Shown: positions 1-64,000 of the stretch, in pieces
Layout of the letters: every line of letters begins with the position of its first letter
How positions within the stretch are numbered: the first letter of the stretch is position 1
Virus record (IMG/VR): IMGVR_UViG_3300021185_002756
Location: 1-64,000 of that record
Reading direction: 5' to 3' (one strand)
Length of the DNA: 64,000 nt
Origin: a virus
Notes under the pieces: generated by a model
What the model saw: the letters and a program-made list of their open reading frames with translations, nothing else
What the model was told of the DNA's origin: nothing
Databases searched by the model: none
Program-made: the position numbers and the translations under genes

Positions 1-1
1 G

Positions 2-106
2 CTTGTAGACTTCGACTTGTGTTACAATTTCTTTTTCAGGCTTCCAAGAGCAACTACTTAACAGTAGCAGACTCAATAGACTTGAAAAAACTATCAATTT
101 TTTCAT
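2..106 (-). CDS. Rz1-like outer-membrane spanin lipoprotein (partial, runs off left edge)
   Basis: The 35 visible codons start at ATG 106-104 and encode a Lys-rich start, a Leu/Ser-rich hydrophobic core and a lipobox LSSC near residue 19, followed by a charged region. This is a lipoprotein signal peptide. The start lies out of frame inside the end of the coiled-coil i-spanin gene, the classical Rz/Rz1 overlap. The expected role is the outer-membrane spanin subunit that fuses inner and outer membranes at lysis. The C-terminus lies outside the window. The lipobox and overlap are seen; the function is inferred from architecture. Confidence 0.75.
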   Translation of the reverse strand, partial: MKKLIVFSSLLSLLLLSSCSWKPEKEIVTQVEVYK

Positions 107-431
107 TTATTCTCTTTTCAGATGCTAATGGATCTGCTAAACTGTTTTTAACTAGATCAGTTTTTGCCAACAGGTCCTTGATTACTGTGTTTGCTTCACG
201 TGCTTTTTTTAAGTTGTCTGTGAGTTCTTGAGATAACTTTGCTTGTTTCACTGCATTCTCATTCATTGCAGTGATCTTTGCTGATAAACTTTTATTACTA
301 GATTCTAAGTTAGCATTATTAGTTCGCAGTGTTGCTATACGTGCTTGCGTATCCTTATAATAAAGATACACTCCGTATCCGCAACCTGTAAGTATTGCAA
401 GTATTATTAATAATGCGTATATTCTAGCCAT
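54..431 (-). CDS. Rz-like inner-membrane spanin (i-spanin)
   Basis: This 125-aa protein has an N-terminal transmembrane segment (about residues 4-25) followed by a long coiled coil rich in Asn, Lys, Leu and Glu. That matches the i-spanin plan of a membrane anchor plus periplasmic coiled coil. It overlaps the end of the lysozyme gene by one base, and its 3' end contains the start of a lipoprotein ORF in another frame. Size, topology and position beside lysozyme support a spanin role. No sequence family was recognised beyond that. Confidence 0.7.
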   Translation of the reverse strand: MARIYALLIILAILTGCGYGVYLYYKDTQARIATLRTNNANLESSNKSLSAKITAMNENAVKQAKLSQELTDNLKKAREANTVIKDLLAKTDLVKNSLADPLASEKRINEKIDSFFKSIESATVK

Positions 432-883
432 TAGTCGTCTATCTGTACTGCTCTCATACGTGCTACCAGTCTGTCTGCACGTTTTGTTACTTGTTTGTAC
501 CAGTTTGAATCAACCATTTCATCTGCAGCTGAGTTCCAATCTTTGGCATCTACTCCACGTTTCATTCCTTTAAACTTGCTTAGTCTCGGTCGGCCCATAT
601 TGAACATCATGTTAGCAATTATCAGTTGGACTTCTTCTGGGAGGTCATCAAAGTCAGGATATAGTCGCTCGCAGTCGGCAAGGACGGTTTGGACGTCACT
701 GTCAAAGGCTGAATTGCATCTATCTTCTGAGACAGGCGTTCCAACCGGTTGTCCATGTTCTGGATCACTATCAATAACCAAATGACCAATACCAAAAGTA
801 GGCAAGCCGAGATGGTCGAGGTATATTTCATTAACTGAGCCTTCGTCATATGCAATCTCTTCTCTAAGTTTATCAATGTCCAT
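431..883 (-). CDS. T4-type lysozyme (GH24 endolysin)
   Basis: This 150-aa protein aligns by eye with phage T4 lysozyme. The catalytic Glu is in a DEG motif near residue 14, the Asp near 23 and the Thr in TFGIGH near 29, giving the E-8aa-D-5aa-T triad of GH24. C-terminal motifs NMMFNMG and SNWYKQVTKRADR match the T4 NMVFQMG and SRWYNQTPNRAKR regions. It hydrolyses murein at lysis. It has no signal peptide, so it needs a holin. SD AGAAGGAA lies upstream of ATG 883. Confidence 0.93.
   Translation of the reverse strand: MDIDKLREEIAYDEGSVNEIYLDHLGLPTFGIGHLVIDSDPEHGQPVGTPVSEDRCNSAFDSDVQTVLADCERLYPDFDDLPEEVQLIIANMMFNMGRPRLSKFKGMKRGVDAKDWNSAADEMVDSNWYKQVTKRADRLVARMRAVQIDD
622..876 (-). CDS. Membrane ORF nested out of frame in the lysozyme gene (holin/antiholin candidate)
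   Basis: An 84-codon ORF (TTG at 876, or ATG at 849 giving 75 aa) lies wholly inside the lysozyme gene in another frame. It has one strongly hydrophobic segment (CLLLVLVIWLLIVI) flanked by charges, then an amphipathic helix. No other holin is visible in the cassette. The frame may be open by chance, so this is a candidate only. Confidence 0.3.
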   Translation of the reverse strand: MINLEKRLHMTKAQLMKYTSTISACLLLVLVIWLLIVIQNMDNRLERLSQKIDAIQPLTVTSKPSLPTASDYILTLMTSQKKSN

Positions 884-1565
884 AGTTCTTTCCTTCTGTT
901 GTAACCATATTTATGTACTTTGCGGCCTCTGCATGTGCTTTTTCCAGTGGATGTCCTTGTGCTCCTATTTCATATTTTTTGTGTTTACTCCAACTGAGAA
1001 AGTCTAATTTTTCAAATGTAGTAATATGCGGACTTACTTGTTCATGTAACTTTCCTATTGCATCATTCCATTTGGAGTTAGCAAAATTTAACATTTTATC
1101 AACATTATTTGAATATTTTGAATCTAAACATGTCATTATGAAATCTATATTGTTTTGTTTCAGTAAGGAAATTGCACTGTGCATATGTTGTAAGTTACGA
1201 TAAGTGTTCCAAACTTCACTATCAATGTGTTTGAAAAAATAATGACTTAATTTATGATCGTGACGTGGATGAACTGTTTTCCATCTATCAGAATCAATAT
1301 CAACATAATCAAATCTTTCAAAGTATGTCCAGTTTACGATAAAAAGCGTTTCTGGACGTAACCTATTTGCTATTTGCCAGCCAATATATTGGTTACCCAC
1401 TCCTCCAAGTGCGAAGCAGTGATATTTGCAACCGACTGTGCGTGAAAGTATAGACGGCCATGTTTGTGTACTATGAGCAAAGTCATCAGTGTGGTCAGGA
1501 CAATCAGTCAGCTCGTCGCCTCTGGTGAAACTATCGCCAAAAGCGATAATATTTTTATAGGACAT
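873..1565 (-). CDS. SGNH/GDSL-like hydrolase
   Basis: This 230-aa protein has block I GDSF (residues 10-13), a Gly/Asn block GGVGNQY near 55, and a C-terminal GHPLEKAH that would supply the catalytic His. These are the SGNH esterase/lipase marks. It has no signal peptide. It overlaps the lysozyme start by 11 nt. A second member of the family lies at 24050-24733 with the same HPLEEAHEAA ending. The substrate is unknown; acyl groups on host or phage surface glycans are possible (inference). Confidence 0.7.
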   Translation of the reverse strand: MSYKNIIAFGDSFTRGDELTDCPDHTDDFAHSTQTWPSILSRTVGCKYHCFALGGVGNQYIGWQIANRLRPETLFIVNWTYFERFDYVDIDSDRWKTVHPRHDHKLSHYFFKHIDSEVWNTYRNLQHMHSAISLLKQNNIDFIMTCLDSKYSNNVDKMLNFANSKWNDAIGKLHEQVSPHITTFEKLDFLSWSKHKKYEIGAQGHPLEKAHAEAAKYINMVTTEGKNYGH

Positions 1566-2114
1566 TTAGATTCCCGCGTTTAACAAAAACTTTTCTAAGG
1601 CTCTGTCTTTTTTGCCTTTGTTGTATATAGTCTTGTATGGAATCCCAGCGGCAGTTCTCATCTCGTTTAGTTCAAACTGTTCACGTTCTCTGTATGTCTT
1701 GGGTGAAGTAGGTACTATCATGTTGAACTGTTCCACAGTAAAAGGCATTTCTTTGCCTCTGTAGCCCATGGTCCAGCCGTCACCTTCGTACTCTGTTAGT
1801 GTGTTAAAATCATCTAGCAAGGTGGCTAAGTTGTCAGCAGTGTAGTTTCTACGTTTAAGTTCGATATATACCAGGAATCTATTTGGCTTTACTTCACCTG
1901 GGCTCATATCAGCATCTAGTACAAAGTCATAGCCTTTTTCGAACCAGTTGACCAAGTCTACTGCGGCTTGTCTGTCACGGACATAAAAACTTGCAACAAC
2001 TATCTCGTCGTCATCGCCCATCTTACTTGAAAAGTCATCAACATACATTGTGCTTTTCATCATACCTGCTAGGTCTTTGTAACCTAAACCTTCTGTTAAA
2101 TTAAACTTGGACAT
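1566..2114 (-). CDS. Conserved phage protein of unknown function
   Basis: About 182 aa from the ATG at 2114. An upstream in-frame ATG at 2150 would overlap the previous gene by 50 nt rather than 14. The protein is soluble, with mixed alpha/beta composition and a basic C-terminus. It has no recognised motif. It sits between the SGNH gene and an acidic-tailed protein behind a late promoter, so a virion-assembly role is possible but unproven. Confidence 0.6.
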   Translation of the reverse strand: MSKFNLTEGLGYKDLAGMMKSTMYVDDFSSKMGDDDEIVVASFYVRDRQAAVDLVNWFEKGYDFVLDADMSPGEVKPNRFLVYIELKRRNYTADNLATLLDDFNTLTEYEGDGWTMGYRGKEMPFTVEQFNMIVPTSPKTYREREQFELNEMRTAAGIPYKTIYNKGKKDRALEKFLLNAGI

Positions 2115-2676
2115 CGATATTAGCATCCATTTCTTGTTGTGCGTCTGCATCCATAACCTGTTGCTGATCTAAGTCTGCATTGTATGCGTCATCAAGATCC
2201 TGCAGATCAACTGTTTCATCTTCAAGTTCGATTGCCCCAGTTCTTATGTCTTGCATAAGACTTTTTGGCATAATAATTTCTACCAACCAAATTGGCTTTT
2301 CAATCAGTCTAGCAACCTTTGTGCCTGCCTTAAAGTCGCTTGGTGATTTAACTTTCACTGGAACTTTCATTTTGGTTTTCTTCCATTTAACTTCACAATC
2401 AAATGGCAATAAACGCATTGCTCCTCTTGGGTCCGGCATAAGTTGTTCTGGCCATAGAAATGTACATGAAGTTTTGTATGGACCTTGTTCAGGACCAGCA
2501 ACAAGCTCTCCTAGTTCCCAATTGCGAAATGCAAATATATCCAGCTCGTTCATCACACGTTCAAAGTCTAATAGTATTTTCATACTACCATCACTCATGT
2601 AGATGCCCTTGATGTTATCTGCTACCATCCAATAGTCGGAACCGTCTTTGAAAAATTTATTATCGTCGAGTGACAT
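2101..2676 (-). CDS. Late protein with acidic Gln/Asp-rich tail, unknown function
   Basis: This 191-aa protein has a globular part rich in Trp, Phe and Pro (residues 1-150). Its last 40 residues are almost entirely Asp, Glu, Gln and Ala. The start at 2676 follows a T4-like late promoter core (TAAATACTG, 2701-2709). The acidic tail resembles tails of phage assembly or single-strand-DNA-binding proteins, but no family was recognised. Confidence 0.65.
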   Translation of the reverse strand: MSLDDNKFFKDGSDYWMVADNIKGIYMSDGSMKILLDFERVMNELDIFAFRNWELGELVAGPEQGPYKTSCTFLWPEQLMPDPRGAMRLLPFDCEVKWKKTKMKVPVKVKSPSDFKAGTKVARLIEKPIWLVEIIMPKSLMQDIRTGAIELEDETVDLQDLDDAYNADLDQQQVMDADAQQEMDANIDVQV

Positions 2677-2700
2677 CTGTGGCCTTTTGTTTTACGTTAA

Positions 2701-2709
2701 CAGTATTTA
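2701..2709 (-). promoter_or_regulatory. T4-like late promoter
   Basis: The minus strand reads GCTAAATACTG, matching the TAAATA core of T4 late promoters, about 25 nt upstream of ATG 2676. The same core precedes other structural genes here. Confidence 0.5.
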
Positions 2710-2840
2710 GCCCAATTTGTCTTTGTGGCCACTAATATATTTAGCGGTGCATATCAAAACTTTACACATGTTATTTCTTATTTGTTTTTGTTTTAAATAT
2801 TATTGTGGGTAGCGAACAACACTTAACCTTAGGAGATACA

Positions 2841-3563
2841 ATGTCTCGAGCGAAACGCAAAGCAAAATATCAAAGACAACTACAACAAGACAACACAATA
2901 AATTTTAACCAAGCACTAAAACGCAAACACATTGAACTTCGTCCGAAGTCAATCAATCAAGAAAACCTTATAACCAGCCTACTAGATCCACAAACCAACA
3001 TCACTGTGGCGACTGGACCTGCGGGCACGGGTAAAACTTATCTTGCAATGTTAGCGGCTATAAAAGCATTTAGAGATGGTGCATGTGAACGTATTGTATT
3101 GACTCGCCCAGCAGTGGGTGTCGATGATGAAAAGCATGGCTTTCTGCCTGGTGACTTGAATAGTAAAATGGAGCCGTGGACCAGACCTTTGTTTGATGTA
3201 CTGCGAGAATTCTACACTAAAAAAGAAATAGCACGTATGTTAGATGAACAAACTATTGAAATATCACCATTGGCTTTCATGAGAGGAAGAACATTCAAGG
3301 ATGCCTGGATTATAGCAGATGAAATGCAAAATGCAACACCTAGTCAAATGAAAATGCTAATGACACGCATAGGCGAGAACAGCAAAATAGTAATCACAGG
3401 AGATGTTGAACAAACGGATAGAACCGTACATAACAACGGACTGATAGACTTATGTAAACGATTAGAAACACGTCGTGATGGACTAAGTGTATGCTATATG
3501 AACAATAGAGATATCCAAAGACATCCTATCATTGACACAGTATTGGAGATCTACGCAACTTAA
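2841..3563 (+). CDS. phoH: PhoH-like P-loop ATPase
   Basis: This is a 240-aa protein. A longer frame from GTG 2805 is open, but the SD TTAGGAGATACA sits directly before ATG 2841. Walker A GPAGTGKT is at residues 59-66 and Walker B IIADEMQ near 157-163, with the PhoH-type TRPAVG and TGDVEQTD motifs. PhoH is a predicted ATPase/RNA-associated helicase-like protein common in marine T4-like phages; its role is not settled. It is an isolated plus-strand gene between minus-strand blocks. Confidence 0.93.
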   Translation: MSRAKRKAKYQRQLQQDNTINFNQALKRKHIELRPKSINQENLITSLLDPQTNITVATGPAGTGKTYLAMLAAIKAFRDGACERIVLTRPAVGVDDEKHGFLPGDLNSKMEPWTRPLFDVLREFYTKKEIARMLDEQTIEISPLAFMRGRTFKDAWIIADEMQNATPSQMKMLMTRIGENSKIVITGDVEQTDRTVHNNGLIDLCKRLETRRDGLSVCYMNNRDIQRHPIIDTVLEIYAT

Positions 3564-3567
3564 AAAT

Positions 3568-3670
3568 TGGCTCTGGGGGTAGGAGTCGAACCTACAAGGT
3601 TAAATATATTGCAGTACATTCAACCACACGGTTAACAGCCGTGCGTGTTTACCAATTTCACCACCCCAGA
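3568..3670 (-). tRNA. tRNA with GUU (Asn) anticodon and long, class II-type variable arm
   Basis: The cloverleaf was folded by hand on the minus strand. The 7-bp acceptor is TCTGGGG/CCCCAGA with discriminator G and encoded CCA (3570-3568). The D arm has a GTG/CAC stem with TTGG. The anticodon stem is CACGG/CCGTG with loop CTGTTAA, so the anticodon is GUU. The T arm is GTAGG-TTCGACT-CCTAC. The variable region is about 31 nt and forms GGTTGAA/TTTAACC. Normal tRNA-Asn has a 4-5 nt variable loop. The D-arm sequence looks Leu-like, while U1-A72, G73 and the anticodon loop look Asn-like. It starts 6 nt after the synthetase-like gene on the same strand. Confidence 0.85.
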
Positions 3671-3676
3671 TTATTC

Positions 3677-4507
3677 TTATACCTTGTTGATTTTTTCTAG
3701 TGCAGGGATCATACGTGTAACACCTATGCCTCCGCCTACTCTTTGAAAGAAGTCAAACTCTAAAAACTTTTCTAGTTCTGCTTCAACTCTTTCCTTACCA
3801 AACAGTTTGAATAGTAACTCTGCATACTCTCCGCCTACAATACTATGGAATGTATCTCTCATCATATCAACATCACATGAACGTTCTGCTGATCCAATAG
3901 TTTCCATACCACCTAGTATAACATCCATCTTCTTTGCAGTATTGCCATCATCATTTCTAGCCATGTTCCAAAATGGGCTTGTTAGTTCGGGGAAGTTTGT
4001 AATAAGTGTTTGACCAAACTGTTCTTCCATCTTTAGTTCGTGTTCTGCTTCCATTTCTACGTCAGTACCGAGTCCAAAGTGTTGTTGCCATTCAGCATAG
4101 GTCTTTTCTGTAATGTTGCCAAAGCCTAAGTATTCACATAGTTCATACTCCATTGCTTTTAGATCATCTACATTACCTGGCATTTCAAATTCAAACATTG
4201 GAAATATTATATCGTGTCTACCTGGAATTGCATTTGGTTCCTGTCTGTAGGAAGTTGAGACACAAAAAAAGCCCTTTGCTGAGGGCTGACTTAGTAATTC
4301 ATGTTCTAACCACATCTGGCCTGTTTGTGGTAGTGGCCAAACATTGCCTGCATAGTTGTAAGTTGCTACATTGAATGGATCTTCGCATGCGGCTAGTATT
4401 GATAATCTGTTTTGTGTGTGTACTTCAAGAAATCCTTTTTCCAAAAAAAATGACCTTAAAAGGCCAACTGTCTCTGTGAATTTACTTGGGTCTATTAGTT
4501 GCGTCAT
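3677..4507 (-). CDS. Core-only class II aminoacyl-tRNA synthetase-like protein (AspRS/AsnRS/AsnA type)
   Basis: This 276-aa protein begins directly with a motif 1-like helix (FFLEKGFLEV). Motif 2 follows (YRQE at residues 87-90, H98, then the FEFE strand), and it ends with motif 3 GGGIGVTR (258-265). These are the ATP-binding motifs of the class II Asp/Asn/Lys group. GGGIG-R also recalls asparagine synthetase AsnA. There is no OB-fold or other anticodon-binding domain. SD AAAGGAAAA precedes ATG 4507. The unusual GUU tRNA lies immediately downstream, so co-expression is likely. It may charge that tRNA, make asparagine, or modify another acceptor; the sequence cannot decide. Confidence 0.8.
   Translation of the reverse strand: MTQLIDPSKFTETVGLLRSFFLEKGFLEVHTQNRLSILAACEDPFNVATYNYAGNVWPLPQTGQMWLEHELLSQPSAKGFFCVSTSYRQEPNAIPGRHDIIFPMFEFEMPGNVDDLKAMEYELCEYLGFGNITEKTYAEWQQHFGLGTDVEMEAEHELKMEEQFGQTLITNFPELTSPFWNMARNDDGNTAKKMDVILGGMETIGSAERSCDVDMMRDTFHSIVGGEYAELLFKLFGKERVEAELEKFLEFDFFQRVGGGIGVTRMIPALEKINKV
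4264..4287 (-). terminator. Terminator-like hairpin inside the synthetase-like gene
   Basis: The minus strand reads AGCCCT-CAGCAA-AGGGCT followed by seven T. This is a textbook intrinsic terminator or attenuator shape lying in frame inside the coding sequence (residues about 72-80). It may be coincidental. Confidence 0.35.
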
Positions 4508-4570
4508 TGCTTTTCCTTTTTTTGCCTAAAAAAAATTTGCCCAAAAAAAATTGGACGTTACTTGTTCATC

Positions 4571-4580
4571 GAGTTATTTA
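4571..4580 (-). promoter_or_regulatory. Late promoter-like element upstream of the synthetase-like/tRNA unit
   Basis: The minus strand reads AATAAATAAC just beyond the 27-aa ORF stop and about 65 nt upstream of ATG 4507. It matches the TAAATA late core used elsewhere in the window. Confidence 0.35.
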
Positions 4581-4664
4581 TTATAGTTTGCCTTTTCCTG
4601 ACAAATACTGTACAGTTGGCTGTGGCTTGAACCATCTTTGTAATAGTTTCTCTAACCAATTCAT
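4581..4664 (-). CDS. 27-aa amphipathic micropeptide
   Basis: The ORF at ATG 4664 encodes a Trp/Leu/Lys-rich amphipathic N-terminal half. A strong SD TTAGGAGAG stands 6 nt before the start. It lies between the Na/Pi transporter-like gene and the synthetase-like gene and fills a 168-nt gap otherwise without coding. Its function is unknown. Confidence 0.5.
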   Translation of the reverse strand: MNWLEKLLQRWFKPQPTVQYLSGKGKL

Positions 4665-4675
4665 ATCTTACTCTC

Positions 4676-5143
4676 CTAAAACTTATTCAAAAATCTTGCT
4701 ATGTGGTGCACCCATGGCAACAACATTATAGCCATAAACATGTTGGCACCTGTGTGTGCTATTGCTATCCTAAGTGTATCGCCTTTGGGCATACCATCGC
4801 TCACAAAAAAACCGGCTAACCAAATGGTGCCGGTGGTTCCGATGTTTGCGCCTAACACTGCCGCTATGGCTGCGGGCAGAGGCAATGCCCCTGAGGCTAC
4901 CAGTGCAATTATTGCCGTTGTACTTAAACTTGAACTTTGCCAAAGCAGTGTCATTACAATACCACCAAGGAACATATAGATTGGATTGCCCAAAAAGAAG
5001 TTCAAATGTTCCAAGTTACCCATTGACTTCATGCCACCTGAGAACATCTTCAGCCCTATATAAAATACTACCAGTCCAACAAGAGCCGTCATTATGGGAT
5101 TGCCTAAGTCCATCCTACACACCTTTTTAATAAGTTTGTTCAT
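4676..5143 (-). CDS. Half-size Na+/phosphate cotransporter-like protein (NptA/PNaS family)
   Basis: This 155-aa membrane protein contains one copy of the family repeat: GLKMFSGGMK, then QSSSLSTTAII (the QSSS signature, about residues 69-79), then GANIGTT near 99. Family members normally carry two inverted repeats, each with a QSSS motif, and often a PhoU domain. This one carries a single repeat with about four membrane segments. SD AAAGGAAC precedes ATG 5143. A role in phosphate uptake during infection is plausible if it dimerises (inference). Confidence 0.75.
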   Translation of the reverse strand: MNKLIKKVCRMDLGNPIMTALVGLVVFYIGLKMFSGGMKSMGNLEHLNFFLGNPIYMFLGGIVMTLLWQSSSLSTTAIIALVASGALPLPAAIAAVLGANIGTTGTIWLAGFFVSDGMPKGDTLRIAIAHTGANMFMAIMLLPWVHHIARFLNKF

Positions 5144-5194
5144 TTATAGTTCCTTTTACAAACTTTATTTAAGCCTATAAATGTTACAGTTTTA

Positions 5195-5791
5195 TTACAT
5201 TTGGGTAATTTGCTTATAAACTTCCAACCAATTTTTACATATTGGATAATCAACATCTGCATTCATGTTGTGTCCATGTTCAATCAGTATAGGCTTTAGA
5301 CCAAATCTCAAACCAGCAGTTGCATTTTCAACTTTGTCCTCTAACCAGTAACAGTTTGAACCTGCATACTTGCTCAGTGCTTCATCTTTGTCTGCACCTG
5401 TGTCTAAACATACCAGTTTAGTAAAAGCAGTTTTACCAAACATTTTTTGTAGATTCATTTCACGCAGTTTGTATGCATTTTCATCGAGACTTAAACTTGT
5501 TATGCATATAAATGTATAACCATGTTGTTCATGTAGTCTTTTGACCCAGTACATTGCATCTCTCAGTACTGGTAGAAATCCTATTGCGGCACTTTCATTA
5601 AAGGTCTTAACAAGTTTTTTTACTTGCTCTTTTGGAATACCATAACGTTCAGCCATATCATATTTGAACTGGTATCCTTCTGTAGTTTCAAATCCATGTT
5701 GTATCATCCAACAATTGAATGCCCACTCCCAATCTAGTAGTACACCATCGCAGTCTGTAAGTATTGTTTTTTCGTATTTGTTATATTTCAT
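5195..5791 (-). CDS. HAD-superfamily phosphatase (5'-nucleotidase-like)
   Basis: This 198-aa protein has HAD motif I as TDCDGVLLDW near residues 12-21 (nucleophile and acid/base Asp), a TSLS motif II near 100, and a WLEDK motif IV region near 154. The size and cap position resemble cytosolic 5'(3')-deoxyribonucleotidases. It lies in a nucleotide-metabolism-rich minus-strand operon region. Confidence 0.75.
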   Translation of the reverse strand: MKYNKYEKTILTDCDGVLLDWEWAFNCWMIQHGFETTEGYQFKYDMAERYGIPKEQVKKLVKTFNESAAIGFLPVLRDAMYWVKRLHEQHGYTFICITSLSLDENAYKLREMNLQKMFGKTAFTKLVCLDTGADKDEALSKYAGSNCYWLEDKVENATAGLRFGLKPILIEHGHNMNADVDYPICKNWLEVYKQITQM

Positions 5792-5809
5792 TTACATCTT
5801 TCTTTCTAT

Positions 5810-6022
5810 CTATATTGTCATCGGCAACTTTGGATACGGTGTTGCTATACCGTTTTGGTTGTCTAAGTACGTGCATATAAACTCTAGCATTACTGATTCA
5901 TGCATGGTCAAATAATAATCCAATGCTTCAAAACCAATTGCATCTTCGTAAACAAAATCATGTATGTAGTTTTTGCTAACGTAATCTTCTATTGCTAATC
6001 TTTCAGTTGCTATTGTAAACAT
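5810..6022 (-). CDS. Small early protein, unknown function
   Basis: A 70-aa protein from ATG 6022, chosen because SD AAAGGAAAC lies just upstream; the longer frame to 6061 would enter the promoter. It is acidic and aromatic-rich with no known motif. It is the first gene after the promoter at 6049-6077. Confidence 0.6.
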   Translation of the reverse strand: MFTIATERLAIEDYVSKNYIHDFVYEDAIGFEALDYYLTMHESVMLEFICTYLDNQNGIATPYPKLPMTI

Positions 6023-6048
6023 GTGTTTCCTTTTTCTTATTATGCTGT

Positions 6049-6077
6049 TATAATAACACACTTTAAGAATAAGTCAA
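6049..6077 (-). promoter_or_regulatory. Sigma70-type early promoter
   Basis: The minus strand has -35 TTGACT (6077-6072) preceded by AAAAAGG, a 16-nt spacer ending TGTGT, and -10 TATTAT (6055-6050). It belongs to the repeated early promoter family. Confidence 0.75.
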
Positions 6078-6108
6078 CCTTTTTCTACGATTTGGCATAA
6101 CTATCATG

Positions 6109-6118
6109 CTAAATAAAC
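6109..6118 (+). promoter_or_regulatory. T4-like late promoter upstream of the riboswitch
   Basis: The plus strand reads CTAAATAAAC, a TAAATA late core, placed just upstream of the aptamer. The riboswitch transcript would begin within about 10 nt of the aptamer. Confidence 0.45.
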
Positions 6119-6120
6119 AT

Positions 6121-6170
6121 ACGTTCACCCGAGAGGGCGGAAGTAGGCAATCGCTGAAGGAACGCACCTA
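6121..6170 (+). ncRNA. Glutamine riboswitch aptamer (glnA RNA / Downstream-peptide family)
   Basis: The plus strand contains P1 CGTTC (6122-6126) pairing with GAACG (6160-6164). It also has the hairpin CCC-GAGA-GGG, the conserved GCGGAAGTAGG and the CTGAAGGAACGCACC block. These are the consensus elements of the glnA/Downstream-peptide glutamine aptamer. A 37-codon ORF follows 27 nt later. That is the arrangement reported for cyanobacterial and phage members of this RNA class. Confidence 0.9.
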
Positions 6171-6196
6171 ACCATTTACTTAGGGAGGGTGGCAAA

Positions 6197-6310
6197 ATGA
6201 CTTACAGACCATATCAATGGAAGAAGTTTGCTGACGCACGGAAACGTGCTCTAGTTCATAAAATACTGAACTATCGCAAATCGTCTTGCATATGCAAAAA
6301 AGCTAGTTAA
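6197..6310 (+). CDS. 37-aa basic peptide under glutamine riboswitch control
   Basis: ATG 6197 follows a purine-rich SD (AGGGAGGGTGG). The peptide is very basic, with KK, RKR, HK and RK clusters and two Cys near the end. In cyanobacteria, glutamine aptamers control small basic inactivating factors of glutamine synthetase. A similar role here is inferred from the riboswitch and composition, not from alignment. Its last 8 nt overlap the oppositely oriented gene at 6303-6458. Confidence 0.7.
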   Translation: MTYRPYQWKKFADARKRALVHKILNYRKSSCICKKAS

Positions 6311-6458
6311 CTTCGACGACCTTATGGAAGGGGAATACTCGAGGTTTGGTGTTTTTAATCATTTCCATGTATTCCTCTGCCTCTTTTCTAGTTTCTAATT
6401 TTGCAATTGTTACTGGATCTTCGACACGTGGTTCGTACACAATATTAAATGTCTTCAT
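6303..6458 (-). CDS. Small conserved-looking protein, unknown function
   Basis: A 51-aa protein starting at ATG 6458, which overlaps the upstream stop by 14 nt. Mixed charge, a central helix (RKEAEEYMEMIK), no family recognised. It is the last gene of the minus-strand operon and meets the riboswitch peptide tail to tail. Confidence 0.6.
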   Translation of the reverse strand: MKTFNIVYEPRVEDPVTIAKLETRKEAEEYMEMIKNTKPRVFPFHKVVEVN

Positions 6459-6687
6459 TGTTCATTTCCCAAACATTATACACATCTGAGAATCCCATAT
6501 TCATTGGCGAATATTCACCAACATTTTCTTCTTGCCATGCATGTATATCAACCCATTGTTCTGCAGTCAGTTCGTCAATATCTTCAATTTCATAATGATT
6601 GCATATTGCAGTTTCAACACAACTATATGCTTCTCTTTCAATATGCTCTTCGTCTTTGTACATTCTTGCCCAGTCAAATTTAGTCAT
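6445..6687 (-). CDS. Acidic early protein, unknown function
   Basis: An 80-aa, strongly acidic protein rich in Glu, Trp and Met. It overlaps the upstream gene by 8 nt and the downstream one by 14 nt, so it is translationally coupled. No motif recognised. Confidence 0.65.
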   Translation of the reverse strand: MTKFDWARMYKDEEHIEREAYSCVETAICNHYEIEDIDELTAEQWVDIHAWQEENVGEYSPMNMGFSDVYNVWEMNNEDI

Positions 6688-6868
6688 TGTTAGCCTCCTT
6701 TAATATTTGTTTACGTCCTTCTACACCAATCTGTGAGTCCATCATTGTTTTAACATGTTGTAACATAGCACATGCCATCATCAGTATATCTTCTTTGCTA
6801 TCACACATTAGTATTTGTTGTTCTATAGGCCGGCACAGTTCCCTCATTCGCTCTTGAACTTCTGTCAT
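6680..6868 (-). CDS. Small helical protein, unknown function
   Basis: A 62-aa, Met/Glu-rich, probably all-helical protein with two Cys. The start overlaps the apt stop by 4 nt (ATGA). No family recognised. Confidence 0.6.
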   Translation of the reverse strand: MTEVQERMRELCRPIEQQILMCDSKEDILMMACAMLQHVKTMMDSQIGVEGRKQILKEANND

Positions 6869-7410
6869 TTTGTTATCTCCTCTTGAGTTATGTGTAATTC
6901 CTGTTTCATATCATCTGAGTTAAGATACGTTAAGTTAATAATACTCGCAAAACCAACTACCCTTGCTTCTGCTTGTTCTACTAAACGTTTTGTTGCTAAC
7001 ATACTTCCGCCAGTTGCAACTAAATCATCAACAATAAGAACTCTATTTGCATGTCCTAGTAAGCCTTCTTGTAGCACCAGTGTGTCTTCACTGTATTCTG
7101 TGCCATAACTTTCTTCTAACAAACTACCGGGATACTTTGAACCTTTTTTACGTACCATTATAAACGGCACACCAATAACACTTGCTAACACTGCACCAAC
7201 TGCAAAGCCTCTGCTTTCAATCCCAACAATGTGTGTTATCTCACTGTTTGTGTTGAACAGTCTTTGTATTTCTACTGCCAGTTCAGCGGCAACTTGATTC
7301 CACACAGGTTGTGCAAACAAACTGTTAACATCATAAAAGTTTACACCCTCAACCGGATAGTCCATCACAGTCCTCATGTAGTCTGTTGGCTTAGTTTTTT
7401 CTAAAGACAT
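6865..7410 (-). CDS. apt: Adenine phosphoribosyltransferase-like protein
   Basis: A 181-aa protein from ATG 7410 (SD GGGAGGGTG); an earlier in-frame ATG at 7458 lies deep in the methylase gene. The PRPP-binding loop VLIVDDLVATGGS is near residues 122-134, with GIESRGF near 66-72 and VRKKGSKYPG near 88. These are the APRT signatures. It converts adenine and PRPP to AMP, which fits nucleotide salvage during replication. It overlaps the methylase gene by 20 nt. Confidence 0.92.
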   Translation of the reverse strand: MSLEKTKPTDYMRTVMDYPVEGVNFYDVNSLFAQPVWNQVAAELAVEIQRLFNTNSEITHIVGIESRGFAVGAVLASVIGVPFIMVRKKGSKYPGSLLEESYGTEYSEDTLVLQEGLLGHANRVLIVDDLVATGGSMLATKRLVEQAEARVVGFASIINLTYLNSDDMKQELHITQEEITK

Positions 7411-8521
7411 ATACACCCTCCCACTTTTCTCTACCTTGTTTACGATCATTACCCACACCCGGACGTGTGTTCAACATCATTTTAATTATTCCATCATGTT
7501 TGAAGCCGACCTTCTCTGCGGTTTGGATCCACCTTTCCGTGACTTCGTAAGGCTCGGGTCGATCATAGCTCTTATAGTCTGCGATGTTGGTGGCGAATAC
7601 TCCGTCACTGTTGAGCCCTTTGCGAATGTTTTGCATAGTCGGAGCAACATAGCCTTCAAACCATTCATCTTCAGTTTTAAACTGTACCATGCATTGTGTT
7701 TCTTCATTTGAATACTTCTCCAAGTTAAAATAAGGAGGTGAACTGAATGCTAGGTCTATATCCTCAGGTTGATAATTTTCACTAACATCTTGTACGATAG
7801 TGCCTCTTACACCGGTTGCTTCGTCTATTACATCATTCAAATAATTCAAGTATGCAACTGTTTCAGTGTTGGGTTCAACTCCTATGTAATTGTACTTAAA
7901 GTTGCTTGAGCCTATGCCTAATAATCTACCACCATAGCCACAACTGTAATCATACACATTGCCCCAAAGCACAGGGCACAGATGTTCTACTATTGCTTTG
8001 GCATTTTGTGCTTTGAAGTTAGTAACGTTCTCACCTGTGACTAATTCAAGTGCAGTTCTTAACTGTGTTGGACGTAACAATCTATCACCTGTTCTAAACT
8101 CAAAACAAATTCTAATTGCACGTTTAAGTTTGCGTTCATCAAAGAATCGATCCTTTAAACTGTTTGATCCTCTGCCTTTAGGTTCAGCAGTCATCATATT
8201 AGGAAACAAAAATCTATTGATTGTTTGCCCTCTGTTGTTGCCCAGTCCAATTTTTCCGTTGTCTACATTGTTATAGGATAACTTGCTAAACTTACGTACT
8301 GCATCAACCAATCCTTGGTGGGTATAATACACAATAGGAACTAGATCAATACTACGATATATGTTGTATACCTTTTCTATTGTTCCTTGTGGGTCAGCAT
8401 CATACTGTGCTTTATCAAAGGCGTCTAATTGATCGTAGACACTTTCATAACCAGTGAACTCGCCATCGATTATGTGCATTGATGATATATTCCAGATATC
8501 ATGTAATTGATCAATTACCAC
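7391..8521 (-). CDS. DNA methyltransferase (SPPY-motif N6-A/N4-C type)
   Basis: A 376-aa protein. The catalytic motif IV is AFSSPPYFNLEKYS near residue 259. A SAM-binding region YSCGYGGRLLGIG near 192 is followed by GVEPN. The N-terminal 150 residues likely hold target-recognition elements. Such orphan methylases modify phage or host DNA. No restriction partner is seen nearby. Confidence 0.85.
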   Translation of the reverse strand: MVIDQLHDIWNISSMHIIDGEFTGYESVYDQLDAFDKAQYDADPQGTIEKVYNIYRSIDLVPIVYYTHQGLVDAVRKFSKLSYNNVDNGKIGLGNNRGQTINRFLFPNMMTAEPKGRGSNSLKDRFFDERKLKRAIRICFEFRTGDRLLRPTQLRTALELVTGENVTNFKAQNAKAIVEHLCPVLWGNVYDYSCGYGGRLLGIGSSNFKYNYIGVEPNTETVAYLNYLNDVIDEATGVRGTIVQDVSENYQPEDIDLAFSSPPYFNLEKYSNEETQCMVQFKTEDEWFEGYVAPTMQNIRKGLNSDGVFATNIADYKSYDRPEPYEVTERWIQTAEKVGFKHDGIIKMMLNTRPGVGNDRKQGREKWEGVYVFRKN

Positions 8522-8931
8522 GTAAATTTTATCTCCGCATATGCTTCATCTTGTTTAACAGTAATAGAACCAATGTCTTTCCAACTGTATGATAAGCCAT
8601 CAAACGAAGATGGATTTACAATAAGTTTATGGTCTGCTTGAAACTTCCAATACATTTTATTCTTGCTCTTAAGAACTACCTTTTGCTTGAATGTTTTTGC
8701 ACGTTGCGGAAACTTACTATCATTGCTACTTTTTGTTTCACTAGGCCCAACAATACTAAAACCATATTTAATTTTGTTTAAGACATATCCGTTAATTGTA
8801 TCATCAACTTCATAGTGCTTGTACAATCTCTGTGATACTTCTTCAATTGCTTTACTTGGATTATTAGTTGTAAATTCCTGTCCAAATACCATTGTGGGTA
8901 GCAGAAATAATATTGCAATAATGTATTTCAT
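8515..8931 (-). CDS. Secreted protein of unknown function
   Basis: A 138-aa protein with a classical signal peptide (MKYIIAILFLLPTMVFG, predicted cut near residue 18). A beta-rich mature part follows. It overlaps the upstream stop by one base and the methylase start by 7 nt. It would be periplasmic in a Gram-negative host. No family recognised. Confidence 0.65.
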   Translation of the reverse strand: MKYIIAILFLLPTMVFGQEFTTNNPSKAIEEVSQRLYKHYEVDDTINGYVLNKIKYGFSIVGPSETKSSNDSKFPQRAKTFKQKVVLKSKNKMYWKFQADHKLIVNPSSFDGLSYSWKDIGSITVKQDEAYAEIKFTW

Positions 8932-9188
8932 TATGCAGATGCCAATTCTACGCCTGCATCAAACATGTTCCATGCATCGCCATTGTTCTTAAAACCATAT
9001 TCCTCTGCAAAATCCATTGAGCTACTATGCATCAATCTATCAGCAACACCTCTTGTTTGAAGAATGTATGCAACCATTTTTGGTGTCTTTGCAAAACCAA
9101 CTGTGTTAAGTTGTCCAAGTTCGTCATTTCTACCACCGTAAAACTTAATACCACCGTTATCAGCACTTATAAAATCTATCTTTGTCAT
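8931..9188 (-). CDS. Early protein, unknown function
   Basis: An 85-aa protein, the first gene after the early promoter at 9219-9246, with SD AAGGAGAGC. Gly/Asn/Phe-rich, no recognised motif. Confidence 0.65.
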   Translation of the reverse strand: MTKIDFISADNGGIKFYGGRNDELGQLNTVGFAKTPKMVAYILQTRGVADRLMHSSSMDFAEEYGFKNNGDAWNMFDAGVELASA

Positions 9189-9218
9189 CTAGCTCTCCTT
9201 ATTTCTAACTATACATAT

Positions 9219-9246
9219 ATAATAACACAGTTATAGAATAAGTCAA
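9219..9246 (-). promoter_or_regulatory. Sigma70-type early promoter
   Basis: Minus strand AAAAAGGTTGACT, 16-nt spacer ending TGTGT, then TATTAT. It is followed by the shared leader ending TAGTTAGAAATAAGGAG before ATG 9188. Confidence 0.85.
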
Positions 9247-9264
9247 CCTTTTTCTGCATTTAGG

Positions 9265-9492
9265 TTAGTCTAAAAATTCTATTATTTCTATCATTTTACT
9301 AAGTTTTTCTTGTGCTAAACGTTTGTTTGATGCTGGTACCCATGCCTGTCCTAAGCCATGTTCTTCGTCTACTTTGTTTAGTTCTAGTGTGATACGTTCC
9401 TTGCCAGTCTTACGCATCTTTAGTGGTCGTGGAGCAGTAAATTTAAGTATGAATACTTGTTCACGTGGTTTAAATTCTAATACTTCACCCAT
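9265..9492 (-). CDS. Small protein after the clamp loader, unknown function
   Basis: A 75-aa protein that overlaps the clamp-loader stop by 8 nt. In T4, gene 62 follows gene 44, but gp62 is about 187 aa and no similarity is visible, so it is not called gp62. Mixed charge with a C-terminal helix. Confidence 0.55.
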   Translation of the reverse strand: MGEVLEFKPREQVFILKFTAPRPLKMRKTGKERITLELNKVDEEHGLGQAWVPASNKRLAQEKLSKMIEIIEFLD

Positions 9493-10408
9493 TGATCTGC
9501 GATAGCTCTACCATAGTTGCACTTAGATTAATTTCTGGATCTGCTACGAAACTGTGATTAACAAGTCCTGTACGTATTGCCATAATAGCACTGTCTTGTC
9601 CTTCTGGAGTAGTACTGAACAGTTCTAAGTTGTCATACATCCAACGAAATACATCTTCCATCTCTTCTGGACGTACAGTTGCACACATAAGTTTACGTGC
9701 TTCAATGATCTTGCCTGCTTTGAACAAGTTTACTGCATCAACCCGCCAGTCGCTTGTGTTGCCTTCATCGCCCTTTACGTTTGTAAGTTTGCCATCTGTG
9801 CTGTTCATCTGACACAGATTCAAACACTTACGTAGATCTGGATAGGTGCTACGTACATATGTGTCCAGTGTTTCGATATCAAGTTCAACATTCTCTGCAA
9901 CCAGCACAGTGGCAATACGTGCAGTAAACTCTGTCTTGTCTACTTTCTCAATATGAAAGCCTTGACATCTACTATGCAATGCAGGGATAACTCTGTTTGG
10001 ATAGTTACAAGTTAGTATGAACCTTGCACTAGCATGATAGGTTTCCATAACACCACGCAGTGCCGCTTGTCCATTTGGCGATATATAGTCAGCCTCATCT
10101 AACAGTACAACCTTGAAGTCACCAAATGGCATTGTTTGTACAAATCCTGTGATCTTATCACGTATTGTGTCAATTGAATTTTCTCTTGATGCGTTTATTT
10201 CTAGCACATCAAAGTCATCTATTTCAAGTTGTTTGATCAGTATCTTTGCCAGTGTTGTTTTACCTACACCAGGTGCACCTGAGAATAACAAGTGCGGAAT
10301 AGCACCTTCATCTATCCAAGTTTTTACTTGTGCTTTTTGTTCTGCATCACGGAACACATATCCGTCGATGTCATCGGGCCTATACTTTTCAGTCCACAGT
10401 TGCTTCAT
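9485..10408 (-). CDS. Sliding-clamp loader ATPase (gp44/RFC small-subunit type)
   Basis: A 307-aa AAA+ protein. Walker A is SGAPGVGKTT near residues 43-52, Walker B VVLLDEAD near 100-107, and the RFC-type SRC motif near 146. It starts with the typical WTEKYRP. It loads the sliding clamp for the phage replisome. The promoter at 10431-10459 and SD TAGGAG precede ATG 10408. Confidence 0.94.
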   Translation of the reverse strand: MKQLWTEKYRPDDIDGYVFRDAEQKAQVKTWIDEGAIPHLLFSGAPGVGKTTLAKILIKQLEIDDFDVLEINASRENSIDTIRDKITGFVQTMPFGDFKVVLLDEADYISPNGQAALRGVMETYHASARFILTCNYPNRVIPALHSRCQGFHIEKVDKTEFTARIATVLVAENVELDIETLDTYVRSTYPDLRKCLNLCQMNSTDGKLTNVKGDEGNTSDWRVDAVNLFKAGKIIEARKLMCATVRPEEMEDVFRWMYDNLELFSTTPEGQDSAIMAIRTGLVNHSFVADPEINLSATMVELSQING

Positions 10409-10430
10409 ACAATACTCCTAATTTGTACAT

Positions 10431-10459
10431 AGTATACAGGTATTATTTAGGTAAGTCAA
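10431..10459 (-). promoter_or_regulatory. Sigma70-type early promoter of the clamp-loader operon
   Basis: Minus strand TTGACT (10459-10454), 17-nt spacer, TATACT (10436-10431). The -35 lies within the 3' end of the radical SAM gene. Confidence 0.8.
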
Positions 10460-12074
10460 CCAATTCTGGAAAACTATCTAATAGGTTTGCTTTATAGTAT
10501 TTGTCTAGAGGCAAGATATTTTGCCAAAAGTCTTTACTATCAAAAGCAATAGTTGTATCTAGTTGTGTAAGGATGCTTTCAAAGCCCTGAGTTGCTCTAC
10601 CTTCGTTATCAAGCGGACGTAACCATTCAAGATGATTATTAATTTTTTCTCTTATCTGCACACGTAAGGCGGGTGGAGCAGTTTCAACTCTCATCCATTC
10701 AGGCCAGTGTAGTGTCTGTATACGAAACTGTTCAGGTTTTATTAGACCTTTTTCTGTCCAACTGCGGTGAAAGTCTGGCACATGTAATACATTAATAAGA
10801 CTTGTTGTACTACTGATATAAAAATCTATATCAGGACGTTGATCCAGCATTTCACGCCTAAAGTCTAATACATCTTGCCATACTGTTCCAGTACGTAGAT
10901 ATGCTCCTCTTTCGCCCTCTGCGTCAAGACTTGCACCAATGGATATGTTTTTAAAATTTTTCCATGCATCAAAGATACTGTGTCCTTTTAGATGCGAACG
11001 TGTCATATTAGTATTATATATCAATTGGATGTCATGACGATGTCTTAGATTTAATTCAGCGAGTATCTTGTAGTTTTCTGGCATCATCAGTGGCTCGCCG
11101 CCGGCAAAGTATATCCTATCAATATTATCTAGTTGTTCAACTATTTGATCATACAAATCTGTGTTGTTTCTACCTGCTTTAAGGAATACTGGTGTAGACT
11201 TGTCAATTAAACCAACTGCAACTGCTGGAGCATGCCAACTACTTGACGATCCGTGAACACAACTACGACAACTCAAATTACAAAGATTATTAAATCTTGA
11301 ATCAATGAATTTTAAATTATACTCGGGCGTGATATTTTGTTCGACAAGGTCTACGTGCTTTGCAAACGTAGTATTCATTGATGTTCTAAAACTTTCTTTT
11401 CCAAGTTTTTCAGCTCGCATACATTGTTTACATCCGTCACTTGGCAGATCATTTAGCATTCGTTTTCTTAAATTTTGATATGGTTTATCGTTCCAAATGT
11501 CTTTAAGGCTGTCTTTACTGCAATCACCAATTGACTCTCCATTCCATGCACAACACGGTGCAACACCATTTTTGGTATGAATGTATAAACTTGTCCAAGG
11601 AATTATACAGAAATTTTTATTTTTAAATAGTAGATCTCTTTGTGCTTTTGTAAGTTTTGATATCTCTTCACTTCGATGATTGACACTATTTGTTTTTGTA
11701 TATGGTCTGATATCACCTGCTGGTAATCTTTCAAAATTGCCTGCAATAGATTGTATTTTAAATGTTGTAGGGTCAGTACTATATGTTTTATGCACATAGC
11801 GATATTCTTCATGAATTTTATTATTAGTTGTTACAAGACAGATAAAACAATTACTAATATCAATATGGTTAATAATAGTTTGTAAACTTTGTAATATTAA
11901 GCCATGTGAATCTTTGTAAAAATCATTGGTTAATTTTATTACAATTTTTTGATTTGATTCAAAGGCTGGTTGATGTAGTGCTTTCAGTGCAAGATATAGA
12001 TCAACAAAGTTATCTTTGTAATGATCGCAATCAATTGTTCCTACAATCTCATCGCTGGTAAATGTCAATTGCAT
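10443..12074 (-). CDS. Radical SAM enzyme with SPASM/twitch-like auxiliary-cluster domain
   Basis: About 543 aa from ATG 12074; an earlier ATG at 12131 overlaps the GroES-like gene more deeply, and no SD fits either start. The radical SAM cluster motif CNLSCRSC lies near the middle, followed by YFAGGEPL. Ahead of it is a Cys-rich segment (IIPWTSLYIHTKNGVAPCC...DGCKQC) typical of twitch/SPASM auxiliary clusters. The domain order is therefore auxiliary first, radical SAM second. Such genes recur in T4-like marine phages; the substrate is unknown. Confidence 0.85.
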   Translation of the reverse strand: MQLTFTSDEIVGTIDCDHYKDNFVDLYLALKALHQPAFESNQKIVIKLTNDFYKDSHGLILQSLQTIINHIDISNCFICLVTTNNKIHEEYRYVHKTYSTDPTTFKIQSIAGNFERLPAGDIRPYTKTNSVNHRSEEISKLTKAQRDLLFKNKNFCIIPWTSLYIHTKNGVAPCCAWNGESIGDCSKDSLKDIWNDKPYQNLRKRMLNDLPSDGCKQCMRAEKLGKESFRTSMNTTFAKHVDLVEQNITPEYNLKFIDSRFNNLCNLSCRSCVHGSSSSWHAPAVAVGLIDKSTPVFLKAGRNNTDLYDQIVEQLDNIDRIYFAGGEPLMMPENYKILAELNLRHRHDIQLIYNTNMTRSHLKGHSIFDAWKNFKNISIGASLDAEGERGAYLRTGTVWQDVLDFRREMLDQRPDIDFYISSTTSLINVLHVPDFHRSWTEKGLIKPEQFRIQTLHWPEWMRVETAPPALRVQIREKINNHLEWLRPLDNEGRATQGFESILTQLDTTIAFDSKDFWQNILPLDKYYKANLLDSFPELVDLPK

Positions 12075-12432
12075 CAGCCAATGTATCATCGTTGCCAGGA
12101 TCATCATCGCTAACAAGTAAAATGTCTGCATTGTCTACTTTACGAATCACAGTTTCTCCGTTTCCGTCTGCAATCTTCACACCTCTTGTCCAACGACCGT
12201 GTGCTACCATGATCCATTGCCCTGTAGAAACTTCTGTTTGCTCTGGACCAATAGCATATACCTTGCCCCAACGTGGACGTATGCCATGACCTTTGCCGTC
12301 ATCGTCTAATAATATGATTCCGCTTTGTAGTTTTCTTTCTTTAAATGCCATTTCTTCAACAATTACATCATCACGTAGTGCTCTAAACGTTTCTCTCGTA
12401 ACTTTGTATGCATCATAGTTCTGTGTAGCCAT
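12049..12432 (-). CDS. GroES/gp31-like co-chaperonin
   Basis: A 127-aa protein whose central 95 residues follow the GroES fold. RALRDDVIVEE leads into a mobile-loop region RKLQSGIILLDD, followed by WGKVYAIGP and DILLVSDD at the end. Phage co-chaperonins cap host GroEL to fold the large major capsid protein. It has a short acidic C-terminal extension compared with bacterial GroES. Confidence 0.85.
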   Translation of the reverse strand: MATQNYDAYKVTRETFRALRDDVIVEEMAFKERKLQSGIILLDDDGKGHGIRPRWGKVYAIGPEQTEVSTGQWIMVAHGRWTRGVKIADGNGETVIRKVDNADILLVSDDDPGNDDTLADAIDIYQR

Positions 12433-12986
12433 TATATTTTCTTTACTCCTGCTTGTTCTTGTGCTTGTTGTCTTGGTGTTTTTTGTGCTTCTTGTTTTAT
12501 AGTTTTTGCTCTTGCAATAGCTTCTGCTAATCCCCCTTTTTGAGCTGACGCCTTTTCGGGTTCAGGTGTAGGTTCAATATCTAATACTTTTTCATCTACT
12601 ACTGGAGTCTGTATTGATTCTACACTTTTAGTTTTAGCAACTTTTGGAGTCTTAGTGCTTCGTTTTTCTTTAAATGCTTTGTCCTCTTTGGCATTTGTTT
12701 CTTGCAATTTATACGGATTAGGTGCAGGAGGTGCTGGCGGAATAACACGTTCAATGGTTGCAGCAGATTCTTGCGGAATTTCATTTTGCGGTCCAATCTG
12801 TTTGTTATAAGCTCGTTGAGATTGCTTTACCTTAGAGTCAACTACTTTGTTAAAGGTATCAACTCTGTCGCCACGTGCATTTACGCCCATGTTGCCAACT
12901 GCACGAACCGTTTCATTTTGTAATAACAAGGCTCCAAGGTCAACTGATTTGCCTTGTGAACTTCTATAAACTTTTTTACTTGCCAT
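12432..12986 (-). CDS. Low-complexity phage protein, unknown function
   Basis: A 184-aa protein. The first 45 residues look ordered (SSQGKSVDLGALLLQNETVR). The remainder is rich in Lys, Glu, Pro, Ala and Gln and probably disordered. It overlaps the co-chaperonin gene by one base. A late core TAAATATTAA lies just upstream of ATG 12986. A virion or assembly role is possible. Confidence 0.6.
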   Translation of the reverse strand: MASKKVYRSSQGKSVDLGALLLQNETVRAVGNMGVNARGDRVDTFNKVVDSKVKQSQRAYNKQIGPQNEIPQESAATIERVIPPAPPAPNPYKLQETNAKEDKAFKEKRSTKTPKVAKTKSVESIQTPVVDEKVLDIEPTPEPEKASAQKGGLAEAIARAKTIKQEAQKTPRQQAQEQAGVKKI

Positions 12987-13017
12987 TTGGTACTCCTATT
13001 AACTGCGTAGTTAATAT

Positions 13018-13491
13018 TTATCTTAGAAACTCACCAGGGTCTAAATCATAGTACATGCTATCAATTCTGTGTACACCAAGCAAGTATAACACATAACTTG
13101 CAACACTTGATCCTCTGCCTACACCCCATATTATCTTATTATTTCGCATGGTATCCACAAGATACTTAAGATACTTTAGCAAGTTAAACAAGTTGCGTTC
13201 TTGAAACATCAACAGTTCTTCGCCAGCACGTTGTATCTCTGGTTGTGTTTTACAAAGATCAATCACATGCTGTGCAATATCCATTTGTTTGTACTCTTCA
13301 GGCATTAACCAGTTGCGTTGATTCATCATATCATACTCATCAACACTCAATGATATATCAGTTTCAGGTGACGTATCTTCAAGTTGCACAGTGCCATCCA
13401 CAGTAATATCAGCAGTTGTTTGTTGTTTCATAATCAAATCAACTACGTCTTCAATGTTGTATACTATTTCACCAAACTTATTTTTTATCAT
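13018..13491 (-). CDS. DnaE (Pol III alpha) palm-like fragment protein
   Basis: A 157-aa protein ending in WGVGRGSSVASYVLYLLG followed by a D...YDL...FL segment. This reproduces the DnaE core motif (GRGSAAGSLVAYLLGIT...DP..YDLLFERFL). The catalytic Asp residues that come later in DnaE are absent because the protein stops there. The stretch before it (ERNLFNLLKYLKYLVD) also matches the DnaE helix ahead of the motif. It may be a domain remnant repurposed for clamp or DNA binding. It overlaps the next gene upstream by 14 nt. Confidence 0.7.
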   Translation of the reverse strand: MIKNKFGEIVYNIEDVVDLIMKQQTTADITVDGTVQLEDTSPETDISLSVDEYDMMNQRNWLMPEEYKQMDIAQHVIDLCKTQPEIQRAGEELLMFQERNLFNLLKYLKYLVDTMRNNKIIWGVGRGSSVASYVLYLLGVHRIDSMYYDLDPGEFLR

Positions 13492-14119
13492 TGGGTTTGA
13501 ATTCTACTACGTTTTCACTTGAGTGTACAATTTTTTCAGGTGTGTTTTCAAGTTTGATTTCAATTACTGTTTCTGGTTCTTCGCCATTGTCCCAATCCAA
13601 GTCTAAACTTTTCCAAGTTGGGTTATTAAGTGCTACAATTTTCTTACGTGTACTTGTAAGTGTACTACAATTTGGACCAGTATCGCTCCACCATCCTGGT
13701 TTTTCATAAGGCCCAGTTGTTTCCTCATCATGATGCAAATAACTTATTCCGCCGCCTATACTACTTCTTATGCTTATATCTAGTATATCTATCACATCTT
13801 CTGTAACTGCTTGTAGTTTACTATACAATGCTAAACCCGTCAATTGGTCAGCAGGTTCATTTGGCAAAATCACTGTGCGAAAACCAACGTCTTGGTATTT
13901 TTTAGCAACTTTTTTGTCGTCATCACCAATTATAATTGCATCACTGAATTGTTCATAGATAATATATTTGCATCTTTCCAGTGCTATGTTATGGTCGATA
14001 GTATTCATCGACTTTGTCATCATCTGTAGATCAATACTGTATGTATTCATAATTACCCCAGTATCAAAATGTATGCCAGCAGTAAATGTTGGACTGAAAC
14101 CTATTCTTACATTACTCAT
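13478..14119 (-). CDS. Phage protein of unknown function
   Basis: A 213-aa soluble protein, acidic overall, with an N-terminal beta-rich half and a disordered C-terminus. It sits between the DnaE-like fragment and a coiled-coil protein in a replication-gene operon, overlapping both. No family recognised. Confidence 0.6.
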   Translation of the reverse strand: MSNVRIGFSPTFTAGIHFDTGVIMNTYSIDLQMMTKSMNTIDHNIALERCKYIIYEQFSDAIIIGDDDKKVAKKYQDVGFRTVILPNEPADQLTGLALYSKLQAVTEDVIDILDISIRSSIGGGISYLHHDEETTGPYEKPGWWSDTGPNCSTLTSTRKKIVALNNPTWKSLDLDWDNGEEPETVIEIKLENTPEKIVHSSENVVEFKPNDKK

Positions 14120-14346
14120 GATATGTCTATTTTATCCTCAAACTTATCGTCTTTGTTACGACGTGCTTCGGCAGTGATTTCTGCCAATTTATTTTGATAT
14201 GTATTAAGCGCCATTTGTAATTGATTTATTAGACTTGAATTACCCATTCTCATAGCCATAGATAACTTTGAATTAATTTCTGTAATTTTATCCAGAATCT
14301 CGCCTTCATCAAGTTTACCAATGTCATTTATTAATGGGTGTTCCAT
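14116..14346 (-). CDS. Small coiled-coil protein, unknown function
   Basis: A 76-aa protein. Residues 15-65 are a continuous helix/coiled coil. It overlaps its downstream neighbour by an ATGA and touches the MazG gene by one base. No family recognised. Confidence 0.6.
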   Translation of the reverse strand: MEHPLINDIGKLDEGEILDKITEINSKLSMAMRMGNSSLINQLQMALNTYQNKLAEITAEARRNKDDKFEDKIDIS

Positions 14347-14756
14347 TATATGTCGCCGTCTACTCTGTTTTCACTATAGTGTGCATCAAAGTCGCCACCT
14401 GGGTAACGTGCTTTGAGTTTATCAATGTTCATCTGTATAATAATATTTGGATCAACATTCAATGCACGACATGCATTTACCCAATACCACATGATATCAC
14501 CAAGTTCCCTTTTTGCATGATACTGAGTATCATCATCCAATGGTTTGCCTTGAAATATACATTTTTTAACAATTTCCATAAACTCACCACCCTCTGCACT
14601 GATACCTACTGCACCAGTTAGTAGTAAACTCATATTAACACCAGACTCACCTTCTAATTTATCTATTGTTTCACACATTGATGATGTGCTATTAGAATCT
14701 TCGCTTGTAACTGCTTTTACAAACTCTTTGTACTTGTTTAGATCTATTTGTTTCAT
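14346..14756 (-). CDS. MazG-like nucleotide pyrophosphohydrolase
   Basis: A 136-aa protein with the MazG metal-binding pair: AEGGEFMEIVKK near residues 53-64 and KRELGDIMWY near 82-91. The typical NIDKLKARYPGG follows near 110. MazG enzymes hydrolyse NTPs or alarmones, and phage versions may modulate the host's starvation state. It has its own near-consensus promoter. Confidence 0.88.
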   Translation of the reverse strand: MKQIDLNKYKEFVKAVTSEDSNSTSSMCETIDKLEGESGVNMSLLLTGAVGISAEGGEFMEIVKKCIFQGKPLDDDTQYHAKRELGDIMWYWVNACRALNVDPNIIIQMNIDKLKARYPGGDFDAHYSENRVDGDI

Positions 14757-14761
14757 AAAAA

Positions 14762-14797
14762 AACTCCTTTACTCAATAATTATACAGCAAAGGAGTT
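14762..14797. repeat. Inverted repeat spanning the mazG promoter -10 (operator candidate)
   Basis: Left arm AACTCCTTTACT (14762-14773) and right arm AGCAAAGGAGTT (14786-14797) match at 11 of 12 positions around the -10 box. The left arm includes the SD on the transcribed strand. Confidence 0.6.
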
Positions 14798-14807
14798 GGT
14801 ATGTCAA
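14779..14807 (-). promoter_or_regulatory. Perfect-consensus sigma70 promoter of the mazG operon
   Basis: Minus strand TTGACA (14807-14802), 17-nt spacer, TATAAT (14784-14779). Confidence 0.9.
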
Positions 14808-14822
14808 TTATTATTTTGCTCT

Positions 14823-15731
14823 TTATCCAAATGCGGCGCCGTTGTTTCCAATACAGTACCATTTGCTATTAATATACATCAGTGTGGCTGCTTCGCCAAT
14901 TGTATCAAATGTAATAGTACCTGTACCTGATGCTTTCCAACCTGCGTTGGTTACAGTAATAACCATATCACCACCGTCTGCTACAAAGGCAAATACTTTT
15001 ACTTGTCCTTCTACACCAGCGGCCAGTGTGGCTGTCTCTGCTCCACCAGTTGTAAAGAAACTTGCAGTCTTTGTTAGGCTAGCTGCACCTGATGCGGCCA
15101 AGTCTTCTGAACCTGTAAGTTTAATTGGATTTGTAAAACTATCTCTTGGACGAGTAAGTTCGCTTAGGAATATACTTGTTCCGCCATCGTCTGTATGGAA
15201 TTGAAATTCATATGTGCCAGTTTCTGCAAATGTTATTACGTTTGAAGCAATACCTTGTATACCCACAACTGATTTTGCACTTGCTCCGTTGCCTACTGCA
15301 CTTGGAAGTGTCATAGTATGTGCAACGTTTGCAACAGTGACTGTCACTGTAATATATGCTTGGTTACCTGCACTTGGAATGTTTGAAAATGCTAGTGTAA
15401 TTGAACCTGATGTTGTTACACTGTACCAGTTACCTGCACTGTAGTCAATTGCAGTCGACCCAGTTACTGATCCTAATGCTATTCTTGTGTCTCTGGTTGC
15501 TTGTAATTTAGCATTCTTAATAACTGCACCAGCCATGTCATTGTCCAGTGTTGTACCAGTTAATGCACTTTTAAAAATACCTTTTGCTTGCAAGTCATCA
15601 ATCTCAGTTTCTGCAAATTCAAAGTTTGATTTGATATTTGTGAAGTTGTCACGAAATCCTTGACTGTCATTATCCTGTCCAGCAACTGGATAGGTTGTGT
15701 CTATGTTGTTTGGATTGATACTGCTTGCCAT
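14823..15731 (-). CDS. Tail-fibre-like virion protein
   Basis: A 302-aa protein, Gly/Ala/Thr/Ser-rich and beta-rich. It starts with the NPNN.D..YPV.G.DN.SQGFRDNF..IK segment also seen at the head of other T4-like marine fibre proteins. It is first of four consecutive fibre genes on the minus strand, with a late-type ATAAATATA element upstream (near 15760). Confidence 0.75.
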   Translation of the reverse strand: MASSINPNNIDTTYPVAGQDNDSQGFRDNFTNIKSNFEFAETEIDDLQAKGIFKSALTGTTLDNDMAGAVIKNAKLQATRDTRIALGSVTGSTAIDYSAGNWYSVTTSGSITLAFSNIPSAGNQAYITVTVTVANVAHTMTLPSAVGNGASAKSVVGIQGIASNVITFAETGTYEFQFHTDDGGTSIFLSELTRPRDSFTNPIKLTGSEDLAASGAASLTKTASFFTTGGAETATLAAGVEGQVKVFAFVADGGDMVITVTNAGWKASGTGTITFDTIGEAATLMYINSKWYCIGNNGAAFG

Positions 15732-15783
15732 ATTTAATCTCTCTGTTTATGTCTTTATATTTATCATATTACGTCTAGTAGTA

Positions 15784-18700
15784 TTAATAACTGTAACTAC
15801 TACTTGAACTGCTACTACTTGAACTACTACTGGTGTAGCCACCGCCTCCACCTGATGATCCACCGCTGGTGCCGCCACCATAACTAGGTGTGCTTGGTAC
15901 ACTAGGGGTACTTGGGCTTGGAGTTATTGTAGGTGATGTAGTATCTTCTACAACTGTAGCCATTGGACCAAGATCTCCAGTGTACACATATTCTGGAAGA
16001 TCTGGTTGAATTGCAACTCCATGTGTTGTACTACTGTTTGGCATGTAAAATTTTATACCCGGAAAGTCTTCAAAGGTATGAACATGACTTTTTCCATTGC
16101 CCAAATTTAAATTACCAGTACCATCATCAGCCGCATCTGCTTCACTTTGTACAGTATATAACGGATAGTAATAGCCTTTCTTTCCTTCTGAGAAACCACT
16201 GTCACTGGTACCAAAAATATAATATGGGCCTTTGTAGTCTGAAAGCGTTTGATTAATAGTTACTGGTCCGCTATCTACATGTGTAATTGCAGTGGTAGCG
16301 TCAGCAGAGCCTAAAATTGTATTAGCAGGATATACTAGATACTTGTCGTACTTGTCAGTCTTGCCGTAGACATCTACAGGGCTGGTAAACTGTGTAGCAT
16401 TGGCATCAAAAATTGTTGGATTGCCACTACTGGTTGGATTAGTTGTTTGATTTACATTAAATGTCGTAGTTAATGGTGGACTTGGATTCCAATTTCCACC
16501 ATCTGTAGAATCTTCGTTTGCTACCCAGTTTGCAGTAAGCTGGTTATCTAAGATATACCTGTCACTAACAAAATTTACTCTGTTTAAAATTTCGCCAAAA
16601 TTTGTTCTTATTTTATAACTTGTGCGATCTGCTTCGCCTGGATTAACGTATGCAATAACCCATGCTTTAGTAAAGCCTAATACCCGACCGTCAGTCTGCT
16701 TTGACTTCATCCACAGTGGTAGCACTGTGTTTGTTTGCCCTACTACATCAACGACCCTATCTCTCATGTTTACAAGACTGTTTGGATACACAGTAGTCAC
16801 TGTCCTGGATACTGTGCTGTCTGCGTTATAATGAAGATAACCATAGTATTCTTGTAAACTAACAAGATGTTGTTCTATCGCAAAATAAAAAGGATCTTCT
16901 CCAACAGGAAATGTACATGTTCCTGCTTGGTTACTGTCATTAAACGGTCTGTCTGGATGTTGCAGTGCATAAGCATATGCACAACAAATTTGATGATTTT
17001 TTGCAATTCCTTCGGCTCCGTCACCAGTATAGTGTGCATCAAACAGCACTTCTTGTGCAACTGCCGTAAAGCCTCCCCATGTGCCCGGCACCATTGGCAC
17101 AATATCACTTTTGTTTGTAAGTCGATAGAAGTTATTGCCTAATGTATTTCCTGATCTATCAGAGAGAGCATTAAAATATTCTGCATATTTTTTATTGCCA
17201 ACTGTTGGACTTGCACTAACATAACCTTCTATCACATCAAATTTGTCTAAACTTTGTGCATAGTTGGTGATTAAAGTACTAATTGAACTTCCTAAACTGT
17301 GTCCGCCAATTTTTATTTTTGTTTTTGTAGTATTTGTAAGTGCGTCAAAAAGACTTGTACCAGGTACATCTGCAGGACGTTCTTCGCCTTTAGGGCCAAG
17401 TCCTTTATAAGCAATAGTAAAACCGTTGTGTGTTTTACCTTTGCCAAATCCAGCAATTGGATTTATAACCTGTCCAGCCATAACGTCTAACTTGCCATCG
17501 TATTCATTTTGTGTTCCACGCATGACAAGATATGCAGTGTCGCCGACTTCAATTAGAAATCCAAACGGAGCAATACTACGCACAACCTTAGGTGGAACCA
17601 GTTTGTTCCCATTAGGATCTTTGTCGATAGTGACTGTGTAGTCACAATATATAAGATCATCATTTGTAAGGGCTAGTAGTGCAGCCTTGAACTTGTCATA
17701 TCGCAATGGTTCATCTATGTTTACAGGACATTGATTAGTTGGCGACCAGTTAAACGTATCGTTTATTTTTGGATTTGGGTAGTACTTTGAATTTTTACTA
17801 TCAAAGCGTTCTGCAGGATCTCCAGGTTGTCCATCTACTATCCAGTCTCTTGCCATCTGACTTCCTATGTTAGCCAACATGTTTAGATCTCGCATTTCGT
17901 TTAGCCAGGCAAAATCTTTTTGATCAAGTGCAGTAACATTTTCAGCACCCAAGTCGCCATTACTGAAATTGGCATTGAAAAATTCTACAACATCTGTTGC
18001 TTGTTCATCGTAAACAGTTGCTGGATATGGAAGTGTCAGTTGTTGTGGTGGCGATTCACCTAGTTTGTTTACACCTGTGTCAACTACATTACTGTATACA
18101 ACTTCGTATTCAACAGTACCATCTGCATTTAATGCTTGTGCAGTTTCTATTTCGCCAAGTATAAGTTTCTTTCTAAAATGATTTTTCGAAAGAGCATTAA
18201 GATATTCATCTAAGGTAGCAGTGTCCAAACTGAAGGCATGTGTATAAGTCACGTCAGTGGCAACGCCAAAGTAAGGATCGTCAGCTCTGTATAATCTAGA
18301 CGGTTCAATTATATCTGTATCTTGTAACAAGCTGTTTAAAAAGTTTCTGTCTTCTTGATCAGGCATTGCCTTAATGTAGAGTCCTTGGTAAGGTGAATCA
18401 TATTCTCTGTCGATAGTGATACGAAAACGTCTGTTAATACTTACTAGTCCATCTGAACTATATGCAGTAACAGTGAAATCAAACGCTTTATCAAATGTTG
18501 TTTCGTCTGGATTTAACCTTGTACTAACATCTTTGTCAAAGGTTGTAGTACCTCCATCAAACGAAAATGTATTGAAACTTACTCGCCCGGCAATGTTACC
18601 GCTTTCAAGTAATTGTAATCCTTGCGGTAATTTATTGTCAAGATTATAAGGACCAAGTTTAAAAAGTAGTAGTCTACCACTAGGATTTATAGCTTCTATT

Positions 18701-19899
18701 GCTAAAGTGCTTATATCGCCATTATTAAGACTTCCAAGACTATAAATTGGATCATCTATTGGCCTGTCTGGTATTAGTGTCCCAGTCAACCACGTGACAC
18801 TATTTTCGATATTCCCTATTAGTGTAATATAATATGTATATGGTTCACTTACAACTTGATGGTTATTCTTTTTATAGATTGTGATATCAAATGTATATGT
18901 GGTTTCGGTAGCTCCTTGATCAGGGAAAAACCCTGTCAGCCATCCAGTAGTACGATCAAATGTTAAGCCAGGTGGAATATCAGCACTATCTCCCAAGGCT
19001 ATCTCAAATTCAAATGGGTCTCCATCGCAATCAAATCCTGTTATTTGATATGCAAAAAAGTTATCATGTCTGAATGTACCAATTGTGCCGGCGGCAACTG
19101 TTGGATTAGTTTCAGCTGGTGGATAGTTAGTAATATATGGTATACGCATCGGTGACAAGTCTGCAGTAAGCACTTCACTATCTGCAGTAAAGTCAGTGGT
19201 ATCAGCAGTTAAACTATCACGACTAATTACGAACATAGTAAAAGTACGCAAGTTTTGGTCTTTGCCATCGCTTATTCGTAAAGTAAATTCATAATTTTTG
19301 TTTATACTTCTTTGTGAAAAATCAAAAGGATATAAATCAAATGCACTTGCATCATAACCTGAAGTTGCATCGTCAGGCAAATTACTAATGGCACTTATGT
19401 GTCCACTTATTAAACCTGTAGTAGGATTAATTGTAAGTCCTGGTGGAAGTTCGCCGTTGTCTACGTCGATTATCACTATATCATTTGGGTCTGAGTCTGT
19501 AAATCCAATCTCAATATTAATATTATCACAATCATAGAAAGTACCAAGACTGCCTGCAGGTGTTGTAAATTCAGGTATGTCTTGTCCGGTAACTGTTAAA
19601 CTAAACGTTCTGTCGTTGATACTAAGTCCATCTGGGGAAGTTGCTCTGATTGCAAAAGTTGAAGTTACATTTTCACTTACTTCAGTTGGTGTGCCTTTTA
19701 CACTAACATATGCCTGTGGAACTCCTTCTACAGTGCCGGCACTGGTAACCTGTATACCTTCAGGTAATCTACCAGCAATTAATGTATAAGTTGGTGTTCC
19801 CCCATCTGGATCAGTGGCTACAACTGATACATTAAAAAATAAATTTTCAGCAATAGTGCCGAGATCACCTGCGGCTGTTACCCATACTGGTTGTGCCAT
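15784..19899 (-). CDS. Giant tail-fibre adhesin with Ig-like repeats and embedded class-3 lipase domain
   Basis: A 1371-aa protein. Residues 1-500 contain several putative-Ig (He_PIG) repeats recognisable by LPPGL...TTG.ISG. Residues about 730-990 form an alpha/beta-hydrolase lipase-3 domain. The nucleophile is in GGHSLGSS (near 866), a candidate Asp is in NKSDIVPMVPG (near 931), and a candidate His is in KNHQICCAYAYAL (near 968). The C-terminus is a Gly/Ser tract and a poly-Ser run ending SYSY. It probably binds and cleaves an ester-bearing host surface polymer. Fibre role and lipase fold are well supported; the substrate is unknown. Confidence 0.85.
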   Translation of the reverse strand: MAQPVWVTAAGDLGTIAENLFFNVSVVATDPDGGTPTYTLIAGRLPEGIQVTSAGTVEGVPQAYVSVKGTPTEVSENVTSTFAIRATSPDGLSINDRTFSLTVTGQDIPEFTTPAGSLGTFYDCDNINIEIGFTDSDPNDIVIIDVDNGELPPGLTINPTTGLISGHISAISNLPDDATSGYDASAFDLYPFDFSQRSINKNYEFTLRISDGKDQNLRTFTMFVISRDSLTADTTDFTADSEVLTADLSPMRIPYITNYPPAETNPTVAAGTIGTFRHDNFFAYQITGFDCDGDPFEFEIALGDSADIPPGLTFDRTTGWLTGFFPDQGATETTYTFDITIYKKNNHQVVSEPYTYYITLIGNIENSVTWLTGTLIPDRPIDDPIYSLGSLNNGDISTLAIEAINPSGRLLLFKLGPYNLDNKLPQGLQLLESGNIAGRVSFNTFSFDGGTTTFDKDVSTRLNPDETTFDKAFDFTVTAYSSDGLVSINRRFRITIDREYDSPYQGLYIKAMPDQEDRNFLNSLLQDTDIIEPSRLYRADDPYFGVATDVTYTHAFSLDTATLDEYLNALSKNHFRKKLILGEIETAQALNADGTVEYEVVYSNVVDTGVNKLGESPPQQLTLPYPATVYDEQATDVVEFFNANFSNGDLGAENVTALDQKDFAWLNEMRDLNMLANIGSQMARDWIVDGQPGDPAERFDSKNSKYYPNPKINDTFNWSPTNQCPVNIDEPLRYDKFKAALLALTNDDLIYCDYTVTIDKDPNGNKLVPPKVVRSIAPFGFLIEVGDTAYLVMRGTQNEYDGKLDVMAGQVINPIAGFGKGKTHNGFTIAYKGLGPKGEERPADVPGTSLFDALTNTTKTKIKIGGHSLGSSISTLITNYAQSLDKFDVIEGYVSASPTVGNKKYAEYFNALSDRSGNTLGNNFYRLTNKSDIVPMVPGTWGGFTAVAQEVLFDAHYTGDGAEGIAKNHQICCAYAYALQHPDRPFNDSNQAGTCTFPVGEDPFYFAIEQHLVSLQEYYGYLHYNADSTVSRTVTTVYPNSLVNMRDRVVDVVGQTNTVLPLWMKSKQTDGRVLGFTKAWVIAYVNPGEADRTSYKIRTNFGEILNRVNFVSDRYILDNQLTANWVANEDSTDGGNWNPSPPLTTTFNVNQTTNPTSSGNPTIFDANATQFTSPVDVYGKTDKYDKYLVYPANTILGSADATTAITHVDSGPVTINQTLSDYKGPYYIFGTSDSGFSEGKKGYYYPLYTVQSEADAADDGTGNLNLGNGKSHVHTFEDFPGIKFYMPNSSTTHGVAIQPDLPEYVYTGDLGPMATVVEDTTSPTITPSPSTPSVPSTPSYGGGTSGGSSGGGGGYTSSSSSSSSSSSSYSY

Positions 19900-19903
19900 G
19901 TTA

Positions 19904-21928
19904 TTATACCTTCAGCATACATTCTATTAGTTTTAAGCCCTCATCTGTGCTTGATTCCAATGCAATACCTACACGATTTCCTTCTGAACTTCTACTTGCT
20001 CTTCCGTGTATGTCTGTATACACTACATCGCCTTTGTTGACAACACCAAATACACTTACAGGCACACGTCCTACTAATGCAATACCAAGTCCGCCTTCAA
20101 GATCCTTGTTCATTAAAAATGCTGGATCAGTAGTTACTACACCTGCTGGTACATCATCGGCACCACAGATTGTAACCTCTTGTGGTCCTCCAATGGATAC
20201 TACTGTTCCACTATCATATGAAGCATCTGCTAAATATTTCTCTGCGATATCAGCATATCTTGCTTGTGTAGCAGTTGCAGTTATAATACCTGCAGTAAAA
20301 TTTCCTGAGCCGTCTCGTGCTACTATAGTTGATGCAGTATTAGCACTTGTGGCGTTTGATGTTACAGTAAATGTACCACCTTCTGCACTAAGTGAACCAC
20401 TTAGTCCTGTTCCTGCTACGGCACCTTCGCCTACATAATTGCCTGTGGTGTCAGTTCCAAGGGCAACACTGTTTGCCTGAATTGTTGTTGCAATGCTTAT
20501 GCCTGCACTACCGTCAAAGTCTGCGGTTCCTACCACGTCTCCACTGAGTGCTATTGCCCTTGCAGTTGTGAGTGTAGCGGCACTTCCTGTTGTATTCTGA
20601 TTAAGTGTTGCTACTCTTGCCGCGGCTACTGTGCCTGATGCGATGTTTGTTCCATTTAATGCAGTAATAGCTGAACCGGCACCTGCTAGTGTTGCTCCAG
20701 TAACTGCACCTGTGGCTATCACTGCCCCACCTGTTTTTAAATTACCACCTGCTACATTACCTGTAGCAGTAATATTGCCTGTTGCAGTCATTACACCGTC
20801 TACGGCAGTGCCTGTCGCACTTACTGTGAGTCTTGTTGTACCAGCAACTCCAACTGTGGTAGCGGCACCACTTGCAACAGTTACATTTGATGTGCCGTTT
20901 GTTAAAGCAGTTGTTGCAATGCCTGTTAAGAAACTACCGTTGCCTAAGAAGTTTGTACCACTTACGTTTCCGCTTGATACTACATTACCTGTTGAAACAA
21001 CTCTACCTGTTGTAAGTAAATTACCGCCTGATATATTACCTGCGGCGTTAGTAGTAATATTGCCAGTCACTGTAAGTGGTTTGATTACATCAAAGTTTGT
21101 GCCGTTTGTTTGGGCGGTTAGTACACCACCTGATGTGATTTCTACATTACCACCTGCACCACTGATACCTACAACTGTTGTGCCGTTTGCAATTTGTGTT
21201 ACTGCTACGTTTGAAGCCGCCGTAACGTTGGATAAAAATCCACCATCACCTTTAAAAAATGCGCCGGCAATAATATTTCCAGTGCCAGTGGATACAATAT
21301 TAACTGCTGAAATATTAGCACTTGACACTACATTGCCAGTTGCAACAACTCTGCCACCTGTTAGTAGATTACCACCACTTATGTTTCCGGATGATGTTAC
21401 GTTTCCAGTTGTAACATGTTGTCCAGCAATTATAACATCTCGTGTAGCTATGATATTAGCACCAGAGATATTAGCAGTACTGGTTATATTTCCTGTTGCA
21501 TTCATCAGCACACTGTTCACTTGTGCAAATCTTAGTGTTGCATTACCGAGATATCTTGTGTTATTTGTGTCAGGAAGTACATTAGATCCAAATGATCCAG
21601 AAACAACTAGTTGATCTCCAATGGTTACATCTTGTGTTACTGTTAAACTATTTGCTATAGCAATATCTCTGGAAACTGAAATATTTCCAGTAAATTCTGT
21701 CACAGTACCCGCGAAGTTAACTACGTTAGCACTTCCGGCAATTGTTATTGTAACGTTTGCACTATCAGCAACACTTAAATTTGAAGTCCCGTTTGGTACA
21801 CTTGTTGGAGTAATGGTTGTATTATACAACTCTTGGAAGTTATCATTACATTTGATATAAGCAGTACGGATACCATCTCCAGTACCATCATTGGCAGTTG
21901 CGCCTACATTTATTGTTTGTTGTGCCAT
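19904..21928 (-). CDS. Long repetitive tail fibre
   Basis: A 674-aa protein. The N-terminus carries the MAQQTINVG...NDGTGD..R.A..K.NDNF.ELY attachment module. Residues 90-450 are tandem TGNI/SGN-type short repeats forming a beta-helix-like shaft. The C-terminal 110 residues (ARYADIAEKYLAD...SYDSGTVVSIGG) match the globular end common to T4-like marine phage fibres. The high Gly/Ala/Thr coding content makes the opposite strand falsely open over long stretches. Confidence 0.85.
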   Translation of the reverse strand: MAQQTINVGATANDGTGDGIRTAYIKCNDNFQELYNTTITPTSVPNGTSNLSVADSANVTITIAGSANVVNFAGTVTEFTGNISVSRDIAIANSLTVTQDVTIGDQLVVSGSFGSNVLPDTNNTRYLGNATLRFAQVNSVLMNATGNITSTANISGANIIATRDVIIAGQHVTTGNVTSSGNISGGNLLTGGRVVATGNVVSSANISAVNIVSTGTGNIIAGAFFKGDGGFLSNVTAASNVAVTQIANGTTVVGISGAGGNVEITSGGVLTAQTNGTNFDVIKPLTVTGNITTNAAGNISGGNLLTTGRVVSTGNVVSSGNVSGTNFLGNGSFLTGIATTALTNGTSNVTVASGAATTVGVAGTTRLTVSATGTAVDGVMTATGNITATGNVAGGNLKTGGAVIATGAVTGATLAGAGSAITALNGTNIASGTVAAARVATLNQNTTGSAATLTTARAIALSGDVVGTADFDGSAGISIATTIQANSVALGTDTTGNYVGEGAVAGTGLSGSLSAEGGTFTVTSNATSANTASTIVARDGSGNFTAGIITATATQARYADIAEKYLADASYDSGTVVSIGGPQEVTICGADDVPAGVVTTDPAFLMNKDLEGGLGIALVGRVPVSVFGVVNKGDVVYTDIHGRASRSSEGNRVGIALESSTDEGLKLIECMLKV

Positions 21929-21954
21929 GGGTTTCCTCTAACATACTGTTATGA

Positions 21955-21962
21955 GTATTTAT
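21955..21962 (-). promoter_or_regulatory. T4-like late promoter of the long fibre gene
   Basis: Minus strand CCATAAATACTC, about 27 nt upstream of ATG 21928. The same CCATAAATAC occurs before the next fibre gene. Confidence 0.65.
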
Positions 21963-21971
21963 GGCAAGAAG

Positions 21972-22433
21972 TTAGTTGAGATCGACCCAAGCAGATCCTG
22001 TGTAACCTTGGAACTTTGTACCGGTTGTATTGAAAATTAGCATGCCAGCAGCTGGTTGTGTAATGGTTGCATCTCTTGCAGTATTATCTGCAAACGTAGG
22101 AAGTGAAATTGGTCCTGAGCTTATTACACCAGCAGTTCCAATATAGGCTCCTAATGGACGTATGTTTGCATTGCCAATATATCTTGTGTTGTTTACATCT
22201 GGTATAAGATCTGATGCAGTACGTATTGTGCCTGTACCATCTGGACCAAGTACAATATCTTGATTGGTAACATAAGTTGAAACTGTGTTTCCGCTCATTG
22301 CAAGATTTGAACTTACTGAATTTGCTCCATAGAGTTCTGTAAAATTATCGTTAGTCTTGTCCATTGCTGAACGTAGATTATCACCAGTTCCATCATTTGC
22401 ACCGGTGCCAATGTTTATTGTTTGCTGTGCCAT
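21972..22433 (-). CDS. Short tail fibre sharing the fibre N-terminal module
   Basis: A 153-aa protein. The first 35 residues are nearly identical to those of the 674-aa fibre (MAQQTIN.G..ANDGTGD). A short beta-rich body ends in GMLIFNTTGTKFQGYTGSAWVDL, a tip sequence common in phage fibres. It looks like a compact paralogue using the same attachment point. Confidence 0.8.
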   Translation of the reverse strand: MAQQTINIGTGANDGTGDNLRSAMDKTNDNFTELYGANSVSSNLAMSGNTVSTYVTNQDIVLGPDGTGTIRTASDLIPDVNNTRYIGNANIRPLGAYIGTAGVISSGPISLPTFADNTARDATITQPAAGMLIFNTTGTKFQGYTGSAWVDLN

Positions 22434-22455
22434 CTACTAATCCTTTAATACTTGT

Positions 22456-22463
22456 GTATTTAT
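22456..22463 (-). promoter_or_regulatory. T4-like late promoter of the short fibre gene
   Basis: Minus strand CCATAAATACAC, about 23 nt upstream of ATG 22433. Confidence 0.65.
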
Positions 22464-22466
22464 GGA

Positions 22467-23111
22467 TTAATTTATTTTTGAATACCTAACTATATTATCA
22501 GTACCTGTTACTGATTTATATCTTTCAATACCAGGAGTGCTGAAGATTACATCTCCTGTTACAATTTGTCGATAATAGTTAAATTTTTTTTCCTCTAAAT
22601 TTAATCCAATATCTTGAGTAAATTTTTTAGTGTATTCCCAGTCGTTCATAATGTTATCAATATCAACCACAACGTCAGCCAAATCAAAATCGTGTTCTGC
22701 AGTTGCACTTTTTGGGTTGTTTCCACCTAGGTCAGAAATATTAAATTCTGTTAAATTTTTAATTAAAGCATTGTATAACCAATTATTAGATGTTACTAAT
22801 ATTTTTTTATTTTTATTGGCAGATATCTTGTTAGATACTAAGTTAGGATTAACATGAGAAGTAATAATAAGGTATTCAGTTTCACTATTGGCTATTTCAA
22901 GTTGGCGATCATCTAACAAGTCAATGGTATTGATTCTATGGATATTTTGTTTTCCTAGATTAGGAGCATAGAATTTAACTTTGTTGTCAACATATCTATG
23001 TACTCTCCAGTGTTTATTTCCGTCGATTGTACGAGCATTAGATGCGTGTTCTAGAAGATTAGCAACTCCATCTCCACCAGCACCAGCAGTGAACCATACC
23101 CAAATTATCAT
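22467..23111 (-). CDS. P-loop/sulfotransferase-like protein with degenerate N-terminal loop
   Basis: About 214 aa from ATG 23111, which overlaps the Fe-S carrier stop (TAATG). The first strand and Gly-rich loop read WFTAGAGGDGVANLLEHA. Similar hydrophobic-strand plus Gly-rich-loop starts occur in at least five other proteins in the window. The rest is a soluble alpha/beta protein. Catalytic activity cannot be assigned. Confidence 0.5.
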   Translation of the reverse strand: MIIWVWFTAGAGGDGVANLLEHASNARTIDGNKHWRVHRYVDNKVKFYAPNLGKQNIHRINTIDLLDDRQLEIANSETEYLIITSHVNPNLVSNKISANKNKKILVTSNNWLYNALIKNLTEFNISDLGGNNPKSATAEHDFDLADVVVDIDNIMNDWEYTKKFTQDIGLNLEEKKFNYYRQIVTGDVIFSTPGIERYKSVTGTDNIVRYSKIN

Positions 23112-23419
23112 TATACTGCAAAACTTTCTCCACAACCACACGAAGCAGTTGCGTTTGGATTGATAATTTTTAGATAGTTACCACCTAGTTCGTTTATCCA
23201 GTCAACTGTACAACCAAGTACAAACATTTCTGCAACTGGATCTACAACTAAGATATCGTCAATTGGTTCGCTCCACTTTACATCTGGCCATTTTGATTTA
23301 TGATCCCAAACGTATGTGAAGCCTGAACAACCGCCTCCCTTCACGCCAAGAGTAACATAGTCACCCTCAGGTGTTACCGACTTTAGATATTCACTTGCTT
23401 TTTCTGTTAACTTTAACAT
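23111..23419 (-). CDS. A-type iron-sulfur carrier (HesB/IscA/ErpA family)
   Basis: A 102-aa protein with the three family cysteines in GGGCSGF (near residue 31) and SCGCGESF (near 93-95). Full-length for the family. It delivers Fe-S clusters to apo-proteins. The window also contains two radical SAM enzymes, a ferredoxin and a DUF1289 protein that need or may carry clusters. Confidence 0.92.
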   Translation of the reverse strand: MLKLTEKASEYLKSVTPEGDYVTLGVKGGGCSGFTYVWDHKSKWPDVKWSEPIDDILVVDPVAEMFVLGCTVDWINELGGNYLKIINPNATASCGCGESFAV

Positions 23420-23425
23420 TATTGT

Positions 23426-23893
23426 CTATTTGCATCCAGGATAGTTGGGTTCTATAATTGTAATGCTAGGTTCGTTAACAGGTGTGATAAATGTATCTTG
23501 AATAACTGCATCAACACTGCCCATATTACTAGTTGACATAGGTGTGTTAGGTGGCATGTAATAACATGTTCCAGCAGGGAAATACATAGGCGGTTTGCCT
23601 TCTGCAAAATCAGTCATAGCGCCTTCAAGCACACAGGTCCATCCACCGTATTTGTGAACATGTATTCCAACTCTTGTCCCGGCTTTACGCACTGCTTTTT
23701 CAACTGTTAGTCGTTCGCCACTGGCAATTATAGTATCAATCATAATTTCGCTGTCAACCAACGTTGCCATTTTACCTGGCAAGCCCACGCCGTTTATTGT
23801 TGTAACATTGGCTTTAGGATCGCACTCAAGATATGCAAAAGCAGTTAAAGGTGCTAGTGCAATAGCAATACTCAATAATATAGTTCTAATCAT
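23426..23893 (-). CDS. Secreted cupin-domain protein
   Basis: A 155-aa protein from ATG 23893, which overlaps the upstream stop as ATGA; longer starts to 23917 exist. The signal peptide ends near ALAPLTAFA. The cupin motif 1 is GTRVGIHVHKYGGWTCVLEG (two His and a Glu as metal ligands) and motif 2 is FPAGTCYYMPPNTPM. It would act in the periplasm, perhaps on small carbohydrates or metals. The substrate is unknown. Confidence 0.75.
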   Translation of the reverse strand: MIRTILLSIAIALAPLTAFAYLECDPKANVTTINGVGLPGKMATLVDSEIMIDTIIASGERLTVEKAVRKAGTRVGIHVHKYGGWTCVLEGAMTDFAEGKPPMYFPAGTCYYMPPNTPMSTSNMGSVDAVIQDTFITPVNEPSITIIEPNYPGCK

Positions 23894-24057
23894 TTTTCTT
23901 TTTTCCATATTGTCCATGCTCCATATGCAATCGCAGCATATGCCGCTAGTTTAGCAAAAGGTCCTGCAATAAGAATAAGCACGCCTAATACAATTAATAT
24001 CGCACCATCTAGTGATGTGCGTTCTTCTAGTCTGCTCGTGATGAATTTTTTAATCAT
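23890..24057 (-). CDS. 55-aa membrane protein
   Basis: ATG 24057 overlaps the SGNH gene stop by 8 nt. The protein has a basic N-terminus, one or two transmembrane helices (ILIVLGVLILIAGPFAKLAAYAAIAYG) and a WKKEK end. Tight coupling on both sides supports it being real. Function unknown. Confidence 0.7.
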   Translation of the reverse strand: MIKKFITSRLEERTSLDGAILIVLGVLILIAGPFAKLAAYAAIAYGAWTIWKKEK

Positions 24058-24733
24058 TGTTTAGTACTCCTTGATATGTATTTAACCATAATTCACTGGC
24101 TGCTTCATGTGCCTCTTCAAGTGGATGCAACCATTCTTCTGTAACTTCAAAGCCGTGATCATAACTCCAGTCTACAAAGTTTTTGCCTTCAAAGAGACGT
24201 AACTCTGATTTTGTCAAATCCTGCAGTGTTTTTATATAATCAGGACAATGCCATTCTGTGTCCCATAACATATAATCCATATAGGTTTGCACATTTTTTA
24301 TATTATGCAATCTTAAAAACTGTTGAGTAGTGTATATTGTTTGTAAACTACGCCATCTATCCCAAAGTATACTTTTACCTGCATAGGTATTGTAAAAATC
24401 CAAAACTTTTTCTGCTTGTTTAAATCCAATAAGAGGTTCTAGTTTACTTGGAACACACGTGAGTCCGAGTGTAGTCCATTTTTCTATTCCGCTGATAAAA
24501 AAATCATATCTCGCACCCCATGTCCAGTTTATTACTGCTAGTGTCTTTTCTTTTGTGTTTTTTGCAAAATAAGAAAGTATTTGCATTGATATGTTTTCAT
24601 TGCCACAACCTGGTACAGCAGTTGTTTCATATTCGTACCCAAGTTTTTCAGCACACTGACTTACCCAACTGTGAGCTTCTTGTTTAAGTTCAGTACCGTA
24701 AATAAAACTATCACCAAAACTTACAATTTTCAT
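24050..24733 (-). CDS. SGNH/GDSL-like hydrolase, paralogue of 873-1565
   Basis: A 227-aa protein with GDSF at residues 7-10, a GCGNENIS block near 44, and a C-terminal HPLEEAHEAA His region. The INWTW and LHNIKN segments line up with the first paralogue. It is cytoplasmic with no signal. Possibly an esterase acting on glycan acyl groups; unproven. Confidence 0.72.
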   Translation of the reverse strand: MKIVSFGDSFIYGTELKQEAHSWVSQCAEKLGYEYETTAVPGCGNENISMQILSYFAKNTKEKTLAVINWTWGARYDFFISGIEKWTTLGLTCVPSKLEPLIGFKQAEKVLDFYNTYAGKSILWDRWRSLQTIYTTQQFLRLHNIKNVQTYMDYMLWDTEWHCPDYIKTLQDLTKSELRLFEGKNFVDWSYDHGFEVTEEWLHPLEEAHEAASELWLNTYQGVLNND

Positions 24734-24741
24734 AAAAACCC

Positions 24742-24957
24742 TTATAGTCGTTTTGTAATTCTGCCTTTGGTAAGATCATATGGAGAAACTTCTAACTTTA
24801 CTGCATCTCCCATTAGTACTTTGATTTTGTACATTCTCATCTTGCCATTTATCTGTGCAATTACTTCATGTTTAGATTCGTTGATTTCTACCCTAAACAT
24901 GCCGCCTCTTAGTAGTTCAGTAACTGTGCCTTCAAACTCTACTAGTTCTTCTTTCAA
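24742..24957 (-). CDS. infA: Translation initiation factor IF-1
   Basis: A 71-aa, full-length S1/OB-fold protein. It matches bacterial IF-1 along its whole length: [22 protein letters not shown]-equivalent [16 protein letters not shown], and [16 protein letters not shown]-1 sits in the 30S A site with IF-2 and IF-3 at initiation. It overlaps the upstream gene by 4 nt. A phage copy may bias initiation toward phage messages (inference). Confidence 0.93.
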
Positions 24958-25214
24958 CTGGTCTCCTTAATTCCTTGTAACCGATCCCAACGAAAACTTC
25001 TCCAACCGTTAGCATCAGTGTCCCATACAACTTGTGTATCAGGATTGATCTTGCGTTCAGTGTTAGGCTCCACATGTGGAACCACACTTTCTTGCAAGGT
25101 TGCTTTCATCGTACGTTTTGAACCGTCTGCTTTGAGAAATTCTATTTCTATTACACCATCCACCAATGCACTTTTAACAAATGCTTGATTTTCTAGTTCT
25201 GTATATTTAACCAT
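24954..25214 (-). CDS. Small SH3-like conserved phage protein (DUF2693-type)
   Basis: An 86-aa protein with the pattern [15 protein letters not shown] followed by [21 protein letters not shown], as in the DUF2693 family of phage and host proteins. Function unknown. Overlaps its neighbours by 4 and 8 nt. Confidence 0.65.
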
Positions 25215-25503
25215 TTAGTGCCTCCAAGTTAACGTTGATTAGGTCGTCGTAGGTCCAGTTTACTGGTGCTGCTCCACCAAAACTGCCCATCTTTATTCCT
25301 TTACTAAAACTAACACCACGCCATTCTCTTTGTTCGTGACGCAGTTGCTTGTGCAAATATTCAGGTTTGACGCCATGTCTTTTGGTCATATCATACATGG
25401 CAATATGCTTGCCATATTTTAAAGCCAGCATGTTTGCTTCTTCATCGGTAAGTGGCACACAATCATTCTTACCACAAATAGTAACACTCCAAACTGATTT
25501 CAT
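25207..25503 (-). CDS. Phage protein of unknown function
   Basis: About 98 aa from ATG 25503, which overlaps the preceding stop (ATGA) and has SD AAAGGC. Two Cys near the start (ICGKNDC), basic middle. No family recognised. Confidence 0.6.
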   Translation of the reverse strand: MKSVWSVTICGKNDCVPLTDEEANMLALKYGKHIAMYDMTKRHGVKPEYLHKQLRHEQREWRGVSFSKGIKMGSFGGAAPVNWTYDDLINVNLEALNG

Positions 25504-25676
25504 AATCTGCCTTTTATATCTTCCATACGTTTGTTCATCCATTTGATAATAATCAGACGTTCTTCATCTGTTATGTCCCAACGTTGTTCAAAGTCTGTTA
25601 CGTTTTTCAGTACTGCTTCTTCATAGCGAAGACATGCAAATAGTGCTAGGTCGCCACTGTCTGGTTTGTTTATCAC
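25500..25676 (-). CDS. 58-aa acidic protein with GTG start
   Basis: GTG 25676 overlaps the previous stop (TAGTG) and is preceded by GAGGAGAGG. The frame fills an otherwise uncoded gap and ends in an ATGA overlap with the next gene. Acidic, helical, no known family. Confidence 0.65.
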   Translation of the reverse strand: MINKPDSGDLALFACLRYEEAVLKNVTDFEQRWDITDEERLIIIKWMNKRMEDIKGRL

Positions 25677-26068
25677 TAACCTCTCCTCATACGAGCAATT
25701 TCTTTTGCATCGTTTGAGTCTTTACGTACAGGTACCATGTTGCTTTTGTGCAACATACCTATGCCTGCTAGTTCATTGCCAGTATAGGTGTTCTCATGAC
25801 GTTTCGCAGTTGAACCAACTATGTTGTTACTGCAACCAATTGTGCCTTGATGTTGCTTGTAATCTGGAACAGAATAAATGCCTTTGCGTTCGCCTTTAGC
25901 ATTAGTTGGCAACTTTGCCTTCAGCTGATCAGGTGCGATACCTCTAGCACGTAACCATTTGTCATGTGCAACATCAGTTGCAATCTGCTTGGCACTTTTA
26001 TTCTTAGTTTTTTTCTTACGTGAATACTGTGTAGTAGTCATATATGGACCGACTAGATGCATAGACAT
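25676..26068 (-). CDS. Conserved basic phage protein, unknown function
   Basis: 130 aa from ATG 26068 (SD AGGAGC). Starts MSMHLVGPYMTTTQYS, followed by a Lys cluster. The style is common to T4-like marine phages. Basic with dispersed Asn/Gly. First gene behind the promoter at 26096-26123. Confidence 0.65.
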   Translation of the reverse strand: MSMHLVGPYMTTTQYSRKKKTKNKSAKQIATDVAHDKWLRARGIAPDQLKAKLPTNAKGERKGIYSVPDYKQHQGTIGCSNNIVGSTAKRHENTYTGNELAGIGMLHKSNMVPVRKDSNDAKEIARMRRG

Positions 26069-26095
26069 GGCGAGCTCCTGTGTTAATACTTGTTT

Positions 26096-26123
26096 ATTAT
26101 AACACTTATACACAGTATGTCAA
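26096..26123 (-). promoter_or_regulatory. Sigma70-type early promoter (consensus boxes)
   Basis: Minus strand AAAGGTTGACA, 16-nt spacer ending AAGTGT, TATAAT (26101-26096). The -35 overlaps the ferredoxin gene end. Confidence 0.85.
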
Positions 26124-26461
26124 CCTTTATCTAGTAGATCAATTTTGTTAGGAACATCTTTCCATTCAGCAGCATCAGCAGGTCGCTTGCTTTCGTCAAC
26201 TTCTACAATATTAACAAAACTATCTAGTTTTGCTAGTTCTGCATTCAGATTGGTCCATGGATCATCTGGTTTGTCTTCTAGGTCAGTATCAGGTACTATG
26301 GCATCTACAGGACATTCTGGCACACACACTGCACAGTCAATACACTCATCTGGATCTATTACCATAAAGTTTGGTCCAATGTAAAAGCAGTCCACAGGAC
26401 ATACTGTCACACAATCTTGATGCACACATTTTATGCAATTTTCAGTTACAACATAAGTCAT
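26120..26461 (-). CDS. FdxA-type 7Fe/8Fe ferredoxin
   Basis: A 113-aa protein. The first cluster region is [20 protein letters not shown] and the second [18 protein letters not shown]-terminal helical extension (to residue 113) is typical of FdxA ferredoxins. It is a soluble electron carrier that could serve the two radical SAM enzymes. Full-length for the family. Confidence 0.93.
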
Positions 26462-26859
26462 TAGTCGTCCTTGTTAAGTGTATCCCACATCTCTTTTTTC
26501 TCGAGTAGGTTGCGTTCGAGTTTGATGTATTGTTGTCTAATTTTACGTAGTTCTTTGAATTCTTTTTCTAGTTCTGGATTTGGCTGAAGTATAGCCATAC
26601 GTTGTTGTATATCTTCGAGGGTTTGTTTTAGACTGATACCGTTTATTTCGATGTCAGCATCATCTCCACTTATTCTCATCTTGCCATCTATATCGTGACT
26701 CATTGAGAATATATTGCTTGTTGCAATGTCTTCAGTTGCAGAAATCGACTGATAGGTCGGCGGACTAGTGTAGTCGTAATTTGCATCGACTACATAGTCG
26801 TCCGTATCAATGTGAGTGACTAAACCATCTTTTCCAATGGTTAGTCGTTCACCACTCAT
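26461..26859 (-). CDS. Phage protein with C-terminal coiled coil
   Basis: A 132-aa protein. The first 75 residues are Asp/Ser/Ile-rich and the rest a coiled coil ([14 protein letters not shown]...[13 protein letters not shown]). Found between ferredoxin and a basic small protein with one-base overlaps. A virion role is possible. Confidence 0.6.
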
Positions 26860-27035
26860 TATATTGCGTTCTTTTCTTCGATGATTTCTTTACGACGCTC
26901 TTTAACTGCTTTACCTATTTCTTGTAAGGCAGCTCTGGCTCTTGTTGCGGCTGCTTTGACTTTCTTTTCAGAAAACTTTTTGTTCTCTGCGATGTAGTTT
27001 TCCATCATTTCTACTAGTTGATCGTGTGCTGACAT
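26859..27035 (-). CDS. Small Lys/Ala-rich helical protein
   Basis: 58 aa from ATG 27035 (SD AAGGAA). The Ala/Lys/Arg-rich helix (KKVKAAATRARAALQEIGKAVKERRK) recalls histone-like or DNA-binding tails. No family recognised. Confidence 0.6.
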   Translation of the reverse strand: MSAHDQLVEMMENYIAENKKFSEKKVKAAATRARAALQEIGKAVKERRKEIIEEKNAI

Positions 27036-27045
27036 TTTATATTCC

Positions 27046-27228
27046 TTATAATGTTGGCGGTGCAAGAGGCGGATTATTCCATTGTATGTCTTGCATCTTT
27101 ATTGAAGTTTCTTTATGTGCTAATTTAAAAAGACGAGGTGTTCTCTTTGTAGTGGTTGGACCATTAATACCACAAGACCTTCTGGACTGCGGAAGGGTAA
27201 CACCAATACTATTTGTAAGAGTGTACAT
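27046..27228 (-). CDS. 60-aa Pro/Thr-rich protein
   Basis: ATG 27228 has a strong SD (AGGAG, 4-nt spacing). The frame exactly fills the gap between its neighbours. The composition suggests an unstructured or structural peptide; no family recognised. Confidence 0.5.
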   Translation of the reverse strand: MYTLTNSIGVTLPQSRRSCGINGPTTTKRTPRLFKLAHKETSIKMQDIQWNNPPLAPPTL

Positions 27229-27236
27229 GTTTTCTC

Positions 27237-27518
27237 CTAATGAAGTGTTTTGTTATTTGGGATCTGCAATTGACTATCATCAATCTTTTCAAATCCCATT
27301 TCTTCAAGTTGCTCATAAAAATCATCAGATAATTCAAACGCCTTATCATCATGTTGCTCAGCTTTTTCTTTTGGAACGCCAAGTAGTCGCATGAGGCCGC
27401 CAATTGGAATAACCCTTACTCCATTGTCGTACATGGTGGCACAGATAGCAACTACTAAACCTGCAACTGTACTGTTTTCACCAAATAAATCGTCGATATC
27501 CTTTTTTCCTTTGAACAT
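27237..27518 (-). CDS. Phage protein of unknown function
   Basis: A 93-aa protein with a hydrophobic central segment (VAGLVVAICATMYDNGVRVIPIGGLMRLLG) and an acidic C-terminal helix. It resembles small late T4-like proteins, but no family was identified. Confidence 0.6.
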   Translation of the reverse strand: MFKGKKDIDDLFGENSTVAGLVVAICATMYDNGVRVIPIGGLMRLLGVPKEKAEQHDDKAFELSDDFYEQLEEMGFEKIDDSQLQIPNNKTLH

Positions 27519-27533
27519 GTGTCTATTTATTAC

Positions 27534-27866
27534 TTACAATAATAAGCCAATAATAAATTCAAACATGAATATAAAAACATAAACTGGAATCATTATAACA
27601 TAAAGAACAGATTCCCAATAGCCCATATCAGACAGTGCCCAGGCTATTGCTCCAAACACCAGTGGAAATGCAATCAGTCCGCCAATCACGTCTTCAATAT
27701 TATCTCCGCCACCGCCGCCTGATGATACGCCAAAACTTTGCTTCTGTTCTAACTTTTCAAATTGTGCCTGTTGATTTTTCACCAACGTACAAGTTGGACA
27801 ATATAATGCACTATGTCCTTTTTCCATTCCACATTCTATGCAGGTGCTTGATATTGTTGGTGCCAT
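27534..27866 (-). CDS. Zinc-ribbon membrane protein
   Basis: A 110-aa protein with an N-terminal zinc ribbon (CIECG...YCPTC, residues 9-26), a Gly-rich linker and two transmembrane helices (about 60-80 and 88-108). Function unknown. Confidence 0.65.
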   Translation of the reverse strand: MAPTISSTCIECGMEKGHSALYCPTCTLVKNQQAQFEKLEQKQSFGVSSGGGGGDNIEDVIGGLIAFPLVFGAIAWALSDMGYWESVLYVIMIPVYVFIFMFEFIIGLLL

Positions 27867-27876
27867 AATCTACTCC

Positions 27877-28263
27877 TTAGTCTAGTTCACTTGTATTTAA
27901 TTCAGTAAAACCTGTCTGCTCTAGTATAGCAGTTGGTGTAATACTTGTGTCTACCTTACGTGAACGTATTTCAGCAATTGAAATTGGCTTTTTGTACTCG
28001 CCTCTTTTTGCTTCTTTGTTCTTTTCATAAAGTTTTTCAGTGATAGCATAACCTGCATCAAAATCTTTGTCGCCCCAATTTAAACTTTCTAAATGCTTGA
28101 GAGCTTCTAGTTTGGTCATTGGCTCTGGCAACTCAATAAGATTGATGTTTTCGCAGTTGTTCTTTACTAGGATTTTAATCCTGCTAACAAGATCATTTGC
28201 AAACCTAACCTTTGTTACGCCATGTTGAGCAGCAGTTCCTGCTACTGTAAATTTCTGTTCCAT
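27877..28263 (-). CDS. Phage protein of unknown function
   Basis: A 128-aa soluble protein with a mixed helical fold. It is coupled to the 233-aa gene upstream (adjacent stop and start) and is probably co-expressed. No family recognised. Confidence 0.6.
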   Translation of the reverse strand: MEQKFTVAGTAAQHGVTKVRFANDLVSRIKILVKNNCENINLIELPEPMTKLEALKHLESLNWGDKDFDAGYAITEKLYEKNKEAKRGEYKKPISIAEIRSRKVDTSITPTAILEQTGFTELNTSELD

Positions 28264-28965
28264 TTATTTTAGTACCTTTACTCTATTGATTGTTGTTGTG
28301 TCCGCAGTGTGTGATTTTACAGTGCCACGGACTTTCACTGCTACCCCTATTTCTAGTTTTTCTTTGTAATAAAAACTTGTTTTGTAATTGTCTTCTGTAA
28401 TACTATTATAACGGAAGGTACCCCAGTCTGTCAACCAAAAACTTGAAGTTGGTATAACTTTTATGTCAAGCCTACTTCCAACCTTTCCATAGGTTCCGTA
28501 TACAAAATCCTTTAACAGTGCTTCTTCTTTTTTCATCTTTTCATAAGCAGTGATCTGACTGTTAACAATACCAATATACATTTTATCCTGTGGCACTATA
28601 AATTCTTCTAATGCTACTGCGTGAGATAGGCTCTCGTCAAAACTGCTTAGTTTCTTAGTAAGTGCTTTAAGCATAAGTTTACTGCTTATATACTTTCTCA
28701 CTTCTGTGCCTTTTACTCTGTCTGCAACAGTGATCAATCCTGGAGTTTCAGCAAGTACCTTACGTGCAACTGTTCTGTTTGCTAGTGTATGCGGCTCTTC
28801 TTCCACAAGATGTGTATCAGGATCAACACTCCAAAGATCTTCTTTGTTGTATCCTCCATTTATACGTTGGGCATACACTGCGGCGGCCCATATATCTGCG
28901 GAATCAAATGCTACTGTTTCTGCTTTTTTCATTTTGCTTACCTTAAAACTATACATCTTCTTCAC
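28264..28965 (-). CDS. Phage protein of unknown function, possible OB-fold end
   Basis: A 233-aa basic protein. Residues 1-130 are helical. The last 45 (EIGVAVKVRGTVKSHTADTTTINRVKVL) read like an OB-type nucleic-acid-binding strand pattern. The nucleic-acid role is inference from pattern only. Confidence 0.55.
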   Translation of the reverse strand: MKKMYSFKVSKMKKAETVAFDSADIWAAAVYAQRINGGYNKEDLWSVDPDTHLVEEEPHTLANRTVARKVLAETPGLITVADRVKGTEVRKYISSKLMLKALTKKLSSFDESLSHAVALEEFIVPQDKMYIGIVNSQITAYEKMKKEEALLKDFVYGTYGKVGSRLDIKVIPTSSFWLTDWGTFRYNSITEDNYKTSFYYKEKLEIGVAVKVRGTVKSHTADTTTINRVKVLK

Positions 28966-29143
28966 CTAAAAACTTTGCTTCAACACCTTTGATATGCTTG
29001 CACTTTCTATAAGCAGGACATGAACATTCCCAACCCCAATGAACCATTTCTACTGTGTACTGATCTCCCTTGCTACCAGTTACTGGCCATTTAGTACCAA
29101 CTGCCCAATGATTCTTAGTGTTGATTTTTTCGCTTGCAAATGC
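28949..29143 (-). CDS. SWIM-type zinc-finger protein
   Basis: 64 aa from ATG 29143 (SD GGGAG). Contains WECSCPAYRKCKHIKGVEA, the CxC...CxH pattern of SWIM zinc fingers, after two beta strands. SWIM domains bind DNA or protein partners. It is nearly the minimal domain alone. Confidence 0.75.
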   Translation of the reverse strand, partial: AFASEKINTKNHWAVGTKWPVTGSKGDQYTVEMVHWGWECSCPAYRKCKHIKGVEAKFLGEEDV

Positions 29144-29145
29144 CA

Positions 29146-29514
29146 TTACACTGACTCCCAATTGATTGACAACTGATCTTCGTCTACTTCTTTCCATCCA
29201 ATGCTATCACAAAACCATGCACCATCTTTGGCAACCAGTATGTCACCAACACTTACAGTCATCATCTTAGGAGCGATCCTTTGAATACGATCACGTCTAC
29301 CAAGTCCACTTGCTTCAAATGCATGTTCTACATCATCAGCAATAATGTTACCAACATGTGAATAACAACCATTTGCAAGTCCAATACTCGGCCTACCATT
29401 TCGACTTTCAATGTAGGCTTTTGCCTTAACATGACAATCCCAACCTTCTTTGTTGACCAGCTCCGCTAAGTGATTGTCTATAATGATTTGAAAAACTTTA
29501 ATTGACTGTGACAT
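29146..29514 (-). CDS. Early phage protein of unknown function
   Basis: 122 aa from ATG 29514 (SD AAGGAG), first gene after the promoter at 29545-29572. Contains RRDRIQRIAPKMM and a beta-rich end. No family recognised. Confidence 0.6.
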   Translation of the reverse strand: MSQSIKVFQIIIDNHLAELVNKEGWDCHVKAKAYIESRNGRPSIGLANGCYSHVGNIIADDVEHAFEASGLGRRDRIQRIAPKMMTVSVGDILVAKDGAWFCDSIGWKEVDEDQLSINWESV

Positions 29515-29544
29515 AAGCATCTCCTTGTTTCTAACTGTATATAC

Positions 29545-29572
29545 AGCTTAACATAAGATACGTATATGTCAA
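29545..29572 (-). promoter_or_regulatory. Sigma70-type early promoter with palindromic leader
   Basis: Minus strand AAAAAGGTTGACA, 16-nt spacer, TAAGCT (weak -10). The palindrome CTGTATATACAG follows, then AGTTAGAAACAAGGAG. Confidence 0.7.
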
Positions 29573-31464
29573 CCTTTTTCTAGAAAAAGAGTTGTTTTAT
29601 CTGTGGAATATTCTACACTGGCCTGCCATTTTTTATTTTTTCTAGTACTGTTGTACCACACAACCCAAGTTGGATCAGTGCCTTTTGGCGGATATGCTCT
29701 GTGTATTCGATAGTCTGTTGGTTGTATTTGTAGTTCTTCTTTGCCCAATGCATACTCAAATACGTTTGCACCTAGTGTTATTTCTGTTACAGGATCATGT
29801 GCAAATATAGTCTGCTGACGTTCCTGCATTATCATCACATCAACTAGCAGTGGATCATCTGGAGCAAAGTGTTGTGCAACAGTGAGTAAGTCTTGATATG
29901 TTTGTGTTCTATTTGTTACACCAAGATCTTCCAGCACTGGAGCATAGGTTAAACCTGCTAGAAACATGTTGAATTCTAGTTTCTCTCCGTAGCCTTGCCA
30001 TTGTTTAAGCCAACGGTGTGCCGCTGTATCTGGATTGTTTAGACCATAATCCAAGAGATACTCATAGAACTTTTCAAATGGTGTACCATGACGCTTGTTA
30101 AGATATCGTGTTACAACCTGTGTGAATCCATTTGCATCCATCATTGATGTATACCAAGTCCATAGCCATAGTTTTTTCATCTGTTCTTCTGGCAAGTCTT
30201 TTGTGCCTGTGAGTGTTTCTTGATATTCATCTATGATGTTTGAGAAGTAGCTCTTTAGTGTGGCTTGTGTAATTCCATGCTTCTTTTTGTACTCAGGTTC
30301 ATTCATTTCTGAATTCTGCAATATGGTCACAGGGTATGCTTCTACAATGATATCTCTGCTGAGCAAATCGCACAAGCCTGAGGTCCATGACTCCCAAGTC
30401 TCACCAGGCAATCCAATGATTAATTCTGTGTTTACACTCATGTTGTTTTTGAAAGCAGTTTCAGCAACCTTGGTCATTGCTTCTTCTTTTAGGTTAACAC
30501 GTTTAATATGCTTTAATACTTCTGGATTGGTGCTTTGCAGTGCCATTGTGAAACGTCGCATCATGTCAGATTCCATAAGTTTCACTGCCATGTCTACCAA
30601 TTGTATTGTTGCGTTTTTACTCCAGTTGGTGTCAAACAAAACTGGAAATCCATACTTCTCTTTTGTGCGGATCAGCATGTCTGTAATTTCCATGTCACGG
30701 TCTTTAAAGATGCCAAAGTTAGCATCAGTGTTTGTGACCATTTCAATCTTCTGCTGGCCCATCCATTCTAGTTCTTCTTCAATGCGTTCTAAGCCAAACT
30801 TTTTTACTTTTGAAAATGTGGTTCCGCCCCAATCACAGAATGTACACATAAACGGACATCCTCTGTTGGTTTCAATTACAGCATTCCAAATCTTTCCTGG
30901 ATACATCTCATCTAAATGATCAAACAATCCCATTGTGTACGGTGATGGTACTTCTGATAAATCCATTATACGTTGACTAGGGCCAGTCATCAGTGTTTTG
31001 CCGTTACGATTAATACTGATACCTGGCACATCCTCATCAGACTTCAGTCCAACAAAACTTTGTAATAAACCAGTGAAACTCATCTCTCCTTCTTGATGTA
31101 TGAGATAGTCAACATAGGGTTTGTCTGCAAAAAAGTTTTCACTTTTGTTTGGGGTTTCTGCACCGCCTATTATCATTTTGCAATCAGGGTATCGAGCTTT
31201 AATTGCTTTCGCAAGGGCTTGATTGTATGATACATTCCATACGTAACTGCTTAGTCCTACCACTGCAGGATCAACCATTCTATCCACAAGTTGTTCAATG
31301 GGTTCTTTGACACTGTACAGGCCACCTAGTTGATAGTTTTCAACTATGCCAGGTTGTGTTGTTGCATAAGCCCATACCACGCCTACACTGTAGGGATAGT
31401 AATAATAGTTGCTACCTGGCAGTTCTAGACTCATTTGTGCCATGTAAACATTCTTCATATGCAT
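29569..31464 (-). CDS. B12-binding-type radical SAM enzyme
   Basis: A 631-aa protein. The N-terminal 150 residues have the cobalamin-binding-like fold pattern (VGLSSYVWN, MIIGGAET). The radical SAM motif CPFMCTFCDW is near residue 205, followed by TNTDANFG and GLPGETWESW. The domain order matches methyltransferase/cyclase families. The substrate is unknown; a role in modifying surface glycans, lipids or cofactors is possible. Confidence 0.88.
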   Translation of the reverse strand: MHMKNVYMAQMSLELPGSNYYYYPYSVGVVWAYATTQPGIVENYQLGGLYSVKEPIEQLVDRMVDPAVVGLSSYVWNVSYNQALAKAIKARYPDCKMIIGGAETPNKSENFFADKPYVDYLIHQEGEMSFTGLLQSFVGLKSDEDVPGISINRNGKTLMTGPSQRIMDLSEVPSPYTMGLFDHLDEMYPGKIWNAVIETNRGCPFMCTFCDWGGTTFSKVKKFGLERIEEELEWMGQQKIEMVTNTDANFGIFKDRDMEITDMLIRTKEKYGFPVLFDTNWSKNATIQLVDMAVKLMESDMMRRFTMALQSTNPEVLKHIKRVNLKEEAMTKVAETAFKNNMSVNTELIIGLPGETWESWTSGLCDLLSRDIIVEAYPVTILQNSEMNEPEYKKKHGITQATLKSYFSNIIDEYQETLTGTKDLPEEQMKKLWLWTWYTSMMDANGFTQVVTRYLNKRHGTPFEKFYEYLLDYGLNNPDTAAHRWLKQWQGYGEKLEFNMFLAGLTYAPVLEDLGVTNRTQTYQDLLTVAQHFAPDDPLLVDVMIMQERQQTIFAHDPVTEITLGANVFEYALGKEELQIQPTDYRIHRAYPPKGTDPTWVVWYNSTRKNKKWQASVEYSTDKTTLFLEKG

Positions 31465-31466
31465 AC

Positions 31467-32162
31467 TTATCTTGAAATTTGTTTATGCCAGTCTGAAAGA
31501 TAATCCTTGCACCACTGTCTATCTAATTCGCTATCAGCGGCTTGTTCAAGTGTGTCTAACACTGGATTCCATTTTTTGTTAATAATATCTTGAAGTTGTA
31601 TATGATGTGCCTGATCGTTTACAGGAATCATTTCGGCATGTGTTTGTAAAAAAGCAAGGTCGTCAATTTTTAAGTCGCTTACACAAAGGTCACAGTATTC
31701 TGGCTTTGTAGCATATCTTTTATCGTGCCTTACTTCAATTGTACCTTCATCACTTTCAACATAGAAAACTTTTTTCCTGCGTTCAATTAACCACGGCAAA
31801 CTAGCATCATCTACTACGATTTGAATTACAGTATCATTATACCATGCAGGTAAGTAGCCTTTGTTCCAAGTGACAATAAGTTTCCCATGTCCTATAAGAT
31901 CATCTTGTTTTAATAATTGTAAAACTTCATGACGCTTTAAATCGTCGCCTCTGGTTACATTTGGTGTTCTGGTCATCCATGGAAACTTGTAAGGAGTATC
32001 TGGTTCAGATCGTATATGGTTATGATCATTGGTGTGCATATCAACTAATTCATCTGTACTAGGCAACTGCCAACTCATTACTGACTTTGCAGTTTGTAAA
32101 CACACTCCGACTGCTTTGCCACCAGCACCTCCGGTGTATTGTATAAAAATAAATTCATTCAT
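31467..32162 (-). CDS. P-loop/sulfotransferase-like protein
   Basis: A 231-aa protein starting FIFIQYTGGAGGKAVGVCL, a beta strand plus Gly-rich loop like several others in the window. Adjacent to the radical SAM gene (2-nt gap), so probably in one operon. The rest is unrecognised. Confidence 0.5.
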   Translation of the reverse strand: MNEFIFIQYTGGAGGKAVGVCLQTAKSVMSWQLPSTDELVDMHTNDHNHIRSEPDTPYKFPWMTRTPNVTRGDDLKRHEVLQLLKQDDLIGHGKLIVTWNKGYLPAWYNDTVIQIVVDDASLPWLIERRKKVFYVESDEGTIEVRHDKRYATKPEYCDLCVSDLKIDDLAFLQTHAEMIPVNDQAHHIQLQDIINKKWNPVLDTLEQAADSELDRQWCKDYLSDWHKQISR

Positions 32163-32206
32163 TGGACATCTGCGACTATATCAAAAGGGTTCATGTGTTT
32201 ACTTAA

Positions 32207-32236
32207 AGAAAAAGCCACCCGAGGGTGGCTTTTTCA
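32207..32236. terminator. Bidirectional Rho-independent terminator
   Basis: AAAGCCACCC-GA-GGGTGGCTTT flanked by A-rich and T-rich tracts, so it can terminate both strands. It lies between the 231-aa gene and the winged-helix gene and would end the winged-helix transcript. Confidence 0.85.
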
Positions 32237-32258
32237 GGGGATCTCTAAAGATCTAAAA

Positions 32259-32519
32259 TTAAGCAGTTCTTGTTGCTAAAGCTCTGTAACCAGCGGCAAT
32301 AACTTCTCTAGGTGCTTTTGTGCCCATAGTATAAACCTTTACTTTTGCACCTTTTTTACCTACAGTGTTTAAGAACACTGGGTAACCAGCAAATTTAATT
32401 GCTTGGATAGCTGCACCAGGATTTGATACGTCAAATTTTGACTTAATATCAGCTGATGTTAATCTTTCACCTGACTGTAGGGCTTCAAGGATTGCACCTT
32501 GTTTACTGTTAGTTCTCAT
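32259..32519 (-). CDS. Small winged-helix DNA-binding protein
   Basis: An 86-aa basic protein with a helix-turn-helix pattern (GERLTSADIKSKFDVSNPGAAIQAIKFAGY). A beta-wing (VFLNTVGKKGAKVKVYTMG) follows. Monocistronic between its own promoter and a strong terminator, with an inverted repeat at its transcription start. A repressor, possibly self-regulating, is inferred. Confidence 0.7.
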   Translation of the reverse strand: MRTNSKQGAILEALQSGERLTSADIKSKFDVSNPGAAIQAIKFAGYPVFLNTVGKKGAKVKVYTMGTKAPREVIAAGYRALATRTA

Positions 32520-32551
32520 TTTAGATTTACTCCGTATATCTAAGGTTAAAT

Positions 32552-32572
32552 GTTGTTAGCCTTTCTAACAAC
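32552..32572. repeat. Perfect 8-bp inverted repeat at the +1 of the winged-helix gene
   Basis: GTTGTTAG-CCTTT-CTAACAAC starts about 2 nt after the predicted transcription start. It could be an operator or a 5'-terminal mRNA hairpin. Confidence 0.65.
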
Positions 32573-32580
32573 TTGTACAC

Positions 32581-32608
32581 AGTATAGCACCTATTTAGAA
32601 GAAGTCAA
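32581..32608 (-). promoter_or_regulatory. Sigma70-type promoter of the winged-helix gene
   Basis: Minus strand TTGACT (32608-32603), 16-nt spacer, TATACT (32586-32581). Confidence 0.8.
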
Positions 32609-33109
32609 CTATTTGTTAACCTTTTTAGGGCTTTTGGCACGATAAAACAAATGATCATCAATACGTGCAACATAATCAAAGTCATGTCTCCACTTAGGAC
32701 GTACATTTTGTGCATGATACCACATGCTACCTTCACTGATATCTGTACCTAGGTTCCACAGTGTATATGCATCCTTTGCAACTACAAGTGCATGTTTCCA
32801 TGTGGTAGGCTCTTTAGGCTCATCTGATAATCCATCACAGTACCAACTGAACTGACATTTGTTTTTAAGCATTACAGTTTTACCATGTTCTTTTTTCCAC
32901 CATCTTGAAGTTAGTCCTTGTTCAACAACTCCACAAATTGTGTTAGGATATCTTTTACTTTTTACCCTATTCATTACCACATGCGATACTGCAATCTGTC
33001 CTGCAGTGCTTTGGTTACGTGCTTCAAAATAGATGTTTTTAGCAAGACAACTCCATTCTGCTGGTGATGCAAATAAAAATTGTAATGTTAATAATGTTTC
33101 TTTAATCAT
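32609..33109 (-). CDS. SleB/CwlJ-type cell-wall hydrolase
   Basis: A 166-aa protein with CLAKNIYFEARNQSTAGQIAVSHVVMNRV (catalytic Glu in YFEAR), then CQFSWYCDG and AYTLWNLGTD. These are the Hydrolase_2 (SleB) marks. The start may be a weak export signal. It is a second peptidoglycan-active enzyme besides the GH24 lysozyme; a role in entry or lysis is possible. Confidence 0.85.
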   Translation of the reverse strand: MIKETLLTLQFLFASPAEWSCLAKNIYFEARNQSTAGQIAVSHVVMNRVKSKRYPNTICGVVEQGLTSRWWKKEHGKTVMLKNKCQFSWYCDGLSDEPKEPTTWKHALVVAKDAYTLWNLGTDISEGSMWYHAQNVRPKWRHDFDYVARIDDHLFYRAKSPKKVNK

Positions 33110-33134
33110 TTTCTGCTCCTGATTCTAAGTATAT

Positions 33135-33353
33135 TTACAACATACCGCCTGGTAGTTTATTACACTGATAACTCCTGCCTTTCCAAGCACGTTCACCTTT
33201 GTAAAACTGTAGATGTTTGAAAGCATCTTCATTCATTTCTAATGCACGTTCTACACATGCTTCATATGTCTGACTTGGACCCATCATATCTTGCCAAGTT
33301 TCGCATTTATCTGGTGATCCAATTGAACACACAACTAATACTGCTTTCCACAT
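33135..33353 (-). CDS. Small four-Cys, possibly exported protein
   Basis: 72 aa: short hydrophobic start (WKAVLVVCSIG), then Cys residues spaced as for disulfides. Similar in style to the 76-aa protein at 50656-50886. Function unknown. Confidence 0.6.
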   Translation of the reverse strand: MWKAVLVVCSIGSPDKCETWQDMMGPSQTYEACVERALEMNEDAFKHLQFYKGERAWKGRSYQCNKLPGGML

Positions 33354-33354
33354 A

Positions 33355-33507
33355 CTACTTCTCCAACCTTAACATAATAAAACCTAAAATAAAACCTACC
33401 ATAGCCAATGACATAATAGCAATCATTATTGGCATACTTAGACCAGGTACACCAGCCATCACAAACAGGCTGAGTACCATTAGAACACTACCGTAAATCT
33501 GTAACAT
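33355..33507 (-). CDS. 50-aa two-helix membrane protein
   Basis: ATG 33507 overlaps the upstream stop (TAATG), and the TAG stop is one base from the next ATG. Almost wholly hydrophobic and Met-rich (VLMVLSLFVMAG, IAIMSLAMVGFILGFIML). Function unknown. Confidence 0.65.
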   Translation of the reverse strand: MLQIYGSVLMVLSLFVMAGVPGLSMPIMIAIMSLAMVGFILGFIMLRLEK

Positions 33508-33812
33508 TATGCCGCGACCTTTCCAGTAATTAACGACTTGTCTAACTTAACCTGTGTCTTACCAATCGAAGCACCAGTGTTCTGATACACATAAACAGTT
33601 CTTGGATTGACTTTGTAAACTTTACCAAACTTCTTAATACCACCGTATGTCCACTCAATAGTATCACCTATAACAACTGAAAACTTCTTTGCCTTCATCT
33701 TACCTAAGAAAGTAATGTGTCTGTTATACTCACTTGCTAACACATGCATATCAGCAGTATCTGTAATTTTTCTCATTGCTTCTAAGGCTAATTCTAATTC
33801 TTTTGAGTACAT
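33507..33812 (-). CDS. Conserved early phage protein
   Basis: A 101-aa basic protein: N-terminal helix (LELALEAMRKI), KMKAKKF, then an SH3-like strand region (IGDTIEWTYGGIKKFGKVYKVNPRTVYV). First gene of an early operon. Possibly nucleic-acid-binding by charge. Confidence 0.65.
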   Translation of the reverse strand: MYSKELELALEAMRKITDTADMHVLASEYNRHITFLGKMKAKKFSVVIGDTIEWTYGGIKKFGKVYKVNPRTVYVYQNTGASIGKTQVKLDKSLITGKVAA

Positions 33813-33843
33813 AAATTATCTCCTTGTTTCTAACTATACATAT

Positions 33844-33871
33844 ATAATAACATACTATACGTCGTTGTCAA
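33844..33871 (-). promoter_or_regulatory. Sigma70-type early promoter
   Basis: Minus strand AAAAAGGTTGACA, 16-nt spacer ending TATGT, TATTAT. Shared leader TATAGTTAGAAACAAGGAG precedes ATG 33812. Confidence 0.85.
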
Positions 33872-33892
33872 CCTTTTTTTGTGTTTTGGTTA

Positions 33893-34429
33893 ATGAAATT
33901 TGAATTTTTTACAGGCGTTCCTGGCAGTAGATGGAGCGGAATCGCACGAGAGATCAAACTGGATCCTCTGTATGATACCAGCGACAGAGCTAAACACAGA
34001 GTATACCAACATCACGGATTCTCAGGACACAAAGAAGCATACTTTGGCACCGGCATGGAGTTCAACTGTGACTTAGCAGAAGAAAATCTATCGGCTCCAT
34101 TCGCAAAAAACACTACAAAATTAATAAAACTGTTACTCAGTCATGAATGGCCCTACTACTTTGATCAAATAGTAGAACAGTATCCTGACGCACCGATTAC
34201 ACTGGTATATCGTAATAACGAAGCCTCAATGGATTGGTGGTTAGAAGCCGGTGGCTTTAATATAACATATCCTAATTATGAATTCTACTGTGATACCACA
34301 GGCATGTGGGAGCAAATAGAAAAACAGAACAAATTGATACTTGACTTTGGCCAGAAACACATGTTACAATGGATACAACATCACACATATAGTGATATTT
34401 TTATTGCAACCTACAGGAAACAAATATGA
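33893..34429 (+). CDS. P-loop/sulfotransferase-like protein
   Basis: 178 aa from ATG 33893 (an upstream GTG at 33881 is possible; no clear SD). Starts KFEFFTGVPGSRWSGIARE, a strand plus PSB-like loop resembling sulfotransferase 5'-PSB motifs. A later ITLVYRNNEASMDWWLEAGG resembles a 3'-phosphate-binding strand. First gene of the plus-strand surface block. Confidence 0.6.
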   Translation: MKFEFFTGVPGSRWSGIAREIKLDPLYDTSDRAKHRVYQHHGFSGHKEAYFGTGMEFNCDLAEENLSAPFAKNTTKLIKLLLSHEWPYYFDQIVEQYPDAPITLVYRNNEASMDWWLEAGGFNITYPNYEFYCDTTGMWEQIEKQNKLILDFGQKHMLQWIQHHTYSDIFIATYRKQI

Positions 34430-35394
34430 AAATATTAATTACAGGTAGTGAAGGATCCTTGATGCAAACAGTGATTCCTAAGTTGTTAAAACAAGGGCAT
34501 TCATTGGTTGGTGTTGATAATTTATATAGACACGGAGAAGTTAGCAAACTCGCTAATAAAGATTATCCATTGCATAAAATTGATTTAACCGACCGAAGTA
34601 AAACTGAAGATCTCTGTAAAGGCTTTGATGTTGTTTTCCTTGCGGCAGCAAAAATTTACGGTGTTGGCGGATTCAATCATTATTGCGGTGATATTATTGC
34701 AGATGATATTGCTATACAAGGTAATATATTTCGAAGTTGTGCAAAACACAATGTAAAACATGTTGTCTATATTAGTTCTAGTATGGTCTACGAAACATGC
34801 GTGCAAGACGTAAATGTTCCTGTTACAGAAGATATGGTTGATGATTGTGAAATGCCAAAAACAGAATATGGTGTAAGTAAAATAATAGGCGAAAGAATGT
34901 GTGAAGCATTTCATAAACAGTATGGGATAGATTACACTATTTGGAGACCATTCAATATTATAACACCAAGTGAAACTGGCATGAATGAATTAGGCTTCAG
35001 CCATGTATTTGCAGATTATATCAAAAATATTTTAATTGAAAATATAAACCCATTGCCTATTATTGGCAACGGAGAGCAAATTAGGTGCTTTACTTGGATT
35101 GAAGATACTGCATCCATTATTGCTGATTATAGTTTTGATAAACGTGCTAAAGGACAAGCCTTTAATATATGTAATGTAGAACCTATTACAATGAAAACAT
35201 TAGCACACAAAATTTATTCCCATACTGATAGCAATACAGGATTACATTTTAAAACAACAAAGAACTTTAAGCATGATGTGCTAATTAGAATACCATCAGT
35301 GCAGAAGTTTACAGATACATTTGGAGAACATACATATCAACCAGTGGATAAAAGTATTGATATTTGTGTAAAACATACCATGGATAACTCATAG
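34426..35394 (+). CDS. NAD-dependent nucleotide-sugar epimerase/dehydratase
   Basis: A 322-aa extended SDR with TGSEGSL Rossmann loop (residues 6-12), AAAKIYGVGG near 73, SSSMVYE near 115, and catalytic YGVSK near 144. This is the nucleotide-sugar epimerase family. It overlaps both neighbours by 1-4 nt. Likely makes a sugar nucleotide for surface glycan or DNA modification. Confidence 0.9.
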   Translation: MKILITGSEGSLMQTVIPKLLKQGHSLVGVDNLYRHGEVSKLANKDYPLHKIDLTDRSKTEDLCKGFDVVFLAAAKIYGVGGFNHYCGDIIADDIAIQGNIFRSCAKHNVKHVVYISSSMVYETCVQDVNVPVTEDMVDDCEMPKTEYGVSKIIGERMCEAFHKQYGIDYTIWRPFNIITPSETGMNELGFSHVFADYIKNILIENINPLPIIGNGEQIRCFTWIEDTASIIADYSFDKRAKGQAFNICNVEPITMKTLAHKIYSHTDSNTGLHFKTTKNFKHDVLIRIPSVQKFTDTFGEHTYQPVDKSIDICVKHTMDNS

Positions 35395-36134
35395 TGCAAT
35401 TTGGAATACTAGGATATGGCTATGTAGGTAAGGCTACACATAAGGGCATACTAAACGATACCGATGTTATCATTCATGACACTTTGCATAACACTGAAAG
35501 AACTATACTAAGAGATGCCGAAACAGTGTTTGTATGTTTACCCACAGAAACAGAAAAGCATATCAAGGTTGTTATTGCCGAACTACAACATTTACAGCAG
35601 CTTAACCCTAATGTACAGATTGTCATCCGTAGTACATTACCATTGGGCACTTGCGAACAGATACAAAAATTAGTTGGTGATATAATTTATATTCCTGAAT
35701 TCTTACGTGAAAGATATTGGGAAACAGATTGTACAAAAAGGCCATTGGTAGTAGGATGTGATGATATTTCTTTGCCGGAATGGTTACTTGCAGAACACAT
35801 ATACACTTGTACTACCAAAGAAGCAGAACTAGTTAAAATGTATCAAAATAATTTAAACGTAGTAAAAATTGCATTTGCAAATGTATTTTATGACCTAGCA
35901 GAAAGTGTAGACGCAGACTATGATAGAGTAAAAAATGCATTTTTAAAAGTACAACATGACCAAACATATTTAGATGTGCCTGGACATGATGGTACAAGAG
36001 GATTTGGCGGAAAGTGTTTGCCTAAAGATTTAGACTTTATTATTGCAACACTAGACACACACAATATTAATCAAAATTGGTTTAAGCACATAAGAGATTT
36101 AAACAAAGAATGGACACAAAAGCACCATGTATAA
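35394..36134 (+). CDS. Short UDP-glucose/GDP-mannose dehydrogenase-like protein
   Basis: 246 aa, GTG start overlapping the epimerase TAG. It has the Rossmann GILGYGYVGKA at the start and the catalytic Cys in GFGGKCLPKD near 208. It lacks the C-terminal UDP-binding domain of the family (about 400 aa); compare the full-size relative at 60582-61817. It may be a reduced oxidase or act on another substrate. Confidence 0.82.
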   Translation: MQFGILGYGYVGKATHKGILNDTDVIIHDTLHNTERTILRDAETVFVCLPTETEKHIKVVIAELQHLQQLNPNVQIVIRSTLPLGTCEQIQKLVGDIIYIPEFLRERYWETDCTKRPLVVGCDDISLPEWLLAEHIYTCTTKEAELVKMYQNNLNVVKIAFANVFYDLAESVDADYDRVKNAFLKVQHDQTYLDVPGHDGTRGFGGKCLPKDLDFIIATLDTHNINQNWFKHIRDLNKEWTQKHHV

Positions 36135-36906
36135 GACTCATTTTAGTTACTTTGGTGGTAGTGGTGGTTTTTTTGCACTATGGCATATTCTATTAGCGAC
36201 TGAATACAATTGTGACTTTCGGACCGATGAAGAGTTTTATACACCAATTTACAATCTAAATGCCTATAACGACATAAGAGGCGACAGTTGGCCTGCACAT
36301 TATAGTTTGCCTACGTCAACTGAGGATTTAGATATTGAGATACAACAGGAACTTTTAGCAAATCCCAGCTGGCAAAATATAGTTGAACGTGTAATAGAAG
36401 ACAGAACCAGACCAGAAATCACCAAAGATAATGTATATAGAAGACAATGGGCAGTAAGTAAAGATCGCAAGAAATGGAAACGATCAGAAGTACCACCTAA
36501 TAATAACCTGACCAGCAAATCCGCTTATAGTCATAAACTGTTCTATCAATGGAATCCAACTGTACACCAATTACAGGAAGGAAATTATGATAAGAAAATT
36601 CTAATCTATACAGATTACGACACACATATGATGCTTGCTAAGAATAAAAACGCCTGGATATATGGTCCAGGAAAACTGCCCGTCAAACAATACAATGCAA
36701 AATATAATGGTGTCAACGTATTCCATGAAGTCCTTGAAATAGCTGAACATGCTACGCATACCGTACTATTACAAGATATTGTTAGAACCAAAGGACAAGC
36801 ACTACTAGACGCTTTTGATACTAATACTAATATTCTTAACTTAACACATAATGATATGTGGCTAAACTTACACACAAACGAAGAAAAACAAAGGTTATTA
36901 AAATGA
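36127..36906 (+). CDS. P-loop-like protein of unknown function
   Basis: A 259-aa protein starting HFSYFGGSGGFFALWHILL, the strand plus Gly-rich loop shared by several proteins here. The remainder is Asn/Thr/His-rich and unrecognised. Located between the dehydrogenase and a methyltransferase with overlaps on both sides. Confidence 0.5.
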   Translation: MYKTHFSYFGGSGGFFALWHILLATEYNCDFRTDEEFYTPIYNLNAYNDIRGDSWPAHYSLPTSTEDLDIEIQQELLANPSWQNIVERVIEDRTRPEITKDNVYRRQWAVSKDRKKWKRSEVPPNNNLTSKSAYSHKLFYQWNPTVHQLQEGNYDKKILIYTDYDTHMMLAKNKNAWIYGPGKLPVKQYNAKYNGVNVFHEVLEIAEHATHTVLLQDIVRTKGQALLDAFDTNTNILNLTHNDMWLNLHTNEEKQRLLK

Positions 36907-37583
36907 ACCATAAAATACTACACAAACTGGAACAGATGATACACGTTTCACCACAATTGATACGCAATCCAGAAACAATGCGTCAAGCAATACGTGGTAC
37001 GTTTGCAGTAGATGTAGATGATGTGGAATTCAACACCATTGGCGAACTAGTAGAACGCATTGATGACAAGGTACTGGATGGTTACTTTAGGCATGTGTGG
37101 CAGAGTGAAATAAAGAAATACAAGTATAGTGGCCCTGCTATCATTGATGAAATAAACAAACTTAAACCACGTAAGGTATTGGACATTGGATGTGGGTACA
37201 ATGAATTCAAAGGCAAAATACCAAATCTAATAGGCATTGATCCATTCAATGATGCTGCAGATATTTGTGTAAAGATGCTTGACTATCATCCACAAGAACG
37301 TTTTGATGCAATGATTGCACTTGGTTCAATTAACTTCGGATCAACTTCAAAAATATTTGCAGAACTAGAACATGCAGTGAATTTATGCAATCCAGGTGCA
37401 GTGCTGTTCTTCCGTGCCAATCCAGGCTTACCGCACGTAAAAGATGAATCAAACTGGATACACTTTTACCCTTGGGACGCTAACTTTATTGTAAACTGTG
37501 CAGATCAACTCAACGTAGACATACTTGACCTACGTACTGATACACATAAAAATCGACTGTACTTTGTATGGCGTACTAAGTAA
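36903..37583 (+). CDS. Class I SAM-dependent methyltransferase
   Basis: 226 aa from ATG 36903 (ATGA overlap with the previous stop). Motif I is VLDIGCGYNEFK, followed by GIDPFNDAADICV, then FDAMIALGSINFGS and FYPWD. A paralogue with the same motif order is at 40574-41095. The substrate is unknown, probably a sugar or small molecule. Confidence 0.82.
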   Translation: MNHKILHKLEQMIHVSPQLIRNPETMRQAIRGTFAVDVDDVEFNTIGELVERIDDKVLDGYFRHVWQSEIKKYKYSGPAIIDEINKLKPRKVLDIGCGYNEFKGKIPNLIGIDPFNDAADICVKMLDYHPQERFDAMIALGSINFGSTSKIFAELEHAVNLCNPGAVLFFRANPGLPHVKDESNWIHFYPWDANFIVNCADQLNVDILDLRTDTHKNRLYFVWRTK

Positions 37584-37692
37584 AAGCAACACACTTACAA
37601 GCAACGCCTGAATGTAAAAGAGTTCGCTTGTATTCCCCTAAAATTTAACTGCACAGTCTGTGTGACATTGTCGACCTATGAAAGGATCTTCC
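37584..37692 (+). other. Intergenic stretch with long imperfect inverted repeat
   Basis: TACAAGC and GCTTGTA flank a 24-nt loop. No promoter or ORF is recognised. The SD-like AAAGGA lies before ATG 37693. Confidence 0.3.
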
Positions 37693-38361
37693 ATGAAAAA
37701 ACTTCTACTGATTACTGGCCCACAAGGAAGTGGCAATCACCTATTCAGTAAAGTATTGGCTGTACATCCTGAAGTGTATGGGTGGAAGGCACTGAACGAA
37801 ACATATTGGATTGTGCATGACCAAGAGCCATTCAACAAGTACTGGGTAGACCCTACTGAATGGGATAGAGCAGACTTTGGTGATTACCAGTATGCAGTGG
37901 TCAGTAACAGTGTGCCATATGTACAAAACGGTAACACACAGAATCCTCCCTTTGAAGAGTTTATTGCAGGCGCAGAACGTGCAGGATGGACAGTGCAAGT
38001 CGCAATCATTGGCAGAGATATCAATATATTAGAAGCACAACAAAAAAGACTGCGTAGAGCCGTGACATTGCCTCATATGATGGATGCAGTTGAGACACTG
38101 GAAAAGTATGATCCAGACTTTATCAGTCATGAGTTACTCTGTTTATACAAGCAGAAATACTTGAAGAAACTCAGTAAACAACTGGACTTTCCTATTGCAT
38201 ATGACGCTCCTATTATCGATGAAATACTCAAAGACAATGCCAATGCAAAGTATGTAAACGCAGTAACAGAAACTGATTTGGACAGAGAGATTACTAGACA
38301 ATTGGCTGCAACCAGTGTAGAAGGTACTGAATGGTACAACAGGATACACAACGATGGATAA
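37693..38361 (+). CDS. P-loop (sulfotransferase/kinase-like) protein
   Basis: 222 aa from ATG 37693 (SD AAAGGA). Starts LLLITGPQGSGNHLFSKVL, a good Walker A/PSB-like loop. VQVAIIGRDINILEAQQKR later resembles the second phosphate-binding region of sulfotransferases. Function inferred from pattern only. Confidence 0.6.
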   Translation: MKKLLLITGPQGSGNHLFSKVLAVHPEVYGWKALNETYWIVHDQEPFNKYWVDPTEWDRADFGDYQYAVVSNSVPYVQNGNTQNPPFEEFIAGAERAGWTVQVAIIGRDINILEAQQKRLRRAVTLPHMMDAVETLEKYDPDFISHELLCLYKQKYLKKLSKQLDFPIAYDAPIIDEILKDNANAKYVNAVTETDLDREITRQLAATSVEGTEWYNRIHNDG

Positions 38362-39082
38362 GAATATTGTAATATTCTATGTTCCCGGTGCTTACGGAAG
38401 TTACATCGCCTGGATAATTGAAAGATTCAATACACAACGTAAAAAGTTTTCGCCAGCAGTGGTTGACAATCCACTACAATCAGATGGCAGTGCTCATGCA
38501 CACGCCAGTTATTGCAAGGTTGAAAACATGGCATCAGTCACAGAGTTTTTATCCAACCAACAGTTTCCTGATTGGGGTTACAAAATATGGGCAGGCTGGC
38601 CTGTTGATAAACACAACACTATTGGTCAATGTATAGAACAAACACTAGACCAAATGAACAATGATGATAGGCTCATAGTGGTATCACGTGACACCATTAT
38701 GGACGCAGGCATCAGTTGGCTAAATGCCAGTACAAAATTAACAAAGCAACGTTGGTATTCGAGCTTGAATATTTCAAGCGATGACGAACTAGCAGATGCA
38801 TTTGTACAAGAATTAAATCAAAGACATTACTACTATGTCAATGATAGGAAATTTATCGATGTTTCGATAGATGAGTTGCTTTTTGCAAGACCTGAAAGTT
38901 TACTAATGCTAGTAAAACAATTGGGTTTTGACATCTGTGATAAACCTTTGTTTGCAAAGATATCTGCAGAACAACGAAAAGCACAAAGTAGCGTCACTGT
39001 TATGAAAGACATATTATCAGGAAAACATGATGATAGTGTTGATCCAGCAGTGGCATCAATAGTAAGTTACATTAAGGAGTAA
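38354..39082 (+). CDS. P-loop/sulfotransferase-like protein
   Basis: A 242-aa protein starting IVIFYVPGAYGSYIAWIIERF and containing LIVVSRDTIMDAGISWLNA, in the place of a 3'-PB motif. Overlaps the preceding gene by 8 nt and is followed by the symporter. Activity unknown. Confidence 0.5.
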   Translation: MDKNIVIFYVPGAYGSYIAWIIERFNTQRKKFSPAVVDNPLQSDGSAHAHASYCKVENMASVTEFLSNQQFPDWGYKIWAGWPVDKHNTIGQCIEQTLDQMNNDDRLIVVSRDTIMDAGISWLNASTKLTKQRWYSSLNISSDDELADAFVQELNQRHYYYVNDRKFIDVSIDELLFARPESLLMLVKQLGFDICDKPLFAKISAEQRKAQSSVTVMKDILSGKHDDSVDPAVASIVSYIKE

Positions 39083-39085
39083 AAA

Positions 39086-40570
39086 ATGGACTTAACAACA
39101 CTTTTCCCACTGTTTGACCCGTCAGCAGGTTGGGGACTTTTGGCGCTATATGCGTCTGTTGTGTTTGCTCTTACTACATACTTTGTAAGAGGATACACAG
39201 CTGATAAAACTAGTTTCTTAGTCGCAAGGCGTGAAATTGGTGGATTCGCAGGAGCAAGTAGTGTCGGAGCCGCATGGGCTTGGGCACCATCAATGTTTAT
39301 CTCATCACAGATGGCATACCTAAATGGTGTTGCTGGATTGTTTTGGTTTTGTTTGGGCAACTTCCTAACACTGATTCTGTTTAGTTTCTTTGTTAAGAAA
39401 TTAAGGTCAATGAAGCCAGATGGATTCACGTTAGCAGGATACATTAGAGAAAAGTTTGGAAAAAGAGTGCAAAGTATCTTTTTAATTGAACTATGGATGT
39501 TAGCAACTTGTGCATTCGCACTAAACGCACTAGCAGGATCTAAAGCAGTTATGACATTAACTGGTATCAACTATCACTTTGTAACATTTGCACTAGCCGC
39601 AATAGCATTAACGTATGCATGGCGTGGTGGTTTAAAAGCAAGTGTTGTCACTGAAATCTTTAAGATTAGTGTACTATGGTTAGGAATTATTTTTGTTGTG
39701 CCGTGGGTATGGTCAGCAACAGGTGGAGTCACCGCTGGTGCAGTAGCAGAAGGACTTGGTGGTATAACAGGTATGGGCGATGGAATATTCCACAATGAAT
39801 TTGTTGTTGGTGTGTTTATGGCAGTTGGTATTAGTACAACACTAGGACACATGGGTGCTCCTTGGGGCGACAACGGCTTTTATCAAAGAGCTTTTGCTAT
39901 CAAACCAAACAGTATCATTCCAGCATTTATAGGCGGAGCATGTTTGTTTATTTTCGTTCCTATCATGATTGGTACATTAGGATTTGCAGCCGCAGGTAGT
40001 GGATTAGAAATACCAAAATCAATGGTTGGTATGACTACTATTATTTCAGTAGCAAGTGTGTTACCAAGTTGGACAGTGTTAATTCTTGTGTTTATGCTAT
40101 TAGCAGGACTTATTGCGGTGCTTGACTCTCACTTAAACAGTGCAAGTGCTTTGGTATCCAATGATGTACAAAGTAGAGTAAACGAAAAGACAACAAATGA
40201 ATCAGATATCAAATGGGGTCGTTGGGGTATGATTGCACTAGCAATTGGTGCTTTGGCAATCGCTAACTATCCTGGTATTACAATGTTAACTATCTTTTTG
40301 TTCTTTGGAGTTATGAGAGCAACTGTATGGTGGCCTGTAATGTTACATATCTGGAAGCCAAACCTTATAAATGAAAAAGGTATGTTCTGGGGTATTGTAG
40401 TTGCATTTGTAGTCGGCTTTCCAACTTTCTTTTATGGAAAAGTAATGGGCGGTGGTGCTGAATTGACCATGCTTGGTACATGTCTAACTATCTTTGGTAG
40501 TGCGGCATTATCAGTAATAATCAGTAAAGCAACCAAAGCAGATGACGCACAAGTAGTAGCGGCAGAATAA
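39086..40570 (+). CDS. Sodium:solute symporter (SSS family)
   Basis: A 494-aa membrane protein with about 13 hydrophobic helices, full-size for SSS transporters. AGASSVGAAWAWAPSMF near residue 55 and TYAWRGGLKASVVTEIFK near 174 match SSS core helices. Strong SD TAAGGAG. It would import a solute with Na+, fitting a marine host. The solute is not deducible. A complete transporter of this class in a phage is unusual. Confidence 0.88.
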   Translation: MDLTTLFPLFDPSAGWGLLALYASVVFALTTYFVRGYTADKTSFLVARREIGGFAGASSVGAAWAWAPSMFISSQMAYLNGVAGLFWFCLGNFLTLILFSFFVKKLRSMKPDGFTLAGYIREKFGKRVQSIFLIELWMLATCAFALNALAGSKAVMTLTGINYHFVTFALAAIALTYAWRGGLKASVVTEIFKISVLWLGIIFVVPWVWSATGGVTAGAVAEGLGGITGMGDGIFHNEFVVGVFMAVGISTTLGHMGAPWGDNGFYQRAFAIKPNSIIPAFIGGACLFIFVPIMIGTLGFAAAGSGLEIPKSMVGMTTIISVASVLPSWTVLILVFMLLAGLIAVLDSHLNSASALVSNDVQSRVNEKTTNESDIKWGRWGMIALAIGALAIANYPGITMLTIFLFFGVMRATVWWPVMLHIWKPNLINEKGMFWGIVVAFVVGFPTFFYGKVMGGGAELTMLGTCLTIFGSAALSVIISKATKADDAQVVAAE

Positions 40571-40573
40571 AAA

Positions 40574-41095
40574 ATGAACACTAAAGCAATAGTAAAAGAA
40601 TATTTTGGCAAGCATTGGACAAGTAGAACCAGTACCTACAGATATTCCTCATGTGAGACTATTGCAAGTAAAATCGCAACCCACGAAACTGTTATTGACG
40701 TGGGTTGCGGTAACAACGAATTTAAACCACATATAAAGCATTTAACTGGTATTGATATAGTAAACCCAGCTGCTGATATATGTGTTGACCTTGATGAGTA
40801 TGAACCGGATCAACTGTTTGACGTAGCAATATGCCTTGGCGTAATACAGTACGGAGACGAAAACGACATCACAAGACAAATAGCCAAAGTTGGTAGTATT
40901 CTCAAACCAAGTGCAAGAATATACTGGAGATCCAATATGGCAGTTAGAGATCACAAACATGAAATGGTAAACCTAGTACCTTACTATCCTTGGAGTATTG
41001 ATGAGCATCATAGGTTTGCTAGGATGTTTGGATGGACTATAGATTTTATTGATGAAGACTTATACGGAAGACTTTACGCAGAGTGGCGAAGATAA
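40574..41095 (+). CDS. Class I SAM-dependent methyltransferase, paralogue of 36903-37583
   Basis: A 173-aa protein with VIDVGCGNNEFKPHI, GIDIVNPAADICVD, FDVAICLGVIQYGD and YYPWSID, matching the earlier methyltransferase motif by motif but with a shorter N-terminus. Confidence 0.82.
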   Translation: MNTKAIVKEYFGKHWTSRTSTYRYSSCETIASKIATHETVIDVGCGNNEFKPHIKHLTGIDIVNPAADICVDLDEYEPDQLFDVAICLGVIQYGDENDITRQIAKVGSILKPSARIYWRSNMAVRDHKHEMVNLVPYYPWSIDEHHRFARMFGWTIDFIDEDLYGRLYAEWRR

Positions 41096-41101
41096 CACCT
41101 G

Positions 41102-41320
41102 ATGATATTCTACGTTAAATATGCGAGTGCAGTTATCATTCTTTGTGCAATGGTACTGCATGTCGCAGGCATAACTCCTTGGAATAGCATACTACAAATG
41201 ATAGGTGCATGTGGATGGTGTTATGTTGGATACAAATGGAATGAACGGGCAATAATTTTAAACTTCTTACCACAGTTTGCAATTATTATACCAATGTTAA
41301 TATGGATGTACTTACTATGA
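41102..41320 (+). CDS. 72-aa membrane protein
   Basis: Three hydrophobic segments with WNSIL...WCYVGYKWNE between. Overlaps the next start (ATGA). Function unknown. Confidence 0.6.
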   Translation: MIFYVKYASAVIILCAMVLHVAGITPWNSILQMIGACGWCYVGYKWNERAIILNFLPQFAIIIPMLIWMYLL

Positions 41321-42024
41321 CACAAGAATATAAGAGCAGTTGGGAATGGGCAGTTGCACACAGTAACTACCATTTTGATATAAACAAAGAAGAAAAAGTT
41401 GGTGACTGGTACAGTATATTGGGCAGATTCGCTGGTGCCGATTGGTCACATGAAACAGATAAATTAATACACACAACACACCCAATCAATTGGGGCACAC
41501 GTAAACATTTGAAAGGTGGAACATATAAATCACCTATGCTACCCGAAGAAAACTATGACATTGAACAAGGTGGCGGAAATGCAGAAGAATTAGAACTAAC
41601 TGATGTAAGCGACGAACTAGAGGAATACCCAACAATATCACGTATGATTGAGTACCTGGGCGTAATTCCTAATGGCAACAAAGATAAAAGATATGCTAGA
41701 GCACACGTACAAAAAACAGGACAAATGTTCAACAGGCATATTGATAAACTTTGGGAAAGACATCCTGAAGACCCAGAACAGATTGTAAGAATGACAATCA
41801 TGCTACGTGATTGGGAACCAGGGCAGTACTACAGTTATGGCAACTTGATTTATTCACATTGGCGTGCTGGAGAAGTGCATACTTTTGATTGGATGAATGT
41901 TCCACACAGTACTGCAAATACAAGCAACCATCCAAGACCAGCAGTACAAATCACCGGTTTGAAAAGTGAGCATACTAGAGAACTTTTAGCCAATGCAAAC
42001 AAGAACAACACGTTTACTTTATAA
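41317..42024 (+). CDS. HxD...H oxygenase-like protein (phage 2OG/aspartyl-hydroxylase type)
   Basis: About 235 aa from ATG 41317. Shares with 60089-60604 and 45735-46328 the pattern W-x-x-G-x...W-x-AGE/D...PHxxANxxxxxRPAVQITG. Upstream FNRHIDKLW supplies an HxD-like pair. Fe(II)/2OG binding is inferred from these spacings. Confidence 0.6.
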   Translation: MTQEYKSSWEWAVAHSNYHFDINKEEKVGDWYSILGRFAGADWSHETDKLIHTTHPINWGTRKHLKGGTYKSPMLPEENYDIEQGGGNAEELELTDVSDELEEYPTISRMIEYLGVIPNGNKDKRYARAHVQKTGQMFNRHIDKLWERHPEDPEQIVRMTIMLRDWEPGQYYSYGNLIYSHWRAGEVHTFDWMNVPHSTANTSNHPRPAVQITGLKSEHTRELLANANKNNTFTL

Positions 42025-42032
42025 GAGATAAT

Positions 42033-42461
42033 ATGAAAATACTAATATTTGGATTACCAGGCTCAGGCAAGAGCACACTGTCAGAACCTTTTGCTGAACT
42101 AATAAACGGCATTTGGATAAATGCAGACCAAGTTAGACAACACTACGATGATTGGGACTTTACACCTGAAGGACGTATGCGTCAGGCACTGCGTATGAAG
42201 TATCTCAGTGATGGTGTTGTAAGAGCAGGCAAAACTGCAATAGCTGATTTTGTATGTCCTACAGAGGCAGCACGTTTAGAATTTGACCCAGACTACACAG
42301 TGTGGATGGACACGATCGAAGAGGGCAGGTTTGAAGACACAAATAAGATGTTTGAAAAGCCAGCAAATTTTGACTATCATGTCAAAGAATGGTTTACCGA
42401 CACACCACATCAATTGATGGAAGTTGTCCAGAATTATATGGAAAGAAAGAAAAATGTTTGA
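42033..42461 (+). CDS. Adenylylsulfate (APS) kinase-like P-loop kinase
   Basis: A 142-aa protein with GLPGSGKST Walker A (residues 7-15), WINADQVRQHYDDWDFTPEGRMRQA near 30-54, and IADFVCPTEAAR near 77. This is the CysC pattern (GxxGxGKST, DGDxxR, FxxxxR). Shorter than typical CysC (about 190 aa). May make PAPS or phosphorylate another small substrate. Confidence 0.75.
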   Translation: MKILIFGLPGSGKSTLSEPFAELINGIWINADQVRQHYDDWDFTPEGRMRQALRMKYLSDGVVRAGKTAIADFVCPTEAARLEFDPDYTVWMDTIEEGRFEDTNKMFEKPANFDYHVKEWFTDTPHQLMEVVQNYMERKKNV

Positions 42462-42864
42462 CTCACAAAAACCAACTACACAAATGCTAGGCAGATGGCA
42501 ACCATGGCATGACGGACACACTGAATTGTTTCGTAGAGCACTTGCTGAAACTGGACAAGTATGCATTATGGTACGTGATGTAGGAGGCATTGTGGGCAGA
42601 GATGCAGGTGCAGGACGAACCAACGTACAACAGGACAATCCATTTAGCCAAAAAGAAGCAGAGTCACAAATTGAAATAGGTTTGGAACAAGCAGGATTCA
42701 AACGTGGTGTTGAATACATTATACAACCTGTTCCAAATATTGTAGATATAAGTTATGGTAGAGGTGTAGGTTATACCTTTACTGAGCACGACTTGGGCAA
42801 GAGTGTTGAATCAATCAGTGCTACAAAAATACGTGCAGAGATGAGAGCCAAAGGCACTTTATAA
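42454..42864 (+). CDS. Nucleotidyltransferase of the HxGH superfamily
   Basis: 136 aa from ATG 42454 (overlaps the kinase stop). Has GRWQPWHDGH near residue 12 and the ISATKIR motif near 122, the two nucleotide-binding marks of NMN/cytidylyl-transferase-like enzymes. The same superfamily includes ATP sulfurylase, and it sits directly after an APS-kinase-like gene. Substrate undetermined. Confidence 0.8.
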   Translation: MFDSQKPTTQMLGRWQPWHDGHTELFRRALAETGQVCIMVRDVGGIVGRDAGAGRTNVQQDNPFSQKEAESQIEIGLEQAGFKRGVEYIIQPVPNIVDISYGRGVGYTFTEHDLGKSVESISATKIRAEMRAKGTL

Positions 42865-43179
42865 AGAAGTTGCGGTTATTTGATTGTTGTAGGTGTTTTC
42901 AATTTCCCAATTGAGCCAGTCTATTATTTGACTGGTCTTTATTTCTTCGTTTATCCATTCGTACTTTCCACTTGTGGTGGCAAATAGATAATCATGAAAT
43001 TCACTTTTAATTCTATCTTCTAAGTCTTCAATATGATTTGCTGGTCCACTGTAGAGATGGTCAAAGCGGACTTCATGTCCGCAATGACCTTCATATTTTC
43101 TACGTCTGTTATCCACATTTGATGTAATTCCAAAACAGGTTTTACCTATGTGGTTTGACCATACGTACAAGTATCTCAT
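42859..43179 (-). CDS. GIY-YIG-type endonuclease-like protein
   Basis: About 106 aa from ATG 43179. YLYVWSN and CFGITSNVDNRRRKYEGH form a variant GIY...YIG pair with the conserved Arg; a Glu follows later. Small, single-domain. Converges with the plus-strand nucleotidyltransferase by a 6-nt overlap. May be a homing or repair nuclease. Confidence 0.65.
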   Translation of the reverse strand: MRYLYVWSNHIGKTCFGITSNVDNRRRKYEGHCGHEVRFDHLYSGPANHIEDLEDRIKSEFHDYLFATTSGKYEWINEEIKTSQIIDWLNWEIENTYNNQITATSL

Positions 43180-43180
43180 A

Positions 43181-44356
43181 TTATATACCTGCAAACCTAC
43201 TGGTTGTGTTTCCGCCTAGCGGTGGAAAGTTCTCATTGTTTTCTTCACACCAGGTATAGAAATCTAATATCAAAACACTTACCAAACAACTGTTGTTCCA
43301 GCCACCTGGTATATTGTTTGTCTTATTAAATTGATCTAGTCTACGTTTGCAATCTTTATGAAACTTAGTTGGTGATGCATACTTTTCTTTGAAGAACTTC
43401 ATAAGTGCATCCTGCCACTCTCTTGTAACGGTAATCTTATCCTTACGAGCATGAGCATGATATCTACCCATTGTAAGTATCCAACCACCATCTACGCCTT
43501 TTTCATTTGGAAAATGTCTATCGTGTAATGATAAAGCAAACTCTAAATCTTTAATGCTTTCATCAAAATCATCATTTTCCAAACCAGCAATAGTATTTAG
43601 ACCAGCAATGTGTGTTACCATTCCGGGCTTTGCTCCGCTACCTCTGGCTTCGATTGCAGGACGACAGTACATATTGTTGTTTTCTACTACGGACTGTATC
43701 TTTTCAGCATGTAGATCTTCAACTAAATTACTGCTGTAGTTTCTAACACCACTTACTCTGCTCTTATGCATGAAGTAAGGCTCAACTGCTTTTCTGCCTT
43801 TGTAGTTGATTATTCTAAATAACCAGTTACCAAATGCTTCGCCTTTGATATCACTGCCAGGCACTGTTACAAGAGCATCTACAACCTTACACATTACTCT
43901 ATAATCTGCAGGAATAAGTCCTTGTATCATTAGTATATACAGTGCAACCGCAGTATGCATACCTTCTGGTATACTGTATCTACCGTTAGGTAATTTAATT
44001 GTATTAACAACCTGAACTGCTCGAGGATCAAAAGTGGTAATAATATGTGCCACATGATCCCAGTCTACATCTCTTTGGTTATCAATATTGATATCCAACA
44101 GTGAGAATTCAACTAATTCTAGTCTACCAAAATCATCTGCAGTATAGGTGACATCACCTATTCTTGCTTTTAATGCATTAATGGCATTGTTAACTTTTTC
44201 TTTTTCGGGAGTTTTCTTGACTGGCTCGATTCGAGTATCAAGATCTTCATACAGTTTTTTTGCTTGAAATTTTTCAACTGCGTTTTCAAAGTTGCTAACC
44301 CTAAATGGATTCGCGTTTCGTGCGGCCAGATTTGGCCTTAGTTCTAGTTTGGACAT
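43181..44356 (-). CDS. ParB/Srx-like domain protein
   Basis: A 391-aa protein. Residues 85-150 contain INIDNQRDVDWDHVAHII...NTIKLPNGRYSIPEGMHTAVAL, comparable to the ParB N-terminal fold with a degenerate DGxHR box. The C-terminal half is unrecognised but has many Trp/His/Cys. Expressed from a consensus promoter with a hairpin leader; ParB-like phage proteins can be nucleases or DNA-binding factors. Confidence 0.65.
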   Translation of the reverse strand: MSKLELRPNLAARNANPFRVSNFENAVEKFQAKKLYEDLDTRIEPVKKTPEKEKVNNAINALKARIGDVTYTADDFGRLELVEFSLLDINIDNQRDVDWDHVAHIITTFDPRAVQVVNTIKLPNGRYSIPEGMHTAVALYILMIQGLIPADYRVMCKVVDALVTVPGSDIKGEAFGNWLFRIINYKGRKAVEPYFMHKSRVSGVRNYSSNLVEDLHAEKIQSVVENNNMYCRPAIEARGSGAKPGMVTHIAGLNTIAGLENDDFDESIKDLEFALSLHDRHFPNEKGVDGGWILTMGRYHAHARKDKITVTREWQDALMKFFKEKYASPTKFHKDCKRRLDQFNKTNNIPGGWNNSCLVSVLILDFYTWCEENNENFPPLGGNTTSRFAGI

Positions 44357-44401
44357 TTAAGTCTCCTATTGTTGTGTGAGAATTAACTCACTTTGGTTAA
44401 T

Positions 44402-44419
44402 GTAAACAGTTAAGTTTAC
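44402..44419. repeat. Inverted repeat at predicted +1 of the ParB-like gene
   Basis: GTAAAC-AGTTAA-GTTTAC beginning at the predicted transcription start. A second hairpin (TTAAC...GTTAA) follows in the leader. Confidence 0.5.
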
Positions 44420-44425
44420 CTCTTT

Positions 44426-44453
44426 ATTATAACACCTTTAAGGTAGATGTCAA
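44426..44453 (-). promoter_or_regulatory. Consensus sigma70 early promoter
   Basis: Minus strand TAGGTTGACA, 16-nt spacer ending GGTGT, TATAAT (44431-44426). Confidence 0.88.
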
Positions 44454-44509
44454 CCTATTTTTTTTCACTTAATCTATTCCACAGTTTACGTACACCATAG
44501 TTCTGTTGT

Positions 44510-44695
44510 TTAACATACATCAACTGTGGTTTCAGTGTTTCGAGATACAGTGGACTTTTCTTTGTTAGTGTGTCTACTATGCTCTGCTGATGCTTTGGCG
44601 TTGGCATTCGTTAACCATCCTTTAGTTGGTTCAAAAGCAAAGCCATTATATTTTGTGCTCACTGGCACCCAAAGTTTTGAATCTGCTCTAAGCAT
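44510..44695 (-). CDS. Small basic early protein
   Basis: 61 aa from ATG 44695 (SD GGAG, overlapping the upstream gene by 8 nt). Starts MLRADSKLWVPVSTKYNGFAFEP, then a Ser/Thr/Lys-rich tail. No family recognised. Confidence 0.55.
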   Translation of the reverse strand: MLRADSKLWVPVSTKYNGFAFEPTKGWLTNANAKASAEHSRHTNKEKSTVSRNTETTVDVC

Positions 44696-44888
44696 ATTTA
44701 CTCCAAAACTCATTCCAATATTCACACACTAGATCATCAATATCACTAGCACTATACTGTGGGACCATACTAGAATTTGACAATGCAATTTCTAGTGCCT
44801 CACTGACGTTTTCTGATTGTTTTACTGCGTCTGCAACTGTGTCTAAAAACTTATCTTCTAAGTCTAAAACATAACTTGACATTCCCAT
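44688..44888 (-). CDS. Small acidic early protein
   Basis: 66 aa, SD AGGAGAAG. Acidic and helical, no motif. First gene after the promoter at 44920-44948. Confidence 0.6.
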   Translation of the reverse strand: MGMSSYVLDLEDKFLDTVADAVKQSENVSEALEIALSNSSMVPQYSASDIDDLVCEYWNEFWSKYA

Positions 44889-44919
44889 ATACTTCTCCTA
44901 TTTTCTAACTGTTATACTC

Positions 44920-44948
44920 AGTATAGACTAGAAACTTGTACATGTCAA
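44920..44948 (-). promoter_or_regulatory. Sigma70-type early promoter
   Basis: Minus strand GGTTGACA, 17-nt spacer, TATACT; leader AACAGTTAGAAAATAGGAG. Confidence 0.85.
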
Positions 44949-45184
44949 CCATATTTTAATAAAAAAGCAAAAAAATCACAATCTTCTATGAAAAAGAAAG
45001 AATACACACCTGGCGTATCGGTACTGCTTGATGTGAGTATTTGCCACTTCCACCCTGGTGATAGTTCTTGCTTACACCAATCTACAACTGCATCAATTTC
45101 ACCAGTGGGTAAGTATAAGGTTTTTGCATACGGGTAACCTTCTTCAATCTTAATTACTCGTGTGTATTCTTCAACCAATTCCAT
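44945..45184 (-). CDS. 79-aa early protein, unknown
   Basis: Mixed alpha/beta, Trp- and Phe-rich C-terminus. Overlaps the GGCT gene by 14 nt. No family recognised. Confidence 0.6.
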   Translation of the reverse strand: MELVEEYTRVIKIEEGYPYAKTLYLPTGEIDAVVDWCKQELSPGWKWQILTSSSTDTPGVYSFFFIEDCDFFAFLLKYG

Positions 45185-45614
45185 GATACAGTGCTTCGTC
45201 TAAATATTCGTTGTTAAGTTGCCAATCGTAGTAGCCCTCTTGTAGTTGATCTACATAACTTGGTGCTGGTGCTGAATAACTCAACGGTGGATTCATATCA
45301 TATGCCATAAATGAATCGCCATCTTGTTCTAGCCACATTTTAGTATAGTAATGCGGAAAGCCTTCAAATGCATCTAGGTTTTGTTCACATTCGTGTGTGA
45401 TATTCCACAAGCATCCTGGAACTACTGATCCTTTAGCTGGCTCTATTGTTGCGTGTTGACAAAATACCAAACGCCAATCTCGTAAGTATAAGGGTGCTAT
45501 TGGTACTGCCTGTGGACAACGCCACTTCATTGATTCAAGTGCCATGTTTGCCCCATAGGCAAAGTAAAGCCTAGTTGGTCTTTGTAATAGATTTGATTTC
45601 AATACCTTCACCAT
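45171..45614 (-). CDS. Gamma-glutamylcyclotransferase-like protein (GGCT/AIG2 fold)
   Basis: A 147-aa protein with YFAYGANM near residue 20 (YGSN-type loop), VVPGCLWNIT near 65, and the catalytic-type Glu in LDAFEGFPHYYTK near 81. The start at 45614 overlaps the upstream gene by 44 nt, and a later start is possible. Cleaves gamma-glutamyl amines or peptides in characterised members. Confidence 0.82.
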   Translation of the reverse strand: MVKVLKSNLLQRPTRLYFAYGANMALESMKWRCPQAVPIAPLYLRDWRLVFCQHATIEPAKGSVVPGCLWNITHECEQNLDAFEGFPHYYTKMWLEQDGDSFMAYDMNPPLSYSAPAPSYVDQLQEGYYDWQLNNEYLDEALYHGIG

Positions 45615-45738
45615 GTAATTGTGCTACTGCCAATGGTTCATTTTCAGCAAGTATCACACGTTCGTTAACCTGCCTGTAACTGCTAGGCGGGCAACATTGA
45701 TCCTTACGTTCGCTGTATATTATTAGATAGGCGTTCAT
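45571..45738 (-). CDS. 55-aa protein, unknown
   Basis: ATG 45738 overlaps the upstream stop by 4 nt (ATGA). Contains adjacent Cys (DQCCPP). Long overlap with the GGCT gene start. No family recognised. Confidence 0.6.
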   Translation of the reverse strand: MNAYLIIYSERKDQCCPPSSYRQVNERVILAENEPLAVAQLHGEGIEIKSITKTN

Positions 45739-46328
45739 TGCAATTCACCTGTTACACTAAAAAAATTCCTATTGCGTATACCATAGTTTACTGCTAGATG
45801 CGGCACACCGTTTGGTATTTGATATGCATCTCCTGCACTCCAACCTGCCATGATTCTATTATCACATTGACAGAACTCTCCCCAATTCCAATCCTGTAGA
45901 TGCACTACCCATCTACCAATACGATCGGTTACACTTGCAATCTTATGATAACGATCTATGTGTAATGGCGACCCTGTGCCGGGAAGTCTAGATTTTATTG
46001 CTCCTACCACAGTGTCTAAACGAAATCCAAAAGTGTCCACTATGGTTGCTTCACCAAATATCTCTACAGTCTGTTCCAGTGTAGGATACCAAACACTGTT
46101 ATTCATTGCTTCACCTACAAAACCCACATCTGTATACACATTGGATCTCGTGGTATAGTCTACAGTGTCATACGTTTGGTTCTCAATGATATCTTCAACT
46201 ATTTCAATGTTAAACTTTACATTGGTATCACCGGTATCAAAAATTAGATCTTTATGCAAGTATTGATTCAATGGCTTGCCAAGACCCTGTTCTACAGGAT
46301 TAGGGTTTTTGTTTAAAAAATCTCTCAT
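45735..46328 (-). CDS. HxD...H oxygenase-like (aspartyl/asparaginyl hydroxylase-type) protein
   Basis: 197 aa from ATG 46328 (46349 also possible; no strong SD). GTGSPLHIDRYHK gives HxD, RWVVHLQDWNWGEFCQ the jellyroll strand, and GDAYQIPNGVPHLAVNYGIRNR the distal His. Same plan as the proteins at 41317 and 60089. Fe(II)/2OG chemistry inferred. Confidence 0.68.
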   Translation of the reverse strand: MRDFLNKNPNPVEQGLGKPLNQYLHKDLIFDTGDTNVKFNIEIVEDIIENQTYDTVDYTTRSNVYTDVGFVGEAMNNSVWYPTLEQTVEIFGEATIVDTFGFRLDTVVGAIKSRLPGTGSPLHIDRYHKIASVTDRIGRWVVHLQDWNWGEFCQCDNRIMAGWSAGDAYQIPNGVPHLAVNYGIRNRNFFSVTGELQ

Positions 46329-46458
46329 TAATACTTTTTCTTTCTTCATTTGTCATTGAGGTCCAGTTTGCAATTTCTTCCAATGTACGACCACAACCTA
46401 TACATATGTCATCCTCTACCTTGCATATGTTTACACAAGGTGATGCTAGTTCAATCAC
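46300..46458 (-). CDS. DUF1289 four-Cys (probable Fe-S) protein
   Basis: A 52-aa protein, GTG start overlapping the previous TGA, with SD GGAGAAG. The pattern SPCVNICKVEDDICIGCGRTLEEIANWTSMTNEER is split by family spacing C-x3-C-x6-C-x2-C then R-T-x2-E-I-x2-W. That is diagnostic of DUF1289, a small family linked to Fe-S or metal binding in proteobacteria. Its presence in a phage suggests acquisition from a host. Confidence 0.85.
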   Translation of the reverse strand: MIELASPCVNICKVEDDICIGCGRTLEEIANWTSMTNEERKSINERFFKQKP

Positions 46459-46646
46459 TGTTGTTTTCTTCTCCAACGGCCATACATATCAAATATACTC
46501 ATTGAAATCCATATGCCTAACAATGCATTCAGCATGAATGCTTGCCCACTTGCCAACAACTGTTTTACATGGATAAACATAAACATCGCAGTGATGAATA
46601 TCATTATTCGATCAGTCAGGTTTAACTTCACGTGTTCTTTCTGCAA
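46455..46646 (-). CDS. 63-aa membrane protein
   Basis: Two hydrophobic segments and a basic C-terminus (GRWRRKQQ). Overlaps both neighbours. Function unknown. Confidence 0.6.
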   Translation of the reverse strand: MQKEHVKLNLTDRIMIFITAMFMFIHVKQLLASGQAFMLNALLGIWISMSIFDMYGRWRRKQQ

Positions 46647-46797
46647 TTAAGGCTCCTTCGAGTTCATCTAATCTTTTTTCTAATGCTACAATCCTTTTGC
46701 TCGCTTCGAGAGGATTCATTAATACATCTTTTATCTTGCACTTTTCTGCCTCTTCTCTGAGACGTCTTTTCATATATTCCATATGTCTTTCCATCAC
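46612..46797 (-). CDS. 61-aa coiled-coil protein
   Basis: Highly charged single helix (EASKRIVALEKRLDELEGALIAERTRE). Overlaps the membrane protein gene by 35 nt. Function unknown. Confidence 0.55.
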   Translation of the reverse strand: MMERHMEYMKRRLREEAEKCKIKDVLMNPLEASKRIVALEKRLDELEGALIAERTREVKPD

Positions 46798-46806
46798 TAC
46801 TGCTTT

Positions 46807-46992
46807 CTAACTAACGTTATAATTTTCTCTTACAACAAACACTTGCCACGTTGGATTTTCTGCTTCAAGTTTTTTTGCTTTGGCCTCTAGATAATCGCGA
46901 TCTTCGTTCACTTCAACAATTTGCAATCTTGTTTGATTGGTTTGCCTAACAATCAGTTTGTACTCTATAATAAAATCATTTGGTGAAGTCAT
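46807..46992 (-). CDS. 61-aa protein, unknown
   Basis: Beta strand, helix (RDYLEAKAKKLEAEN), beta strand. Overlaps its upstream neighbour by 17 nt. No family recognised. Confidence 0.6.
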   Translation of the reverse strand: MTSPNDFIIEYKLIVRQTNQTRLQIVEVNEDRDYLEAKAKKLEAENPTWQVFVVRENYNVS

Positions 46993-47140
46993 CTTTTATC
47001 TTTCTACTTATAATGTCATGCTCATCTGGGTTGTTTCGTCTCCATTCTCTATCCTTGTACCAATCATATAAAAAAGAATACAGTACACCACAAAACAAAC
47101 ACAAGCCAATGCCACTTGCTATGTTAATCGCGATATCCAT
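46976..47140 (-). CDS. 54-aa membrane protein with basic cytoplasmic tail
   Basis: ATG 47140 overlaps the upstream TGA (TGATG). One transmembrane helix then KDREWRRNNPDEHD. Function unknown. Confidence 0.6.
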   Translation of the reverse strand: MDIAINIASGIGLCLFCGVLYSFLYDWYKDREWRRNNPDEHDIISRKIKDDFTK

Positions 47141-47361
47141 CAAGCAAATACATCCATGATAAACACATAAGCACCATAGGCATATAACATTACACATGGT
47201 GTGATAATAACATAGTTTGGATCGTGAAACTTCTTTATAAACTTCATCATAGGTTGTCTCCTGGTGTGTGTGATTGATAACCAATAAGGCAAGTTAAGTG
47301 TAATATAGAATGCTATCACTATTGATAGCAAACCTAAGCCTAATATTATACCTGTGCTCAT
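47140..47361 (-). CDS. 73-aa membrane protein
   Basis: Two transmembrane segments around a basic loop (THTRRQPMMKFIKKFH). The ATG is in an ATGA overlap with the ArfA-like stop. Function unknown. Confidence 0.6.
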   Translation of the reverse strand: MSTGIILGLGLLSIVIAFYITLNLPYWLSITHTRRQPMMKFIKKFHDPNYVIITPCVMLYAYGAYVFIMDVFA

Positions 47362-47459
47362 TTTATTGTTTGTTTCTTTCTGTTATATGAACCTTTGCCC
47401 TTTTTACTCGCAACAACGGCGGGCTTGATTGTTCTAACCACTCGTGCTATTGGGTTCAT
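47358..47459 (-). CDS. ArfA-like ribosome-rescue peptide
   Basis: A 33-aa basic peptide. The core ASKKGKGSYNRKK matches the hallmark KKGKGSYxRK of alternative ribosome-rescue factor A, whose basic tail sits in the empty mRNA channel and recruits RF2. The N-terminal MNPIARVVRTIKP is also ArfA-like. The ATGA overlap with the next gene and the in-operon position support expression. No clear SD, so it is probably translationally coupled. Confidence 0.75.
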   Translation of the reverse strand: MNPIARVVRTIKPAVVASKKGKGSYNRKKQTIK

Positions 47460-47742
47460 TGGTTTCGTTTGCTTTTTCATCTGCTTTCTTCTTCAATGCT
47501 CTTGCCAGTGCAGGAGCCGGTATATCTTCTGTTAGTTGTATTAGCATTTTAGGATTTTGTTCCTGTAAATAATCAACCATGCTTTGGGCTTTTTCTTTTC
47601 TTGTGTACACATGAACCACACTATCTTCTAGGTCCCGCATTAGATAATAGTTCTTTTGCAAGACAGTTTCCATAAAGTAACCGTCTTTTGTTGCTAACCC
47701 TGATTTCTTTGGCCTACTTAGGTAGACTTTAATCGCATACAC
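47434..47742 (-). CDS. Phage protein, unknown
   Basis: A 102-aa protein with basic helices and a disordered Asn/Ser-rich tail, whose end encodes the ArfA-like start in another frame. No family recognised. Confidence 0.6.
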   Translation of the reverse strand: MYAIKVYLSRPKKSGLATKDGYFMETVLQKNYYLMRDLEDSVVHVYTRKEKAQSMVDYLQEQNPKMLIQLTEDIPAPALARALKKKADEKANETNEPNSTSG

Positions 47743-48038
47743 TCTATTTCTTTTAACTCTTCTTGTATTTCTCTGTGTCCATCCATGCTCAGGTAAAACC
47801 TATTGTCTTTTGGAAGATTGTTGTAAACTTCCTGTGCAGTTTTTCCTTGTGCTAAGAACTGCTTTGTAATTTCGTGATACAAGTAAAACTGACCGTCACG
47901 TTCTTCTACTATACAAATTACTATACGTTCCATAAAGTGAGACAAAGCTGCTTTTATTTTCATTTCTCTTTTGTATGCATAGTATTCATATACAAAATAG
48001 CCTACTATCACTGCTAAAAATATAATAAAAATTTCCAT
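47718..48038 (-). CDS. Membrane-anchored protein, unknown
   Basis: A 106-aa protein with an N-terminal transmembrane helix (FIIFLAVIVGYFVYEYY), then a soluble alpha/beta domain. First gene after the promoter at 48062-48089. Confidence 0.6.
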   Translation of the reverse strand: MEIFIIFLAVIVGYFVYEYYAYKREMKIKAALSHFMERIVICIVEERDGQFYLYHEITKQFLAQGKTAQEVYNNLPKDNRFYLSMDGHREIQEELKEIECMRLKST

Positions 48039-48061
48039 TGTATACCTATTTATTTTCGTTT

Positions 48062-48089
48062 ATTATACACTAAAATAAGATAACTTCAA
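48062..48089 (-). promoter_or_regulatory. Sigma70-type promoter
   Basis: Minus strand TTGAAG (48089-48084), 16-nt spacer ending AGTG, TATAAT (48067-48062). Confidence 0.75.
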
Positions 48090-48094
48090 ACCGT

Positions 48095-48325
48095 TTAGGA
48101 CAAATAATAATAGGCAAGCCCAAGCAAGCCGACTGCACTCATTACACTGTTCGTAATGATTAGACTCCATTCTCGCCATAAACAACTTACTACTAACCAA
48201 ATTAAGCCGCCAACGGCAAGTATTATCGGACCAACAGGAAATAATTCAGGAAAGGCACTGTTAACAAATGAACCAACAATAAGTGTACCAGTTGCTATCC
48301 ATTTTAGATATACATCAATTTTCAT
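48095..48325 (-). CDS. 76-aa membrane protein
   Basis: ATG 48325 (SD GAAAGAA), overlapping the upstream gene by 11 nt. Three hydrophobic segments with REW between. Function unknown. Confidence 0.6.
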   Translation of the reverse strand: MKIDVYLKWIATGTLIVGSFVNSAFPELFPVGPIILAVGGLIWLVVSCLWREWSLIITNSVMSAVGLLGLAYYYLS

Positions 48326-48479
48326 TGGCAGTTCTTTCAAATGCTTCTAGCTGTGATCTTTTACGTTCAATCATAACATCAATTGTTCTAATTGCTACAA
48401 AAGCTTCAGGAGCATCAACTAGTTTTAGTTTGTCAACAGCTTCTTCAAGCTCATTGATTTCCAACACAATTTCGTTCAT
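48315..48479 (-). CDS. 54-aa charged helical protein
   Basis: ATG 48479 overlaps the upstream TGA. Helical and charged (EINELEEAVDKLKLVD...ERKRSQLEAFE). Function unknown. Confidence 0.6.
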   Translation of the reverse strand: MNEIVLEINELEEAVDKLKLVDAPEAFVAIRTIDVMIERKRSQLEAFERTANEN

Positions 48480-48550
48480 CATATGATTACTGCTCCACTT
48501 GCATACACGGCAGCAACAACAGTTGCTCCAATTAAAATTACATATTCCAT
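48479..48550 (-). CDS. 23-aa single-helix membrane micropeptide
   Basis: ATG 48550 with SD GGGGAAT, ending in a TGATG overlap. Nearly all hydrophobic (ILIGATVVAAVYASGAV). Confidence 0.5.
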   Translation of the reverse strand: MEYVILIGATVVAAVYASGAVII

Positions 48551-48561
48551 AGTATTCCCCT

Positions 48562-48642
48562 TTATGTAAAAATGTACGGCAATGCAATAACACTGTCGCT
48601 AGCTTTTATAGCAATTAAAAATAAAACTTCTGCTAAAGACAT
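48562..48642 (-). CDS. 26-aa membrane micropeptide
   Basis: ATG 48642 in a TAATG overlap with SD GGGGCAGC. Hydrophobic start then KASDS and a hydrophobic end. Confidence 0.5.
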   Translation of the reverse strand: MSLAEVLFLIAIKASDSVIALPYIFT

Positions 48643-48806
48643 TATGCTGCCCCCTGGTTATAAACTTTGTATGCTTGTATTGTTCTGTCTGGAAAAGCAT
48701 ACGGATTACGTTGAATAAAGATCAACAATTCTTTCATTGTTAATCCTAGGAACACACGTTCTTTGTTGAGTACAGTGGTTGCACCTTTTAGTTTCATGTT
48801 ATACAT
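48642..48806 (-). CDS. 54-aa early protein, unknown
   Basis: ATG 48806 overlaps the upstream stop (TAATG). Basic and helical (TMKELLIFIQRNPYAFPDRTIQAYK). No family recognised. Confidence 0.6.
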   Translation of the reverse strand: MYNMKLKGATTVLNKERVFLGLTMKELLIFIQRNPYAFPDRTIQAYKVYNQGAA

Positions 48807-49162
48807 TATGCAGCCACCTGTACATACGGCTTGTTCCATTTACCAACATTGATATCTGTATAATGACTTACATGAAAATAATCGCTTTGGATATCAGACT
48901 TATCAAACCAATCTGGACCTTTCATAGCGGCTAGTAATTCTGTTAAGAATGCTTTAGCAACACCTGTGTAATGAGCATCAATATGGTAAACGTTAACACT
49001 GGTAAAATCATTATGATCAAAATCAATTGGACCACTTTGTAGATTAACTACTAAACTAAAGTGATGCTTTACTGCAATAGTGCCCTTCATCTTATACTTC
49101 TTAAGAATTGCTTTGATTGTTGGGCTTAACTTTGCTTTTGTTTCTTGACTTACATATGCCAT
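48806..49162 (-). CDS. Conserved early phage protein
   Basis: A 118-aa protein starting MAYVSQETKAKLSPTIKAILKKYKMKGTI in pieces typical of a family found in many phages (a basic helix followed by a beta-hairpin with His-rich strand). Function unknown. First gene of its early transcript. Confidence 0.65.
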   Translation of the reverse strand: MAYVSQETKAKLSPTIKAILKKYKMKGTIAVKHHFSLVVNLQSGPIDFDHNDFTSVNVYHIDAHYTGVAKAFLTELLAAMKGPDWFDKSDIQSDYFHVSHYTDINVGKWNKPYVQVAA

Positions 49163-49192
49163 TTACTTCTCCTATTTTCTAACTGTACATAC

Positions 49193-49220
49193 AGTATAAC
49201 ACACTATTACTCTTTGTCAA
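49193..49220 (-). promoter_or_regulatory. Sigma70-type early promoter with palindromic leader
   Basis: Minus strand AAAAAGGTTGACA, 16-nt spacer ending GTGTGT, TATACT, then ACTGTATGTACAGT and AGAAAATAGGAG. Confidence 0.88.
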
Positions 49221-49228
49221 CCTTTTTA

Positions 49229-49393
49229 TTACTTTTGGTTATGAATGTTTTTTACAATTTTAATAATTTCTGGCACAGTAATCTCTTCACCATTGGCTGG
49301 TGTTTTTGCTAACATATAACCAATTTGAATATATGCTTTTTCAACTGACATTGTACAAAGGGCTTCTTCTACAATTTTTTCTCTAAGCGTCAT
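49229..49393 (-). CDS. 54-aa early protein, unknown
   Basis: ATG 49393, SD AGGAGAAC, between two copies of the early promoter. A monocistronic unit of helical character. No family recognised. Confidence 0.65.
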   Translation of the reverse strand: MTLREKIVEEALCTMSVEKAYIQIGYMLAKTPANGEEITVPEIIKIVKNIHNQK

Positions 49394-49425
49394 GTAATGT
49401 TCTCCTATTTTCTAACTGTACATAC

Positions 49426-49453
49426 AGCATAACACAGTCTACGATATTGTCAA
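49426..49453 (-). promoter_or_regulatory. Sigma70-type early promoter with palindromic leader
   Basis: Minus strand AAAAAGGTTGACA, 16-nt spacer ending CTGTGT, TATGCT, then CTGTATGTACAG. Confidence 0.85.
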
Positions 49454-49481
49454 CCTTTTTATTACTTTAGGTAAGAACTAG

Positions 49482-49712
49482 TTAAGCAACTAGTTCAAAG
49501 TTAGGTTTTGCATTATAAGGTACAGGTTGAAACCCAAATACTTTATTTGCATTGGCAATATTTGCTAACGGCTTGTTTAGCACATGCTCCTCAGCATATT
49601 TTGTTGCAGAATCTTTTGTGGCAAAAGACATTGGAACAGTACTGTTTGGATTACAAACAACGTCACGTACGACACAACTTTTAAGCGATACTAAACATTT
49701 TAACATATACAT
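49482..49712 (-). CDS. 76-aa early protein, unknown
   Basis: Monocistronic between two early promoters, SD AGGAGAAC. Three Cys near the N-terminus and FATKDSATKYAEEHV in the middle. No family recognised. Confidence 0.6.
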   Translation of the reverse strand: MYMLKCLVSLKSCVVRDVVCNPNSTVPMSFATKDSATKYAEEHVLNKPLANIANANKVFGFQPVPYNAKPNFELVA

Positions 49713-49744
49713 AAGCAGTTCTCCTATTTTCTAACTGTATATAC

Positions 49745-49772
49745 ATATTAACACAGTCTACACTATTGTCAA
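49745..49772 (-). promoter_or_regulatory. Sigma70-type early promoter
   Basis: Minus strand AAAAAGGTTGACA, 16-nt spacer ending CTGTGT, TAATAT; leader TATACAGTTAGAAAATAGGAG. Confidence 0.85.
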
Positions 49773-49925
49773 CCTTTTTATATAAAAAGAATAATAAAAT
49801 TGCATTCATGCTAGATATAGTGTAATAAAATTAAATCAAGTCGATTAGTGCTAAAAAAGCAAGACTGTTTTTACAAAAAACGGCTCTTAAATAGCCAAAA
49901 AACTTGGTTTTTGATTTTTGCCTTG

Positions 49926-49933
49926 TATAAATA
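49926..49933 (+). promoter_or_regulatory. T4 late promoter, exact TATAAATA
   Basis: Plus strand TATAAATA preceding the structured leader and the micro-gene array. The region 49773-49925 upstream of it holds no ORF or other feature I can support. Confidence 0.8.
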
Positions 49934-49940
49934 AAAATGT

Positions 49941-50035
49941 AGCAAGAAACTGTTACAAGGCACCTGGGAAAGACCAAGTGGCGGCGGGAACCAGACCGCG
50001 GTATTGCTCCCCTCAAGCATATAACATTAACTAGG
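49941..50035 (+). ncRNA. Structured, GC-rich leader RNA of unknown class (riboswitch-like)
   Basis: Between the late promoter and ATG 50044 lies an island much richer in G and C than its surroundings. Possible pairings by eye are AGCAA with TTGCT closing the element, GCGG with CCGC, and CTGG with CCAG. Unpaired GGGAA boxes are repeated. The SD TAGGAG follows. It resembles a riboswitch or leader aptamer in layout, but I could not match it to a named class. Confidence 0.5.
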
Positions 50036-50043
50036 AGAAAAAA

Positions 50044-50202
50044 ATGGCAAAAAAGCTATCTAAAAACCTTGTGGCAATGTTTCGTAAGATGTTTGACACA
50101 AGATCACCACAAGAGAAGTATCTGTCACAGAGTGCAGACTTATGTGATTTAGAGTATCGTATGAGACGATTACACACAACAATGGGAAAGTTAGGATTAT
50201 AA
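50044..50202 (+). CDS. DUF3563-like small protein
   Basis: A 52-aa protein, SD TAGGAG. SPQEKYLSQSADLCDLEYRMRRL resembles the DUF3563 pattern (EAYLAxAxDxxDLExRxRxL) of small proteobacterial proteins. First gene after the structured leader. Confidence 0.65.
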   Translation: MAKKLSKNLVAMFRKMFDTRSPQEKYLSQSADLCDLEYRMRRLHTTMGKLGL

Positions 50203-50203
50203 A

Positions 50204-50404
50204 ATGACTGCGTTAGTAATGAATACAATGAGTTCAATGGAATCAGTACTTAGAACACTAATTACAGGTTATGCAATAGCAACTGGTAAGATTAAACAAC
50301 GTATGATCGAAAACAGAACTAGACAAGCACTTGCATATCTCAGTGATAGAGAACTTAAAGATATTGGATTAACACGAGATCAATTAGAAAGAGGTCAGTT
50401 CTAA
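50204..50404 (+). CDS. DUF1127 (YjiS-like) small protein
   Basis: A 66-aa protein ending ALAYLSDRELKDIGLTRDQLERGQF, the DUF1127 signature. In alphaproteobacteria such proteins are RNA-binding or nutrient-response regulators. Its place in a late phage transcript suggests host-response manipulation (inference). Confidence 0.85.
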   Translation: MTALVMNTMSSMESVLRTLITGYAIATGKIKQRMIENRTRQALAYLSDRELKDIGLTRDQLERGQF

Positions 50405-50520
50405 TGAGTATACTTAGAGCAATAAGCAATTTTTGCATCCATATTGGACAAGCAAGAGCAGATAGAGAATTAGCAACCATGGAGTTGTATTATGAAACAA
50501 GGGAGGAAAATAAATGGTAA
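50404..50520 (+). CDS. 38-aa small protein
   Basis: ATG 50404 overlaps the DUF1127 stop by one base (TAATG). Basic helix then GQARADRELATM, similar in tone to DUF1127 N-termini. The end overlaps the next ATG. Confidence 0.6.
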   Translation: MSILRAISNFCIHIGQARADRELATMELYYETREENKW

Positions 50521-50606
50521 ATTTTGTTAAAGGCGCAACTGGCGTAGCAACATTAATTTCAATACTAGGATTAGTATTCTTATCAAGTCTACCGGCTGCA
50601 ATATAA
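50514..50606 (+). CDS. 30-aa single-helix membrane peptide
   Basis: SD GGGAGG inside the previous gene. GATGVATLISILGLVFLSSLP forms one transmembrane helix. Ends in a TAATG overlap. Confidence 0.6.
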   Translation: MVNFVKGATGVATLISILGLVFLSSLPAAI

Positions 50607-50647
50607 TGTGGCCCTACACTGATGAAGAAAATGACTTTTTAAGTTAA
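50606..50647 (+). CDS. 13-aa micro-ORF
   Basis: ATG 50606 overlaps the previous stop; encodes a short acidic peptide. Possibly a coupling or leader ORF for the next gene. Confidence 0.3.
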   Translation: MWPYTDEENDFLS

Positions 50648-50655
50648 GTACAATT

Positions 50656-50886
50656 ATGAAAACGTTTTTAATAGTATTAGTAATGATGGCAACTGCCGAC
50701 CTTGGTGAAGACTTGTATATTATACAAGAGCCAAAGTTTATGCAACCCAACCAGTGTGTACAGTTTGTACGTGCTAATAATACCAGTTTGATTGCAAAAG
50801 CTCAGAGTGAATACCCTGGTAGAGCCGTTGCTGACATATACTGTGTGCCCGAAAAACGTTTAGGACTCTTTCTCAAACAAGCATAA
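50656..50886 (+). CDS. Small exported protein with paired Cys
   Basis: 76 aa: hydrophobic signal-like start (FLIVLVMMATA), then two Cys (QCVQFV, IYCVPE). Resembles the protein at 33135-33353. Function unknown. Confidence 0.6.
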   Translation: MKTFLIVLVMMATADLGEDLYIIQEPKFMQPNQCVQFVRANNTSLIAKAQSEYPGRAVADIYCVPEKRLGLFLKQA

Positions 50887-50930
50887 AAAAGGTGTAGAAA
50901 ACAATCGTCAGAAAAGTTTGTCTACACCTA
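50885..50930 (-). terminator. Rho-independent terminator for the minus-strand gene at 50956
   Basis: The perfect stem AGGTGTAG (50890-50897) / CTACACCT (50922-50929) is followed on the minus strand by TTTTTT. The plus side has no U-tract. Confidence 0.8.
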
Positions 50931-50955
50931 ATGTGTGAGTAGCTATATTATATTG

Positions 50956-51189
50956 TTATTTTGATTTGTATATATGATATAGTACCCATATAGCAACAAG
51001 GCCTACTAGTCCTTGTGCTGAAAAGCCTGCTATAATGTTTTGTACATTTGCAATGATTGCAATATCAGGCCAGAATGGAACACCTTTTCCGTTCACAAGA
51101 ACTTCAAGTACAATGCCTAATGCGAGGAGCGAAACTGCTACCTCCGTTAGTGCATTTGCCCATCCTTTTATTTTTGCTAAGATATCCAT
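50956..51189 (-). CDS. Two-helix membrane protein (holin-like size)
   Basis: A 77-aa protein: amphipathic start KIKGWANALTEVAVS, helix LLALGIVLEVL, loop, helix GLVGLVAIWVLYHIY, basic end. Size and topology fit a holin, but it is far from the lysozyme. SD AAGGAGG; late core CTAAATAC upstream (51230-51236). Confidence 0.65.
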   Translation of the reverse strand: MDILAKIKGWANALTEVAVSLLALGIVLEVLVNGKGVPFWPDIAIIANVQNIIAGFSAQGLVGLVAIWVLYHIYKSK

Positions 51190-51273
51190 GATACCTCCTT
51201 TTCTACTGACTGTTGTTTAAGCCAGTATAGTATTTAGGCACCGGTTCTATTATGTTATAATAGCTGTTATCTA

Positions 51274-51282
51274 CAATAAATA
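51274..51282 (+). promoter_or_regulatory. T4-like late promoter
   Basis: Plus strand ACAATAAATAC, about 27 nt upstream of ATG 51309. Confidence 0.55.
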
Positions 51283-51308
51283 CAGTCATAAGAAACTAGG
51301 ACCATGAC

Positions 51309-52346
51309 ATGTTAATAAAAGAAATTTTACGTGAAGATGCTGACTTTGAAAGTATGAAATCTGTTATTGCGGCAAAGATAAAAGAACTTCCTGCAGATAA
51401 TGCAACACAGAAAGCCCTTGCTGAGATTGAGGATCTACTCAAGTATGTCAATGCAGGCGGACGTATCGGTATTATCAATGGTGAGCTTAAATCAATCAAT
51501 GATCCAACAGTAGATGCAGCACAAAAACAATTAGCACGATATTTAATGAGTATGGAAATGACACCAGCTCAAAGAGACGGATTATTTAATGCTTGGAGAG
51601 AAGATAAGATTGTAGATCGCGGTCGGTTACTTGACACCAGTAAACCTGCTACATTTGCTGATATTTTTAGAGGGTACAATACTAATCCTGCAATTAAAGA
51701 ACTAGTCGATGATGTTATGCGGATTGACGCATTAGGACAAGGTAAAGGCGAGTTTGGCCTAAGTGTGCTTAGTAAATCAATCAATAAGCAACAAGGCAAA
51801 GGGGACTTAGACATTGACGGAAGAGATATCGAAGTCAAAACAACCGACGGAGGTGCAGGTAGATTTACCGATCAAGATGTACGTCCAGGTCCTGGATTTG
51901 AAGCAGCCGCAAACGACCTAACACAGTACACCTTAGACTTAGGTTGGAAAATACCTCAGAGTGGTATAAACATAAACAGCTTAGTTAAGATATATAACGA
52001 AGCTGAAGATAAGCAAACTTTTATCAATAAAGTTGAAAAGGTGATTAGCTTAATCTTTAATGGATTAGATGTGAAACCAATAATCAGTGCCTTGGTAAGT
52101 GGTGACGTTGGCAAAGCAAAACAAGAATATTCTAAGGCAAGTTTTAATTACTATATGTCAAAGAAAAAAGATGAAGGTGTATTATATATTGATTTGCCAA
52201 AAAATAAAACGGTATATTTCAAGGATGCTGATGAACTCATTAAAACTGGTATGAGACTAGCCGCTGACACTGTTTATATAACTTCCGTAAAAGATATTCG
52301 ATTACCATATCCTCAAATATCAGTTGTGCCAACGACAAGAAGTTGA
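51309..52346 (+). CDS. Late protein with possible PD-(D/E)XK nuclease-like motif
   Basis: A 345-aa protein. Residues about 150-185 read GKGEFGLSVLS then GKGDLDIDGRDIEVKT, which has the D...ExK spacing and flanking strands of PD-(D/E)XK nucleases. The N-terminus LIKEILRED is of the type seen on T4-like virion proteins. Function otherwise unknown; the nuclease reading is inference. Confidence 0.55.
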   Translation: MLIKEILREDADFESMKSVIAAKIKELPADNATQKALAEIEDLLKYVNAGGRIGIINGELKSINDPTVDAAQKQLARYLMSMEMTPAQRDGLFNAWREDKIVDRGRLLDTSKPATFADIFRGYNTNPAIKELVDDVMRIDALGQGKGEFGLSVLSKSINKQQGKGDLDIDGRDIEVKTTDGGAGRFTDQDVRPGPGFEAAANDLTQYTLDLGWKIPQSGININSLVKIYNEAEDKQTFINKVEKVISLIFNGLDVKPIISALVSGDVGKAKQEYSKASFNYYMSKKKDEGVLYIDLPKNKTVYFKDADELIKTGMRLAADTVYITSVKDIRLPYPQISVVPTTRS

Positions 52347-52396
52347 TAGCCGACCCTTCTATCATTTAAGTATGTAAGGGCCGACTCTAGGGGATT

Positions 52397-53161
52397 CTAT
52401 CTACACTGATTAATATTCACAACATGTATTCTAGCATTGTGTATATTATGTGCATCAGCTCTTGTAATTTCTAGTTCTATATGACTTTGTATCTCTAACC
52501 AGCCATTGATAATTGTGCCGTTGCCATTTGGTTGTACCATTTTATTTTTAGCCATTCTTGAACCCTGTGTAAGTCCGCTTAGTTCTGGCAAGTCAAAGCA
52601 ACCTAGGCTTCTATTTCCAACGACGACTTGCAGTTGTGGTCCTGCTCTGTACAAGCCTCTCATTAGTTTATTTGAACTGGTCATATCAAGTTGAACGTCG
52701 TAGCCAGGTGTGGTCCAATGTTTTGTGTTTATAAACTTTGCAAAGCCTTTACCACCTGGATTACTACTGGCAGCCACTGCATTGTATAGTTCGCTTATGT
52801 ACTGTTGGTTCCAACGTACCACAAACTGTATATTCATATACGTGCGTCTGTTTCTGTTTGGGAAAGTTGGTCTAGCAATAGTTACGTTAAATGCTCTATG
52901 CGGAAACCCATTGATTACATTATCAAGCCTGGCATCATTCTGTTTATGATCATAAAACTTTGGAGTCTTATTTACTGGAGCAACATATGGCTTTTCTTTT
53001 AAAAGGTTTAAAACACCCATTACAATGGTTGTTTCTGTGAAAATTTGATTATAGTCTATCTTTGGAGCCTGTGTAAAAATATCATTTGCTAAAGCTCTGT
53101 TGGTTGTACCACAACTTATTAAGGCAGTTGCTACGCCTAGAATGGCTAATTTTTTAAACAT
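52397..53161 (-). CDS. Lipoprotein of unknown function
   Basis: 254 aa from ATG 53161 (SD GGAG, overlapping the upstream gene by 8 nt). Signal peptide with lipobox ALISC near residue 17. The mature protein is Asn/Arg-rich and beta-rich with a late Cys (SLGCFDLPEL). No family recognised. Probably membrane-anchored in the periplasm. Confidence 0.65.
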   Translation of the reverse strand: MFKKLAILGVATALISCGTTNRALANDIFTQAPKIDYNQIFTETTIVMGVLNLLKEKPYVAPVNKTPKFYDHKQNDARLDNVINGFPHRAFNVTIARPTFPNRNRRTYMNIQFVVRWNQQYISELYNAVAASSNPGGKGFAKFINTKHWTTPGYDVQLDMTSSNKLMRGLYRAGPQLQVVVGNRSLGCFDLPELSGLTQGSRMAKNKMVQPNGNGTIINGWLEIQSHIELEITRADAHNIHNARIHVVNINQCR

Positions 53162-53333
53162 AATTTGCACTCCAAGTCCAATCACTCATATAAACACCTA
53201 CTGCAATACATACAAATATCAATGCTATTACAATCACACTCAACTTAAATACTGCACTTAGTATTGCTGGAAAAAACTTTACCAACACATATGCTATTGC
53301 AATAAAACCAATTACCTGTAGTACGATATCCAT
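53154..53333 (-). CDS. 59-aa two-helix membrane protein
   Basis: ATG 53333 with SD AAGGGG, first gene after the promoter at 53364-53391. Two hydrophobic helices (VIGFIAIAYVLVKFF, LSVIVIALIFVCIAVGVY). Function unknown. Confidence 0.65.
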   Translation of the reverse strand: MDIVLQVIGFIAIAYVLVKFFPAILSAVFKLSVIVIALIFVCIAVGVYMSDWTWSANYV

Positions 53334-53363
53334 TTATTACCCCTTGTTTCTAACTATACATAT

Positions 53364-53391
53364 ATAATAACACAGAATAGTATTAAGTCAA
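53364..53391 (-). promoter_or_regulatory. Sigma70-type early promoter
   Basis: Minus strand AAAAAGGTTGACT, 16-nt spacer ending CTGTGT, TATTAT; leader TATAGTTAGAAACAAGGGG. Confidence 0.85.
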
Positions 53392-53413
53392 CCTTTTTAT
53401 AAGTTTAGGAACA

Positions 53414-53422
53414 AATAAATAC
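53414..53422 (+). promoter_or_regulatory. T4-like late promoter
   Basis: Plus strand CAAATAAATACAC, about 24 nt upstream of ATG 53446 and back to back with an early minus-strand promoter. Confidence 0.6.
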
Positions 53423-53445
53423 ACTGTCAACACAAAGGAGCGAAA

Positions 53446-53958
53446 ATGGCACATTTTGAATCGTTAATGAAAGCACAGTTTAATCCACCGAGGAATTGGA
53501 CACTATTAGAAGATCTAAAGTTTCATAGTGATCTACTCACCGACGACCAAGCAGAAATGCTGAGACACTGTGGAGTAAAGGTACGAAATCATAACAAAAC
53601 TGATGCTTATGTTATTACTATACCAGTTGAGTATGTAACTGATATGGCTAGTGTTCCAAGAGCTATCTGGGCATTTATTGCACCTTTTGACGTTGCAAGA
53701 CCAGCAGTAGTACATGATATCATGTATGAAAAAATAAACACACAGTATAAGGCAGTAAATGAGTCAGCAGCCGCTGAAGAAGGACCTGCAACGAAAAAAG
53801 AAAGAGAAGCATATAGAAAGATTGCTGATGCAATCTTCTTAGAAGGCATGCATGTAACAGAACCAGCAGTTGCAGGATGGAAGAAGTATGCTTGTTATTA
53901 TGCAGTGAGAGTGTTTGGAAGATTTGCAATCAATTCCAGTGCTAAAAGAATCGTCTAA
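53446..53958 (+). CDS. DUF1353-family protein
   Basis: A 170-aa protein with VTDMASVPRAIWAFIAPFDVARPAVVHDIMYE near residues 63-94 and ADAIFLEGM near 126. These are the DUF1353 features (a phage virion-associated family of unknown function). SD AAGGAGCG. Confidence 0.8.
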   Translation: MAHFESLMKAQFNPPRNWTLLEDLKFHSDLLTDDQAEMLRHCGVKVRNHNKTDAYVITIPVEYVTDMASVPRAIWAFIAPFDVARPAVVHDIMYEKINTQYKAVNESAAAEEGPATKKEREAYRKIADAIFLEGMHVTEPAVAGWKKYACYYAVRVFGRFAINSSAKRIV

Positions 53959-54704
53959 AACTGATTGGTGTGTATCACCATACTACGTTTGGTTTTAAGA
54001 TTACGTGCTAGGAAATTGTCTGCACAGTGCAGTTGATTGGCATCCCATATTACTGTACTACCCGGTTTCCATTTATAAATTTTATCAATCTCTAAACCTT
54101 CTATATTTTCATACGGTATATGGCTAAGATATTCACGCCATGTTTCTTTATCAATACTATATCCCTCAATGCATCCTTCTACGTTTGGATGATCAATTGG
54201 TCGTAACCACTTCTGCTTATGATTTCCTAGTTTACTTTTTTCTTGAAATTTTTTTCCAAATGATCGAAGATAGTTCCTTTGTTTAAACGTAAGACTATAA
54301 GTGGTAGCCCATTCGCCTGTTTCATCAATTACATCCAATGGTATCAGGATAACTTTATGTGGTATTTTATCTGCATACCATCTAAGATCAGCATGTATGT
54401 TCCAAGGAATGATTGCTTCTTGCCATGCAAAAAAGTCCAACTGATAATTTCCTATATAGTCTTGCAACTTTGTATGTAATAGTTCTTTTATTCGAGGACC
54501 ATGCGGTTCGTGTTCGTAGGCACTGCCAGAATACTTGCTAATTTTACCATGTTCAGGATATTCGATGGTGTCAATCATACTTCTAAGTTCAACAAGCTCA
54601 TCTTGAGAGATAAAATCTTCTACTACAATTGTTGGTGAATTTGTTGATTGCATTTTTGCAATTTGTTCAACAGTGTATGCATTTTTTTCGTAATAGTGTG
54701 ACAT
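53955..54704 (-). CDS. 2OG-Fe(II) oxygenase-like protein
   Basis: A 249-aa protein. WNIHADLRWY near residue 100 gives HxD, and HCADNFLARNLKTKRSMVIHTNQF at the end gives the distal His and 2OG-binding Arg/Lys. The N-terminal PTIVVEDFISQDELVELR is typical of phage oxygenases (prolyl-hydroxylase-like). Substrate unknown. Confidence 0.72.
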   Translation of the reverse strand: MSHYYEKNAYTVEQIAKMQSTNSPTIVVEDFISQDELVELRSMIDTIEYPEHGKISKYSGSAYEHEPHGPRIKELLHTKLQDYIGNYQLDFFAWQEAIIPWNIHADLRWYADKIPHKVILIPLDVIDETGEWATTYSLTFKQRNYLRSFGKKFQEKSKLGNHKQKWLRPIDHPNVEGCIEGYSIDKETWREYLSHIPYENIEGLEIDKIYKWKPGSTVIWDANQLHCADNFLARNLKTKRSMVIHTNQF

Positions 54705-54705
54705 T

Positions 54706-54900
54706 CTAGTTTTTAACTAAACCTGCCTTTAATGCTTTTTTAGCCATTCTATAACTAAGTCTAGCAGTGTTACGTCTTTCACTTCTATACTCTTGGCTTG
54801 GTCTTCCGCCGTTGATAGTCCCTTCAGGCTTGTACCTGTGCATGAAGTCGCTTACGCAGTTGAATCTTCCTTGCCAAATATGTCCGTTTCCTTGATACAT
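54706..54900 (-). CDS. 64-aa basic protein, unknown
   Basis: Arg/Gly/Asn-rich (GGRPSQEYRSERRNTARLSYRMAKKALKAG). SD AGGAGACG. Possibly nucleic-acid-binding by charge. Confidence 0.6.
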   Translation of the reverse strand: MYQGNGHIWQGRFNCVSDFMHRYKPEGTINGGRPSQEYRSERRNTARLSYRMAKKALKAGLVKN

Positions 54901-54908
54901 GTCGTCTC

Positions 54909-55028
54909 CTATTTAAAATAATATGCTAATGGTAGTGCTATTGCAAAAAATGCAAACAAGTGCCATAACTTTACAGTTGGATACACTACTTTGTCTTTTG
55001 GTGGTTCGTTAAAAAAATCTTTATCCAT
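54909..55028 (-). CDS. 39-aa single-helix membrane protein
   Basis: ATG 55028 overlaps the upstream gene by 8 nt. Soluble Pro/Lys start then LWHLFAFFAIALPLAYYF. Function unknown. Confidence 0.6.
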   Translation of the reverse strand: MDKDFFNEPPKDKVVYPTVKLWHLFAFFAIALPLAYYFK

Positions 55029-55212
55029 TGTTACAATTCCTACAATAGCATGGTTTAACTAATAGGTGGACCGCACCCATTGCTATCCACATGTAGGTCA
55101 TTTCGCTAAGTCCTAAAAACTTAGCACCGTGACTCATATCATGCATTAGATCATGTGCTAAAAAGAATGCACCTAATGCAAAAAATATAAAACTTCCTAT
55201 ATATCTACGCAT
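55021..55212 (-). CDS. 63-aa membrane protein with His/Cys motifs
   Basis: Two helices with HDLMHDMSHGAKF between and CYCRNC at the end, so possible metal ligands. Five bases from the SHMT gene. Function unknown. Confidence 0.6.
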   Translation of the reverse strand: MRRYIGSFIFFALGAFFLAHDLMHDMSHGAKFLGLSEMTYMWIAMGAVHLLVKPCYCRNCNNG

Positions 55213-55217
55213 GTTTC

Positions 55218-56357
55218 TTATCCTAATAAATTACATATTTTATGTGCTATTTTCTTAAAATCTTCTTCTACTAATCCACGTGTGGTTTCAGCGGCAGTTC
55301 CAATTCTAATACCACTTGTTTCTACAAAGTTTCTTGGGTCATTTGGCACTCCGTTTTTGTTTACAGTAATTTTATTTTCTTCTAATATGTCTGCAGCCTG
55401 CCTGCCACTGTATTTACTGGCACTCAGATCCATCAGTATAATATGACTGTCAGTGCCTCCGGTTTGTACAGGAAAGCCTTTTTGTTCAAATACTGAACAC
55501 ATTGCTTGAGCATTTTTTACAACTTGATCTGCATACTGTTCGAAACTAGGAAGTAGTGCTTCTGTATAACATTGTGCTTTTGCGGCAATGATATTCATCA
55601 ATGGACCACCTTGTGTACCAGGAAAAATACTGCTATTAATTTTACGTGTGTAATCTGGATTGTTCCACAGTATCATACCGCCTCTAGGACCTCGTAGTGT
55701 TTTGTGTGTTGTACTTGTCACTACATCTGCATAAGGCAAAGGTGAATCATATGCACAACCTGCTATCAATCCACTGTAGTGTGCCATATCTACTACAAGA
55801 AATGCTCCTACACTATCAGCAATTCGTCTAAATGCACTCCAGTCTATTTGTCTTGGATAGGCACTAGCACCAGCAACAATCACTTTGGGCCGGTTTAATT
55901 TTGCTAAACCTTCTATACGATTATAGTCTAACAGTCCACGTTCATCTACACCATATGTTACTGCGTTGTAAACTTTACCACTTAGTGTAGGAGGTGCTCC
56001 ATGTGATAAATGACCACCACTGGCTAGATCCATACCCATTAACACATCACCTGGTTTCATAAATGCTTGATAAACTGCCGTGTTTGCATTTACTCCTGAG
56101 TGGGGCTGGACGTTTGCAAAACCACAGTTGTACAACTCACATAGTTTGTCAATTGCCAGTTGCTCAATTAGATCCATGTTTTCACAACCGTTGTAGTAAC
56201 GTTTACCCGGATAGCCTTCTGCATACTTGTTGGTAAACACACTGCCACAAAGTTTCATAACTGCTTCACTTGCAAAGTTCTCACTGGCTATTAACTCTAC
56301 TGTATCTAACTGTCTACCGTGTTCTTTGGTTAAAATATATTGTATTTCTTCGTTCAT
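55218..56357 (-). CDS. glyA: Serine hydroxymethyltransferase (compact)
   Basis: A 379-aa PLP enzyme. LIASENFAS near residue 22, PHSGVNANTAVY near 85, the PLP-binding Lys in VTSTTHKTLRGPRGG near 218, and the C-terminal IRIGTAAETTRG are all SHMT. It is about 40 residues shorter than bacterial GlyA. It makes glycine and methylene-THF, feeding thymidylate and purine synthesis. Overlaps none but sits 2 nt from uvdE. Confidence 0.93.
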   Translation of the reverse strand: MNEEIQYILTKEHGRQLDTVELIASENFASEAVMKLCGSVFTNKYAEGYPGKRYYNGCENMDLIEQLAIDKLCELYNCGFANVQPHSGVNANTAVYQAFMKPGDVLMGMDLASGGHLSHGAPPTLSGKVYNAVTYGVDERGLLDYNRIEGLAKLNRPKVIVAGASAYPRQIDWSAFRRIADSVGAFLVVDMAHYSGLIAGCAYDSPLPYADVVTSTTHKTLRGPRGGMILWNNPDYTRKINSSIFPGTQGGPLMNIIAAKAQCYTEALLPSFEQYADQVVKNAQAMCSVFEQKGFPVQTGGTDSHIILMDLSASKYSGRQAADILEENKITVNKNGVPNDPRNFVETSGIRIGTAAETTRGLVEEDFKKIAHKICNLLG

Positions 56358-56359
56358 TT

Positions 56360-57376
56360 TTATTCCACATAGTTGTTGTAAAATTCATGACTGGCAAGAT
56401 TCTTGCACTTGCTCTCACATTGTATATCCCACTGTTCGCTGAATCTAGCGGCCCACTCGTTTACTGCATGGTTCCAGTAGAAGTCACTGTGAGCACGTAG
56501 TTTTTGTTTCTTGTAGCCTTGTTCAAGCAGTGAGTTCATATCAGGACGCACATGAGGGTCATGGTCTACTAGTATGTCTTCACGCGAAACTGAATAATGC
56601 AATGCAGGTCGAACACCACGCCACGAATCAATTATGCGAGAACATCTATCGTCGGTCGGTTCAATGTATTCACCTGAATTAACCCAGTGGTGGTGTATAT
56701 CGAGAACGAGTGCAACATCTTTGGCAAGTTCGAGGCTTGCGTCAAGACCCCATTTGTTCTCGTCGTTTTCAATTGTAATAGTATTTCTCGCCTCCGGAGA
56801 AAGTCTTCCGAGCACTGCTTTGATACCGGCAGGACCTTGTCTACCGGATATATGGACGTTGCACTTAAAGTCCTGGAATTGGCGGCCGAAGCCCATCCAT
56901 CGGATAATGTCAACATGATATTCAAACTCCTCTATACTACGTTCTACAATGTCTGGATTGTCACTGGCAAGGACTGTAAACTGTCCTGGATGAAAACTAA
57001 GACGTACACCTAGTTGCCTTGCCAGTTCACCTACCTTTGCATAACCTTGTGCTAGTTTTTCACGTATATCTGGTTGTTGCCAAAAGTAACGCCAATCAGG
57101 TTGTGTGTACATAGGCAATTGATTGCTGCCTAACCGACACATACGCAAGCCAGGCTTGAGGTTACCTACATATTCAACAAGATTGTATGCACTTTGCATG
57201 TTGTGTTGCATAATGTCATACAGTCTTTGTTCTGCTTCGTTAACAGTTTGTCTATTAAGCCATGCGACTGTTGTACACTTTTCTGTAAGCGGACGTTGTA
57301 TTTCTTCTAGTAGTTTAGGTTTTTGCGTTTGATCTGGATGTAGATACTTGCAACAAAAGCCGACACGTGCAGTCAT
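56360..57376 (-). CDS. uvsE: UV-damage endonuclease (UvdE/UvsE)
   Basis: A 338-aa TIM-barrel protein with the family marks GFCCKYLH at the start, RLGSNQLPMYT near 95, SFHPGQFTVLAS near 138, NDENKWG near 210, VLDIHHHWVN near 227 and SVSREDILVDHDPH. It nicks DNA 5' to UV photoproducts, useful for a surface-ocean phage. Confidence 0.92.
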   Translation of the reverse strand: MTARVGFCCKYLHPDQTQKPKLLEEIQRPLTEKCTTVAWLNRQTVNEAEQRLYDIMQHNMQSAYNLVEYVGNLKPGLRMCRLGSNQLPMYTQPDWRYFWQQPDIREKLAQGYAKVGELARQLGVRLSFHPGQFTVLASDNPDIVERSIEEFEYHVDIIRWMGFGRQFQDFKCNVHISGRQGPAGIKAVLGRLSPEARNTITIENDENKWGLDASLELAKDVALVLDIHHHWVNSGEYIEPTDDRCSRIIDSWRGVRPALHYSVSREDILVDHDPHVRPDMNSLLEQGYKKQKLRAHSDFYWNHAVNEWAARFSEQWDIQCESKCKNLASHEFYNNYVE

Positions 57377-57389
57377 ATATATCTCCTAA

Positions 57390-57935
57390 TTACGTAAGTA
57401 ATTGTAACACATTTTCGTAACTATCGCAAGAGATATTTTCTAAATTTTCAAAACTTTTGTCTAATTCATTAGGATGATCAATAAAAACAAACTGTGTGTT
57501 TGGATTGTTTTTTACTACGCCACGTATGGCAGCAAGATAACTTTTTGCAAGAAACTTTGCTTTAGGTTCTGTTTCAGTTACTTCCTGTAAATCAAAACCC
57601 ATGCATAATACTAGTTCACTATGACTGCATAGATGCATACTAATAACGTCTTCTTGCTTAGAAAAATCATCTGGAAAGTCACCATCAAATACTTTAACAC
57701 CTGCCGGACGATTGAGAAGTGCATATGACTGTTGAGGGATATAAAAATTACACACACTGTGAAATGCACGTTTAATTAAATCCTGTGCTTTGACATTGTC
57801 AGCACACAGTACATTATCTGTACTCCAACTACGCCATGTCTTCCATGAACCCCAAGTTGTGCCTATGTCTTTGATTGTTTCTGACTTGACTATAGGATCA
57901 ACATAGTCTTCACTTAATACCCATGCTACTTCCAT
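57390..57935 (-). CDS. Phage protein of unknown function
   Basis: 181 aa from ATG 57935 (TAATG overlap). WGSWKTWRSWSTDNVLC near residue 28 and an alpha/beta C-terminal half. No family recognised; it follows a fibre-like gene and may be its assembly partner. Confidence 0.6.
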   Translation of the reverse strand: MEVAWVLSEDYVDPIVKSETIKDIGTTWGSWKTWRSWSTDNVLCADNVKAQDLIKRAFHSVCNFYIPQQSYALLNRPAGVKVFDGDFPDDFSKQEDVISMHLCSHSELVLCMGFDLQEVTETEPKAKFLAKSYLAAIRGVVKNNPNTQFVFIDHPNELDKSFENLENISCDSYENVLQLLT

Positions 57936-59167
57936 TATGCTGACTTTAGTTCTTGCCAACGATAATCACCCAGACATATCCATGCAAATGCTTCGCCTGG
58001 TTTAAAATTGTAGTTGAATACTACGTCGCCTTTTGCTCCGCTCCAACCTGGTGTGCCACTATGAGTGCTTATTCTATTTCTGCCAACACGTAATTTGCCT
58101 ACACTGACCAAACCGTCTTTATCTATTGTAAGTTGCTCTTGGTTGTTAGTTATAAAACTAAGATCATGTGCTTTACTAGTTCCAATTTGTGCAGTATTTT
58201 GACTTCGCCTTCCGATGTCAATTTCAATTTCACTATCCCAGATACTTAAAGCACTGCGAGGTGCAGTTGTGTTGATTCCTACACGTTTGTTATCAACTTT
58301 AAGTTCTGAGCCGACTGTAAGGCTCTTAAGTGTGCCTAGTTCTTGTATACCTGTTTTTGTAATTGCACTGCTTAGTTTATTGTCATCAACTAAACTTTCA
58401 CCACGTACCAATATATTTTTTACATTTAGTCCGTCTTGTATTTGTTCTCTAATTGTATTTGAAGTCTCATCTATAAATTCAGTTTTCAGTTTATCTATAG
58501 CATTCTTTTCAATAGTGTCACTTAGTTCCTTAAAACTAGGATTGCTTAAACTTATACGTCCTTTCACTGCAAGATCACCATCTATAACCAAGGCTCCTCC
58601 GACATTAACATCACCGTCGGTGCTTAGTGTTTCACTTGCTAAATGTTTCTTTACAACCACTATTCCTTTTTCAATCACTAGTTCTCTATTAAGATCTTCG
58701 TGTATGAGGCTGGTATTTTCAAGCACGACTTCACGCAGGATTCCACGTACATTTTCTTCTTTAAGTCCTTTACGTATTCTGTCGCCAGTCTCACGTGCAA
58801 TCTGTGTGTGAATTTTTTGTATCCAGTTTGGATCAAATACCAATTGGTCAACTGTTTTGTTTACAAGACGTTCAATTGCTTGGTCAACTGCTTGAACCAA
58901 AAGAGTGTTGTCTACCATATGTTCAATGTTTGGAACAAATCCATCCGCAAACATTTTTCCAACACTGGAACTGACTGTTTCAACTAGATCAGGAACAGTA
59001 CTAATATTGCTAAAACGTGCTACAATTCTATCTTGTACAAATTTAGTAATCTTATTTTCTAGTTCAATTACCCATTCAGGATCGTTGATTGCTTGATCTA
59101 CTTGTCTTTCAACTTGTAGTTTTACTTCTTTTTGTACTAATTTTTCAACTGCATCTTCTTTAAGCAT
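57935..59167 (-). CDS. Fibre-like virion protein with helical N-terminal half
   Basis: About 410 aa from ATG 59167 (an earlier frame to 59194 exists). Residues 1-150 are predicted helical. Residues 150-230 hold beta repeats (STDGDVNVGGALVIDGDLAVKG). The C-terminus GTPGWSGAKGDVVFN...WICLGDYRWQEL is a fibre-tip pattern seen in T4-like marine phages. Confidence 0.7.
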   Translation of the reverse strand: MLKEDAVEKLVQKEVKLQVERQVDQAINDPEWVIELENKITKFVQDRIVARFSNISTVPDLVETVSSSVGKMFADGFVPNIEHMVDNTLLVQAVDQAIERLVNKTVDQLVFDPNWIQKIHTQIARETGDRIRKGLKEENVRGILREVVLENTSLIHEDLNRELVIEKGIVVVKKHLASETLSTDGDVNVGGALVIDGDLAVKGRISLSNPSFKELSDTIEKNAIDKLKTEFIDETSNTIREQIQDGLNVKNILVRGESLVDDNKLSSAITKTGIQELGTLKSLTVGSELKVDNKRVGINTTAPRSALSIWDSEIEIDIGRRSQNTAQIGTSKAHDLSFITNNQEQLTIDKDGLVSVGKLRVGRNRISTHSGTPGWSGAKGDVVFNYNFKPGEAFAWICLGDYRWQELKSA

Positions 59168-60092
59168 GTGGCCTACTTTCTCTCCAGGTATCAAGTGTTA
59201 CGCAGTGATGTCCTCCACCAAGTGTACGTGAATGTCTTAGGGTGTGAGGTATAACTGTAAAACCTTTTTTCTCTAGTGTTTTACTTAGCTCTAATTGTGC
59301 CGTATCCATTATAACTGTGGTAGGATTAACAACCAGCATGTTAAGTCCAATCCATTTACTTGCATATGGATATTGGTAAAACACACTGGCAACACAATCG
59401 TCGACCCAAATAATTTCCCAGTCCTTCATGCATGGTGGCAAGTAACGTTTGCTTTTTACTCTTGGTTTATTGCATATTGCAAGTCCTGGTCTAAGAGGAA
59501 CTATTGTTGAATCAATGTGTACACCTGCGTAGAAGTTTACTTTTTCAATATTAATATTTGGATACTGCTCGCAAAGCCATTCATATGCCTGCTGATTTCC
59601 TGAATCTGATTCTAAATACACCCAGTCATTGCCCAGTCTACATATGTTAGCGGCGTCCAATACCATTCCTTGATGTAAAGGCATATCTTTTACAATATTG
59701 TCTTTGAGCATATCTCTGTAGCACAACTGTTCCATTTGCCTACATGGATACATCATTGCTGGGTTAAGTATTTCTCTACCTGCTATTAAAAATCTATCTC
59801 GAGGGCAATAGTTATACATGCCACCTAATCCTTGAAAGTTAAGTGCAGTACTTGGACGATTGACTTTGACATCTTGTTTTTCTAGTATTTCTGCTAATTT
59901 ATCAAGATCTTCGTTCGCCTCTTCTATAATCCAATCTGGCACAGGTCCGCTAGGCACTGGTGTTTCTTTCCACAGTGTCTTTTCACTCTCGTTAGCAAAC
60001 ACAGGGTCTTCACTGGGCCAGTTCGCATGATCAGCAACACCAACATAGCATTCTCGAAGTTGGTCCCACTCGTTGAAACTTCTTATTTTCAC
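59160..60092 (-). CDS. Amidinotransferase/arginine deiminase-fold enzyme
   Basis: A 310-aa protein of the guanidino-modifying (GME) superfamily. MVLDAANICRLG near 143, the catalytic His in GVHIDSTIVPLRP near 191, and the catalytic Cys in GGGHHCVTL near residue 300 match glycine amidinotransferases. It could make guanidino compounds or hydrolyse arginine. Overlaps its upstream neighbour by 4 nt. Confidence 0.85.
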   Translation of the reverse strand: MKIRSFNEWDQLRECYVGVADHANWPSEDPVFANESEKTLWKETPVPSGPVPDWIIEEANEDLDKLAEILEKQDVKVNRPSTALNFQGLGGMYNYCPRDRFLIAGREILNPAMMYPCRQMEQLCYRDMLKDNIVKDMPLHQGMVLDAANICRLGNDWVYLESDSGNQQAYEWLCEQYPNINIEKVNFYAGVHIDSTIVPLRPGLAICNKPRVKSKRYLPPCMKDWEIIWVDDCVASVFYQYPYASKWIGLNMLVVNPTTVIMDTAQLELSKTLEKKGFTVIPHTLRHSRTLGGGHHCVTLDTWRESRPHA

Positions 60093-60604
60093 TCGATTAC
60101 TCCGGTTATTTGTAGGGTATACCTAGGTGTTTTACCAACGTTGGCAGCCAGATGTAGTGTATCATTTTTCCATACTATGTAATCACCAGCACGCCAGTTT
60201 GTGATCACAGTATTTTCACATTCACTTATGTGCCCGCTTTGCCAGTCTTCCATGTAGATGACTGCACGATGTATGTCACCATCCCATGAATACAACTCTC
60301 GAAATCTAGCATAGGTATCACCATGCATGGGCAATGTTGTCCCTGGATTCATACGATACACACTCCAACTAAAGAAACGCCAATCAAACACATTTCTTAT
60401 TAGGTGCATCCATTCAGGTTCCTCCTGTCGCATATCGTACATATCGCCAGTAAATTTAGTTTGAGTATATCCTAGGTCCCGCCATTCTTTTAAACTGACT
60501 TTGTCATTGAATGGTTCGTTGATATACATTAGGTCTTTGTATGCATCTGCCCATACTGGATACGTATGTCCAGAGTACCAGTTACTGTGTTCTTGTGTTT
60601 CCAT
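60089..60604 (-). CDS. HxD...H oxygenase-like protein (aspartyl-hydroxylase type)
   Basis: A 171-aa protein: TLPMHGDTYARFR (HxD), HRAVIYMEDWQSGH, NWRAGDYIVWKNDTLHLAANVG (distal His), PRYTLQITGV. Clearest member of the three-paralogue set. Fe(II)/2OG chemistry inferred. Confidence 0.7.
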   Translation of the reverse strand: METQEHSNWYSGHTYPVWADAYKDLMYINEPFNDKVSLKEWRDLGYTQTKFTGDMYDMRQEEPEWMHLIRNVFDWRFFSWSVYRMNPGTTLPMHGDTYARFRELYSWDGDIHRAVIYMEDWQSGHISECENTVITNWRAGDYIVWKNDTLHLAANVGKTPRYTLQITGVIE

Positions 60605-61817
60605 AATGTATTACTTTGATGCCTTCCATGTCTTTTGGCAAGTTTCTCCATGGATCAACTATAGTTGAACCTTTTGGTATATCGCAATAAAAAGTATCAT
60701 CCTTGGTATACTGTCCAGTATACCCATATGTGATGTATCTGTTATGTGCATATAATATAATTGATGGTTCGTCTATTGTGGCAACTACGTCCTTTGGGTT
60801 GTCTGCAATTGGGTCAATGTATTTAACAGATAATCCTTGCTCTTCTATATAAAATCCAATCAGTGTACTATAACTTCCTATGCAAAAAGGCACATCAGGT
60901 TTGTATGCTTTACCGTGTATCACAATAGGTTTACCGTCTGCATTCTCAACTAAAAAGTCTGCTAGGTTCTTTGCTTGTACTTCTCTAGCACCCATAATAG
61001 TATCAAACATATCATAGCCAATGTCGTATTCTTTTGCTAACCAACGCAGTGCTATATTATCTCTTGGATGACATGCACCTGAGTCTCCCATGCCTGCAGT
61101 CATATACTTAGGACCCATAATACGCATTGTACTTTGTGCTAGAGCGTCTGTAACGACGTCAACGTTTATGTTACCTATCTTTAGTGCAAAGTCCTGTATC
61201 ATGTTAACAAGTCCTACTTTAGCACTGATAAACGTATTGTAAAATATTTTTATACTTTCACACTCGTCCCAGGTTCCAGTCACGTATCTTGGATTGTTAC
61301 GCATCAATGGACGGTACAACTCAATGAGGTCTTCCATCTCTGTCGGATCGCCTGTTTCAGTGCCGATCATTACCATTTCTGGATTGGCAAAGTCCCATTT
61401 CACACTGCCCATAGCAATCAAGTATGGGTTATATAAAAACTGGTGTTGGCTATCCAACATTGAATAAAAGTGTCTGCGTGTTGTACCAGGTAATACAGTT
61501 GATATTAACACTACTTTTTTTGGTTCAGTAGCATGTTCGTTAACCATTTTTATAGCATCTTTGACTGCGTCATGTCCAAAGTCTTTTGGTTCCATATGTG
61601 AACTTGGTATACTGCCATCATAGCCTTCTGCATGTGGTGTTTGCACTGCAACAAAAATCCAATCGCTGTTGTTAATCATTTCTTGTGGTGTTGCACAAAC
61701 TTTAACACTGTCCGATGTACGTGGGTAAATATCATAACCATGCACAGTATATTTTTCAGCCATTACTTCGGCACAGTCAAGTCCAAGTTTTCCAAGACCA
61801 ACAAATCCAATTCTCAT
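60582..61817 (-). CDS. UDP-glucose/GDP-mannose 6-dehydrogenase family enzyme (full-length)
   Basis: A 411-aa protein with N-terminal Rossmann GFVGLGKLG, a middle domain with the catalytic Cys in GDSGACHPRDN near 246, and a C-terminal UDP-binding-type domain (VIHGKAYKPDVPFCIGS). It oxidises a nucleotide sugar to a uronic acid. The short homologue at 35394 lacks the last domain. Confidence 0.88.
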   Translation of the reverse strand: MRIGFVGLGKLGLDCAEVMAEKYTVHGYDIYPRTSDSVKVCATPQEMINNSDWIFVAVQTPHAEGYDGSIPSSHMEPKDFGHDAVKDAIKMVNEHATEPKKVVLISTVLPGTTRRHFYSMLDSQHQFLYNPYLIAMGSVKWDFANPEMVMIGTETGDPTEMEDLIELYRPLMRNNPRYVTGTWDECESIKIFYNTFISAKVGLVNMIQDFALKIGNINVDVVTDALAQSTMRIMGPKYMTAGMGDSGACHPRDNIALRWLAKEYDIGYDMFDTIMGAREVQAKNLADFLVENADGKPIVIHGKAYKPDVPFCIGSYSTLIGFYIEEQGLSVKYIDPIADNPKDVVATIDEPSIILYAHNRYITYGYTGQYTKDDTFYCDIPKGSTIVDPWRNLPKDMEGIKVIHYGNTRTQ

Positions 61818-61835
61818 TTAAGGTAACCTTTCTGA

Positions 61836-62927
61836 ATGTCTATTCCTACTAATAATTTATACAATTTTGTGGCCCAGGCCTTAGAAAACAAGTATCTGGT
61901 GAAACACTTTCATCCTTGGGGACATAAAGCATTCTCAAATGTTATAAACCACATTGAAGACGATTCTCCCGATATAGACTACAAAGATGTACCAGTATTG
62001 TTATGTCATGACCAAGAGCCTTTAGATTATGACCTTTATAACGATACTAATCTTGTAGAACAGTTAGATACATTTTACCCTGTGCTACGTGATATAATAA
62101 AAGCACATCTCGATAAAGGTACCACGAACTTAAACCTACGTTGGCTACAACCTGCTATGCATCAAGACTATTGGACATTGCTACACAGTGAAGTAAACTC
62201 TCCTGAAGTACTAAAATATGAAAGAACTGGCTTATTTAAATGTGCTTATTGGTGGGCACATGCTCCTATTGCAGTTGACTGGTACAGATTTGCTCGTTAT
62301 GATACACGACTACAAAGGCAAAGTCAAGACATTGTGGCAAACTTTTTAGTATATGCAAGAGATACAACAGGCAAACGTGCCTACAGAAAGATATTCTTAG
62401 AACATCTTGCTCATATAGATAATGTACAATTAGGAAGTATAGATAGAAATATGATACCACCTATTGAAGGAGATGCTGATTACAATCCTTATCAGGAAGA
62501 CATAACAAGTTCTAGTAGTGCTACCTATAATTGGGAAGATTTTGCACGTACAAATTGTAGCATTGTTCTTGAAACTGTATATGATCAACGCATACATCTT
62601 ACAGAAAAAACACTGCGTCCATTAGCATGCGGACATCCGTTTATGGTATTAAGCGGCCCTGGTACACTAGAAAAAATACAAGAATATGGATTCAAAACAT
62701 TTCAGCCGTACATAAACGAAAGTTATGATAAGGAACTAGGCCCATTGAAACGCATGGATATGGTTCTAAAAGAAATGCGTAGAATAAACAATTCAAGTGC
62801 AAAATACCAAAAATGGATATGGGATGGTTGTCAGCAAATTGCTGACTACAACAAACGTTTATTCTTCGATGATAAGTTTATTTGGCGTGTTAAAACAGAA
62901 CTAAGAAAAACCGTGCGAACTGTATAA
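61836..62927 (+). CDS. Glycosyltransferase-like protein
   Basis: A 363-aa protein. The diagnostic stretch near residues 245-300 contains SIVLETVYD, then HLTEKTLRPLACGHPFMVLSGPG and EYGFKTF. It matches the acceptor/donor-domain signature of phage GT-B-like glycosyltransferases (EKTxRPxxxGxPFxxxxxP). Converges with the sulfotransferase gene with a 27-nt overlap. Confidence 0.72.
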   Translation: MSIPTNNLYNFVAQALENKYLVKHFHPWGHKAFSNVINHIEDDSPDIDYKDVPVLLCHDQEPLDYDLYNDTNLVEQLDTFYPVLRDIIKAHLDKGTTNLNLRWLQPAMHQDYWTLLHSEVNSPEVLKYERTGLFKCAYWWAHAPIAVDWYRFARYDTRLQRQSQDIVANFLVYARDTTGKRAYRKIFLEHLAHIDNVQLGSIDRNMIPPIEGDADYNPYQEDITSSSSATYNWEDFARTNCSIVLETVYDQRIHLTEKTLRPLACGHPFMVLSGPGTLEKIQEYGFKTFQPYINESYDKELGPLKRMDMVLKEMRRINNSSAKYQKWIWDGCQQIADYNKRLFFDDKFIWRVKTELRKTVRTV

Positions 62928-63461
62928 TTCTATATCATCTGCTAACTTTGCTTCAAGTGCGGATTCGTTAGCACTAAACCATCTGTTGTAATCAACTGTA
63001 AAATCTTGTGTGTAGTTACTGCGATTCTCTTCTTGCCAGCCTACGTGACATCCGCTTATAGCACTTAGGTCACTGCGTAGCTCACGCATCATGCCAGTGT
63101 GATACCAATGGTCAACTGCACATGGTGCATTATTCACAAATGATTGTTGTGTACCAAAATGTACTAATAGGTCAGCCTGTTGGTGTGTTGGGTTCTTAGG
63201 CGGGTTACCCAAATACCAGTCACCGATCATATCAATAGTAAAATTATAACTGTATCTTGCGCCGCACCCATATGCAAACGTGCTTTTAAGTCTGCCCCAG
63301 GGCTCACGTAAGATACAAAACCTAAACGGTTCTTTTATGTCTGCATCCTTAGTTGTCATCTGTGCTGCCCATGCACGCACAGTTTGGCTTGCACATTTAG
63401 GTATGTTTACAAAGTATAAGTTGTCTACAACTGGTTCACTTGCATAGTATGTGTGGGTCAC
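62901..63461 (-). CDS. Carbohydrate-type sulfotransferase
   Basis: A 186-aa protein with both PAPS motifs. The 5'-PSB-like loop is FVNIPKCASQTVRAW (compare IPKTGGTS) near residue 18-32, and the 3'-PB-like strand is FCILREPWGRLKSTFAYG (compare VRDPxERxxSxY) near 48-65. Shorter than cellular enzymes. It would sulfate a glycan or small acceptor using PAPS, possibly made via the APS-kinase-like gene at 42033. Confidence 0.78.
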   Translation of the reverse strand: MTHTYYASEPVVDNLYFVNIPKCASQTVRAWAAQMTTKDADIKEPFRFCILREPWGRLKSTFAYGCGARYSYNFTIDMIGDWYLGNPPKNPTHQQADLLVHFGTQQSFVNNAPCAVDHWYHTGMMRELRSDLSAISGCHVGWQEENRSNYTQDFTVDYNRWFSANESALEAKLADDIELYSSHGFS

Positions 63462-63787
63462 TTTTTCTTGGTGTTCATTGCTTGTGTGCCAAAAAAGGCA
63501 GCCACAATAGCCGCAACTGATACAAAGTATACACTTGCCATGCTACCAAGTATCTTGCTTGCTTCTGTAAGTCCTATAAGCACTGCTAACACTACTGCAA
63601 ATGGATACAGTAACATTCCAAACAGTGCAAACCAAGCCATACTCCGTTGTGCATCACGCATAGCGTCTGCATCTTCTAGTTCTTTGCGTTTGAACTCTAA
63701 ATACATTGCTTGTTCTGCTTTAGTTACTTTTCCATCACCGTTTGTATCTGCTGGATGAAAACCTGCTTCTTTGATTTCTTCTGCCAT
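63458..63787 (-). CDS. EF-hand membrane protein
   Basis: A 109-aa protein. The 12-residue calcium loop DTNGDGKVTKAE is at residues 14-25. A charged helix follows, then two or three transmembrane helices (FALFGMLLYPFAVVLAVLIG, VYFVSVAAIVAAFFG). Late promoter TATAAATA upstream. A Ca2+-responsive membrane function is possible. Confidence 0.8.
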   Translation of the reverse strand: MAEEIKEAGFHPADTNGDGKVTKAEQAMYLEFKRKELEDADAMRDAQRSMAWFALFGMLLYPFAVVLAVLIGLTEASKILGSMASVYFVSVAAIVAAFFGTQAMNTKKK

Positions 63788-63803
63788 TCTAGCTCTCCAT
63801 TTA

Positions 63804-63998
63804 CTACATGATATTTATAATTTTATCATTGTCTTTACGTGTGTGTTCACATTGATGTTTACGCCAATGAAAGTATAGTTCTGCTGGACTGTTCCAGTCT
63901 GCAAACGCCTCACGATAAAAGTCTATGGTTCTACTTTCTGAATCACTATTAGTAACTTTCTTTGGCTTTTGTTTAAACGTAGGATCAAATTCACCAAT
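63804..63998 (-). CDS. C-terminal part of a phage protein (runs off right edge)
   Basis: 64 visible codons ending at TAG 63806-63804. The sequence is charged (FYREAFADWNSPAELYFHWRKHQCEH) and coding-like, with no stop before the edge. No family recognised from the fragment. Confidence 0.6.
   Translation of the reverse strand: MGEFDPTFKQKPKKVTNSDSESRTIDFYREAFADWNSPAELYFHWRKHQCEHTRKDNDKIINIM
63812..63819 (-). promoter_or_regulatory. T4 late promoter, exact TATAAATA
   Basis: Minus strand ATTATAAATATC, about 25 nt upstream of ATG 63787 and inside the end of the neighbouring gene. Confidence 0.7.
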
Positions 63999-64000
63999 AA

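Follow-up and report, generated by a model that had tools for sequence, protein, structure and literature searches.

The window, a 64,000-nt stretch of DNA that belongs to a 98-kb virus record with a T4-type clamp loader, carries on its minus strand a synthetase-like gene (3677–4507) followed by a tRNA (body 3571–3670) with an encoded CCA end (3568–3570). The stop codon of the gene and the 5′ end of the tRNA are separated by a spacer of only 6 nt (3671–3676). The 276-aa gene product matches the class II (D, K, N) synthetases (PF00152, 58.2 bits) and a PHROG of unknown function (phrog_29758, 435 bits). AlphaFold2 models it as a catalytic core alone (pLDDT 93.1, pTM 0.90), for which the best solved match found by Foldseek is 1x54, an AsnRS with Asn-AMP. 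Together with alignments, these matches identify the protein as a core-only class IIb synthetase paralogue, confirming a first-pass annotation that had described a class II synthetase-like gene with motifs 1–3 and no anticodon domain, whose end lies 6 nt upstream of the tRNA. The protein showed no second domain, the OB-fold anticodon-binding domain being absent, and no longer ORFs or gene fusions were found in its family.

The adenylation motifs are all present in the protein, with motif 2 as YRQEP..GRH, the arginine motif as GSAER (R209) and motif 3 as GGGIGVTR, and the key motif residues are invariant in alignments of 34 and 52 sequences of the family. The side-chain site, TGQMWLE (E68), is of the AsnRS type: it lines up with the AsnRS sequences QSSQLYLE / VSGQLxxE rather than with the AspRS sequence SPQLYKQ, and Leu67-Glu68 is invariant, as in AsnRS, where AspRS has a side-chain lysine. 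AsnA shares this AspRS-type lysine, and its aspartate-type pocket (lysine after SPQL) does not occur in the protein family. Scores against the curated families were far below their cut-offs, at 38.4 versus 342.6 bits for AsnRS (TIGR00457), 19.1 versus 389 bits for archaeal AsnA (PRK06462) and 14.2 versus 286.9 bits for EpmA/GenX; clustering with AsnA, posed as a test in the first-pass annotation, is therefore not seen by curated score. A protein of Pithovirus LCPAC304 annotated as Aspartyl/asparaginyl-tRNA synthetase (A0A481Z9R2) matches the model with a TM of 0.93 and 44% identity, so that members of the family may exist in eukaryotic viruses too.

The tRNA was not reported by ARAGORN, which gave no result in the window and mislabels many of the relatives, and tRNAs were therefore detected with Rfam, with a covariance model built for these tRNAs and with a cloverleaf parser without a U33 requirement. 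The body matches Rfam RF00005 with 56.2 bits, and at minimum energy it folds into a cloverleaf that has anticodon GUU (3634–3636), U1-A72, G73, a Leu-type D arm and a long variable arm, in agreement with the foldable, CCA-encoding tRNA recognized at first pass; 86 distinct relatives were found. The variable region has the originally described length of 31 nt, but its stem (3598–3625, minus strand) has 11 bp and a 6-nt loop (CUGCAA) rather than the 7 bp first reported. Across 32 relatives the helices covary strongly: 98.9% of cells are paired, and the covariation score is 0.68 compared to 0.19 for shuffled alignments, with none of 500 shuffles scoring as high. The variable-arm stem, one of the helices in this test, shows two-sided changes in all four pairs tested, so the compensatory changes on which the first reading had been made to depend are present.

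To examine linkage independently of the protein, IMG/VR was scanned with a pattern derived from the tRNA alone. Of the 120 matches, 116 had upstream sequence, and in every one of these the gene lay directly upstream. Starting from the gene, 172 phage-type loci were collected, 10 of which end too soon after it for the tRNA to be judged; the tRNA is present in about 150 of the remaining 162, mostly within 20 nt of the gene (overlapping its 3′ end in L096, L167 and L177), and 12 are without it. The gene and tRNA thus form a genuine coupled module, obligate in phages, and the coupling proposed at first pass holds. In a tree of the protein, the phage copies fall into two main groups, with cellular clades interspersed among them. 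No plasmid carriage of the gene was found. The cultured phages P-SSM2, P-SSM5 and P-SSM7 carry the pair, annotated as a 'tRNA ligase' adjoining a 'tRNA-Asn', and in P-SSM7 a tRNA cluster adjoins the gene. Searching phage records by blastn with the tRNA as query gave no match. ARAGORN labels the tRNAs of this family in IMG/VR and GenBank phage records as Asp, Glu, Gly or nothing, and the family is therefore systematically mis-annotated. No description of the gene-tRNA pair, of the long variable arm or of an Asn-based pyrimidine route was found in the open-access papers searched.

Several other elements were noted in and around these loci. An Rfam glutamine riboswitch (53 bits) lies at 6120–6168 on the plus strand of the window, followed, after a ribosome-binding-like site, by a 37-aa basic ORF (6197–6310, plus strand). 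Glutamine riboswitches also occur just after the phage tRNA in L021 (3949–3998) and L088 (5132–5191), which suggests a nitrogen-metabolism cassette. Permuted tmRNA genes of alphaproteobacterial type, all four on the minus strand and opposite in orientation to the gene, lie a short way upstream of it in L050 (2570–2933), L052 (2522–2924), L055 (1060–1390) and L079 (2584–2916), hinting at alphaproteobacterial hosts for these relatives.

To compare charging and decoding signals, features were counted in the 86 distinct phage tRNAs and in 78 distinct other tRNAs from the same loci. The GUU anticodon and G73 are present in all 86 phage tRNAs, and U1-A72 in 85. In bacteria, charging identity for Asn consists of the GUU anticodon and G73; the amidotransferase GatCAB, which makes Asn on the tRNA, has U1-A72 as its signal (PMC9976931, PMC4206432). 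The decoding features of an elongator, U33 and a purine at position 37, are not kept at the level of the family: position 37 is a pyrimidine in 67 of the 86, and 7 have C, A or G in place of U33. Both were kept by 78/78 of the other tRNAs, a control set found by ARAGORN and so possibly biased towards U33, though ARAGORN does report pyrimidine-37 tRNAs. The window tRNA itself has U33 and A37, and the argument that this copy is non-decoding is thus made from the family only. The combination of a short variable loop with a tRNA-Asn body does not describe the family either, and by covariance model its nearest cellular relative is tRNA-Leu. Since the Asn signals are fixed, the phage tRNA is best read from its sequence as a Leu body refitted for asparagine charging. 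The variable region ranges from 5 to 39 nt (13–39 nt in 81/86 and ≤7 nt in 5/86 distinct tRNAs), which rules out the variable arm as a general recognition handle and with it the mode of recognition first suggested.

Homologues 50–65% identical to the phage protein were found by scanning GTDB species genomes, in Patescibacteria, Bacteroidota, Rickettsiales, Pasteurella atlantica, Myxococcota, Dependentiae and others. None of the cellular members scanned scores near any curated cut-off, the best AsnA score being 33.6 versus 389 bits (PRK06462), and EpmA scores across members being 14–21 versus 286.9 bits. No dedicated tRNA was found near the gene at 75 cellular copies, and a search for an unlinked partner in 13 carrier genomes returned tRNA-Leu, then tRNA-Ser, as the best covariance-model matches. 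The enzyme can therefore work without a dedicated tRNA.

Clustering of the neighbouring genes placed a pyrE/UMP-synthase-type gene at 21 of 73 cellular loci and pyrD at 17, with pyrimidine neighbours spanning Rickettsiales, Bacteroidota, Pasteurella, Myxococcota and Patescibacteria. A midichloriacean operon has the order gene-pyrF-pyrE-pyrD-prs. The neighbouring OMPdecase (OMP decarboxylase) and DHO_dh (dihydroorotate dehydrogenase) exceed their Pfam cut-offs, and the neighbouring PRTase is a weaker, pyrE-like match. Two phage loci have the same context, with the orders prs-...-pyrF-...-PRTase-gene-tRNA (L200) and pyrD-gene-tRNA (L087); the phage PRTase itself matches no Pfam or NCBIfam family. 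The 98-kb window record, P-SSM2 and P-SSM7 gave no pyrE-like gene, and these phages would therefore rely on host PyrD, PyrE and PyrF. Other neighbours of cellular copies include an argininosuccinate lyase-like gene (L110, L138, L160 and L161), and an arginine dihydrolase-like gene together with a dimeric-type PyrC (L139, genome G018). In seven Patescibacterial copies (L092, L104, L111, L116, L120, L126 and L144), a tRNA-Gln(UUG) lies 1.2–3.3 kb downstream, in a neighbourhood with dihydrouridine synthase-like and DNA polymerase III gamma subunit-like genes.

Carrier genomes were then examined for enzymes of the early pathway. Over cut-off, PyrB (aspartate carbamoyltransferase) was found in 1 of 30 carriers, the CarB large subunit in 2 and DHOD in 22, compared to PyrB, CarB and DHOD in all 14 control genomes. 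PyrC was over cut-off in one carrier by the main model and in none of the 30 by the dimeric model; some Bacteroidota carriers have PyrC-like matches below cut-off, and one carrier (G003) has PyrB, CarB and PyrC. Among 149 genomes of one bacterial order, all 5 carriers are without PyrB, while 137 of the 144 non-carriers have it (p = 1.4e-6). Most of the carriers are metagenome-assembled, which makes single-gene absences weak, and the argument is carried by the order-level contrast and the operons. The family accordingly has both the complementary distribution and the pathway gene context looked for in a replacement of PyrB. A true AsnRS was over cut-off in 16/30 carriers, so that the protein family is not simply the AsnRS of its carriers, and the protein as sole AsnRS of its host can be ruled out there.

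Where CarAB and PyrB, and usually PyrC as well, are absent, this protein is the clear candidate for supplying dihydroorotate. We hypothesize that the gene-tRNA pair is a nucleotide-metabolism module, in which the core enzyme bypasses the chemistry of PyrB and is fed by a host-charged, largely non-decoding tRNA, a reading to which we give slightly better than even chances. The paralogue of the AsnRS catalytic core would replace carbamoyl-phosphate synthetase, PyrB and usually PyrC, probably turning asparagine, bicarbonate and ATP into dihydroorotate. Both ring nitrogens would come from Asn, which would supply N1, C4, C5 and C6 and also N3, possibly through an activated carbamate; TsaC offers an analogy for such chemistry. 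Where PyrC adjoins the gene (L139), the product may instead be carbamoyl-aspartate, which fits better in those carriers that have a PyrC-like protein. For the tRNA, the fixed GUU and the missing anticodon domain of the phage protein make a host synthetase the simplest explanation for charging: host AsnRS, or host non-discriminating AspRS with GatCAB, would load it with Asn. As most tRNAs of the family appear to decode poorly or not at all, this Asn would be withheld from the ribosome and passed to the partner enzyme, still on the tRNA or after its release. The substrate, the product, the charging enzyme and any use of Asn-tRNA by the protein are inferred in this scheme, whereas the linkage, the cloverleaf, the fixed charging signals alongside relaxed decoding signals, the pyrimidine-operon context and the absence of PyrB and CarB are observed. 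A more specific form of it is tRNA-dependent pyrimidine synthesis, in which Asn on the dedicated, host-charged, non-decoding tRNA is the direct substrate that with bicarbonate gives dihydroorotate, bypassing carbamoyl phosphate, and cells use ordinary Asn-tRNA or free Asn; this is possible, though we would not expect it. A tRNA serving a non-translational reaction, one of several options listed at first pass, is now the best fit, given the decay of decoding signals and the pyrimidine context.

The first-pass annotation had favoured a self-contained and perhaps orthogonal charging pair. As a minimal orthogonal AsnRS, the core protein would charge its own tRNA through U1-A72 and G73, and the tRNA would decode AAC/AAU during infection, independently of host AsnRS or anticodon nucleases. 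Such a pair would account for the AsnRS-like fold and side-chain site, the complete adenylation motifs, the obligate linkage and the U33 and A37 of the window tRNA. However, GUU is the most strictly conserved feature of the tRNA, although the protein is without an anticodon domain; the pyrimidine at position 37 (67/86) and the loss of U33 (7/86) would impair decoding; and closely similar cellular enzymes exist without the tRNA, in pyrimidine operons of PyrB-less genomes. An orthogonal decoding pair is therefore less likely than a pyrimidine module, and we consider it improbable. Slightly more doubtful is that a pyrimidine enzyme acting on free Asn is accompanied by an ordinary translational tRNA-Asn, which offsets depletion of Asn or Asn-tRNA. 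This too would agree with the pyrimidine context, and phages often carry tRNAs, as with the cluster adjoining the gene in P-SSM7, but decoding features decay in this tRNA only and not in its 78 neighbours, and all the tRNAs from the tRNA-only scan are tied to one gene.

An asparagine synthetase of the AsnA kind, which would form Asn from Asp, perhaps while bound to the tRNA, and be linked to pyrimidines indirectly, is suggested by archaeal AsnA (3p8t, 1nnh), also a core-only class IIb paralogue and a weak sequence match. Scores of 19–34 bits against AsnA cut-offs over 300, and, at the position of the AspRS side-chain lysine, an invariant leucine that adjoins Glu as it does in AsnRS, make this quite unlikely, and it leaves the missing PyrB and CarB unexplained. 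Least credible is a tRNA that acts as a decoy for host anticodon nucleases, of which tRNAs with GUU anticodons are targets, or that is prone to frameshifting, which loss of purine-37 favours, with a coincidental neighbour gene, since the linkage to one enzyme is obligate in two phage clades and a decoy needs no conserved U1-A72 or G73.

If the pyrimidine module proposed here is correct, it would be a second start to pyrimidine synthesis, from a recycled tRNA-charging enzyme and not from carbamoyl phosphate, present in candidate-phyla bacteria, intracellular Rickettsiales, Bacteroidota and abundant marine phages. It would explain UMP synthesis in genomes that have PyrD/E/F without CarAB and PyrB, assign a role to phage proteins whose only annotation is 'tRNA ligase' or unknown, and provide a tRNA dedicated to nucleotide metabolism.

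The protein resembles AsnRS (AsnS, TIGR00457; 1x54) in its class IIb fold, motifs 1–3, Q..E side-chain site and GSxxR arginine. It differs in having no OB-fold anticodon domain, in its score (38 versus 342.6 bits), in the pyrimidine-operon context of its family, in having CEDP where AsnRS has the EGG flipping loop, and in having T-R instead of E-R in motif 3. Archaeal AsnA (PRK06462; 3p8t, 1nnh) is likewise a class IIb paralogue that consists of the core only, has a similar length and is no aaRS, whereas the phage protein lies far below its cut-offs and has an AsnRS-type rather than Asp-type pocket and a pyrimidine-synthesis context. EpmA/GenX and GluQ-RS are also truncated aaRS cores recruited to non-canonical reactions; the family scores 14–21 bits against the EpmA cut-off of 286.9, and GluQ-RS is a class I enzyme. 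The 'tRNA ligase' and tRNA-Asn of Prochlorococcus phages P-SSM2/P-SSM7 are this very gene-tRNA pair, arranged in the same way, with 67.6% protein identity; the pair is annotated without a role, and its long variable arm and obligate pairing were not found in the papers searched. The CarAB-PyrB-PyrC route has the same place in the pathway, ahead of PyrD/PyrE/PyrF, but its enzymes are unrelated in fold, and carrier genomes mostly have no CarB and PyrB. Finally, tRNA-dependent Asn synthesis by non-discriminating AspRS and GatCAB uses GUU, G73 and U1-A72, the fixed features of the phage tRNA; the ordinary tRNA-Asn of that system serves translation, whereas the phage tRNA is dedicated, Leu-bodied and tied to one enzyme.

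Follow-up and report, generated by a model that had tools for sequence, protein, structure and literature searches.

The stretch of DNA analysed here, the window, spans positions 1-64,000 of the record of an uncultured marine bacterial virus; this record has 98,237 bases and is itself a fragment. Near its beginning, a promoter-like core, a glutamine riboswitch aptamer, and the gene of a very small basic protein follow one another on the plus strand:

6109-6115, plus strand: promoter-like core CTAAATA, read from the sequence, its place conserved in relatives
6120-6168, plus strand: glutamine-I (glnA, RF01739) aptamer, by cmscan (53.0 bits, cut-off 35)
6122-6126/6160-6164 (P1), 6128-6130/6135-6137 (P2), and 6146-6148/6153-6155 (P3), plus strand: aptamer stems, from the cmscan alignment
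6165-6191, plus strand: hairpin pairing with the Shine-Dalgarno (SD) sequence, the likely expression platform, from a consensus fold and covariation
6183-6188, plus strand: SD sequence GGGAGG, 8 nt 5' of the ATG, read from the sequence
6197-6310, plus strand: gene of a 37-aa basic microprotein (family A), from its open reading frame (ORF), selection, and aptamer linkage

The microprotein gene runs into a convergent minus-strand ORF of 51 aa (6303-6458) that overlaps its end by 8 bases, and a search of 5950-6500 for intrinsic terminator-like sites found none. The original prediction, made on the sequence of this locus, had described a lone plus-strand unit amid minus-strand genes. That is correct for the window, but the layout recurs in only 9 of the 49 family-A cassettes (48 contigs and the window); the commonest layout, in 27 of the 49, places the cassette as the last gene of a plus-strand block meeting a convergent gene, both counts resting on mechanical ORF calls. 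Of the 49 cassettes, 42 are followed by a convergent gene, 3 by a gene of the same strand, and 4 by an unknown one, so that as a rule no other gene is left for the aptamer to control.

The original prediction named an Infernal search with the Rfam glnA model as a check on the aptamer. This search (cmscan) returned a plus-strand RF01739 match at 6120-6168 that scores 53.0 bits against a gathering score of 35 (E 8.1e-9), covers the full model (1-53), and is the only one in the 98,237-base record. The alignment contains the P1-P2-P3 junction with the conserved CGGAAGUA and GAAGGAACG, and the RF01739 cut-off was passed by all 20 loci run through cmscan. Of the compound label "glnA/Downstream-peptide aptamer" that the RNA had been given, the glnA part stands and the Downstream-peptide part does not: at gathering score only RF00005 and RF01739 match in the window, and RF01704 stays below its cut-off.

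The two glutamine-binding classes have different architectures, glutamine-I being a three-way junction and glutamine-II a pseudoknot (PMC6698751), and the Downstream-peptide (glutamine-II) class is reported, in a review, as confined to marine picocyanobacteria (PMC6316151). The window RNA resembles that class in having a short conserved ORF right behind a glutamine aptamer, the products of Downstream-peptide RNAs being typically 17-100 aa (PMC2864571), but differs in lacking the RF01704 match. With glutamine-I riboswitches it shares a full-length aptamer over the family cut-off, placed directly before a start codon, and a small protein downstream, as in gifB/IF17 (PMC6316151). It differs from them in residing in a phage without sign of a cyanobacterial host (the same review calls glutamine riboswitches restricted to cyanobacteria), in its coupling to a position-conserved late-promoter-like core and to an SD hairpin with wide covariation, and in a peptide that is foreign to Pfam, PHROGs, and NCBIfam. 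Its class suggests that the window aptamer would bind glutamine.

The aptamer is placed before the start codon with a platform able to occlude the SD sequence. Directly after P1, CACCT at 6165-6169 pairs with GGGTG at 6187-6191 and takes in the SD, a hairpin that had escaped the original prediction, as had the wide spread of the arrangement. The RNAalifold consensus for 25 distinct family-A leaders contains all three stems of the aptamer and, directly behind P1, a hairpin in which the SD region forms the 3' strand; SD-like motifs are also present in the family-A leaders of relatives. Among the matches listed, 116 of 131 distinct leaders can form at least 5 bp (G-T pairs allowed) when the 7 nt that follow P1 are paired with the remainder of the linker, as against a mean of 23.5 (maximum 35) when the 3' part was shuffled and of 71.3 (maximum 83) when leaders exchanged their 3' parts, in 200 rounds each. 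Sixteen different 5-bp strand pairs occur among these 131 listed leaders, including CACCT:GGGTG, CACTT:GAGTG, CACTT:AAGTG, CATCT:AGATG, and CAATC:GATTG, and the hairpin is the likely expression platform. At the free-energy minimum of the window leader, the SD hairpin forms and P1 and P3 do not, a computed fold that fits, without proving, a ligand-free OFF state; a forced alternative pairing of CACCC with GGGTG is 2.8 kcal/mol worse than this minimum. Ligand-driven opening is not readable from the sequence, because the hairpin begins just after P1. By analogy with cyanobacterial glutamine riboswitches, which are reported as ON switches (PMC6316151, PMC6698751), the window switch would also act in the ON direction.

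The aptamer had been described as sitting right behind a TAAATA late core, and CTAAATA is indeed found at 6109-6115, in a place that is kept in relatives. In 32 of 34 distinct upstream 60-mers of family A, TAAATA ends 5-14 nt before P1, a placement that 200 rounds of dinucleotide shuffling reproduced in 1.6 on average and in 6 at most. The longer form TATAAATA is found in 25 of the 34, the window carrying the variant CTAAATA. Counted by cassette, 47 of the 49 have TAAATA in the 60 nt that precede the aptamer; in the other two, L122 and L151, another aptamer stands upstream. Neither form is enriched in the window (CTAAATA, 13 found vs 16 expected; TATAAATA, 2 found vs 6.5 expected). We take a TATAAATA-like core to be the T4-type late promoter consensus; judged by this motif, TAAATA is a putative late promoter of that type, and the transcript would be made late. 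Among the 19 proteins of the fragmentary record that were scanned with PHROGs, no late sigma factor or coactivator was found. Two minus-strand CTAAATA copies (2704-2710 and 2738-2744) precede the gene of a virion structural protein (2101-2676, phrog_12928), placed as expected of a late-promoter core; the other window copies are inside genes.

The micro-ORF with a purine-rich SD had likewise been read correctly, and its 37-aa product, MTYRPYQWKKFADARKRALVHKILNYRKSSCICKKAS, carries a net charge of +10. A search for the peptide in related phages, named in the original prediction as a further check, finds it conserved. A degenerate DNA pattern of the peptide alone retrieved 48 contigs from IMG/VR, and in all 48 both conserved aptamer motifs lie within 140 nt upstream; as a control, the same pattern gave 15 matches in genome_contigs, none with both motifs and one with a single motif, which translate by eye to unrelated proteins. 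When 31 distinct coding cores are pooled, pN/pS comes to 0.35 in the peptide's own frame as against 1.10 and 1.27 in the shifted frames; dN/dS has a median of 0.26 across 458 scored pairs, one of which exceeds 1. The family-A ORF is a real gene under frame-specific purifying selection.

Residues Y3, R4, P5, W8, K9, F11, A14, R15, A18, and R27 are invariant in 25 distinct core proteins, and invariant Arg, Lys, and Trp persist even with the most distant relative in the alignment. AlphaFold2, run from the single sequence, predicts one helix over residues 5-35 (mean pLDDT 76.9), which is not amphipathic (muH 0.23, p 0.92). The window peptide has no match in Pfam, PHROGs, NCBIfam, or PADLOC and no meaningful match among solved structures. 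A tblastn search with the peptide against 50,697 phage records gave no match, and one with a consensus-like relative as query gave only matches at E of at least 9; megablast with the first 24 kb of the window found no match among sequenced phages, where the leader gave short matches only (best E 0.3).

The observation as a whole, aptamer, core, and micro-ORF at 6109-6310, is confirmed and proves more general than was first seen. Two exact-pattern aptamer scans returned at least 120 stretches each; pooled with two peptide-based scans, the window, and the phage Melnitz, they hold at least 278 aptamer copies by pattern, or at least 274 after the removal of four rows from re-fetched loci, copies that are not independent given that many contigs are near-duplicates. 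The ORF behind each copy was chosen mechanically, as the first ATG with an SD-like motif and otherwise the best remaining candidate. Among the matches listed, 237 of the 274 copies are followed by an ATG ORF (100 aa or shorter) with an SD-like motif within 60 nt, and another 25 by a small ORF under looser rules; these 25 are mostly first copies of tandem pairs, and they include four GTG starts and two cases without an SD-like motif that are perhaps spurious (L228 and L266). Of the remaining listed copies, 9 of 274 stand where the fetched stretch ends, without a closed ORF in reach, and 3 of 274 have an ORF that runs off the contig. All 262 judgeable copies among the 274 listed thus precede an ORF of at most 100 aa, and none precedes a longer one. 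Tandem glutamine aptamers before one microprotein are seen in L122 (678-791), L151 (5541-5656), and at least 16 further loci; such an arrangement has been linked to more digital regulation (PMC2864571).

The proteins encoded behind these aptamers are mostly basic. For the 190 distinct strict ORFs among the matches listed, the median net charge is +7 and 189 are positive; a charge of +5 or more is reached by 90.5% of them versus 27% of 857 background ORFs taken at random points of the same contigs. Under our own family labels, assigned by regular expressions, the distinct ORFs fall into A (33), B (39), C (17), YRG (32), E (8), and other (61), shares that do not amount to an unbiased census because the patterns were exact and only the matches listed, from at least 120 stretches per scan, were counted. 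One superfamily for all the peptides was considered and rejected, as leave-one-family-out profiles join only WC, LW, CR, and F (AUC 0.956-1.0); family A scores weakly (AUC 0.88, with 4 of 33 above the 99% shuffle level), and B, C, and E are not joined (AUC 0.66-0.75). When ten aptamer-linked peptides were compared with Pfam, only the YRG peptide of L018 exceeded a cut-off (DUF4278, 26.5 vs 25.3 bits). The 49-aa peptides of L212 and L227 combine an E-type basic N-terminus with an NPFYP end and a YRG motif, a possible bridge between the helix and the DUF4278-like peptides.

Cultured phages carry the arrangement as well. In Melnitz-2, RF01739 is over cut-off at 46398-46446 (plus strand), followed by a 32-aa ORF with an SD (about 46469-46567, plus strand), MTLYQQWCYLKAQKEYRRRQKILMYFRIRLKG, that is unannotated on that strand; where it sits, a minus-strand CDS (46492-46593) is annotated (MZ577096.1, about 45984-46593, our locus L179). 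The Melnitz riboswitch has been put in the 3' domain of ssrA and its tmRNA described as riboswitch-controlled (PMC9004378). The aptamer begins downstream of both Rfam tmRNA models, which end at 46345 and 46390, and the deposited tmRNA feature reaches 46436 and so shares 39 nt with the aptamer; given that the riboswitch stands at the far end of the tmRNA and directly before the ORF, control of the ORF is the simpler reading. In Mosig, RF01739 is over cut-off at 92197-92250 of the record (minus strand), 16 nt before Mosig_00116 (51 aa), which resembles family C, and the tmRNA lies about 19 kb from the cassette. In S-CREM1, an RNA annotated as a glnA riboswitch precedes SCREM1_206, whose 48-aa product has a YRG motif close to its N-terminus and no Pfam match. 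These phages of OM43 (Melnitz, on H5P1), SAR11 (Mosig, on HTCC1062), and Synechococcus (S-CREM1) are like the window in that an aptamer stands 16-26 nt before a small ORF in each, but none of their peptides resembles family A. A Riboswitch Scanner survey reports no riboswitches in pelagimyophages or cyanomyophages (PMC7029224), whereas cmscan shows otherwise for Mosig.

As Melnitz links tmRNA and riboswitch, tmRNA was also looked for in the window, where the tmRNA models gave no match. Of 20 loci scanned, 4 have a permuted tmRNA gene next to the cassette, and no tmRNA was found in the other 16; the gene is downstream of the cassette in L011 (2321-2757) and upstream in L196 (331-772), L241 (13025-13402), and L261 (9545-9927).

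The genes show no sign of a cyanobacterial host: there is no psbA in the fragmentary window record, and the window clamp loader is nearest to those of Pseudomonas PA5oct-like phages (55.6%). More broadly, 2 of 50 records tested contain psbA, and neither belongs to the 28 family-A records among the 50 (the window included), all of these records being fragments. The gp23 of the family-A record L129 is nearest to those of Phage C48C1, Melnitz, a Stenotrophomonas phage, and pelagiphages (59-66%); cyanophages reach about 57%. Searched against 35 records, the window clamp loader matched 7, namely the window, L105, and L136 (100%) and L129, L140, and L150 (34-36%), all six with family-A peptides, and L037 (37%), which is not family A. 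The genes neighbouring the cassette differ; in L097 and L111 it abuts a gene that is ClpX-like by eye and whose counterpart in the window record is about 70 kb away. With family A present in records that share just 34-36% identity with the window in their clamp loader, and with such differing neighbours, the cassette seems to move between phages, and from these comparisons it appears to do so on its own. Under stricter filters, RF01739 was found in none of 398 genomes from the phylum of a Marinobacter genome.

Several other genes of the window deserve mention in their own right. A tRNA-like gene at 3571-3670 (minus strand; Rfam tRNA, 56.2 bits) has an apparent GUU anticodon by eye and an extra variable region of about 30 nt, and ARAGORN found none there. 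Adjoining it at 3677-4507 (minus strand) is the gene of a 276-aa class II aminoacyl-tRNA-synthetase-like protein (PF00152, phrog_29758); the pair at 3571-4507, odd for a phage, is perhaps an AsnRS/AsnA-like enzyme with its own tRNA. A sodium:solute symporter (39086-40570, plus strand, PF00474, 494 aa) and a short Na/Pi-cotransporter-like protein (4676-5143, minus strand, PF02690) are possible metabolic genes, and a serine hydroxymethyltransferase is encoded at 55218-56357 (minus strand, PF00464, 485 bits).

We consider the unit to be, probably, a compact late gene under two control layers, a late promoter and a glutamine aptamer with its SD hairpin, that produces a 37-aa protein. A T4-type late promoter would start a short transcript with the glutamine-I aptamer at its beginning, and the hairpin directly behind the aptamer would hold the ribosome-binding site. 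With glutamine abundant, the aptamer would fold round its ligand, the hairpin would yield, and the 37-aa protein would be translated, as in an ON switch; the alternative direction is an OFF switch. The protein, predicted to be one basic helix, would most likely bind a host macromolecule and thereby adjust nitrogen or amino-acid metabolism late in infection. Computation provides the aptamer, the promoter position, the covarying SD hairpin, the selected ORF, the strict linkage, and the presence across deeply diverged phage backbones; the host target is inferred, and its relation to nitrogen is a guess from the class of ligand. The original interpretation is thus supported in its aptamer, its conserved promoter core, and its selected peptide, and unsupported in its Downstream-peptide label and in glutamine synthetase as a target. 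Two of the outcomes that it had named as refuting, the lack of any covariance-model match and an unconserved peptide ORF, did not occur.

That target was drawn from cyanobacteria, where the aptamer before gifB controls IF17, which inactivates glutamine synthetase, where most glutamine aptamers go with DUF4278 proteins, and where IF7 requires three Arg residues (PMC6316151). A viral inactivating factor would stop host glutamine synthetase at high glutamine in the manner of IF7 and IF17, a phage-run feedback loop sparing ATP, glutamate, and 2-oxoglutarate. The riboswitch class and its logic are shared with gifB/IF17 (PMC6316151), and the window peptide is small and basic like the inactivating factors, although it has 37 aa where IF7 and IF17, the latter behind a glutamine riboswitch at gifB, have 65 and 149 (PMC7760959). 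An IF17-type protein from an Acaryochloris plasmid, whose gene showed no aptamer motif upstream, unites YRG/DUF4278 repeats with an IF7-like C-terminal part. YRG peptides also stand behind other phage aptamers, and one of these peptides passes the Pfam DUF4278 cut-off. In shuffle comparisons with the IF7 and IF17 cores, the family-A profile gave p of about 0.016 and 0.009 and the CR family 0.013 and 0.006, values that are unconvincing because 16 tests were made and the other 12 were not below 0.09. The pooled profile gave p 0.10 (IF7) and 0.26 (IF17), and with so weak a link for family A, we do not class the peptide as an inactivating factor. No clear counterparts of the three Arg of IF7 were seen in the peptide. 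Neither NCBIfam IF7A (NF052599) nor Pfam DUF4278 (PF14105) matches it, with no NCBIfam family at E up to 10, where an IF7 sequence scored 123.6 bits as positive control. The host of Melnitz is said to be without glnA (PMC9004378), yet Melnitz has the cassette. An inactivating factor is therefore an improbable reading of this peptide.

A nitrogen regulator such as PII might be bound instead of glutamine synthetase, as by PirA, a small protein tied to nitrogen status that is described as acting on PII in cyanobacteria. The tie between DUF4278 proteins and glutamine riboswitches (PMC6316151) speaks for this, but family A has no sequence link to any named protein family in Pfam, PHROGs, or NCBIfam, and we regard the idea as doubtful. 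The net charge of +10, the invariant Arg, Lys, and Trp, and the single, non-amphipathic predicted helix (p 0.92) would also suit a peptide that is made when the amino donor is plentiful and tunes ribosomes or RNA, and permuted tmRNA genes do lie near the cassette in 4 of 20 loci and in Melnitz; with tmRNA found neither in the window nor in 16 of those 20 loci, and with that of Mosig about 19 kb off, an action on translation or nucleic acids is unlikely. Rising glutamine has been suggested as a lysis trigger for Melnitz (PMC9004378), which together with the late-promoter position could point to lysis timing or membrane activity, but a helix that is not amphipathic (muH 0.23) and shows no transmembrane-like stretch by eye makes such a role very unlikely. 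Hardly credible is a leader peptide or spurious ORF with the aptamer controlling something else: the ORF is very short and without a family-library match, but its selection is specific to the frame, the aptamer linkage holds in 48 of 48 contigs, and the downstream gene is convergent in 42 of 49 cassettes.

Riboswitches have been called rare in phages, and phage glutamine riboswitches are already published, having been read as control of tmRNA or of general nitrogen genes (PMC9004378, PMC9964418). In searches of the open-licence literature, the family-A peptide, its aptamer link, the covarying SD hairpin, and the microprotein rule were not found. A bolder and distinctly speculative proposal, which we rate as improbable, is that many marine phage lineages share a mobile cassette that closes their own nitrogen loop through diverse microprotein effectors, with the halves of IF17, the YRG/DUF4278 part and the basic helical part, occurring as separate genes behind the same switch. 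For phage biology at large, the arrangement, which many other marine viruses combine with differing microproteins, may represent a means, little noticed so far, by which viruses react to the nitrogen state of their host cell, and the cassettes of Melnitz, Mosig, and S-CREM1, being in cultured phages, make the idea testable now. If it is true, lytic phages would sense a central metabolite during infection and act through tiny effectors, and the aptamer would serve as a genetic tag for viral effectors overlooked by gene callers.
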